Virus record (IMG/VR): IMGVR_UViG_3300034198_004250
Span: 1-27,086 of that record
Length of the DNA: 27,086 nt
Origin: a virus
Reading direction: 5' to 3' (one strand)
Positions within the stretch are counted from its first letter, which is position 1; each line of letters opens with the position of its first letter. Both the position numbers and the translations under genes were made by a program. Shown here one piece after another: positions 1 through 27,086 of the stretch. The notes under the pieces are model-generated. The model worked only from the letters and a program-made list of their open reading frames with translations, ran no database searches and was not told where the DNA came from.

Positions 1-176
1 CTCTTGCCGGACTTCTCAAAGATCCAGCCTCGAGCCTTGTTCTTGCTCTTCTTGGAGTCCCCGCAGATGGGACACCTGAAGTTGTAACTAGTTCCTGACT
101 TCTTCTTGAAGCCGGTCAGCCTAGGCGACACTAGGCCGATGTACTTGCTTTCCAGCCAGTCCATGATAGACACCAT
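1..176 (-). CDS. DNA primase, T4 gp61-like (N-terminal part, cut by window edge)
   Basis: The reading frame starts at ATG 176 and runs off the left edge, so only about 58 residues are visible. They contain the zinc-finger segment CPICGDSKKSKNKARGW, which matches the N-terminal zinc-binding domain of T4 gp61-type primases (CPxCGDS). These primases make pentaribonucleotide primers for lagging-strand synthesis and work with the gp41 helicase, which is also in this window. No good ribosome binding site precedes ATG 176 or the alternative ATG at 164. A promoter lies directly upstream, and a palindrome covers its expected start site, so this gene may be expressed independently of its upstream neighbour. 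The family call is firm; the exact start is not. Confidence 0.85.
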   Translation of the reverse strand, partial: MVSIMDWLESKYIGLVSPRLTGFKKKSGTSYNFRCPICGDSKKSKNKARGWIFEKSGK

Positions 177-181
177 TGATG

Positions 182-199
182 AATAGGTAATAACCTATT
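182..199. promoter_or_regulatory. Palindrome over the primase transcription start (possible operator)
   Basis: The arms AATAGGT and ACCTATT are separated by 4 bases. The palindrome overlaps the last three bases of the -10 element and covers the expected transcription start of the primase promoter. The position suits a repressor site or a 5'-end hairpin, but no function is shown. Confidence 0.4.
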
Positions 200-225
200 A
201 TACCAACGATGACACGGGTTGTATA
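197..225 (-). promoter_or_regulatory. Early-type promoter for primase (TATACA-N17-TATAAT)
   Basis: On the minus strand, TATACA lies 17 bp from TATAAT. It is preceded by GAAATAACAG, the same A-rich upstream context seen at several other sites here. It lies between the stop of the 229-624 gene and the primase start. Confidence 0.75.
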
Positions 226-228
226 CTG

Positions 229-624
229 TTATTTCAACACGTGAAAGATATTAACGCCTACAGTAACCATGGAAACTATGACGCTTAGACCGATGCTGGC
301 GCCGATGCCGGTCCAGATGAATCGCGAAAGATTCGTGATCTTTTCGTTTAGCTTGCTGTGCTGATCAAAAGTCTTCTCGGCGTTCTTTTTGATTTCTTCC
401 ATAATTCCAGTAGTCTTCTGGTCGATCTCTTTATACAAGTCGCCAGTGACGTCTCTGATTTCCAGACGACGTTTTTCTACGTCGTTGGCCAGAGCTTCGT
501 GCGTCTTCTCGTGCTGAGTCAGTCTTTGTTCATGAAGAGCCAGCATCTTGCTGATGTCTCCGTGAATGTCGATTAGCTTCTCTATAGCCCGACGTATATC
601 TGACGTTCTGCTAGAGACGGCCAT
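229..624 (-). CDS. Coiled-coil protein with C-terminal membrane anchor
   Basis: This 131-residue protein has a long charged helical region (about residues 5-95, rich in E, K and Q with heptad-like hydrophobics). One transmembrane segment follows at about residues 103-127 (FIWTGIGASIGLSVIVSMVT...), and then a very short tail. The layout is a tail-anchored protein with a cytoplasmic coiled coil. I do not recognise the family. The start ATG 624 overlaps the stop of the preceding 90-residue gene, so translation is probably coupled. The single anchor and the lack of lysis-gene neighbours argue against a holin. It sits just upstream of primase. Confidence 0.7.
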   Translation of the reverse strand: MAVSSRTSDIRRAIEKLIDIHGDISKMLALHEQRLTQHEKTHEALANDVEKRRLEIRDVTGDLYKEIDQKTTGIMEEIKKNAEKTFDQHSKLNEKITNLSRFIWTGIGASIGLSVIVSMVTVGVNIFHVLK

Positions 625-896
625 TAGACAGGCTTTCTCTTGAACATGGAGAACTTCATGAGCTTGTTCTTGCCGAGCTTCAGGAGCGGGTCATAAGTCT
701 GGATCGGACCCTGCGTAGTAGAAGACGCGCCCATGGCGTTGACTGGAGTGGCAGACTCTGTCTCGTTTACCACTCTTCTGTCACGCTTACGGTCATAAGC
801 CTTCTTGCTCTTCACGACACGCTTAGCGAAGCGATTGTCTTTGAATAGCTCAAGAGCTCTACGGGCAGTTCTGTCTTGCTTCTTCTTTTTCGACAT
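624..896 (-). CDS. Small basic protein of unknown function
   Basis: This 90-residue protein has a strongly basic N-terminal half (MSKKKKQDRTARRALELF, then repeated KK, RK and KR). The middle is low-complexity and rich in S, T and P, and the basic C-terminus ends KFSMFKRKPV. It overlaps both neighbours by a base or so, so it is part of a coupled run with the 129-residue and 131-residue genes. The composition suits nucleic-acid or capsid-core binding, but I recognise no domain and assign no function. Confidence 0.7.
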   Translation of the reverse strand: MSKKKKQDRTARRALELFKDNRFAKRVVKSKKAYDRKRDRRVVNETESATPVNAMGASSTTQGPIQTYDPLLKLGKNKLMKFSMFKRKPV

Positions 897-1285
897 CAGA
901 TCTTCCTCAGCTTATCTACTATCTTCGTATCCATGGTGATCATATCTAAGTCCACCACAGATTGCTCTCTTATATTATACAACTTGTCCGGAAGGACATT
1001 CAACAGCACCAAGAACGGCATGATGTAGTTAAAATAATCGCCGAGTTTAAGGTACAGGATCCTGCACACATGCTCGGCGCCAAACATATTGTTCAATACT
1101 ATGATATGATTTAAGATCAAGCGTTCCTTGAGCTCGCCAGTCTCGGCGTACCTAGTCAGTAGCTTCTTGATATACTTCAATCTTTTCAGGTCTTCCAGGA
1201 ACTCGTCGGTGGAGCAACAATGAGAATTATCGTAGTGCTTTGCCGCGTAGATCAGGAAGTTATCATCATTTAAAGTTTCATTCAT
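896..1285 (-). CDS. Conserved T4-like phage protein (DUF7207-like)
   Basis: This 129-residue protein has the recognisable blocks FLIYAAKHYDN, FLEDLKRLKYIKKLL and ELKERLILNHIIVLNNMFG. From memory these match a small family widespread in cyanophage-type T4-like viruses (DUF7207). The fold looks all-helical, with a hydrophobic centre but no clear transmembrane segment. In related phages the family occurs close to structural genes and its role is unknown. The start overlaps or abuts the end of the upstream 82-residue structural gene, and the stop overlaps the next ATG. Confidence 0.75.
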   Translation of the reverse strand: MNETLNDDNFLIYAAKHYDNSHCCSTDEFLEDLKRLKYIKKLLTRYAETGELKERLILNHIIVLNNMFGAEHVCRILYLKLGDYFNYIMPFLVLLNVLPDKLYNIREQSVVDLDMITMDTKIVDKLRKI

Positions 1286-1286
1286 A

Positions 1287-1535
1287 TCATGTTAAGCGAA
1301 TCTTTACGTTACCCGATGCGTCGTAATATAGACCTTTTAGGGCCACTCCGGCCGTATTGGCGGCCGCGTCATTTGTATACGGACCCGAAATCAGATTCGT
1401 AGTAAAATTCTTTACCGTGATAGTGCGTGTCGAGGGAGCAGACGAGTTCGCCTGATACAGGAACACTAAACGGTCCGAGCCGGCTATGGTGTTAGCCGTA
1501 GCCAGCTCGGATGTCTTTTTTGCGGTATCGGTCAT
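1287..1535 (-). CDS. Small virion-associated protein
   Basis: This 82-residue protein is rich in A, T, N and S and has no Cys. The C-terminal part reads AANTAGVALKGLYYDASGN, a motif I recognise from many small marine-phage structural proteins. The composition suits a capsid- or tail-associated beta-structured protein. It directly follows the 249-residue structural protein and lies in the same late operon. The ribosome binding site is weak (a TAGG core). The virion assignment is inferred from composition and neighbours. Confidence 0.65.
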   Translation of the reverse strand: MTDTAKKTSELATANTIAGSDRLVFLYQANSSAPSTRTITVKNFTTNLISGPYTNDAAANTAGVALKGLYYDASGNVKIRLT

Positions 1536-1553
1536 TACCAGCTACCTAGGATA

Positions 1554-2303
1554 TTATCTGCCCGGATACTGAGTATTATCCGAAGAGGCGTCGGCCACCG
1601 TATCTGTAGCGCCATATACACCGGTAGAAGATGTGCTATTCGTGCCGAGAGAGCCCATAGCTACCAGAGTCTCTGAGTGTACACGGCCGGCGCGGCCACC
1701 AGCTGTAACCGTGAAGATGGTTACTGTGCTGTTACCGGCCGCGGTTCCACCCGTAGAATTGGTGATGACCAGGTTTGACGTAGGAATCGATGTCACTAGG
1801 AATCCTGCGCCAGCATTCGCGATGACTAGGACCAGGTTGCCACCGGTTGCATTTGTCGTCATGGAGATGGTAGCGTTACCGCCGGCCTGAGTCGATCTGA
1901 CAACCAGCAAGTCGTTGTTGTTATACGCCGATGCTCCAGTGACGTTGGCTGATACCGAGACGATCGGGCCTGTACCGGCTTTACGATACGTCCAACCGGC
2001 ATGTGCGGCGTGTTCCGGAGAATTATTCAGAGTGTTGTTCGCCATTTCCTGGGCGCTTACGCCAAATACGCCGGTTGCCATGTTATTAATGAAGGCGCCC
2101 GGTGTGACGTTGCTGAACATCGTTGCGTCTACGCTGGCGCGAGATCCAGCAGACGTGTTACCATAGTGCGCGTTGGCCACCATGCTGATTGACAGGCCAG
2201 AGCCCTTGACCAGCGCATAGGTACCGATCGGCGCGCCGTTCGACGTCTCTTTAGTTGTCGTGCTGTTGGCGGTAACAGCCTGATCGTTTCTACCCCATTG
2301 CAT
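1554..2303 (-). CDS. Virion structural protein
   Basis: This 249-residue protein starts MQWGRNDQAVTANSTTTKE and continues through NGAPIGTYALVKG and HAAHAGWTYRKAGTGP. These blocks match a structural protein common in cyanophage- and pelagiphage-type T4-like viruses. It is rich in G, A, T, N and S, poor in charge and lacks Cys, which is typical of beta-rich decoration or tail proteins. Its ATG overlaps the end of an upstream homing-endonuclease remnant, so the upstream junction was altered by insertion and decay of that element. Whether it sits on head or tail cannot be told from sequence. Confidence 0.75.
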   Translation of the reverse strand: MQWGRNDQAVTANSTTTKETSNGAPIGTYALVKGSGLSISMVANAHYGNTSAGSRASVDATMFSNVTPGAFINNMATGVFGVSAQEMANNTLNNSPEHAAHAGWTYRKAGTGPIVSVSANVTGASAYNNNDLLVVRSTQAGGNATISMTTNATGGNLVLVIANAGAGFLVTSIPTSNLVITNSTGGTAAGNSTVTIFTVTAGGRAGRVHSETLVAMGSLGTNSTSSTGVYGATDTVADASSDNTQYPGR

Positions 2304-2495
2304 GCTCTTTATTCCTTCTTTTTAGTCGTCCTAAGACATATCCGTTTGGTTGATTATTCTCAACACAATAAATTTCTTTGTTATTTATAGGATCATTGTA
2401 CCAACGCTTTCCAGCGGCCGCTCCAACGACTCCATATCTCGGATGATTTTTTCCAGTTATTCCATACATGTGATTATATGATGTTTATGTGTCAT
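2290..2495 (-). pseudogene. Degraded HNH-type homing endonuclease remnant
   Basis: An ATG at 2495 opens a 12-codon peptide MTHKHHIITCME. This resembles the THKHHIIPKH start typical of phage HNH homing endonucleases. In another frame, from ATG 2469 to the stop at 2290, lies a 59-residue peptide. It contains GKNHPRYGVVG, GKRWYN and GYVLGRLKRRNK, resembling the C-terminal modular DNA-binding part of such enzymes. The catalytic middle is missing and the frames differ, so I read it as an internally deleted, frameshifted remnant. The 59-residue part could still be translated. Base composition is more AT-rich than the flanking genes. Confidence 0.6.
2392..2399 (-). promoter_or_regulatory. Late-type promoter TATAAATA inside the HNH remnant
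   Basis: A perfect T4 late consensus on the minus strand, about 90 bases before the structural gene starting at 2303. It may drive the 2303-to-primase late genes, or be a leftover of the homing endonuclease gene. Confidence 0.45.
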
Positions 2496-2507
2496 TTGTT
2501 TATATTC

Positions 2508-2672
2508 TCAGTCGCTTACTGTATAGTCGGTATGGTCGTGACTGGGACTGACCCCCGAATAGTCCTGATTAGCACCTCGCAGCGGGGACGAGGTAGAAGT
2601 CGGGGCGCTAGGCTCCGACTTCTTTTTCTTGTCTTGTTTCTTAGCTTCGACGAAGCTTAAGAATTTCCTCAT
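2508..2672 (-). CDS. Short protein with capsid-targeting-like N-terminus
   Basis: This 54-residue protein begins MRKFLSFVEAKKQDKKKK. The opening resembles the MKxFxxFLxEA leader shared by several genes of this operon and T4 internal proteins, although the cleavage-like triplet is F-V-E/A rather than L-x-E. The remainder is low-complexity (S, P, T, then D, Y, S) and has no recognisable domain. The ATG overlaps the TGA of the large mosaic protein (ATGA), so translation is coupled. The stop lies just before the homing-endonuclease remnant. It could be an internal head peptide or a C-terminally truncated internal protein. Confidence 0.65.
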   Translation of the reverse strand: MRKFLSFVEAKKQDKKKKSEPSAPTSTSSPLRGANQDYSGVSPSHDHTDYTVSD

Positions 2673-4246
2673 TGCTCTCCCAGAGCTTTCTTGAACGAGG
2701 CGTGTGAAGCCTGCAGCTTCTGCGTGAACTCATCCTTTTCTGGAGCTTTCTTGAACGAGCCGTGCATGTCCAGCGCCTTCTGAACGTGCGCAGAAGATAC
2801 CTTGACCTTCGAGCCGTCATGGAAGTGAATCGGACGGTTGGCCGCGCCCAGCGACTTAGCCTTGCGCAGCTGCATCACGATATGCTCCGGACCGTCATGC
2901 TGATCCTCGTCGTCGCCCTTGGCTTCGTTTAGCTTAGCGAGAATGCGAGCTGTCTCGTCGTCGGAGAGAGTGACTTCTTCTTTCATACGTCTCTTGATCT
3001 CATTCTTTTTCTTATCAAGATCTTGCTTATGAATCATACCAGACTGAGTCTTACGCATCTTATCTGCTGTAAGATTTGATGCTAACTTATCTTTTCCTGG
3101 TCTTGGTGTCCCACGACCCCAATATTCCGCAAATGCAGCATTATCAGCATGCGCTGCAGCCTTATCACCGAACTTTCTCTTGATATGGCCTCTTAAACGA
3201 TCATGTTGATCAGACATCTTATCTGTCATTTGATCACCGACGCTAGCAGCATAAGCATATGCCTTAATAGCTTTTCCTTTTGAAATTTCGTCGATCTGCT
3301 CGGCTTCTTCCTTGGCATGCGACTTGATCTTGTCGACAAACCAGCCATTCTTATGATCCGGGAACTGCTGCTTAGCAACTTCGATGGCGTGCTTATCGTT
3401 CTTGGCTGTTACGCCGACACCACGAGCTGAACGAGCGCCTACCTTAGTTCCCTTCTGGAACCAAACGGTATGAGTCATGCCTTCTTCGATATGCTCGAGT
3501 TCTTCCTTACGGAGCATCTTGAAGTCCTGAGCGTCGAGCTTGCCGTTGTGGTTCTTGTCGAGCTTCTTTTGGCCGCCCTTCAGCTCCTCGTTGGCAGTCT
3601 TCATCTTCGGAGAGATGTCGACCTTAGTCTTCTTGCCGTCCTTGCCGACCATCTTGTCCTGATCGTCGTCTCCTTCGTCCTCGTCGTCGGAGTCGTCGTC
3701 CTTCTTCGCCTTCGTGTCCTTGTCGTCGGCGTCATCGTCTTCCTTAGACGGCTTCTTCTTGTCCTCGTCGTCCTTCTTGGCGAACGGATTCTTGCCCTCG
3801 AGCACGCCGCGAACCGCTGCTACTAGGTCGTCCGACAGGTTATGGTACTTCTGAAGCGTCATCGATTTCTCCTGATTTTCGTCGATTATTTTGTTCTTGA
3901 TTTCTGCTTGCTTAACCAGTTTAGCACGGACGTCCATAGGATCTTTGGCCGTGTCAGGACGACCGACATTGACGACTTTACGTCTGAGATCGGTATTCCT
4001 ATTCGGGTTGGTCTGTTCAGATACTCGCTTTTCCAGGTCGCTCTGCATAGCTTTTCTTTCCTTCTCTCTGCGAGATATCTCTTTTGTCTTTGCCTGTTCC
4101 TGATCGCGCTTGTCATTGATAGCCTTCGTCTCTAGGTCCTGCTTACGAGCTGTACCTAGGGCAATACCAGAGCTGGCTTTCTTTGTCATACGAGACTTGA
4201 AAGCCGAGCTAGATCCGACAAACTTACCCTGCGTTATAGTTCCCAT
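2669..4246 (-). CDS. Mosaic Asp/Lys-rich protein with EF-hand; candidate head-core polyprotein
   Basis: This 525-residue, very charged protein has four sections. Residues 1-150 are a basic helical region. Residues ~155-205 are an extreme D/K/E tract. Around residue 230 is one canonical EF-hand loop, DKNHNGKLDAQDF, which suggests Ca2+ binding. Modules then follow, divided by IEE/G, IDE/I and LNE/A, sites resembling the T4 gp21 prohead protease consensus (L/I-x-E then a small residue). The DNA for the module from about 2990 to 3290 is clearly more AT-rich than its surroundings, suggesting recent insertion. Neighbours are Dps-like and small internal-protein-like genes. I infer a scaffold/core or internal head protein; no enzyme domain is visible. 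Confidence 0.7.
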   Translation of the reverse strand: MGTITQGKFVGSSSAFKSRMTKKASSGIALGTARKQDLETKAINDKRDQEQAKTKEISRREKERKAMQSDLEKRVSEQTNPNRNTDLRRKVVNVGRPDTAKDPMDVRAKLVKQAEIKNKIIDENQEKSMTLQKYHNLSDDLVAAVRGVLEGKNPFAKKDDEDKKKPSKEDDDADDKDTKAKKDDDSDDEDEGDDDQDKMVGKDGKKTKVDISPKMKTANEELKGGQKKLDKNHNGKLDAQDFKMLRKEELEHIEEGMTHTVWFQKGTKVGARSARGVGVTAKNDKHAIEVAKQQFPDHKNGWFVDKIKSHAKEEAEQIDEISKGKAIKAYAYAASVGDQMTDKMSDQHDRLRGHIKRKFGDKAAAHADNAAFAEYWGRGTPRPGKDKLASNLTADKMRKTQSGMIHKQDLDKKKNEIKRRMKEEVTLSDDETARILAKLNEAKGDDEDQHDGPEHIVMQLRKAKSLGAANRPIHFHDGSKVKVSSAHVQKALDMHGSFKKAPEKDEFTQKLQASHASFKKALGEQ

Positions 4247-4683
4247 TACGACCTCGTATAAGCCCTAAGCATCCAGTCATTCTTATAGTGCTTATCGATA
4301 CGATCTTCAAAGAAGTTTACTAGGCCGAACGCCTTAGCGTCCTCTGCCATGGCTCGAGCCTTGACTAGCTCCTCGATGACCTTAGCGTTGTCGTCTCTGA
4401 GCTTGGCGAGCATGCTGAGCGGAGTGGGAATGTTGACTTCGTCTTCTACTACCGACAGCTCCTTGAAGCGGCTCAAAGAACCCGGAGCGTAAGAGCGAGT
4501 AGAGCGAATCTCTTCGGCGATAGCGTCTACTGATGCCCACCACTCGTTGTACAGCCCGTCCAGGAAGGAGTGGTACTGACCGAAGTCCGGGCCCTCTACG
4601 TTCCAGTGGTAGTTGTGTGCCTTGAGATACAGGGCAAATACTGAAGCCTGTACCACCTTCATCTGTGCGATCAGTTTTTCCAT
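4246..4683 (-). CDS. Dps-like ferritin (DNA-protecting, iron-oxidising)
   Basis: The start is set at ATG 4683, which has AGGAG six bases upstream, giving 145 residues. All Dps ferroxidase ligands are present at the family spacing: H26 (in YHWNVEG), H38, D53 and E57 (in VDAIAEEI). Dps proteins form 12-subunit shells that oxidise and store iron and shield DNA from oxidants. Some bind DNA through a lysine-rich tail, and no such N-terminal tail is seen here. The gene is in the late operon between the EF-hand mosaic protein (TAATG-type overlap) and a small protein with a capsid-targeting-like leader. It may therefore act late, during DNA packaging or inside the particle, rather than in stress response. 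Confidence 0.88.
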   Translation of the reverse strand: MEKLIAQMKVVQASVFALYLKAHNYHWNVEGPDFGQYHSFLDGLYNEWWASVDAIAEEIRSTRSYAPGSLSRFKELSVVEDEVNIPTPLSMLAKLRDDNAKVIEELVKARAMAEDAKAFGLVNFFEDRIDKHYKNDWMLRAYTRS

Positions 4684-4691
4684 GATATCTC

Positions 4692-4979
4692 CTAGCAATT
4701 CCAGGCGCGGCGAGACCAGTAGTTAGCGCTGGTCTTCTTGTTTAAGTTACCCTGACCCGACGAACGGGCGCAGTAAGATCTCTTTCGACCCGGCTGGTCC
4801 TTCTTGATGGTCATGTTCTTATCGCCGAAGTTGACCTTCTTGACGTTACCGGTCTTTGGATCCTTCACGAACACCTTAGACTTCTTGACGTCGCCCTTCA
4901 TTGGCTTGTTCAAGGGAACTTCTCTTCCCTTGTACTGCGCCTCGAGGATGACTCTCTTGATGGTGTCTAGTGTGCTCAT
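4692..4979 (-). CDS. Conserved small phage protein (DUF5872-like) with capsid-targeting-like leader
   Basis: This 95-residue protein carries KVFVKDPKTGNVKKVNFGD and a C-terminal SANYWSRRAWNC block. From memory these match a small family widespread in marine phages (DUF5872-like). It is basic and ends in Cys. The N-terminus MSTLDTIKRVILEAQ fits an amphipathic leader with an I-L-E/A site resembling gp21 cleavage sites. A perfect late promoter (4998-5005) lies about 18 bases upstream of the start, with GGA at a suitable distance. Function unknown; late expression and a head association are inferred. Confidence 0.75.
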   Translation of the reverse strand: MSTLDTIKRVILEAQYKGREVPLNKPMKGDVKKSKVFVKDPKTGNVKKVNFGDKNMTIKKDQPGRKRSYCARSSGQGNLNKKTSANYWSRRAWNC

Positions 4980-4997
4980 GTTAATTCCGTTTTGCAG

Positions 4998-5005
4998 TAT
5001 TTATA
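4998..5005 (-). promoter_or_regulatory. Late-type promoter TATAAATA
   Basis: A perfect late consensus on the minus strand in the short gap before the 4979 start codon. It would re-initiate late transcription for the DUF5872-like, Dps-like and mosaic-protein genes. Confidence 0.75.
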
Positions 5006-5008
5006 ACT

Positions 5009-5566
5009 TCACTGACCCGGCGTATCTTTCTTGTAGATACGAACCGCCGAGTCTGTGGCGTCAAAGCGCGAGTCTGGATCGTCTGAGTCTCTTGACTGCG
5101 GTTCTACCGTCTCTTTGGTCTTGAAATGCTTGGAGCTGTCATGAGCTGGCTTCAATACTCGCTTGATGAGCTTGACTCTCTTTGCGGCCGGATTCGTAGC
5201 CTCTTGCATTTCGACTGATTCCTTTTGTGTACGCTTTTCATAGGCTGTCTTTTTGCTATGAAGGGCGCCGTGCACTTCCTTGACTTTCTTGAATAGCTGG
5301 TTATTCTGCTGGTCGCTGTCTACTACGTTACCGGCGACGTATCTCTGAATGGCGTCTGGAAAGGCGGCCGGGTCTCCGGAGACGTATCCCATGCCACGAA
5401 CTTCGCCGCTCGTGGCAGTCATCTCCTCGTTAGCCTGCGAAGCTTTGAAGTCAGCTGCGGTTGGACGGCCCTTCTCTCCCGGTCTACGCATGCGCTCGCC
5501 AGAACCTTGCTTAATTCTCTTGCGCTTAGCGTGAATGTTGTCCCAGAGACCCCTCTTCTTACTCAT
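5009..5566 (-). CDS. Conserved T4-like phage structural-region protein
   Basis: This 185-residue, highly basic, hydrophilic protein begins MSKKRGLWDNIHAKRKRIK and continues SGERMRRPGEKGRPTAADF. I recognise this opening from a family found beside virion genes in many marine phages. The rest is disordered-looking and charge-rich, with VEMQEATNP near residue 123 as a weak protease-site-like motif. No catalytic motif is present. The ATG overlaps the stop of the 440-residue structural gene (TAATG), so the two are coupled. The exact virion role is not known to me. Confidence 0.7.
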   Translation of the reverse strand: MSKKRGLWDNIHAKRKRIKQGSGERMRRPGEKGRPTAADFKASQANEEMTATSGEVRGMGYVSGDPAAFPDAIQRYVAGNVVDSDQQNNQLFKKVKEVHGALHSKKTAYEKRTQKESVEMQEATNPAAKRVKLIKRVLKPAHDSSKHFKTKETVEPQSRDSDDPDSRFDATDSAVRIYKKDTPGQ

Positions 5567-6888
5567 TAGTACACTACCTCTTCGAAGATGATGCCGCCGG
5601 CCGCGTTTGACGTACTGGTACCAGCCGTGACGGCCAGAGTAAACGTTGTCGTAGTATTAGCCAGAGAGTTTCTCTCGAGCTGATACTTGAACAGGCTGTC
5701 TACCAGCTGAACAGAACCGGCTGCCTGAACTGTAGACGTGATGTATCCAGAAGTTACGGAGTTTCCGCCGGATACGGTAGCTGTCGTATTGGTATTATAC
5801 TGAACTATAGAATCTGTGGTCACGTTTGCCCACACCGCGCCGTTAATAGTCGCACCTACTAAGATCTTGTATCTATAGTGGGACGCGTTAACGGGAAGCA
5901 GGCTTATCTGCTTTGGCACTACGACGGCGTCTGGAAACGCTGGATTCAGCCTGATCGACATCACCGGATAATAAGTACCCGCTGACGTGAGAGCTATCTG
6001 GCTAGCCGATGTTGGCTCGAGGCCGACTTCTCTCGACTTACCGATGAGTTCGTAGCCACCCTCCGATATCACAGACGAGCAGATCTGTTTTAGCGTGCTG
6101 GAACCAGAAGTCACTCCAGTATTCTCGATCTCGTATCTTACCGGCAGAGTAGCAGTCTGGATATAGGCACCCTTAGCAGCAGTGTCTATATTGGCGTGGT
6201 TGAATACGTGGCAGATGATGAGTTGACCATTGATGACGAATCCCATTCTGACAGACCCGACACCGAGCCACTCCATGTCGACAAACAGGATCTGCGGGTC
6301 GTCTAAGTTCAGAGTTATGAGAGAAGCTCCAGTGCCGTCGAGCTTGTCTACGTTCCAGCTAGCCTGATCTACAGGAGTGTTTACTACAGCACCTGTAACG
6401 GATGATCTCTCTACAAAGCATACTCCAGAAGTAGTTAGGCTTGAGCGCTCTAGATAAAACCCGTTGTTAGCTGTGAAGTGGCCGACGCGCTGACGAAGGT
6501 TTGTCTTGGCGGGATTCATGACAAACGTGCTAAGTATCTGTAAAGACTTACCAGGCTGATAAGCGAATACTTTAGTCGATTCTCTATATACCGATGCGCC
6601 GGAAGTGGTGCTGACGGTTAGGTCCACAGAAGCAGTATTGGCTATAAATCCAAATGAGCCGCCTGTAGTATTTGCGGTAGCAAACTTACCGTTGTCGCCG
6701 TAGCGATAGCTCGACTCAAACAGTGTGAACGGAAGCGAGGCGCGCGATCTACCGAAAGCGTCGACTGCCGCTCCAGACGGGTTAGCCGGTCCAATCAGAT
6801 TACCAAACTGATCGGCGAGCATGACGACCTCGAAGATCGTCCTCTCTTGATTTAAATACTGATGCGTGTCTTTTCTAAACTGTGCCAT
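5566..6888 (-). CDS. Virion structural protein (adhesin/tail-type domain)
   Basis: This 440-residue protein is rich in S, T, A, V and G. The central block FVDMEWLGVGSVRMGFVING, followed by HVFNHANI and LPVRYEIENTG, is a domain I recognise from many phage structural and tail-associated proteins. The N-terminus includes AVDAFGRSRASLPFTLFES, another block common in such proteins. The C-terminal third is low-complexity and T/S-rich, which suits a beta-structured external region. It is coupled by a TAATG overlap on both sides. I cannot tell whether it is fibre, baseplate or head decoration. Confidence 0.75.
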   Translation of the reverse strand: MAQFRKDTHQYLNQERTIFEVVMLADQFGNLIGPANPSGAAVDAFGRSRASLPFTLFESSYRYGDNGKFATANTTGGSFGFIANTASVDLTVSTTSGASVYRESTKVFAYQPGKSLQILSTFVMNPAKTNLRQRVGHFTANNGFYLERSSLTTSGVCFVERSSVTGAVVNTPVDQASWNVDKLDGTGASLITLNLDDPQILFVDMEWLGVGSVRMGFVINGQLIICHVFNHANIDTAAKGAYIQTATLPVRYEIENTGVTSGSSTLKQICSSVISEGGYELIGKSREVGLEPTSASQIALTSAGTYYPVMSIRLNPAFPDAVVVPKQISLLPVNASHYRYKILVGATINGAVWANVTTDSIVQYNTNTTATVSGGNSVTSGYITSTVQAAGSVQLVDSLFKYQLERNSLANTTTTFTLAVTAGTSTSNAAGGIIFEEVVY

Positions 6889-7511
6889 TATTCATGCCCC
6901 GCCGAGTTGCGTACGTCATGGAATAGCTCCTTGGCGTGTTCATGAGATACGTGTGAAGGAATGCCCTTCTTGAATTCTTTGAAGTTGTTGTTTTTGGCGT
7001 GCTCACGCATCTTCGAGGCAGACATTCCCTCGGCCCCCTCTGCGTCTGGATCGCGATGGCCGGCCGACACGACACTGATCTTCTTGAAGCTGAACGGAAT
7101 GTGACCCTTCTTGTCTGGCTTGCCGTTATATGTGTTCAATAGCTTATGATACTCGTGCACGCGGTCGGACCCGGCGACCATGATAAGATGGTCATGACCC
7201 GCCTTGTTTAGACGAGCGGCATGATGCAGCAGCGTGGGCTCGGCTTTGGTGGCAGCCCTGATATGCGTGTTGGGAAAGAAGCGCTTGGCGTGCTTTACTT
7301 TCGTCTCTGGATCCAGCGGATTCTTTGCCTTGTCGTGTGATCCGGACAGGATGACCTGATGATGTGCGCCGTGTTTCTTCGCCAGCTCATGGACCTTATC
7401 TACCAGCTTGGCATGACCGGTGGTAGGCGGGTTCATGCGGCCAAAGGCCATGACCACGGGACGCCTGGGAGCATCGGCTTCTTCAGCCAGGAAGTCTCTA
7501 TACTTCTTCAT
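6888..7511 (-). CDS. Cytidylyl/adenylyltransferase-fold nucleotidyltransferase
   Basis: This 207-residue protein has the fold's signature GRMNPPTTGHAKLVD (nucleotide-binding TxGH, residues ~24-38). Near residues 162-168 is MSASKMR, which resembles the ISSTxxR phosphate-binding motif. Enzymes of this class (NMN adenylyltransferase and relatives) transfer a nucleotide from an NTP to a phosphorylated acceptor; the acceptor is unknown here. The first ten residues, MKKYRDFLAE, precede the catalytic domain and look like a capsid-targeting leader (L-A-E). The start overlaps the end of the ligase-like gene by 14 bases. Involvement in NAD metabolism is possible but not shown. Confidence 0.8.
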   Translation of the reverse strand: MKKYRDFLAEEADAPRRPVVMAFGRMNPPTTGHAKLVDKVHELAKKHGAHHQVILSGSHDKAKNPLDPETKVKHAKRFFPNTHIRAATKAEPTLLHHAARLNKAGHDHLIMVAGSDRVHEYHKLLNTYNGKPDKKGHIPFSFKKISVVSAGHRDPDAEGAEGMSASKMREHAKNNNFKEFKKGIPSHVSHEHAKELFHDVRNSAGHE

Positions 7512-8712
7512 TTTTTTCTTTCTTGGCCTGCTGCATCTTACCGGCCAGGAAGTTCTGGCGCGAGAATTGTTTTCTATTTACGAATTTCGTCATGTCACCG
7601 TGCTTGCTGACGGCCACTGCTCCCTCGGGTCCGGTCTTGGCTCCGCCGATGTGATGCTCAAATTCCTGGTTCTTTGCCATGACATGGGTCAGGACGTCTT
7701 TGGCGTCTTGAAGATGCTTATGCAGTTCCAGCGCCTGGTCGTAGTGCTTCTTATTTGACGACACGTGGTGAAGGAAAGCGTCTAGCTTCTCTCTACGCTG
7801 CTGCTTAGCCTTGTCGCTCTTTACCTTGTCCATGTCTTTGGTAATAGAGTTCGTGACGTGCTTGACGAACCCCTCAGTAGACGGGTGTCCTCCCTTACGG
7901 ACCATGTCGTTGACGTGCGCTTCCAGGGGCACGGCATGACCCTTGATCTTATCCAGAGCGTCGGGATGCATCTTGGCGTAGGCGGCCTTCGCCTTGGACA
8001 TGGCGTCGTGATACTTCTGCTGGTCCTTTGGCATGTAGTGCGAAGAGTCTGCCTTGATGGTAGGATCGATGTTGTGTACGTCGGGATGGTGCTTGAACTT
8101 GTCTCTGTCTACGTTTGGCGTGGCGTGCATGTTATGCAGGTCGCCTTTGCCCTCGTACTTGGTATGAACCACGACGCCGAACTTAGAGTTCTTGATGGCT
8201 TTGCCCTGAGCGCTGTCTTCGTCCGTAGAATACGTGATGGTATTTGGTGTGAAGCTTAGCTTCTTGCCGTGCTTCTGAATGTCTTCCTTGGTGTGCATGA
8301 CGTCGCCCTGATACACGCCGGCTTTTGGAGTGATCTTGGGCAGGTGCTTCAGAGCTTTCTTTAGCTTATCGACCAGGCCGGGAGCGTGACCGTGATTCTG
8401 CTCGATATCCTTCTCAGTGTAGTTGATCTTGGGATTCTTGTTGAATACCGACTTGCTGCCTACGAAGAAGCGGCCGTTCTTGGGATGGTACCCGAAGACG
8501 ATAGACGGCGCGCCGTCGTACTTCGTGGTGATGTGCATGTCTGACTTCTTGCCGAGCAGAGCGGCGTGTGTCCCCTCCAGAGCATGACCGGCCTTCTTTA
8601 CACCCTCGTTGCCGGAGTGAATGATGTGGTCTTCTAGGTGCGTCAGGTGCTTCAGGGGCTTGCCGCCCTCTTCCTCTGCCGCCTCTGTCAGGAAATTCAC
8701 GAAGCTCTTCAT
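7498..8712 (-). CDS. Ligase-like covalent nucleotidyltransferase (DUF6267-type phage protein)
   Basis: This 404-residue, His/Lys-rich protein shows motif spacing like the DNA/RNA ligase superfamily. Motif I is TTKYDGAPS (K64 is the candidate lysine for AMP attachment), then RFFVGSKS follows. GVYQGDVM (~132-139) lies in the motif III position, with Asp where Glu is usual. FGVVVHTKYEG (~178-188) lies in the motif IV position. From memory it matches an uncharacterised family of T4-like marine phages (DUF6267). The N-terminus MKSFVNFLTEAA resembles a capsid-targeting leader with L-T-E/A. It is coupled to the HAD gene (ATGA) and overlaps the next nucleotidyltransferase, so an end-processing and sealing module is plausible but unproven. 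Confidence 0.65.
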   Translation of the reverse strand: MKSFVNFLTEAAEEEGGKPLKHLTHLEDHIIHSGNEGVKKAGHALEGTHAALLGKKSDMHITTKYDGAPSIVFGYHPKNGRFFVGSKSVFNKNPKINYTEKDIEQNHGHAPGLVDKLKKALKHLPKITPKAGVYQGDVMHTKEDIQKHGKKLSFTPNTITYSTDEDSAQGKAIKNSKFGVVVHTKYEGKGDLHNMHATPNVDRDKFKHHPDVHNIDPTIKADSSHYMPKDQQKYHDAMSKAKAAYAKMHPDALDKIKGHAVPLEAHVNDMVRKGGHPSTEGFVKHVTNSITKDMDKVKSDKAKQQRREKLDAFLHHVSSNKKHYDQALELHKHLQDAKDVLTHVMAKNQEFEHHIGGAKTGPEGAVAVSKHGDMTKFVNRKQFSRQNFLAGKMQQAKKEKNEEV

Positions 8713-9419
8713 GTACCGTCCTTGATTCTTTTGCGTTCGTCTGGCGAGTAGAACGACATGCCGCCGTGCTCACTCTCGTCATTGAAGCGATTTGCTACAG
8801 CCTTATTTACTTGCGTGTCTCCGGTGTCTTTATTATGTTGTACGTGATGGGCCACCAGCTTGACTTCGGGATGATGATGCTTCAGGTTTAGAAAGTGCGT
8901 GAGGTTGTCTTCGGAGTCGTCGTAGAGATGGACTTCGTGGTACCCGTGCTGCTTGATCAGGCTGGACACGATGTTGCGCTTACGCTCGGCCGGCGTGCCC
9001 TTGTCCAAGTTACCGGCTCGACGGACGTGTACCTTGTCGATGTCGATGCCGTGCTTCTTCAGATGCGCGCCGAACTTATCCTTGTCGTCCATGTCAGAAC
9101 GGGCCGTGAGGATCTCTACGTGCGGGTTGCGGCGATGGATGTTCTTCAGGCGCTTGATCATCTTGTTGATCGGGTGCGCAGACTTGGCAAATGTGTCGGC
9201 CGACTTGAATTCAGAGAAATCGTAGCTGTGATGCGGCTCTAGCTTATGATTGTTGAACTGTACGTTGGTCAGCGACTTGACGCGCTTTCCCTCAGGATTC
9301 TTGACATGAATCTTTGCTTCCGTCTTCTTGTCCGGATAATGAAACAGCGTCTCGTCCATGTCAAACACATGGAGGATCTTGCGCTTCTGTTCAAGTAAGA
9401 GTTCTGATAGTGATAGCAT
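8709..9419 (-). CDS. HAD-family phosphatase (polynucleotide 3'-phosphatase-like)
   Basis: This 236-residue protein carries the HAD motifs in order. Motif I is DMDETLF (D20 nucleophile, D22), motif II is LTARSDM (T105), and motif IV is HLYDDSEDN (D167, D168). Lysines lie between motifs II and IV. The layout resembles the phosphatase half of polynucleotide kinase-phosphatases. Its place directly before a ligase-like gene fits end-healing, but a small-molecule phosphatase is not excluded. The start MLSLSELLLEQK fits a capsid-targeting-like leader (L-L-E). The ATG overlaps the previous stop (TAATG) and its own stop overlaps the next ATG. Confidence 0.8.
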   Translation of the reverse strand: MLSLSELLLEQKRKILHVFDMDETLFHYPDKKTEAKIHVKNPEGKRVKSLTNVQFNNHKLEPHHSYDFSEFKSADTFAKSAHPINKMIKRLKNIHRRNPHVEILTARSDMDDKDKFGAHLKKHGIDIDKVHVRRAGNLDKGTPAERKRNIVSSLIKQHGYHEVHLYDDSEDNLTHFLNLKHHHPEVKLVAHHVQHNKDTGDTQVNKAVANRFNDESEHGGMSFYSPDERKRIKDGT

Positions 9420-10384
9420 TATACTTCTTCTGCGCCGGATCTTCCAGACAGTAGTTTTACTGGATATATTCCGAGTCTGGCTCCATCATAACGTTTTCCA
9501 TTAAACTCAAATCCACGCCCCTCACGATATGTAGCACCTAACACCGGCAAATAACCTCCGGTAAAATGCTTAAGATCTGGATTTGTTGACATATGACTAG
9601 AGAAAGTTAATTCATACATATCATCATTTTTTTTATTAAGTATCGGAGTACCCTGTCCAATCAAAGTAACATTTTCTTCACTATGTTTTGAATTACCAAA
9701 ATTTGGACCGTAGATGGACATACCAATAAGATGCTGATCTTTTACTTTGGTATACAGAGGCTTCAATAATTTTCCGTTTTTTATATTTTGTGCCACGTTA
9801 GCCATGAAGCTTTTTACTTCTCTGTGGTTATAAATCGCGGCGCCAGCTTTTTCCGTAACACCACCATACTGCTGAAAAGCTTCAGGACCACCTGCTTTTT
9901 TGTGTGAAATGAATATCACCTTTTGCTTAGACTTATTGATTAGCGCAAAATCTGCCTTCGGTGTTCCGCTTACATTTACTACGCCTACTATGTCCTTATA
10001 AACATTCTTGCCAACTTTGATATCAATAGGATGACCAATTTGCTTGAACATTGCATCAAATGACGCAATGGCCATCTGTTCATCTTTGAGAGTATTTTTA
10101 CCGGTGGGCTTTCTAATTTTCGTTATTAGTATCAGGCCAGATTTACTTCCAGCACGTACCTTAGCATATTTCTTATTATCTTTTACAGTTATATTTTTGT
10201 CTGTAATGTAAATTTTTGTCTTGGACTTTAGTACGTCTATGGCTTTCATAGAAGAATCATAGAGCGTAGCATCGCTATCATACTCTATTTCATATTCTTT
10301 TTTAGAATCCCAGAGCGGATTATTCTTGACATACTTATCCCATGCCAAGATATTACCAGTGCTCATGGATCCTAAACTAGCCAT
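9419..10384 (-). CDS. Unknown AT-rich accessory protein (ISHK-motif family)
   Basis: This 321-residue protein is encoded in DNA much more AT-rich than its neighbours, suggesting recent acquisition. The middle reads ADFALINKSKQKVIF followed by ISHKKAGG and FQQYGG. I have the impression of similar D...ISHK...F.Q.GG segments in other phage proteins of unknown function. The acidic residue, beta strand and lysine order faintly recalls PD-(D/E)xK nucleases, but the expected second acidic residue is replaced (SHK), so I do not call it a nuclease. It is the first gene of the coupled late operon. A late-like promoter (AATAAATA) lies 20 bases upstream. Confidence 0.65.
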   Translation of the reverse strand: MASLGSMSTGNILAWDKYVKNNPLWDSKKEYEIEYDSDATLYDSSMKAIDVLKSKTKIYITDKNITVKDNKKYAKVRAGSKSGLILITKIRKPTGKNTLKDEQMAIASFDAMFKQIGHPIDIKVGKNVYKDIVGVVNVSGTPKADFALINKSKQKVIFISHKKAGGPEAFQQYGGVTEKAGAAIYNHREVKSFMANVAQNIKNGKLLKPLYTKVKDQHLIGMSIYGPNFGNSKHSEENVTLIGQGTPILNKKNDDMYELTFSSHMSTNPDLKHFTGGYLPVLGATYREGRGFEFNGKRYDGARLGIYPVKLLSGRSGAEEV

Positions 10385-10403
10385 ACTACCCTCAGTTTTA
10401 CAC

Positions 10404-10411
10404 TATTTATT
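10404..10411 (-). promoter_or_regulatory. Late-like promoter (AATAAATA)
   Basis: Seven of eight bases match TATAAATA, 20 bases before the 10384 start codon and directly after the terminator at 10418-10444. Together these define the head of the late structural operon. Confidence 0.5.
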
Positions 10412-10417
10412 CAAATG

Positions 10418-10444
10418 AAAAAGGGGAGGCCCGAAGGCCTCCCC
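10418..10444 (-). terminator. Strong intrinsic terminator
   Basis: On the minus strand, GGGGAGGCC, a TTCG loop and GGCCTCCCC are followed by TTTTT. This 9-bp perfect stem with a stable tetraloop ends whatever is transcribed from the helicase side and isolates the structural operon. Confidence 0.92.
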
Positions 10445-10558
10445 GATATGATTAAAGCAGACTGGGTCGGGCGGAACCCCACCGTGATCCCGACTCTTCC
10501 TTACTAATGTAGAATACTCTGTGCCTCTTGCGCTGCAGCGCATACCAGTCCGTCAGTG
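10445..10558 (-). other. Short isolated late transcription unit, no convincing gene (candidate small RNA)
   Basis: The stretch between the late promoter at 10564-10571 and the terminator at 10418-10444 would give a transcript of about 140 bases. It contains a perfect 14-base palindrome, TGCGCTGCAGCGCA (10529-10542). An ATG inside the palindrome opens 45 codons, but these run straight through the terminator. Another frame reads DWYALQRKRHRVFYISKEE, which looks protein-like but has no usable start codon or ribosome binding site. A small structured RNA or a decayed gene both fit. Confidence 0.3.
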
Positions 10559-10563
10559 AAGTT

Positions 10564-10571
10564 TATTTATA
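10564..10571 (-). promoter_or_regulatory. Late-type promoter TATAAATA over the stop codon of the 62-residue gene
   Basis: A perfect late consensus that includes the TAA stop of the upstream gene. It points into the short gene-free unit closed by the 10418-10444 terminator. Confidence 0.6.
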
Positions 10572-10755
10572 CAACGAAGTCGTCAAGAAAGAAGAAATTT
10601 GGCGTCCAGCCGTTAAAACCGGCCCCACGATTTAGCTTCATGACGTAGTCGTCAATGACTTTTTCCCTGTCGCTGGCCATGATGATCCTGTCCGTGGGGA
10701 TCTCCCGGATGCAGTAGAGCCCCTCGTCGCTCAGGTCGATGATGTCATACTTCAC
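10567..10755 (-). CDS. Small conserved-looking protein downstream of helicase
   Basis: This 62-residue acidic protein starts with GTG (10755). The start overlaps the helicase stop as GTGA, so translation is probably coupled to the helicase. The sequence contains GLYCIREIPTDRI and ends NFFFLDDFVV, an aromatic and acidic tail. Such acidic aromatic tails are used by some phage proteins to bind SSB- or polymerase-type partners, but here that is only an analogy. I do not recognise the family. Confidence 0.65.
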   Translation of the reverse strand: MKYDIIDLSDEGLYCIREIPTDRIIMASDREKVIDDYVMKLNRGAGFNGWTPNFFFLDDFVV

Positions 10756-12143
10756 TTGAATGCCTCAAACATTTTCTTGTCAAACTTACCGGCAGACCGG
10801 TTCTTATCTTCCTGACCGAACTTGGTGTTGTCCATGACTGGTCCGTCAAGTAGATTCTCCTGAGCGTCCTGCTCTACATCATAGAAACGCATCTTTCGGC
10901 GATCCACCCCAAGCATAAACCTGCGGTTAGACCCAACGTCAGAATAACGGTTCTTGAGCTGCTTAACCAGGACTTGACCGAGTGACTCAAACTCTTCGGT
11001 CGAGATGATTGCAAACATAAAATCAGCTGTGGCCGGGAGTCCAAAGGATTCTGATGTATCTTCCAGTCCCAGGTCGCTGCTCGTATATCCGCCTCGAGTT
11101 GTTTGAGTCGCAGAGACGAGAGGTACATCGAACTCCACGGCAAGGCCTCGCAGCTCTTCTGCGATTGCTTTGATATAGGTATAAGAATTGACGTTGGCTC
11201 CATGCTTAATCCTTGCAGAGGCGCAGATGTTCAAGTAGTCGATGTAGATGATATCCGGCACGAAGTTCTTCTTGATCTTAAGCTCCTCGATGAGGTGGCG
11301 GAAGTTGCTAGAAGAAGCGCTCGCTGTCGGATACTCCTTGATGATGAGCCTGCCCTTCGTCTTGGTCTTGAGCCTGGAGACCTTAGCCTCGTAGGACTCC
11401 TTCGGGACGATGGCGAGCTCGTCTAGGGGAATGTCGAGGAGGTTAGCGTCGATACGCTCGGCGATCCTCTCCTCAGCCATCTCTAGGGTAATATACAGGA
11501 CGTTCATTCCCATATTCAGGTTGTTGGCCGCGGCGTGACACATGAACATGGACTTACCGACGCCCGTACCGGCCAGGACGATGTTCAGAGTCTTACGCGA
11601 CAGGCCGCCCTTAGTGATTCTGTTCAACATGTCTAGGTCGAACGGAATCTTCTCTTCGTGTCGGCGATAGAACTCGAACCGAGCGTCGGCGTCCATGAGG
11701 AAGTCGTGGCCGATGCTGGTATCGAAGTTCACTGCCAGAGCGTCTGACAGGAGCTTGGGGATCGATCCCTTAGCCAGCTTGCCGGTCTTGTCGTCGAGGA
11801 TGTGGATCGACGTCATGATGGCGTTATAGATGGCTTTGTCCTGACAGAACTTCTCTGTCTGGTCGACGAGCCAGTCGAAGTCAGAGTCGTCGAGCTGCAT
11901 CTTATCGACGAACTCGCTGCACTGCTTAAATGTCTCTTCGCCGAGGTTGTCCCGAGCAGACAGCTCTACTGAGAGAGCTGCCTTGTTCGGGAACTTGTTA
12001 TACTTCTTCGAGTAGGAGTCGATCAAGTCAAAGACGGTCTTATCCACGCGATCGTGGAAGTACTCCGGCTTGACAAAGGGTATAACCTTCCTCGCGAATT
12101 CCTCGTTCATGGCGAGGTTCGCTAGGATTACTTTCTCGATCAT
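10752..12143 (-). CDS. Replicative DNA helicase, T4 gp41-like (DnaB family)
   Basis: This 463-residue protein has a DnaB-type N-terminal helical domain and a RecA-like motor. Walker A is AGTGVGKSM (~191-199), Walker B-like DIIYIDYLN lies mid-domain, and VDRRKMRFYD is near the C-terminus. It is the hexameric 5'-3' helicase that unwinds parental DNA ahead of the leading-strand polymerase and recruits primase (partly visible at the left edge). The gene sits six bases after UvsX and is coupled to a 62-residue gene. Order (polymerase, small protein, UvsX, helicase) matches cyanophage-type T4-like replication clusters. Length is close to T4 gp41 (475 residues). Confidence 0.95.
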   Translation of the reverse strand: MIEKVILANLAMNEEFARKVIPFVKPEYFHDRVDKTVFDLIDSYSKKYNKFPNKAALSVELSARDNLGEETFKQCSEFVDKMQLDDSDFDWLVDQTEKFCQDKAIYNAIMTSIHILDDKTGKLAKGSIPKLLSDALAVNFDTSIGHDFLMDADARFEFYRRHEEKIPFDLDMLNRITKGGLSRKTLNIVLAGTGVGKSMFMCHAAANNLNMGMNVLYITLEMAEERIAERIDANLLDIPLDELAIVPKESYEAKVSRLKTKTKGRLIIKEYPTASASSSNFRHLIEELKIKKNFVPDIIYIDYLNICASARIKHGANVNSYTYIKAIAEELRGLAVEFDVPLVSATQTTRGGYTSSDLGLEDTSESFGLPATADFMFAIISTEEFESLGQVLVKQLKNRYSDVGSNRRFMLGVDRRKMRFYDVEQDAQENLLDGPVMDNTKFGQEDKNRSAGKFDKKMFEAFK

Positions 12144-12148
12144 TAATA

Positions 12149-13195
12149 TTACTCTTCGTCGTCTTGAAGGATGTTGCTGGTGCCGAGCTTGTACTTGTTA
12201 CGAAGGAACGCTACGAAACGCTCGTCAGACAGGAGTGCTTTCCAGACTTCGCCGTTCGAGGCGATGGCGTCTTCCTTCATCTCCTTGCCCTTGACCTCGC
12301 CGGTCTCGGGGTCGACCACTACGTAGCGACCCTGCTTCGGCTTGGCGACGAAGCCGGCTTCTAGGGCGTTCTCTAGGAGACCAGACCAACGATTGATGCC
12401 GTCTTCGTGAGTGACGTTGATCAGGATCTTGCTCTTCTCCTTGACGAAGCGTGACTTCTCGACGTTGATCACGAAGTTGTATCCGGCGATCTTATTGTCG
12501 GCGTCCTTCTCCTGCTGACGGCCGAGGATCCAGATGTTGTCCGCGCCGTAGTACGAACCAGTGCCGCCGCCGACCACCGGCTTAGAGAACATCTCCATGG
12601 TCATGTACGTGTGGTTGATGACCACCATCGGGATGTTCTGAAGATTGAGCTTGGGAGTGACGATGCGAAAGAACGACTTGTTGACCTTGGCTCGAGTGAA
12701 GTCGGCCGGCGAGGCTTCCTTCTTGATGGCGTCGTCTACTTCCTTGAGCGAAGCCAGGTTGCCGATCGAGTCTACCAAGATCATGACATGATCGCCACGG
12801 GCGATGTTCTCCAGCTGGTTGCTGCAGTCGTGTCGAAGCTGCTCGAAGTTAGTAACCGGAGTATGGACGACACGGTCCAAGTCGATGCCGAAAGACTTGA
12901 AGTAGTCTTGGGGAGAACCAAACTCCGAGTCATACAGGAGGATGACACCGTCGTCATACTTGTCGAGATAAGCCTTGGCCATCAATAGGGCGAAAGCGGT
13001 CTTGAAGTGTTTGGAGGGACCGGCGATCATGGTGACTCCGGCGGTCAACCCGCCGTCTACCTCACCCGACAGAGCCACGTTGATCATGGGAACCTGAGTC
13101 GGGATCATGTCCTTGGTAGTGAATACCTTGGAGTCTTCTAGTGTGTTCGTAAGACTAATCGTGCTGTTCTTAATCAGCTTATCTCTGAGCGACAT
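12149..13195 (-). CDS. uvsX: UvsX recombinase (RecA-like)
   Basis: This 348-residue protein has Walker A GPSKHFKT (residues 59-66), the UvsX-specific form of the RecA P-loop, Walker B MILVDSIG (~138-145) and ILLYDSEFG. UvsX forms filaments on ssDNA and catalyses strand exchange for recombination-dependent replication and repair. The start ATG 13195 has AGGAG eight bases upstream. A promoter (TTTACA-N17-TACAAT) lies in the short gap before it, so it can be transcribed separately from the polymerase. The acidic C-terminal tail (ILQDDEE) is usual in this family. Confidence 0.96.
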   Translation of the reverse strand: MSLRDKLIKNSTISLTNTLEDSKVFTTKDMIPTQVPMINVALSGEVDGGLTAGVTMIAGPSKHFKTAFALLMAKAYLDKYDDGVILLYDSEFGSPQDYFKSFGIDLDRVVHTPVTNFEQLRHDCSNQLENIARGDHVMILVDSIGNLASLKEVDDAIKKEASPADFTRAKVNKSFFRIVTPKLNLQNIPMVVINHTYMTMEMFSKPVVGGGTGSYYGADNIWILGRQQEKDADNKIAGYNFVINVEKSRFVKEKSKILINVTHEDGINRWSGLLENALEAGFVAKPKQGRYVVVDPETGEVKGKEMKEDAIASNGEVWKALLSDERFVAFLRNKYKLGTSNILQDDEE

Positions 13196-13220
13196 ATGTA
13201 TCTCCTGTATGCGACGTATT

Positions 13221-13249
13221 ATTGTATACTGTTTGTATTGTTTTGTAAA
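13221..13249 (-). promoter_or_regulatory. Early-type promoter for uvsX (TTTACA-N17-TACAAT)
   Basis: TTTACA lies 17 bp from TACAAT, preceded by ACAATAATAG. About 19 bases of leader follow, with AGGAG before the uvsX start. Confidence 0.75.
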
Positions 13250-13252
13250 CTA

Positions 13253-13483
13253 TTATTGTTCGATGTATGCGTCCATTTTCTTGATAAACGCTTGGATCTT
13301 CTTGACACGATCCGGCCAGTAGATGTACTCCTTGTCCGGGTTCTTCATCAGATTATTAAGCAGGGGCATCACCATCTTTCTCAAGCCGTGAAGCTTGTCG
13401 GTGACGTCCTGTACTCCGGCGTTTAGCTCGTCTTCTGAGACGAGCGAGAAGCCGAAGTCGTCATCTAGATCATCGTCTTTCAT
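13253..13483 (-). CDS. Small acidic protein between polymerase and UvsX
   Basis: This 76-residue protein has an acidic N-terminus (MKDDDLDDDFGFSLVSEDE). A helical C-terminus carries NPDKEYIYWPDRVKKIQAFI, a block I recognise from small proteins at the same place in cyanophage-type T4-like genomes. The ATG overlaps the DNA polymerase stop, so the two are translationally coupled and perhaps function together. No enzymatic motif is visible. Confidence 0.75.
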   Translation of the reverse strand: MKDDDLDDDFGFSLVSEDELNAGVQDVTDKLHGLRKMVMPLLNNLMKNPDKEYIYWPDRVKKIQAFIKKMDAYIEQ

Positions 13484-15957
13484 GAAAGGAAGCTCTCCAG
13501 CGTTGCAGTTTCCTCCAGTTTCCAGCCGATTACGTCGCAGATCGACTTGATGGGATCCAAGAACGTCTTCTGGAACTGAAGGTCACGATCTATATATCGG
13601 TCCAATTCGAATTCGGCGGGCAGGTATTCGGGCACCGAGATGACGGTATCCTTGATCGGGTTCGGCATCTTCAGGTATGAGAACTTGATCTTGTCGCCGT
13701 CCGCGATAGGCTGGATGTTCTTGATGTCGTGGCGCTTCAGGAGCATGTTAAAGAGAAGCGAACCCTTGACGTGAATGGGCGTACCCTTCTTGTAGATGCT
13801 GGCTCCGTCTTTCCACTTGCCCATGTCCTTGACCGACCGGGGGAACGCCACTTCCTCGAATCGAAGCTTCATGAAGTCGTCCTTGAACGAGCTTGTGAAC
13901 TGCCGCAGCGCGTTCACGTCCTTGTTCATGATGACTTTGATAGCGTTCATGATGCTGTCTCTGCACACGTGCGGAGTAGAAGACCGTACCGCCTCGATGC
14001 CCTGAAGCTTGAGCTTAGGTTCCTTATACTCTACGCCTTCAATGTCCAGCGCGTTCATGATGTACATCTTCTTGGCTTTCCAGATCGCCTTGTTGGCGAT
14101 CGTCTCGCGCTTCATCTGCATCTTCTGCTTGTAGGCAGACATCATCTCTGCGAGTTCAGCATAAGACTGCTCCATGTAAGGAATGATCTTCTGCTCAGAG
14201 AACTTGTCGATGATGCGACAGATCTCGTGGTCGGTCTTACCCTGTAGACCCAGAGCATCCACCACCGCTCCCATGTCGATATAGATGGAGTCTGTATCAG
14301 AAGCGATGACGTAATCAACTCCATCTGACCTGAGAAGCTTGTTCATGAAGTAGTTCATCTTCTTCTCAATCCAGCGAATCGACAACTGACCGGAAGTCGT
14401 AATGGCTTCTGCGTGGTTGAAGTTGAACCATCGGAAGTATTCGTTAGCCAGAGCACCGTAAGCCGAGTTCAGCTGGATCTTCTTGGCTAGCTGAAGATTA
14501 TGATACCTAGCTACTAGCTTCAGGTCCTCGACATTCTTGGTCTGCTCATACTTCTTCTTGGCATCGATCGACATCTTCTTGTACTTCGATCGATCGTCGT
14601 ACATCTTCTCCATGAGCTCCGCCAGGAAGCCCTGTTTGTCCTTGGAATACGTGCACCCGTTGGCGGCATAAGCCAAAGTCCTGTCTGGTGCTTCCCAGAC
14701 GCCCTCGAGGAGCATGTCGATAGAGGGCATGTCGACGCGACGTACGAACGTCTCGGGAGAGATGTTGTACTGCATGATTAAGTGTGGATACAGACTGTTA
14801 AGGTCGTATGACACCACCCACTTATGCATGCCTACTCGCGGGTCCTTGACGTGGCCGCCGACCAGCCCGTTGAAGCCGCGGTTGTCCTTCATCGGAGGGA
14901 CGACGACGTTACGGCTCAGCAAGAAGTTATGAATGATGGTGTCCCATGACCTCACAGTAGTCAGGGTGTCGGTATAGTTTACCTTAGCGTCGTAAGCCAG
15001 AGCCATGACCTGCTCGATAAGCTTTAGCTTGTCATCGAGCTTGTCAACAAGTACGCAGTCATGGATGTTATACTCGATGAACTTCTGGAAGTTTTTCTGG
15101 TACAGGTCGTGTAGAGTGCCGTATTCAGAGTAGTCTACCTTCTTCTCGCCGAGCTCGATCGAGGCGATGTAGTCTAGCTTATAGCTCTCGTGATTGGCGT
15201 AGCTGAACTTGCGATAGAGCTGGTGATAGTCGAGGACTGCCAGGCCGGGGATATTGAAGCTCTGGACTTCCTTGCCGCGGAACTCGACCTTGCGCTCATC
15301 GAGCATCTTCCACGGAGAGAGCTTCTTAGCCCAGTCCATATCCATGACTCGTGCGATGCGATTGATCAGGTATGGAATGTCGAAGAACTCGATGTACCAG
15401 CCGGTGACGATGTCTGGCTTCCAGGCACGGGAAGTCCATACCTTGATGAACTTCCTGATCAAGTCTTCTTCGTCGTCACACTTGACGTAGAAGATGTTTG
15501 GATCATCGGTATGAAAGTCGCCGTAGCTAAACACTGCGCTCTTGCCACGCTTACGAATGGTAATCGCGGTGAGCTTCTTGTCGGCGGTGGCGATGTCGGG
15601 AAACCCGTCAGACGAGTCACACTCGATATCCAGAGTGACTACGTTGACGTGCGACGGATCATACTCGACGTCGCCCTTGAAACGATCATTGATGTAGACG
15701 TATGGAAAGTTAGTAGATCCGTATACCTGAAACTGCTCTACGCCCTTGTACTTCTCTACGAAGTCTCTGGCGTCACGTATGGTATCGAACTGGATCTTAT
15801 CGACCGACTTGCCGTCGATGGTTCGATACGTACCCTTTTTGCTGGGAACAAAGAGATAAGGCTTGTAGTAGTGTACTTCTTCGAAAGGCTGACCCATGCT
15901 GTAGCCACGAACGTATACACGACTGCCACGACTAAAGAAGTTTGTGTAAAATGCCAT
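13480..15957 (-). CDS. DNA polymerase, family B, T4 gp43-like
   Basis: This 825-residue replicative polymerase (T4 gp43 is 898) has its start at ATG 15957. The 3'-5' exonuclease motifs are LDIECD (D110, E112), GWYIEFFD (D193) and YNIHD (D300). The polymerase motifs are SYDLNSLYP (motif A), KIQLNSAYG (motif B) and ASDTDSIY (motif C). Catalytic acids are all present, but the Exo II asparagine usual in this family is Tyr188, which might alter proofreading. The -10 element of its promoter ends only 6 bases before the ATG, with an intrinsic terminator just upstream, so its mRNA should be leaderless or nearly so. Confidence 0.96.
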   Translation of the reverse strand: MAFYTNFFSRGSRVYVRGYSMGQPFEEVHYYKPYLFVPSKKGTYRTIDGKSVDKIQFDTIRDARDFVEKYKGVEQFQVYGSTNFPYVYINDRFKGDVEYDPSHVNVVTLDIECDSSDGFPDIATADKKLTAITIRKRGKSAVFSYGDFHTDDPNIFYVKCDDEEDLIRKFIKVWTSRAWKPDIVTGWYIEFFDIPYLINRIARVMDMDWAKKLSPWKMLDERKVEFRGKEVQSFNIPGLAVLDYHQLYRKFSYANHESYKLDYIASIELGEKKVDYSEYGTLHDLYQKNFQKFIEYNIHDCVLVDKLDDKLKLIEQVMALAYDAKVNYTDTLTTVRSWDTIIHNFLLSRNVVVPPMKDNRGFNGLVGGHVKDPRVGMHKWVVSYDLNSLYPHLIMQYNISPETFVRRVDMPSIDMLLEGVWEAPDRTLAYAANGCTYSKDKQGFLAELMEKMYDDRSKYKKMSIDAKKKYEQTKNVEDLKLVARYHNLQLAKKIQLNSAYGALANEYFRWFNFNHAEAITTSGQLSIRWIEKKMNYFMNKLLRSDGVDYVIASDTDSIYIDMGAVVDALGLQGKTDHEICRIIDKFSEQKIIPYMEQSYAELAEMMSAYKQKMQMKRETIANKAIWKAKKMYIMNALDIEGVEYKEPKLKLQGIEAVRSSTPHVCRDSIMNAIKVIMNKDVNALRQFTSSFKDDFMKLRFEEVAFPRSVKDMGKWKDGASIYKKGTPIHVKGSLLFNMLLKRHDIKNIQPIADGDKIKFSYLKMPNPIKDTVISVPEYLPAEFELDRYIDRDLQFQKTFLDPIKSICDVIGWKLEETATLESFLS

Positions 15958-15963
15958 TAGCCT

Positions 15964-15992
15964 ATTATATAACAAAAGGGATTAGATGTACA
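15964..15992 (-). promoter_or_regulatory. Early-type promoter for DNA polymerase (TGTACA-N17-TATAAT)
   Basis: TGTACA lies exactly 17 bp from TATAAT. Only 6 bases separate the -10 element from the polymerase ATG, so the predicted transcription start falls at about the start codon itself. Confidence 0.8.
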
Positions 15993-15994
15993 TA

Positions 15995-16018
15995 AGAAAG
16001 AAGGGGCCGAAGCCCCTT
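15995..16018 (-). terminator. Intrinsic terminator after the DUF3563-like gene
   Basis: On the minus strand, AAGGGGC, a TTCG loop and GCCCCTT are followed by CTTTCTT. It ends the Hsp20/DUF3563-like unit just before the polymerase promoter. The T-tract is interrupted by C, so read-through is possible. Confidence 0.8.
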
Positions 16019-16021
16019 CAA

Positions 16022-16180
16022 TCACAGGTGTTGGAAACGCGTCTTGGCGTATTGAAGCTTTCGCATACGATACTCAAGGTCCGCTACGTCGGTGGACTGC
16101 GCCAGATAGCGCGACTGATTCAGGATCTCTCCCGGCATCGTCAGGTAGTCCCATGCTTTGGTAAGGATTCTCTTAAGCAT
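16022..16180 (-). CDS. Small DUF3563-like protein
   Basis: This 52-residue protein starts MLKRILTKAWDYLTM. Its C-terminal half, RYLAQSTDVADLEYRMRKL, resembles the conserved YLxxSxDxxDLExRxR pattern of DUF3563, a family of small proteobacterial proteins of unknown function. The start overlaps the Hsp20 stop by eight bases, which indicates translational coupling, and a terminator follows directly. The sequence is amphipathic and helical with no membrane segment. The function is unknown; being in one unit with a chaperone is the only clue. Confidence 0.65.
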   Translation of the reverse strand: MLKRILTKAWDYLTMPGEILNQSRYLAQSTDVADLEYRMRKLQYAKTRFQHL

Positions 16181-16685
16181 CTTTTGTGCCCTCTGTTAGT
16201 AGCTTCTTCTCCGAAGCCGGAGCTTCGCCGATGTCGATCTTCTTTGGCTTCTTGCTCTCGGGAATGACGTTCTCGAGCCAGATCTTCAGAAGACCGTTGA
16301 TGAGATCCGCGTTCTTGATCTCTACGGTGTCAGCCAGCGCAAACACTCGCTTGAACGGGCGCTCAGAGATTCCCTTGAATAAGAACGTCTGGTTGATCCC
16401 GTCGCCGATGGCGGTGTCGAGAGTAGTCTTACCGTTCACGATAAGCTTGCCGTCCTCGAGGGTAATCTCGAGGTCTTGCTTGCTGAAGCCAGCTACTGCC
16501 AGCTCGATGACGTACTTGTTGTCGTCGATCTTCTTGATGTTATATGGGGGATAAGTTACGGCCGCTTTGGCCACGGCTTCCGTGGTCTGAGCCAGAGACT
16601 CAAACAGACGATCTGAGCCGATCATATTCTTGGACATCGTATTGATGAGATCAGTCCAAGTGCTATCAAAACTATAAGTCTTCAT
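16173..16685 (-). CDS. Small heat-shock protein, Hsp20/IbpA family
   Basis: This 170-residue protein has a central alpha-crystallin domain. YVIELAVAGFSKQDLEI and GKLIVNG are followed by RPFKRVFALADTVEI and NGLLKIWLENVIPESKKP, including the family's IPE-x-KKP end motif. Such proteins hold unfolding clients until refolding chaperones act; T4-like cyanophages commonly carry one. ATG 16685 has a perfect AGGAGG nine bases upstream, which decides the start. Its promoter (TTTACA-N17-TATATT) lies within an 8-bp inverted repeat that could regulate it. It is coupled to a DUF3563-like gene downstream. Confidence 0.92.
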   Translation of the reverse strand: MKTYSFDSTWTDLINTMSKNMIGSDRLFESLAQTTEAVAKAAVTYPPYNIKKIDDNKYVIELAVAGFSKQDLEITLEDGKLIVNGKTTLDTAIGDGINQTFLFKGISERPFKRVFALADTVEIKNADLINGLLKIWLENVIPESKKPKKIDIGEAPASEKKLLTEGTKDA

Positions 16686-16744
16686 GTAGTACCTCCTGTT
16701 AGGCAAGGTTGTTGTAAGTGCGACCCGTTAGGCATCGCTGGTAT

Positions 16745-16782
16745 AATATAGGTGCTGAAGCCCCAAATGTAAACGGCTTCAG
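16745..16782 (-). promoter_or_regulatory. Hsp20 promoter (16745-16773) within an 8-bp inverted repeat
   Basis: TTTACA lies 17 bp from TATATT. The inverted repeat CTGAAGCC (16755-16762) and GGCTTCAG (16775-16782) flanks the -35 element and reaches the stop codon of the upstream gene. With no T-run following, it looks more like an operator than a terminator. It is not the CIRCE sequence. Confidence 0.5.
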
Positions 16783-16943
16783 TGTAACTTTTTTCCGAGC
16801 GTCTCCTCTGACACCACGTACACGGTGTAGTTAGTAGGATCCATCAGGATGACCGGAGTCATCTCTGCCTCCTTGAATACGGCGATCTTATTGAGAATAC
16901 TGGTAAAGCTATTCTCTGTTTCGCCGTCTATCTGCTCCATCAT
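16779..16943 (-). CDS. Small protein of unknown function upstream of Hsp20
   Basis: The frame is open far upstream, but everything beyond about 17030 lies antisense to the spanin gene. The late promoter at 17000-17007 would start transcripts near 16993, so I place the start at ATG 16943 (54 residues, MMEQIDGETENSFTSIL...). AGGA lies 11 bases upstream, which is not ideal. The next upstream ATG, at 17030, would give 83 residues and is a real alternative, since KFVRIPEHAIRNAA also looks protein-like. The C-terminus MTPVILMDPTNYTVYVV resembles a small beta-strand pair. No family is recognised. Confidence 0.5.
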   Translation of the reverse strand: MMEQIDGETENSFTSILNKIAVFKEAEMTPVILMDPTNYTVYVVSEETLGKKLH

Positions 16944-16999
16944 GGCAGCAGCATTCCTAATAGCATGCTCGGGAATTCGTACAAATTTCGCAGCATTGC

Positions 17000-17011
17000 T
17001 ATTTATAAATA
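17000..17011. promoter_or_regulatory. Divergent late promoters in one palindrome (TATTTATAAATA)
   Basis: The 12-base palindrome contains TATAAATA on both strands. On the plus strand it lies about 20 bases upstream of the i-spanin start. On the minus strand it points at the small gene ending at 16779. One sequence could therefore drive both directions late in infection. Confidence 0.65.
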
Positions 17012-17030
17012 CATGAAAGGATGGATACAT

Positions 17031-17396
17031 ATGATTGGACTGCTTTACAACCTTTTGAACTTCTTCACTGGGCCATTCGGTAAGTGGGTAGCTATTGGCT
17101 TGGCTGCTGTTGCTTTTTACTTCTGGTGGGAGGGGAGAGTCGAAGACCGCGCCCTTCTCAACTTTAACCAGAAACAGATGGAGCAGCTTCTCAAGGACCA
17201 GAAGGAAATCGACAAAAAACTCTCGGATCTTAGACAAGTTCAAGACCAAATATTAGAAAATGAAAAACAGTTTAAGCAAAACCTTGACAAGAAGCTATCA
17301 GGAATCAATAGCTTCCTTAACTCTGACGAAGCTAAGAAGCTGGACAGACCTTCTTCTGAAGTTCTCAAGAGAACGATTCAGAGTATAGCCCAATGA
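17031..17396 (+). CDS. Inner-membrane spanin (Rz-like)
   Basis: This 121-residue protein has an N-terminal hydrophobic segment with GKWVAIGLAAVAFYFWW (about residues 18-34). A long charged coiled coil follows (EQLLKDQKEIDKKLSDL...), the standard layout of an inner-membrane spanin. Spanins bridge the periplasm to the outer-membrane lipoprotein encoded by the next gene and disrupt the outer membrane in the last step of lysis. ATG 17031 has AGGA nine bases upstream and a TATAAATA promoter before it. It is on the strand opposite to nearly every other gene here. Its stop overlaps the o-spanin start (ATGA). Confidence 0.85.
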   Translation: MIGLLYNLLNFFTGPFGKWVAIGLAAVAFYFWWEGRVEDRALLNFNQKQMEQLLKDQKEIDKKLSDLRQVQDQILENEKQFKQNLDKKLSGINSFLNSDEAKKLDRPSSEVLKRTIQSIAQ

Positions 17397-17662
17397 AAAA
17401 CATCCTCGCACTCTCATCGATGCTACTTCTATGTGGCTGCGGCACTACGTTCTTGACCAAAGAGAAGCCTATGGTCGTGATGCCTGACAAGTCTCTATTC
17501 GAGTGTCCAAAGACTGTAGTGATTCCGCCCATAGAGACACTGACCGACATTCAAGTAGCCCAGATCATTATCGAACTAAAGACTGACCTAGAAGTCTGCG
17601 CGAATAAGAATAAGAGCATCGAGGCGTTTCTGACCGCAGCCAAGAAACGCCTCGAGCAATAG
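17393..17662 (+). CDS. Outer-membrane spanin lipoprotein (Rz1-like)
   Basis: This 89-residue protein starts MKNILALSSMLLLCGCGTTF, a lipoprotein signal with the lipobox-type LLCGC, so lipidation at Cys14 or Cys16 is likely. The mature part has a proline-containing stretch (KTVVIPPIETL) and a short helical end, typical of o-spanins. It overlaps the i-spanin gene by four bases and ends one base before the 3' CCA of the convergent tRNA-Gln. Unlike the lambda pair it is not nested inside the i-spanin gene. Pairing with the i-spanin is supported by order, overlap and shared promoter. Confidence 0.85.
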   Translation: MKNILALSSMLLLCGCGTTFLTKEKPMVVMPDKSLFECPKTVVIPPIETLTDIQVAQIIIELKTDLEVCANKNKSIEAFLTAAKKRLEQ

Positions 17663-17738
17663 TGGCTCAGGGTCAAGGGCTCGAACCTCGCACATCCAGA
17701 TTCAGAATCTGGCGTTCTACCAACTGAACTAACCCTGA
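17663..17738 (-). tRNA. tRNA-Gln (CTG)
   Basis: The acceptor arms TCAGGGT/ACCCTGA, anticodon stem CCAGA/TCTGG and loop TTCTGAA (anticodon CTG) are clear, with CCA encoded. It lies 2.5 kb from the main tRNA array. Its 5' ten bases also encode the end and stop of the small gene 17729-17908. Confidence 0.92.
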
Positions 17739-17908
17739 ACATCCTCTACAATCGGCGTGCCGACAAGGATCTTGCCCTCGACACGATGATTGACACGAAT
17801 ACGCTTTAGAAAGTCGAAGACCTCCGGCATCGAGGCGAAGCGCTTCTCTCCATCCTCCATGTAGCCCATGCGGTCATCGGCGCGAACAGTATAAGAGACC
17901 TTGATCAT
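17729..17908 (-). CDS. Small protein overlapping tRNA-Gln
   Basis: This 59-residue protein starts MIKVSYTVRADDRMGYMEDG. I chose ATG 17908 because GGAG lies six bases before it. The ATG at 17920 is so close to the promoter's -10 that its AGGA would not be in the message. The stop codon TAG is bases 8-10 of tRNA-Gln, so the gene and the tRNA share ten bases. The sequence looks like a small alpha/beta domain (FDFLKRIRVNHRVEGKILVG). Family unknown. Confidence 0.65.
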   Translation of the reverse strand: MIKVSYTVRADDRMGYMEDGEKRFASMPEVFDFLKRIRVNHRVEGKILVGTPIVEDVQG

Positions 17909-17932
17909 AGCGTACTCCATGTTACAGTCCTA

Positions 17933-17961
17933 ATTATACACCAGGACGTACGGTATGTACA
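17933..17961 (-). promoter_or_regulatory. Early-type promoter (TGTACA-N17-TATAAT)
   Basis: TGTACA and TATAAT are exactly 17 bp apart. It sits between the GNAT gene and the small gene/tRNA-Gln pair, and probably provides the tRNA-Gln transcript. Confidence 0.8.
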
Positions 17962-18387
17962 CTACTTTATTACTTTTTTCATCCTTATAGCGTCGGTCTT
18001 TCCGTAGTATCCTACATATCTACCGAAGTCTACATATCCAAGTCTATAGTAGAGCACCACTGCGCTAGAATTGGTCTCGTCTACTTCCAAGACTATTTCT
18101 TTGGCCTTGGACTTGTTCTCGGCTTCTTTGAGAAGGACTTCGCCTATGCCCTTCTCTCGATGCTTTGGATTTACTGCAATTGAATAGATCCTTCTGATCT
18201 TATTCTTTGTAAGAGGTGACAGACAGATATAACCAACTATCTGGCTGGCGTCCTCGGCGCAGAGTACTAAGTTATTCTTGATGTGATAAGACACTGCTCT
18301 ACGAGAGAACATGTTATCTTCAAACGAAGCTCTCTCTATCTCGAGAATAGCATCCACATCTTCCCTACGAGCCTTTCTTATCAACAT
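17962..18387 (-). CDS. GNAT N-acetyltransferase (RimI-like)
   Basis: This 141-residue protein starts MLIRKARREDVDAILEIE. Motif A is IYSIAVNPKHREKGIGEVLL, in which REKGIG is the acetyl-CoA pyrophosphate-binding loop. Motif B contains VLYYRLGYVDFGR. The closest functional comparison is RimI-type protein N-terminal acetyltransferases, but the substrate cannot be predicted. It follows the holin with a 23-base overlap and ends at the promoter for the next gene. It may modify a host protein during infection; this is a guess. Confidence 0.85.
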   Translation of the reverse strand: MLIRKARREDVDAILEIERASFEDNMFSRRAVSYHIKNNLVLCAEDASQIVGYICLSPLTKNKIRRIYSIAVNPKHREKGIGEVLLKEAENKSKAKEIVLEVDETNSSAVVLYYRLGYVDFGRYVGYYGKTDAIRMKKVIK

Positions 18388-18700
18388 CCGAATTCTGAAT
18401 CAAATTAATGGACTGCGGCGTATTTTTATTTAGAGCTTTATTGATTAACTCGTTCTTCTCCGCGCTCTGCGAAGAAGAACCAAAGAAATAGGTGATGACT
18501 GCGGTCGCGATTCCGCCGATCCAGCCGATCGCTAGATTGACGAACTCCATATTAATAGGATGATTGCAGCAAAATACAGGATAGAAAGTTACCGCTCCGA
18601 TATAACCGAAGAAGAATACTACTGTACATATCGCTATAAACTTTGCTATCCAACTACTCATAATATCATAATTGTGCTTGTTATTCTTTTTTCTTTTCAT
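18365..18700 (-). CDS. Holin (GTA-holin/3TM-like)
   Basis: This 111-residue protein has hydrophobic segments at about residues 17-43 (WIAKFIAICTVVFFFGYIGA...) and 52-73 (FVNLAIGWIGGIATAVITYF). A polar tail follows, starting GSSSQSAEKNELI, a junction I recognise from phage and gene-transfer-agent holins. Holins permeabilise the inner membrane and release the endolysin. The first ATG (18700) overlaps the endolysin end by 20 bases and lacks a clear ribosome binding site; ATG at codon 14 (MSSWIAKF) is an alternative, perhaps giving a dual start. The position after an endolysin with no signal peptide supports the call. Confidence 0.75.
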   Translation of the reverse strand: MKRKKNNKHNYDIMSSWIAKFIAICTVVFFFGYIGAVTFYPVFCCNHPINMEFVNLAIGWIGGIATAVITYFFGSSSQSAEKNELINKALNKNTPQSINLIQNSDVDKKGS

Positions 18701-19430
18701 TGGTCTTTTGTTCTAAAAGCTTTAGAGTGCTGTCTTCTACGAAGCCAGTCTGGCGAAGACCGTTATCACCCTGAAACATCTTGACCGCCGCAGCAGTAGC
18801 AGGACCATATAGACCATCGACCACACCTACTCTGTATCCCAGAATCTTAAGCATGATCTGCACGTTTTCTACTTCGGCGATCGAACTATTAGGACCGACG
18901 AACGTGCCGCCGATAGTAGACTTAAGAACCTCTAGAGCTCTCTTTCTTTCGTTTAAGCCGTTGTATCCGCCGTTGACCGCGCGCGTGCAAGCATAGATGT
19001 CATCGGTATCTGCCAGCGCATTCATCTTGCGAGACTGCCAGTAGATCAGAGCCGAGATGACGGCGTTCTTTGGTTCCAACAAGAGCTCAGGATGATTGAC
19101 CAGGTCCAGACTCATCTTGACACCGGTAGCCGTATAGTTGGCGCGGCCGGTAGTCTGAAAGATTCCACGGCCCTTGTACTTTACTCCGTCACCCGGCTGA
19201 GTGTTGCCTAGGTCCGTGCGTCCTTCGTAGTCACGACCCGAGGCGTATTCTTGCAGGGTCTTGAACCAATCCGTCTCTACTGCGGCCTGAGCAAAGAAGT
19301 GGCAGATTCTAAGATCTGTCGTTACGCCAAATTGTGGTGCTAGTTTTTCGAAGCTTTCTACGACGCCTTTGAGAATCTCAGGCTTGGCGTATGGGCAAAG
19401 ATTGTGGAGAACGTGTTCTGATATAAGCAT
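18681..19430 (-). CDS. Endolysin: GH19-type glycoside hydrolase plus C-terminal peptidoglycan-binding domain
   Basis: This 249-residue protein has a chitinase class I-like lysozyme fold. AAVETDWFKTLQEYASGR carries the catalytic glutamate E52, and YKGRGIFQTTGRANY is a characteristic GH19 block. From about residue 189, VQIMLKILGYRVGVVDG and LYGPATAAAVKMFQ form a PG_binding_1 repeat. It cleaves peptidoglycan glycan strands. No signal peptide is present, so release depends on the holin encoded next. A perfect late promoter lies 24 bases upstream of the start. Confidence 0.92.
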   Translation of the reverse strand: MLISEHVLHNLCPYAKPEILKGVVESFEKLAPQFGVTTDLRICHFFAQAAVETDWFKTLQEYASGRDYEGRTDLGNTQPGDGVKYKGRGIFQTTGRANYTATGVKMSLDLVNHPELLLEPKNAVISALIYWQSRKMNALADTDDIYACTRAVNGGYNGLNERKRALEVLKSTIGGTFVGPNSSIAEVENVQIMLKILGYRVGVVDGLYGPATAAAVKMFQGDNGLRQTGFVEDSTLKLLEQKTNEKKKE

Positions 19431-19453
19431 AAAACCACCTATACTTTTGGTTT

Positions 19454-19461
19454 TATTTATA
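19454..19461 (-). promoter_or_regulatory. Late-type promoter TATAAATA for the endolysin-holin unit
   Basis: A perfect late consensus on the minus strand in the 42-base gap before the endolysin start. Confidence 0.75.
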
Positions 19462-19472
19462 GCCAGAAGATT

Positions 19473-19958
19473 CTAATTTGGACTCATAGAAGTTTGCGCA
19501 GATGGATTATACACAACCGGTGGATTAGTACTCTGTACAGGCGGAGTTGCGTAGTTCTGCTGAACCAAATTGTAGATCTGATCGGTGATGATGTCCATCA
19601 CGATTTCAGACGCAAACTGCTGAATCGATGGCTTATATGTCGTTACAAACACTGGATTGTTTGTAACCGCTGCGATAGGAGCATTAAGCAGCATCGGAAA
19701 CATCGGAGACGTAAGAATGTTTAGTCCCACAATAGGTCCAGCAAACTGTAGCGGCATAGCTGAAGACTGTGGGCCAGAATTCTGTAGTGGATTAGATGGC
19801 TCTAACGGTTTGTCATAAACAACGTCATTAGTTTCAGTTGTTGCGATGTTAACGACCGATCCAGAAAAAGAGGAGGGCTTGGTAGAGCTGTTAAAGCCAT
19901 ACCAAATCCCTCCGAAAATAAGTGCTGTTGCACAAGATATTAATAGACGTTTCATCAT
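19473..19958 (-). CDS. Exported or membrane-anchored protein of unknown function
   Basis: This 161-residue protein starts MMKRLLISCATALIFGGIWY, a basic plus hydrophobic segment that is either a signal peptide or an anchor; no clear cleavage or lipobox site is seen. The remainder is rich in P, S, N, T and Q, with low charge and NPVFVTTYKPSIQQF mid-way, suggesting an extended periplasmic region. It is coupled to the gene upstream (overlapping stop and start) and precedes the lysis cassette, so a periplasmic or lysis-timing role is possible. I do not recognise the family. Confidence 0.65.
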   Translation of the reverse strand: MMKRLLISCATALIFGGIWYGFNSSTKPSSFSGSVVNIATTETNDVVYDKPLEPSNPLQNSGPQSSAMPLQFAGPIVGLNILTSPMFPMLLNAPIAAVTNNPVFVTTYKPSIQQFASEIVMDIITDQIYNLVQQNYATPPVQSTNPPVVYNPSAQTSMSPN

Positions 19959-20176
19959 GATCTATTTATGAGTTTGCTCATATCAGCAGCAAGCAGATGC
20001 CTTATATCATTCCAGCTATAGGAAGTCCAACTATAGAAAACTTTTGGATCTTCGAATCGAGCTCTAAGAATACAATAACCGTGTCCAGGCATAGGGTTGA
20101 AATAGACTTTATGACAACCATATACCTGACACAGTCGTTTCTCAAGCTCAATAAATTCGTCTGCTGTGAGATTCAT
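19955..20176 (-). CDS. Small protein of unknown function after tRNA-Trp
   Basis: I place the start at ATG 20176 (MNLTADEFIELEKRLCQVYG), giving 73 residues. The frame is open upstream to 20191 without a better start, and no convincing ribosome binding site is visible. The sequence has several aromatics (FYSWTSYSWNDI) and four Cys/His positions but no metal-binding spacing. It starts 22 bases after tRNA-Trp and overlaps the next gene's ATG. Function unknown. Confidence 0.55.
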   Translation of the reverse strand: MNLTADEFIELEKRLCQVYGCHKVYFNPMPGHGYCILRARFEDPKVFYSWTSYSWNDIRHLLAADMSKLINRS

Positions 20177-20197
20177 TTTATGGCACCGCAACTAAGT

Positions 20198-20271
20198 TGG
20201 CATCGGCGGTAGGTGTCGAACCCACGCTTGCTGGGTTGGAGCCAGCCGTGCTACCGTAACACTTCGCCGAT
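20198..20271 (-). tRNA. tRNA-Trp (CCA)
   Basis: Acceptor arms ATCGGCG/CGCCGAT, anticodon stem GCTGG/CCAGC and loop CTCCAAC (anticodon CCA), with 3' CCA encoded. Bases 1-21 also encode the last six codons and the stop of the HNH gene 20251-20655. Confidence 0.92.
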
Positions 20272-20655
20272 ATTCCTCAAAATGCCATTCTTATCGATAT
20301 AAGATTTTGGTATTCTAGCTGGATTCTTTTTGTTTTTAGCAGCATACGTATCAGTTTGTGAGTGACAATTCGGACATAGAAAACATAGATTGTCCAGCCT
20401 ATTGTCATTGCTTATGCCATTTTTATGCTCAAGCTGCAGTACTAATTTTTCGCCATTCCAGCTTCCATCATTGCCACACCAAGCGCAGCAATAAGGGATT
20501 AACCGTTCGTCAATCAATCTTTTCTTAACATGGTGACGAGACATTGAACAATTTTCAACGAATACCTCGTCATTTGATTTTCTTTTACTTCTATTCAATT
20601 CTACCATTTTATGGTAGTGTTTGCCGGCAGTACCGGTTACTAAACCTTTAGGCAT
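20251..20655 (-). CDS. HNH homing endonuclease fused into tRNA-Trp
   Basis: The start is ATG 20655 (GGAGG eight bases upstream), giving 134 residues. The HNH core is complete: CCAWCG, then LQLEHKNGISNDNRLDNL and LCPNCHSQTDTY, with two CxxC pairs for zinc and the H-N-H catalytic residues. These enzymes nick or cut DNA near their own site and spread into genomes lacking them. The last six codons and stop lie inside tRNA-Trp. DNA is AT-rich compared with neighbours. A perfect late promoter lies 25 bases upstream. Confidence 0.88.
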   Translation of the reverse strand: MPKGLVTGTAGKHYHKMVELNRSKRKSNDEVFVENCSMSRHHVKKRLIDERLIPYCCAWCGNDGSWNGEKLVLQLEHKNGISNDNRLDNLCFLCPNCHSQTDTYAAKNKKNPARIPKSYIDKNGILRNIGEVLR

Positions 20656-20679
20656 ATTTAGTCCCTCCAACGGACAGAC

Positions 20680-20687
20680 TATTTATA
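20680..20687 (-). promoter_or_regulatory. Late-type promoter TATAAATA for the HNH gene
   Basis: A perfect late consensus between tRNA-Pro and the HNH start. It would express the endonuclease late, separately from the early tRNA transcript. Confidence 0.65.
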
Positions 20688-20718
20688 CAAAAGTTCAGTA
20701 AACCGGTATGCTTGAATT

Positions 20719-20795
20719 TGGTCGGAGTGGAGAGATTCGAACTCCCGACCCACTGCTCCCAAAGCAGTTGCGCTACCAGGCTGCGCTACACTCCG
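20719..20795 (-). tRNA. tRNA-Pro (TGG)
   Basis: Acceptor CGGAGTG/CACTCCG; anticodon stem ACTGC/GCAGT with loop TTTGGGA (anticodon TGG); CCA encoded. Confidence 0.93.
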
Positions 20796-20801
20796 AAAAA
20801 A

Positions 20802-20877
<76 letters not shown>

Positions 20878-20879
20878 AT

Positions 20880-20954
20880 TGGCTCCGGAGGTAGGGATCG
20901 AACCTACGACACGGTGATTAACAGTCACCTGATCTACCGCTGATCTACTCCGGA
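20880..20954 (-). tRNA. tRNA-Asn (GTT)
   Basis: Acceptor TCCGGAG/CTCCGGA; anticodon stem GGTGA/TCACC with loop CTGTTAA (anticodon GTT); CCA encoded. Confidence 0.93.
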
Positions 20955-20956
20955 AC

Positions 20957-20996
20957 AAAATAATAAAGCGCGACTTACGGCCGAGACCTGCGCGCT
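20957..20996 (-). terminator. Possible terminator or tRNA-like remnant after the HTH gene
   Basis: On the minus strand, AGCGCG (20996-20991) pairs with CGCGCT (20972-20967), followed by TTATTATTTT. Just 5' of it, AGCTGAACGGTGATAGAGC resembles a tRNA D-arm, but there is no acceptor stem or T-arm. Weak terminator or decayed tRNA; both fit. Confidence 0.35.
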
Positions 20997-21022
20997 CTAT
21001 CACCGTTCAGCTATATATATGC

Positions 21023-21295
21023 TTACTTGGTCAGGCCCGCGCTCGACGCGCCCCAGAAGGCGTAGCCGACAGCAGCCATACGGCGAGTCGGGGTGCCCAG
21101 CCGGTACTTCGTGTACGTCTCGCCGAGGCTGTTCGTACGCTCGTTGGCGTAGATCGCATAACCTTCCTTGCGAAGGTTCGTGATCAGGGCAGTCGGGTTA
21201 GCGACGCCGAATCGCGAAGCGATCTGGTTAGCCGTGAACTCCGAACCGTTCTTGAGTGAGCGAACGAGCTTCGCCTTCTGCGTGGTAGTCTTCAT
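21023..21295 (-). CDS. Small winged-helix/HTH protein
   Basis: This 90-residue protein begins MKTTTQKAKLVRSLKNGSEF, then TANQIASRFGVANPTALITN, a helix-turn-helix with the recognition helix at about residues 31-41. YTKYRLGTPTRR is a tail I recognise from a small HTH family common in phages, where it is thought to bind nucleic acid. AGGAGA precedes the ATG at suitable distance. It is transcribed with the 57-residue gene from the 21510-21538 promoter and ends before a possible terminator. Target DNA unknown. Confidence 0.8.
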   Translation of the reverse strand: MKTTTQKAKLVRSLKNGSEFTANQIASRFGVANPTALITNLRKEGYAIYANERTNSLGETYTKYRLGTPTRRMAAVGYAFWGASSAGLTK

Positions 21296-21313
21296 ACTAT
21301 ATAGTCTCCTGTA

Positions 21314-21487
21314 TTAACCCAGCATATCGATCAGACGACCGTCTTTGTCGGCTGCACGAACGCGAAGATCCGGGTAGATATTCTTCACGTTCTTCATCTC
21401 GCAGAGAATATACTGCGAGTCATTCGGGCACGACCGGCAAGTCTGCCAGATGCCCGAAACCTGAATTTGAATCTCAACGTAGTCCAT
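21314..21487 (-). CDS. Small protein of unknown function (CxxC)
   Basis: The start is set at ATG 21487 because GGAG lies eight bases before it, giving 57 residues: MDYVEIQIQVSGIWQTCRSC, later ILCEMKNVKNIYPDLRVRAA. It has a C-R-S-C pair plus one more Cys and looks like a small beta-rich domain. It is the first gene after a strong early-type promoter, with a 16-base leader. Function unknown. Confidence 0.7.
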   Translation of the reverse strand: MDYVEIQIQVSGIWQTCRSCPNDSQYILCEMKNVKNIYPDLRVRAADKDGRLIDMLG

Positions 21488-21509
21488 GACGATCTCCAAT
21501 CTTAAGACC

Positions 21510-21538
21510 ATTATACCCTAAGACGGGAGGTTTGTACA
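21510..21538 (-). promoter_or_regulatory. Early-type promoter (TGTACA-N17-TATAAT)
   Basis: TGTACA and TATAAT are separated by 17 bp and preceded by AAAATAACAG. It drives the 57-residue gene and the HTH gene, and possibly the tRNAs beyond. Confidence 0.85.
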
Positions 21539-21541
21539 CTG

Positions 21542-21997
21542 TTATTTTACTTCATCCGCATTAAAAGTTTCTATGTGCATACCGAGCTCGGTGAACATAA
21601 GAAGAGAGTGGCCCCAAGACTCGGCCCACTTCTCTCTTAGAGCGGGGTCATACGCACAGTAGACATACTTGATACCTGACTGGATAATTCCCTTAGTACA
21701 CTCGTGGCACATGGGAAGGCCGTAGACGTAGATGCTGCTACCCTTCAAAGAAACTCCCGAGAGAGAAGCGTTGTAGATGCAGTTCATCTCGGCATGAATC
21801 GTAAGACGGTACTTGATCTCTCTGTTGTCTAGTAGTTCCTGAGCGTCGTTGATGCCTCGAGGAAAGCCGTTGTAGCCCTGACTCAAGATCTGGCCGTCGG
21901 CTCCGACAACTACGGCTCCGACTTTGGTAGACGGATCCTTAGACCATCCGGCTACTTCTTTCGCCATCTTAAGATAGCGAAGAGTCCACTTATTCAT
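21542..21997 (-). CDS. Deoxycytidylate (dCMP) deaminase
   Basis: This 151-residue protein has the zinc-dependent deaminase motifs HAEMNCIYNA (H and catalytic E) and PMCHECTKGII (PxxCxxC). An N-terminal KDPSTKVGAVVVG block is typical of dCMP deaminases. It converts dCMP to dUMP for dTTP synthesis, and T4 carries the equivalent gene cd. Its ATG overlaps the end of the preceding 69-residue gene. It belongs with early nucleotide-metabolism functions, consistent with the early-type promoters around it. Confidence 0.93.
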   Translation of the reverse strand: MNKWTLRYLKMAKEVAGWSKDPSTKVGAVVVGADGQILSQGYNGFPRGINDAQELLDNREIKYRLTIHAEMNCIYNASLSGVSLKGSSIYVYGLPMCHECTKGIIQSGIKYVYCAYDPALREKWAESWGHSLLMFTELGMHIETFNADEVK

Positions 21998-22199
21998 TCC
22001 TGAGAGCCTGAGCTACGATGTGTTCGATGCTGATCAACTTGTCAAGAAGAGAATCACTATGTAGAATCATGCCTCTGATTGCGTGCGAAGCGTCTAACAT
22101 CAATTGACCCGAAGCAGTATAAGCTCCATCGATCTTACTCATCTCGGCATGACGGCCGAGCTCGTTTGCCATTTGTTTTAGATAGCCATAGTCTTGCAT
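21990..22199 (-). CDS. Small helical protein upstream of dCMP deaminase
   Basis: This 69-residue protein starts MQDYGYLKQMANELGRHAEM and continues LMLDASHAIRGMILHSDSLL. It is mostly helical with no membrane segment. GGAG lies six bases before ATG 22199. It overlaps the dCMP deaminase start by eight bases, so expression is coupled. I do not recognise the family. Confidence 0.65.
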   Translation of the reverse strand: MQDYGYLKQMANELGRHAEMSKIDGAYTASGQLMLDASHAIRGMILHSDSLLDKLISIEHIVAQALRNE

Positions 22200-22213
22200 G
22201 ATATACTCCGAAT

Positions 22214-22297
22214 TGGTACCCGCTGCCGGACTCGAACCGGCACTCCGTTGGAAGGAGATTTTAAGTCTCCTGTGTCTACCTATTCCACCAAGCGGGC
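22214..22297 (-). tRNA. tRNA-Leu (TAA)
   Basis: Class II tRNA of 84 bases. Acceptor GCCCGCT/AGCGGGT; anticodon stem GGAGA/TCTCC with loop CTTAAAA (anticodon TAA); long variable arm; CCA encoded. Confidence 0.93.
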
Positions 22298-22298
22298 T

Positions 22299-22374
22299 TG
22301 GAGTGTAGGGTGAGAATCGAACTCACAAACACCGGATTTGCAGTCCGAGCCATTAGCCATTCTGGTACCTACAC
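22299..22374 (-). tRNA. tRNA-Cys (GCA)
   Basis: Acceptor GTGTAGG/CCTACAC; loop CTGCAAA (anticodon GCA); discriminator U, as expected for Cys; CCA encoded. Confidence 0.93.
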
Positions 22375-22378
22375 AATT

Positions 22379-22469
22379 TGGTCGGCGCGGAGAGATTCGA
22401 ACTCTCAAGAAACAGTAGTCCACTGCTAAAGGCTTTATAAGGGCCTCCCCACCACCCGGTGTCACGCCG
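22379..22469 (-). tRNA. Unusual class II tRNA, anticodon uncertain (TAT by geometry)
   Basis: 91 bases. Acceptor CGGCGTG/CGCGCCG and T-arm GAGAG/CTCTC are sound, and CCA is encoded. The anticodon stem AGGC/GCCT closes a nine-base region, CCTTATAAA. Taking a C-A mismatch gives loop CTTATAA and anticodon TAT (Ile, AUA). A variable arm of about 23 bases contains its own 4- to 6-bp stem. Ile tRNAs should not have this arm, so isotype is unclear; it could be a degenerate Tyr, Ser or Leu tRNA. Confidence 0.6.
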
Positions 22470-22482
22470 TATTGATATTTAA

Positions 22483-22557
22483 TGGATCACCCTCCAGGAT
22501 TCGAACCCGGCCCATCATGGTCCAACGCCATGCGTGCTACCGCTACACCAAGGGTGA
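22483..22557 (-). tRNA. tRNA-Gln (TTG) with G33
   Basis: Acceptor TCACCCT/AGGGTGA (U1-A72, usual for Gln); anticodon stem CATGG/CCATG; loop CGTTGGA, so anticodon TTG but with G where U33 is nearly universal; CCA encoded. Confidence 0.78.
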
Positions 22558-22560
22558 ATA

Positions 22561-22634
22561 TGGTACCCCGTAGGAGAATCGAACTCCTGCTACCTGAGTG
22601 AAAATCAAGTGTTCTACCATTAAACTAACGGGAC
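22561..22634 (-). tRNA. tRNA-Glu (TTC)
   Basis: Acceptor GTCCCGT/ACGGGGT; anticodon stem CTTGA/TCAGG with loop TTTTCAC (anticodon TTC); CCA encoded. Confidence 0.92.
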
Positions 22635-22636
22635 AT

Positions 22637-22713
22637 TGGCGCGATCAGAAGGACTCGAACCTTCAACCCTCAGATTAGAAGTCTGATGCTCTCTCCGGTT
22701 GAGCTATGATCGC
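22637..22713 (-). tRNA. tRNA-Arg (TCT)
   Basis: Acceptor GCGATCA/TGATCGC; anticodon stem TCAGA/TCTGA with loop CTTCTAA (anticodon TCT); CCA encoded. Confidence 0.93.
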
Positions 22714-22716
22714 AGT

Positions 22717-22793
22717 TGGTACCGACGGTCAGATTCGAACTGACACTGTAACGCTCCTAAGGCGTGTGCCTCCTACCATTGGGCTACGTCGGC
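22717..22793 (-). tRNA. tRNA with anticodon TAG (Leu) but short variable loop
   Basis: Acceptor GCCGACG/CGTCGGT; loop CTTAGGA gives anticodon TAG (Leu). The variable region is only about 5 bases, whereas bacterial Leu tRNAs are class II. Base pair 27-43 is mismatched. CCA encoded. Its first ten bases include the stop of the HNH gene 22784-23230. True charging identity is uncertain. Confidence 0.75.
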
Positions 22794-23230
22794 TTAATTC
22801 TATTACTACCTCTACAATATGTATCAGTCTGTGAATGACAATTCGGGCATAGTAATCTTAAATTTTCTAATCTATGATCAGTAGATTTACCATTGATATG
22901 GTCAAGATGAAGAATTATTGGCTTACCATTCCATGTATCAACAATACCACAATCAATACATTTGAGTTCGAGAAATCCTTCTTCTAATAATCGTTTCTTT
23001 AATTTGTCGGTTCCATATTGTGGATGTTTACCATTCAAAATATCTTCAATCTTTAATCTTTCACCATAACCATTTTTTGTAAATGGCTTACTTGTTCCTT
23101 TCGCGCCGCGATTAGGTTTATATAAACCAAGCTCATGAGCTTTTCTCTTAAAAGTAGAGAATGGCAAATCACATAATAGTGCTGCCTGCGCCATTGTTTT
23201 ACTAGAACTTATTGCCTCTTCTATAGTCAT
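22784..23230 (-). CDS. HNH homing endonuclease ending inside a tRNA gene
   Basis: The start is ATG 23230 (GGAGG five bases upstream), giving 148 residues. The N-terminal half has an HTH-like region, KTMAQAALLCDLPFSTFKRK. The HNH core is CIDCG, LHLDHINGKSTDHRLENL and LCPNCHSQTDTYC, complete with zinc cysteines. It shares the core style of the HNH protein at 20251-20655 but differs elsewhere, so they are separate elements. The stop TAG is bases 8-10 of the downstream tRNA. A truncated tRNA-Leu lies just upstream, suggesting it invaded the tRNA array. AT-rich DNA and its own late promoter fit a mobile origin. Confidence 0.9.
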   Translation of the reverse strand: MTIEEAISSSKTMAQAALLCDLPFSTFKRKAHELGLYKPNRGAKGTSKPFTKNGYGERLKIEDILNGKHPQYGTDKLKKRLLEEGFLELKCIDCGIVDTWNGKPIILHLDHINGKSTDHRLENLRLLCPNCHSQTDTYCRGSNRIKPT

Positions 23231-23247
23231 AGATTCCTCCATGACTA

Positions 23248-23255
23248 TATTTATA
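23248..23255 (-). promoter_or_regulatory. Late-type promoter TATAAATA for the second HNH gene
   Basis: A perfect late consensus 17 bases upstream of the HNH start, between it and the truncated tRNA-Leu. Confidence 0.65.
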
Positions 23256-23263
23256 TGTCTACT

Positions 23264-23298
23264 ATTTCTAGTGTGTCTACCAATTCCACCACCGAGGC
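23264..23298 (-). pseudogene. Truncated tRNA-Leu (5' half only)
   Basis: The 5' acceptor strand GCCTCGG and a complete Leu-type D-arm (TGGTGGAATTGGTAGACAC) are present, closely matching the intact tRNA-Leu at 22214-22297. The sequence then changes to AT-rich DNA leading into the HNH gene. No 3' partner strand (CCGAGGC) is found further along the array. Confidence 0.75.
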
Positions 23299-23308
23299 AT
23301 AAACTACT

Positions 23309-23396
23309 TGGCGGATCCGGTGAGATTCGAACTCACGGGGCTGTTACACCCAACGCCTTAGCAAGGCGCCGCTTTAGGCCACTCAGCCACAGATCC
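23309..23396 (-). tRNA. tRNA-Ser (GCT)
   Basis: Class II, 88 bases. Acceptor GGATCTG/CGGATCC; loop TTGCTAA (anticodon GCT); long variable arm; CCA encoded. It shares an almost identical variable arm and T-arm with the next tRNA-Ser. Confidence 0.94.
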
Positions 23397-23401
23397 AAGT
23401 T

Positions 23402-23489
23402 TGGCGGATAGGGTAGGATTCGAACCCACGGGGCTGTTACACCCTCCGGTTTTCAAGACCGGCGCCTTAAACCACTCGACCACCTATCC
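23402..23489 (-). tRNA. tRNA-Ser (TGA)
   Basis: Class II, 88 bases. Acceptor GGATAGG/CCTATCC; anticodon stem CCGGT/ACCGG with loop CTTGAAA (anticodon TGA); CCA encoded. Confidence 0.94.
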
Positions 23490-23494
23490 GAACT

Positions 23495-23570
23495 TGGTAC
23501 CAGTAGATGGTCTCGAACCACCGACCTAGCGGTTATCGACCGCTTGCTCTCCCAGCTGAGCTATACTGGC
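23495..23570 (-). tRNA. tRNA-Ile (GAT) with C33
   Basis: Acceptor GCCAGTA/TACTGGT; anticodon stem AGCGG/CCGCT; loop TCGATAA, so anticodon GAT, but position 33 is C instead of U. CCA encoded. Confidence 0.85.
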
Positions 23571-23571
23571 T

Positions 23572-23679
23572 CTATTTTCTAAATTTCTCAGCAAACCACA
23601 TAATAACAAATGCAATAATTACTAATGTATTAACAACTAATCGCCAATACCATGGCATATCACTTTCACCGATTAACAT
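23572..23679 (-). CDS. Tiny membrane protein inside the tRNA array
   Basis: This 35-residue protein starts MLIGESDMPWYWRLVVNTLV and continues with a hydrophobic stretch to MWFAEKFRK. It would have one transmembrane helix (about residues 12-29) and a basic C-terminal tail. The ribosome binding site is weak (AAGAG, four bases spacing). The frame ends one base before tRNA-Ile. It resembles the other small membrane protein at 24169-24306 in size and location only. Function unknown. Confidence 0.55.
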   Translation of the reverse strand: MLIGESDMPWYWRLVVNTLVIIAFVIMWFAEKFRK

Positions 23680-23696
23680 ATTAACTCTTACAAAAT

Positions 23697-23769
23697 TGGG
23701 GTGAGCTTGGGGTTCGAACCCATCCCTCGAGAATCACAATCTCGTATGCTACCACTACACCACGCCCAC
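23697..23769 (-). tRNA. tRNA-His (GTG), non-standard ends
   Basis: Anticodon stem CGAGA/TCTCG with loop TTGTGAT (anticodon GTG). Acceptor GTGGGCG/AGCTCAC has a G-U pair and a final mismatch. The 3' half of the T-stem seems one base short. The base at -1 is T, not the G usually encoded in bacteria, although C73 is present. CCA encoded. Confidence 0.82.
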
Positions 23770-23776
23770 ATAAAAT

Positions 23777-23852
23777 TGGTAGCGGGTACCAGGTCTGACC
23801 TGATGTACAACGGTTTATGAGACCGTCGCTGGACTCTCCAGTCTAACCCGCC
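23777..23852 (-). tRNA. tRNA-Met-like (CAT) with abnormal D- and T-loops
   Basis: Acceptor GGCGGGT/ACCCGCT; anticodon stem ACGGT/ACCGT with loop CTCATAA (anticodon CAT). The T-loop is GTCAGAC instead of TTCRANY and the D-arm lacks the usual GG in a normal-sized loop. CCA encoded. It could be Met or lysidine-modified Ile. Confidence 0.75.
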
Positions 23853-23856
23853 AAAA

Positions 23857-23932
23857 TGGTGGACAGTATCGGGATCGAACCGATGACCCCCTGCTTGCAA
23901 AGCAGGTGCTCTCCCAGCTGAGCTAACCGCCC
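23857..23932 (-). tRNA. tRNA-Ala (TGC)
   Basis: Acceptor GGGCGGT/ACTGTCC; anticodon stem CCTGC/GCAGG with loop TTTGCAA (anticodon TGC); CCA encoded. The usual Ala identity pair at position 3-70 (G-U) is present. Confidence 0.94.
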
Positions 23933-23933
23933 G

Positions 23934-24005
23934 TACTCAGTGACGGGATTGAACCGCCGACATTCTCGGTGTAAACGAGACGCTCTACCGCTGAGCTAAC
24001 TGAGC
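23934..24005 (-). tRNA. tRNA-Val (TAC), CCA not encoded
   Basis: Acceptor GCTCAGT/ACTGAGT; anticodon stem TCTCG/CGAGA with loop TTTACAC (anticodon TAC). The 3' end reads ACG and runs one base from tRNA-Ala, so CCA must be added after processing, unlike the other tRNAs here. Confidence 0.92.
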
Positions 24006-24023
24006 AAAAACTCTATTCTAACT

Positions 24024-24052
24024 ATTATATCAACAAAGTTAGATAATGTACA
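24024..24052 (-). promoter_or_regulatory. Early-type promoter inside the tRNA array (TGTACA-N17-TATAAT)
   Basis: TGTACA and TATAAT are 17 bp apart. The transcript would start about 12 bases before tRNA-Val, so the tRNAs from Val onward do not depend only on the porin-gene promoter. Confidence 0.8.
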
Positions 24053-24091
24053 CCCATTTATACGACATTTCTTAACTCTGAAGAAAAAAAG

Positions 24092-24168
24092 TGGTAGACC
24101 CGACAGGACTCGAACCTGTGACATAACCGTTATGAGCGGCTCGTTCTAACCAACTGAACTACGGGTCC
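24092..24168 (-). tRNA. tRNA-Met (CAT)
   Basis: Acceptor GGACCCG/CGGGTCT; loop CTCATAA (anticodon CAT); normal TTCGAGT T-loop; CCA encoded. Elongator Met is most likely; Ile (lysidine) is possible. It is followed by a T-run. Confidence 0.9.
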
Positions 24169-24306
24169 TTAATCTTCTACAGACCAGTACTTGGTCTTAT
24201 CGTATGGAACTCTATTTGGATTCTTGATCTCGACGATACCGGACTGAAATCCAAAGAATGCCATCATGATAAAAATTACTATTACGTATGTGATGAACTT
24301 TAACAT
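24169..24306 (-). CDS. Small membrane protein between tRNA-Phe and tRNA-Met
   Basis: This 45-residue protein starts MLKFITYVIVIFIMMAFFGF, one transmembrane helix or uncleaved signal, followed by a polar tail PNRVPYDKTKYWSVED. The ATG is two bases after tRNA-Phe and the stop abuts tRNA-Met, so the gene fills the space between the two tRNAs. No good ribosome binding site is seen apart from a G-run at the end of the tRNA. Function unknown; the frame could be fortuitous, but its hydrophobic-plus-polar layout looks real. Confidence 0.55.
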   Translation of the reverse strand: MLKFITYVIVIFIMMAFFGFQSGIVEIKNPNRVPYDKTKYWSVED

Positions 24307-24308
24307 TA

Positions 24309-24384
24309 TGGCGCCGCCCCCTAGCATCGAACTAGAACCTCCGGCTCTTCAGACCGGCGTGCAGGCCAACTACACCAGAGCGGC
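24309..24384 (-). tRNA. tRNA-Phe (GAA)
   Basis: Acceptor GCCGCTC/GGGCGGC; anticodon stem CCGGT/GCCGG with loop CTGAAGA (anticodon GAA); CCA encoded. Confidence 0.9.
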
Positions 24385-24389
24385 CAAAA

Positions 24390-24466
24390 TGGAGGACCCG
24401 GAAGGACTCAAACCTTCAACCTCCTGATTCGTAATCAGGTGCTCTGTTCAGTTGAGCTACGGATCC
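24390..24466 (-). tRNA. tRNA-Arg (ACG)
   Basis: Acceptor GGATCCG/CGGGTCC; anticodon stem CCTGA/TCAGG with loop TTACGAA (anticodon ACG, needing host A34-to-inosine editing); CCA encoded. Confidence 0.92.
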
Positions 24467-24643
24467 TTAATAGTTGTACTGAATACCCTCATCGGCAAGA
24501 TGCTGATACTTATACTCTGGAAGTAGAGCACCGGTCAATACCCACTCGACATACGTAAACATGTCTGGAGCATTCATGAAATTGAACCCGTCAGAGTTTT
24601 CAATTTCGTGAATCTTATCAGTCAAATCATCTTGCGCGTACAT
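24467..24643 (-). CDS. Small acidic protein between tRNA-Asp and tRNA-Arg
   Basis: This 58-residue protein starts MYAQDDLTDKIHEIENSDGF and ends YQHLADEGIQYNY. AGGAG seven bases before ATG 24643 is one of the better ribosome binding sites in the region, so I consider it real. It is acidic and aromatic-rich (YVEWVLTGALLPEYKY) with no membrane segment. The stop abuts tRNA-Arg. Family unknown. Confidence 0.7.
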   Translation of the reverse strand: MYAQDDLTDKIHEIENSDGFNFMNAPDMFTYVEWVLTGALLPEYKYQHLADEGIQYNY

Positions 24644-24659
24644 AATAAACTCCTAGAAA

Positions 24660-24734
24660 TGGCGAAGGCGACGGGGATCGAACCCGCGACCTCTGGTTAG
24701 ACAGACCAGCGTTCTCCCGCTGAACTACGCCTCC
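24660..24734 (-). tRNA. tRNA-Asp (GTC)
   Basis: Acceptor GGAGGCG/CGCCTTC; anticodon stem CTGGT/ACCAG with loop CTGTCTA (anticodon GTC); CCA encoded. It lies 10 bases after the porin-like gene and is probably cotranscribed with it. Confidence 0.92.
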
Positions 24735-24744
24735 GCAATTCCGA

Positions 24745-25221
24745 TTAGAACTTGAACCCTACGCCAACACTGACGATGTTCTCGTTCTGCTGGTTCGACA
24801 TGCCCTGAACGTAGCGATAGCGAACGTCCATGTCGATGTCCTTAGCCATAGAGATCTTCGTGCCACCACCGACGTTGAACACGCCCTGGTTAGCATTCCA
24901 CTGGAACTGGTAACCCAGGCCAGCCAGAACATAAGGCGTCAGCTTCGTGCTGGCGATCGGATAGCCCAGAACCAGGTTGCCCGTCATCAGATCGATCGGA
25001 GCATTGCCCCACTGGTTGAACACGTGATCGTAGTTCGCCTCGACAGCGAAGTACTTATTGATCTGGTACCCGCCGTTGAAGCCGAGGTTCGAGCCCTGAG
25101 TCCAGGTCGAGCCGACAGTCGGACCGGCGAACCAGTTCATCTGCTTGGCTTCCTGAGCTTCAGCCGGAGCGGCCAGCGCGAGTGCAGCAACAGCCGCTGC
25201 GATAAAAGCAAACTTCTTCAT
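24745..25221 (-). CDS. Outer-membrane beta-barrel protein (OmpX/Lom-like)
   Basis: This 158-residue protein starts MKKFAFIAAAVAALALAAPA with a predicted cleavage after AEA (22/23). The mature part has alternating-residue strands, e.g. GYQINKYFAVEANYDHVF and LTPYVLAGLGYQFQW. It ends in Phe (VSVGVGFKF), the C-terminal signal used by the BAM machinery. About 136 mature residues fits an eight-stranded barrel. Lambda Lom is a known phage protein of this general kind. ATG 25221 has AGGAG and a strong early-type promoter, so it would reach the host outer membrane during infection. A role in receptor masking or superinfection exclusion is possible but inferred. Confidence 0.85.
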   Translation of the reverse strand: MKKFAFIAAAVAALALAAPAEAQEAKQMNWFAGPTVGSTWTQGSNLGFNGGYQINKYFAVEANYDHVFNQWGNAPIDLMTGNLVLGYPIASTKLTPYVLAGLGYQFQWNANQGVFNVGGGTKISMAKDIDMDVRYRYVQGMSNQQNENIVSVGVGFKF

Positions 25222-25235
25222 GTAGTCTCCTATTG

Positions 25236-25270
25236 ATTGACGTCAATTACTGGGCTCAACTAACTGCCCA
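25236..25270 (-). promoter_or_regulatory. Structured leader of the porin-like gene
   Basis: In the roughly 50-base leader lie a perfect 12-base palindrome ATTGACGTCAAT (25236-25247), just before the ribosome binding site, and a separate TGGGC/GCCCA stem (25251-25270). Either could bind a regulator or control translation. Confidence 0.4.
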
Positions 25271-25277
25271 CTATCTA

Positions 25278-25306
25278 ATTATATCCCTATCCAGGGCCGA
25301 TGTACA
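25278..25306 (-). promoter_or_regulatory. Early-type promoter for the porin-like gene and tRNA array
   Basis: TGTACA and TATAAT are separated by 17 bp, with AAAATAATAG upstream. It begins right at the stop of the glycosyltransferase-like gene. Confidence 0.85.
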
Positions 25307-25315
25307 CTATTATTT

Positions 25316-26617
25316 TCACATCCAGGGATTCAAAATCGCGTCTGACAGTACTTCTTCCAAAGGAAACTCGATGACTCGTCTAGAATTGTACTCTAGGACG
25401 TCTCTGTTCTCACGAACTATAGCCATGACGTCACTGTGAAGATTCTTATATCTCTTGATATTAGAAGCGATGATCTCCTGGCGATCGACGAAATGATCTT
25501 TGTCGTCATAACTCTCGTCGAACAGATAGTTAAACGTCTTGAATCCCCAGCGTCTAAGGACGCGAAGACAGCCTGGACCGCCGTTCATCAGAAACGGCCG
25601 CCCAAATAATAGACTCTTAATGGCCTTCTCTGTCACCACCGCCATGTCTACTACCGGCTCAGTCACGTCATAGCGAGTGGCGGTCTCTTGAATAAGATCG
25701 AAACAGGAAGACGACATCGCGTCGAACGGAATGTCACCGCCGATGCCGTGATAGATGCCCGGAGTCAAATCATCTGGCAGAGAGTCTACTTCCATGAACG
25801 GCATGAAACCCTGATTCATGTCGTTTACTACCAGCTTGGCATACTCACTTGGGTTAGCCGCCACTGCTTCGGGACTCTGCGGCCGAACGATTAGATTAGA
25901 GACGTAGCCGTCGTCTAGTAGATCCAGAGCTCGCAAGCCGTGCATCATGGTCAGACGATGATACTTCGGATCACGTGTCAATGCCATGTATAGCTTCTTC
26001 TTATCTTTATTCAGATAGTCATTAACTATCTCGGCCACATTAAGTTGCACGCCCTTGGCAAGAAACTTCTTAGACAATTCTTCCCGCGAGAAGACGGTAA
26101 GAAGTGGGCTGTTGACAAACCGAGCGTCGGCGCCAAAGGCACGTCGCAGCGCAAACTTCAATCTAGGTTCCAGCTCGGCGCACATGGCGAAGTAGATAGG
26201 AATCTGTGGAAACGCATGAGCGTCTCTAATAAGACGTACCCACGCCAGATAACTACCGAAGTAGCTCAGGTTTAGATTCGGATACATCTCGAAGTCTTGG
26301 CAGAAATAGAATCCTACTTTGTTTTCTGCGAAGCGTCGAAGTGTGTCTTTATCCAGTAAGAAGAAGAACTGCTGCGCAGTGCAGTGCCAGTCGTTCATGG
26401 GAATGAAATACAAGTAACACTTGTTGGGATCGAAAGACTCGATCTCGTGGAGAGCGGCAAACTTAATCTTGTTTCCGGTGAACTTCTGGTAGTACTCTTT
26501 GTTCTTATCAAAGAGATTGGGCTGCCAGTTTTTCGAGATGGCCTTTAGACGATCTGCTGCGGTGATGATGTTTCCCTGCTCATCAAACCCGTCTACGATG
26601 AATACGATATCAGTCAT
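25316..26617 (-). CDS. Glycosyltransferase-like protein
   Basis: This 433-residue protein has a C-terminal part, TEKAIKSLLFGRPFLMNGGP, then WGFKTFNYLFDESYD. I recognise this pattern from putative glycosyltransferases (fucosyltransferase-type C-terminal domains) in marine T4-like phages: an EK followed by a nucleotide-sugar binding loop. The N-terminal half (MTDIVFIVDGFDEQG...) has no motif I can name. It could decorate phage DNA, virion proteins or host surface. Its ATG overlaps the upstream small gene's stop (ATGA). No signal peptide or membrane segment. Confidence 0.6.
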   Translation of the reverse strand: MTDIVFIVDGFDEQGNIITAADRLKAISKNWQPNLFDKNKEYYQKFTGNKIKFAALHEIESFDPNKCYLYFIPMNDWHCTAQQFFFLLDKDTLRRFAENKVGFYFCQDFEMYPNLNLSYFGSYLAWVRLIRDAHAFPQIPIYFAMCAELEPRLKFALRRAFGADARFVNSPLLTVFSREELSKKFLAKGVQLNVAEIVNDYLNKDKKKLYMALTRDPKYHRLTMMHGLRALDLLDDGYVSNLIVRPQSPEAVAANPSEYAKLVVNDMNQGFMPFMEVDSLPDDLTPGIYHGIGGDIPFDAMSSSCFDLIQETATRYDVTEPVVDMAVVTEKAIKSLLFGRPFLMNGGPGCLRVLRRWGFKTFNYLFDESYDDKDHFVDRQEIIASNIKRYKNLHSDVMAIVRENRDVLEYNSRRVIEFPLEEVLSDAILNPWM

Positions 26618-26784
26618 TGTTTTTCAAGCTCTACCACAAGCCGCATACCGGGCTTCATATTCTCGATCACACAGTCGCCGTCATCGAGATAGTTAAAGAA
26701 TAGTACTCGGCCGTCTACTTCTCCGCGAACGACGATACGCTCGCCGGTATCGCCCACGTTCTTGATCATCGTCGGTATCTTCAC
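26614..26784 (-). CDS. Small protein of unknown function (GTG start)
   Basis: This 56-residue protein is read from GTG 26784, which has GGAGG four bases upstream; the in-frame ATG five codons later has no ribosome binding site. The sequence includes GDTGERIVVRGEVDGRVLFF and NYLDDGDCVIENMKPGM, suggesting a small beta barrel. The stop overlaps the start of the glycosyltransferase-like gene, so the two are coupled. Confidence 0.65.
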   Translation of the reverse strand: MKIPTMIKNVGDTGERIVVRGEVDGRVLFFNYLDDGDCVIENMKPGMRLVVELEKQ

Positions 26785-26800
26785 GTATCCTCCATAATAA

Positions 26801-27064
26801 CTACGGAGTATTTATCCCAAAAATATGAAGATAGTCTCGAATGACTTTGATAGATGACGAGTAGAAGAACCAGTTTCCAAACTGAGTCCTCATGCGGCTG
26901 GGAATCACATCCATTCCCATAGCGTACTCGAAGTTCCAGTCGTTCAGAGTACGAACGAAGATCCCGTCGGGGCAACAGTAGAAGGTAGTCACGTCTTCCT
27001 TCCACGGGATGTCGTGCTGTTCCAGAAGAATAGTCGTACAGTTATCGTGTACGAACTTTGTCAT
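26801..27064 (-). CDS. Unknown protein, possibly continuing past the right edge
   Basis: From ATG 27064 the product is 87 residues: MTKFVHDNCTTILLEQHDIP, later TTFYCCPDGIFVRTLNDWNF. No ribosome binding site precedes this ATG and the frame stays open to the window end (adding CHTDDC before it), so the true start may be outside. It has several Cys and many aromatics but no recognisable domain. GATAAATA near its 3' end is a late-promoter-like sequence for the next small gene. Confidence 0.55.
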   Translation of the reverse strand: MTKFVHDNCTTILLEQHDIPWKEDVTTFYCCPDGIFVRTLNDWNFEYAMGMDVIPSRMRTQFGNWFFYSSSIKVIRDYLHIFGINTP

Positions 27065-27086
27065 ACAGTCGTCGGTATGACACAGA

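Follow-up and report, generated by a model that had tools for sequence, protein, structure and literature searches.

Described Systems of Protein Packaging in T4-Like Phages

The internal proteins IPI, IPII and IPIII of phage T4 share a 10-residue leader, the capsid targeting sequence (CTS) of Mullaney and Black, which ends in L/I-x-E. Mutagenesis in T4 has established the IPIII rule, in which positions 4 and 7 are responsible for targeting and positions 8 and 10 for processing (PMC9026906). The bodies of these T4 proteins are small and basic, with IPI and IPIII acting against host defences, whereas those of the leader-bearing proteins described here include a ligase-like protein, a HAD phosphatase and a nucleotidyltransferase. 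The injected ADP-ribosyltransferase Alt of T4 offers a second parallel, as a catalytic protein that is packaged into the head and undergoes gp21 trimming. However, the enzyme families differ, and the Alt propeptide has 7 residues rather than 10.

A further parallel is the citidylyltransferase T4-GC190 of cyanophage S-SM1, the orthologue of the nucleotidyltransferase studied here, which has been detected by mass spectrometry in purified virions (PMC3037559). Its N-terminus, read here as MKKFSAFLNE↓A (the arrow marks the junction), is not mentioned for this protein in the accessible part of that paper. The S-SM1 protein differs in its length of 387 aa with extra domains, and the neighbouring S-SM1 DUF6267 protein is without a leader. 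The NAD+/ADP-ribose network proteins are predicted to be packaged and injected enzymes of myovirus heads, including Nudix members. Their packaging was inferred from fusions and context, and neither the leader nor the families of the present locus are described in the accessible sections (PMC9503650). A search of the accessible literature returned no report for DUF6267, DUF5872 or a CTS on such enzymes.

Leaders of the Five Proteins

The window is the whole stretch of 27,086 nucleotides of viral DNA that was analysed (IMG/VR record IMGVR_UViG_3300034198_004250). The first-pass annotation had proposed that five unrelated proteins encoded within it start alike, and re-reading of the open reading frames (ORFs) located all five N-termini where it had placed them, on the minus strand (Table 1). 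It had also assigned a cleavage triplet to four of them and F-V-E to the fifth. The triplets are present, with three in the exact IPIII register; in the 95-aa protein the triplet ILE↓A sits three residues later, and the 54-aa protein, one residue short (F4, F7, E9↓A), carries F-V-E in place of L/I-x-E. Two of the proteins have E or Q at P1′.

Full-register leaders occur on homologues of the 54-aa protein (L005, MRRLSRIILEA; L003 and L034, MIKFRSWLIEA), and those of L317 and L319-L322 also contain L/I-x-E. The short form has counterparts in L249 (MLRFKQFSE↓A) and in C48C1, where MRTFKELRE↓A begins a small gene that lies immediately upstream of gp21.

The IPIII rule, coded as M..[FYLIWM]..[FYLIWM][LIVM].E, matches three of the 52 window ORFs, against approximately 0.07 expected from shuffled N-termini. 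These three encode the HAD, DUF6267 and nucleotidyltransferase proteins and are consecutive. With internal methionines as background (10 of 6,678), and with adjacency left out, the probability of at least three matches in 45 genes is 5e-5. Applied to the 280 ORFs of T4, the same rule selects only IPII, IPIII, gp24 and gp61.1.

The leader extends to 27 more proteins of other families in the same loci, including adenylate kinase, NUDIX and deoxyribonucleotidase proteins, a 13.5-fold excess over internal methionines (p 7e-14). The rule is matched by 2.0% of starts and by 0.15% of the internal-methionine control. Chance likeness was rejected on the strength of the shuffled N-termini and this control. 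Starts of the form MKxF are common in these loci.

Table 1. Features of the leader-bearing locus (window coordinates).
Feature	Position	Strand	Details
Late promoter TATAAATA	2382..2389	-	79 nt before 249-aa gene
54-aa protein	2508..2672	-	Homologues with full-register leaders
Short-register leader of 54-aa protein, MRKFLSFVE↓A	2646..2672	-	N-terminus MRKFLSFVEAKK
95-aa basic domain	4692..4979	-	phrog_7595; no Pfam match above cut-off
Leader/cleavage junction of 95-aa protein, MSTLDTIKRVILE↓A	4941..4979	-	Junction conserved; N-terminus MSTLDTIKRVILEAQ
Late promoter TATAAATA	4998..5005	-	19 nt before 95-aa gene; heads 95-aa/Dps/525-aa/54-aa group
Virion structural protein, no leader	5566..6888	-	phrog_1645 'virion structural protein' 1.7e-116; same gene run as leader genes
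Nucleotidyltransferase, CTP_transf-like (HIGH-type), 207 aa	6888..7511	-	PF01467 2.3e-4; phrog_3041 1e-61
Leader of nucleotidyltransferase, MKKYRDFLAE↓E	7482..7511	-	Exact register; N-terminus MKKYRDFLAEEA
DUF6267 protein, polynucleotide-ligase-like, 404 aa	7498..8712	-	PF19782 3e-96
Leader of DUF6267 protein, MKSFVNFLTE↓A	8683..8712	-	Exact register; N-terminus MKSFVNFLTEAA
HAD phosphatase, 236 aa	8709..9419	-	phrog_415 E 6e-12; DMDET/TAR/K/DD motifs intact
Leader of HAD protein, MLSLSELLLE	9390..9419	-	Exact IPIII register (L4, L7, L8, E10); N-terminus MLSLSELLLEQK
321-aa protein, no leader	9419..10384	-	phrog_13937
Late promoter TATAAATA	10564..10571	-	Ahead of 321-aa/HAD/DUF6267/NTase/440-aa/185-aa group

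Late Promoters and Neighbouring Genes

The T4-type late promoter element, counted as exact copies, occurs eight times in the window against 0.46 expected. The placing of the five genes in one late operon holds in substance, as exact elements head the leader genes, although these form two gene groups, each with its own element. Judged by this motif, the leader genes are predicted to be expressed late.

A leader is present on one member of the 321-aa protein family (L176:2240-3550). Homology between the window 321-aa gene and the Melnitz gene that bears a leader was considered and rejected, as BLASTP showed no similarity and the PHROG families differ. The 525-aa protein (2669-4246) contains three [LIVM]xE[ASGT] sites against 1.5 expected, and so a reading of it as a gp21-cut polyprotein is not claimed.

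Conservation and Modularity of the Leader

Positions 4, 7, 8 and 10 are conserved among homologues of all three enzymes (approximately 100 of DUF6267, 27 of HAD and 45 of the nucleotidyltransferase). They carry 2.7-3.1 bits in an unselected set of 57 DUF6267 N-termini, against 1.2-1.9 elsewhere, with positions 2, 3, 5, 6 and 9 far more variable. The HAD leader is conserved in the 27 HAD homologues, with linkers that vary.

Alignment of homologues, the check suggested at first pass, revealed a leader that comes and goes while the enzyme domain stays, both for DUF6267 and for the nucleotidyltransferase. The ligase-like domain is retained without a leader in P-HM1, Syn1, S-PM2, L147, L192, L205 and others, and a tree of 103 rows requires at least four changes of leader presence. 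The nucleotidyltransferase is kept without the leader in P-HM1 and Syn1, and also where it is fused behind DUF6267; the exact leader was not found on the nucleotidyltransferase of the jumbo phages Deifobo, Kaldavass and Atu_ph07.

AlphaFold assigns residues 1-20 of the DUF6267 protein a pLDDT of approximately 33, against approximately 93 for most of the remainder, and the HAD leader approximately 48. In these models the leader is outside the predicted fold. The possibility that it is an integral part of the fold of the homologues is answered by its absence in relatives and by this low pLDDT.

Predicted Functions of the Cargo Proteins

The HAD residues D20, D22, T24, T105, K147, D167 and D168 are invariant among homologues, and the protein matches the PDB HAD domain 6cgj (E 4.6e-5). 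It resembles the polynucleotide-kinase phosphatases. In the DUF6267 protein, the ligase motifs KxDG and EGxV and the motif V lysine (K64, D66, G67, E363, G364, V366, K376) are invariant in 36 sequences. All 50 VIA-align rows for this protein are ligases (best RNA/DNA), with Z up to 9.3 and 3.7 Å over 185, and the Foldseek E is only approximately 1. PDB sequence searches with the DUF6267, HAD and nucleotidyltransferase proteins returned nothing meaningful. Bacterial DUF6267 matches lie mostly on MAG contigs and are plausibly mis-binned phage.

For tRNA repair, T4 encodes Pnkp and Rnl1, a 3′-phosphatase-type HAD protein and an RNA-ligase-fold protein that are made after infection. The HAD and DUF6267 proteins of the window, with activities predicted from sequence, would instead arrive ready-made.

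The name "DUF5872-like", given earlier to the 95-aa protein, was not confirmed, since this family is absent from its Pfam matches even at E 1. The 95-aa domain was examined in 78 unrelated contexts, and [LVIM]-x-E↓A stands before it in nearly every one, whereas the free-standing domain has Met-Ala (M↓A) in place of the E↓A junction. For a cut after E, this conserved junction is indirect evidence.

Prohead Protease and Presence in Virions

The gp21 protease (PF03420) and head genes were not found within the 27-kb window fragment. All nine complete phage records that were examined, that of T4 among them, encode a gp21-type protease. The gp23 protein of relatives carries L-x-E (T4, AFGSFLTE↓A; C48C1, GGFLTE↓T), and the DUF6267 leader contains F-x-x-F-L-T-E↓A, the same string as the T4 gp23 site.

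Presence in virions has been observed for an orthologue of one of the five proteins, the leader-bearing S-SM1 nucleotidyltransferase (PMC3037559), and is a prediction for the proteins of the window. Its detection there is not proof that it lies inside the head or has been cleaved. The non-detection in a study of S-PM2 weighs little, since known structural proteins of the T4 type also went undetected in it. In the accessible parts of the Atu_ph07 and CBB proteome papers, a cytidyltransferase is not named.

Alternative Explanations

The leader could take proteins into the prohead core for a task in head assembly or DNA packaging, with no injection. In T4, gp21 also processes the core proteins gp22, gp67 and gp68, which are largely removed (PMC9026906), the leader genes adjoin a head-and-packaging structural protein, and the short-register leader of C48C1 stands next to gp21. 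An assembly role is nonetheless improbable, as the cargo consists of unrelated catalytic proteins (ligase-like, HAD, nucleotidyltransferase, adenylate kinase and NUDIX) with a patchy distribution, and related phages in which they are missing or have no leader build heads all the same. In addition, the enzymatic internal protein Alt of T4 is injected (PMC9026906).

There is very little likelihood that the leaders are unrelated to gp21 and serve as amphipathic N-terminal helices for membrane or protein docking, or as translation start context. AlphaFold does predict a helix there with low confidence (residues 4-9 or 2-11), but L8 and E10 are strongly conserved at positions that match the T4 CTS mutagenesis (PMC9026906). 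The replacement of E↓A by M↓A in free-standing genes and the detected S-SM1 orthologue (PMC3037559) also argue against such helices. Genes of one operon can share 5′ ends through recombination, and with MKxF starts so frequent the likeness might reflect composition, chance or exchanged 5′ ends (common descent), with no signal. This reading is scarcely credible given the window expectation, the internal-methionine rate and the far greater variation at positions 2, 3, 5, 6 and 9 than at 4, 7, 8 and 10.

Proposed Mechanism and Biological Role

The preferred reading takes the shared N-termini for capsid-targeting sequences of the T4 type, removable propeptides of approximately 10 residues. The protein would be docked to the prohead core by hydrophobic side chains at positions 4 and 7, and a gp21-type prohead protease would act at [L/I/V]-x-E in positions 8-10. 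Late in infection, the HAD phosphatase, the DUF6267 protein, the nucleotidyltransferase and the two small proteins would be made and would enter the prohead. They would then be cut after E, enclosed with the DNA and delivered with the genome into the next cell. HAD end-healing, ligase sealing and nucleotidyl transfer would together form a ready RNA or nucleic-acid repair kit, as a working function. It may be directed against host defences of the first minutes, such as tRNA or DNA cleavage.

The T4-leader interpretation of the first-pass annotation is supported by the separable leader, the conserved targeting and processing positions and the S-SM1 orthologue in virions (PMC3037559). We conclude that the leader is very probably a true one of the T4 type, for head targeting and cleavage, and serves as a modular cargo tag. 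Packaging of the leader-bearing enzymes is well supported; cleavage, injection, a repair role and virion presence in the window phage itself we infer. The explanation as a whole, with enzymes that are packaged, trimmed and injected for repair, is considered highly probable.

A broader proposal, held tentatively and at slightly under even chances, is that the leader is an exchangeable cargo tag throughout marine and freshwater T4-like phages. The injected enzyme kit (RNA-ligase-like sealer, end-healing phosphatase, nucleotidyltransferase, adenylate kinase, NUDIX and others) would repair RNA or nucleotides, in the face of host defence, before phage gene expression, and the same protease would free the basic 95-aa domain from polyproteins.

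If true, a T4 speciality would become a readable address code, and for any gene of these abundant phages that opens with the code, transport in the particle could be predicted. As far as could be traced, enzymes likely to be active in the first seconds of infection are named here for the first time. The reading may also account for the "cytidyltransferase" observed in virions of a cyanophage. Since several unrelated enzymes begin with the T4 head-loading label, the particle of this phage probably holds a repair kit made in advance, which is injected together with the DNA.

The N-Terminal Leader and Its Register

The N-terminal stretch that recurs on unrelated enzymes of the window is most plausibly a T4-type signal for capsid targeting that also holds the site for the prohead protease. 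The first-pass annotation had claimed such leaders for five proteins, and all five N-termini are found where it placed them on the minus strand (table). In T4, IPIII has a 10-residue leader in which residues 4 and 7 chiefly direct targeting and residues 8 and 10 processing (PMC9026906). For the leader search, this rule was turned into a fixed-register pattern: hydrophobic at 4 and 7, L, I, V or M at 8 and E at 10. It is fitted by 3/52 window ORFs, which lie in a row and encode the HAD protein, DUF6267 and the nucleotidyltransferase; the shuffling control gives 0.07. The same pattern run on T4 returns IPII, IPIII, gp24 and gp61.1 only. The remaining two proteins carry looser forms (table). The shortened form on the 54-aa protein may work too, as it is seen again in L249 (MLRFKQFSE/A; the slash marks the presumed cut) and in a 65-aa gene immediately upstream of the prohead protease gene gp21 in the complete phage genome C48C1 (MRTFKELRE/A).

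Coordinates of the genes and segments discussed (window positions unless an accession is given)
Feature	Position	Strand	Remarks
HAD protein	8709-9419	minus	exact register
DUF6267	7498-8712	minus	exact register
Nucleotidyltransferase	6888-7511	minus	exact register
95-aa basic protein	4692-4979	minus	ILE/A, displaced three residues downstream
Dps/ferritin-like	4246-4698		PF00210, 7.5e-21; leaderless
525-aa protein	2669-4246		highly charged, weak EF-hand-like stretch; between Dps and 54-aa genes
54-aa protein	2508-2672	minus	F-V-E/A, register shorter by one residue
tRNA-Pro-like segment	20716-20800		matches Rhizobium and Agrobacterium phages
T4 gp61.1	NC_000866.4 18966-19130		54 aa, hypothetical

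T4 gp61.1 (also L074, L340) starts MKTFKEFIKED, the exact IPIII register, and sits in the gp41-gp61 interval of T4 as the window 54-aa gene does in its own; on its sequence, it is a candidate for an unrecognised T4 internal protein. Sequence like that of the 54-aa protein also occurs within far larger proteins (L326, L331, L332).

The Leader as a Separable Module

Alignment of homologues, proposed in the first-pass annotation as a check, bears the proposal out: in DUF6267 and HAD, the leader comes and goes while the domain stays. Among ten aligned DUF6267 proteins, those of cyanophages P-HM1 and Syn1 are without the leader block, and the domain aligns from HLEHxED onward; the S-PM2 start is likewise leaderless. 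Of 117 homologues, 64 have the exact register and 24 a shifted one; some of the other 29 plainly lack the leader, for example MSKNTHLEHLED and MAKNTHLEHLED. Across 57 N-termini chosen without regard to the motif, the most informative positions are 4, 7, 8 and 10 (2.98, 2.68, 3.08 and 2.98 bits), with 1.2-1.9 bits at positions 2, 3, 5, 6, 9 and 11-14. On a tree of 103 DUF6267 domains, built with the leader excluded, leader presence changes at least four times. Nearly all of some 27 HAD homologues have exact or near-exact leaders, followed by a linker of varying length to DMDET; the HAD of L181/L182 (44% identical) is leaderless. Stand-alone nucleotidyltransferase genes often have their own leader (MKSFVDFLTEE, MKSFLELVEE), and copies fused behind DUF6267 have none, the DUF6267 leader serving both domains. 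AlphaFold gives pLDDT <50 for DUF6267 residues 1-20 and HAD residues 5-10, both outside the well-predicted folds.

In the DUF6267 leaders of L148, L154 and L202, MFSFKGF[ITF]T[KQ], the residues for targeting are retained and the cleavage E is lost. By analogy with the T4 position-10 Asp mutant, these proteins are possibly targeted yet uncut.

The Probable Cleavage Junction

The 95-aa domain lies behind 78 distinct upstream sequences which, where the start can be placed, begin 11 to 838 residues ahead of it. An E stands three residues ahead of its first Y in 77/78, directly followed by A in 75/78, and L, V, I, M or F stands two residues ahead of the E in 75/78; farther upstream, residues are near-random. 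Seven free-standing copies start M-A-[E/T/I]-Y. Initiator Met is expected to be removed when Ala follows, and a cut after the E would give the identical mature N-terminus. As read from sequence, this junction is evidence for a cleavage site independent of the other leaders. Across loci L225-L304, [LVIM]-x-E/A is almost invariant behind unrelated upstream sequences, and the 345-kb contig L289 also bears the domain, possibly a widespread internal head protein freed by protease.

A gp21-type protease is encoded in 9/9 complete phage records checked, T4 among them, and L-x-E stands near the N-terminus of the major capsid protein in 6/6 genomes read. T4 gp23, the major capsid protein, has AFGSFLTE/A and window DUF6267 has KSFVNFLTE/A, the same type of string.

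Distribution and Gene Setting

The exact leader occurs in 27/1,361 proteins of other families in IMG/VR loci; at internal methionines the background is 10/6,678 (odds ratio 13.5, p 7e-14). Among the 27 are a deoxyribonucleotidase, a NUDIX protein, an adenylate kinase (PF00406, 1.8e-40) and a member of phrog_13937; the window relative of this last protein has no leader. In C48C1, scanned with a slightly relaxed pattern, 5/6 matches fall at 57-69 kb, around the same enzymes.

The T4-type late promoter element TATAAATA has eight exact copies in the window against 0.46 expected. Minus-strand copies lie mostly 18-79 nt ahead of genes, with one at 315 nt, and two stand at the head of leader-bearing gene groups. 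The replication genes gp41 and gp61 lie on either side of these groups, and a phrog_1645 virion structural protein belongs to the same gene run. The Dps/ferritin-like gene lies inside this late run; its DNA-binding product, made alongside the cargo, could be in the head as well.

The window, a 27,086-base virus fragment from IMG/VR, has T4-type replication genes, and no close DNA relative was found among annotated phages. L002, a contig of the same collection, has a DUF6267 gene 100% identical to the window copy. The sole DNA similarity to annotated phages is the segment annotated as tRNA-Pro in Rhizobium phages, a weak hint of an alphaproteobacterial host.

Virion Evidence and Proposed Cargo

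Sullivan and colleagues detected "a putative citidylyltransferase (T4-GC190)" in purified S-SM1 virions (PMC3037559). The window nucleotidyltransferase is orthologous to T4-GC190; the Syn1, P-HM1 and S-SM1 copies bear this label and lie beside DUF6267 (T4-GC71), downstream of gp41. The S-SM1 protein starts MKKFSAFLNEAERSF, an exact leader. The same study reports T4-GC190 as encoded in S-PM2 and not detected in its virion (PMC3037559), and the S-PM2 domain is fused and leaderless; this lends weak support, since some known structural proteins likewise escaped detection there.

For T4, both the leader and packaged enzymes are already known, and packaged Nudix/ART enzymes were predicted earlier from context (PMC9503650). 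A search of open-licence papers turned up no use of the IPIII-type leader as an exchangeable tag for these enzymes.

The ligase motifs of DUF6267 (K64-x-D-G, E363-G-x-V, K376) are invariant in 36 sequences. Foldseek alone gives no significant match; each of the best 50 VIA-align rows is a ligase, for RNA or for DNA (Z 9.3, 3.7 A over 185 residues). In the HAD protein the active site is intact, and the protein has a likeness to polynucleotide-kinase phosphatases; the third enzyme is a HIGH-type nucleotidyltransferase.

The first-pass annotation proposed that, if the leaders are real, end-processing and nucleotide-transfer enzymes are packaged in the head and injected with the DNA. Packaging of the leader-bearing enzymes is strongly supported, and comparison supports well that the leader would be trimmed; that the enzymes would be injected, and what they would do, we infer. 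A cargo of healing, sealing and nucleotidyl transfer suggests a role in nucleic-acid repair, perhaps of tRNA.
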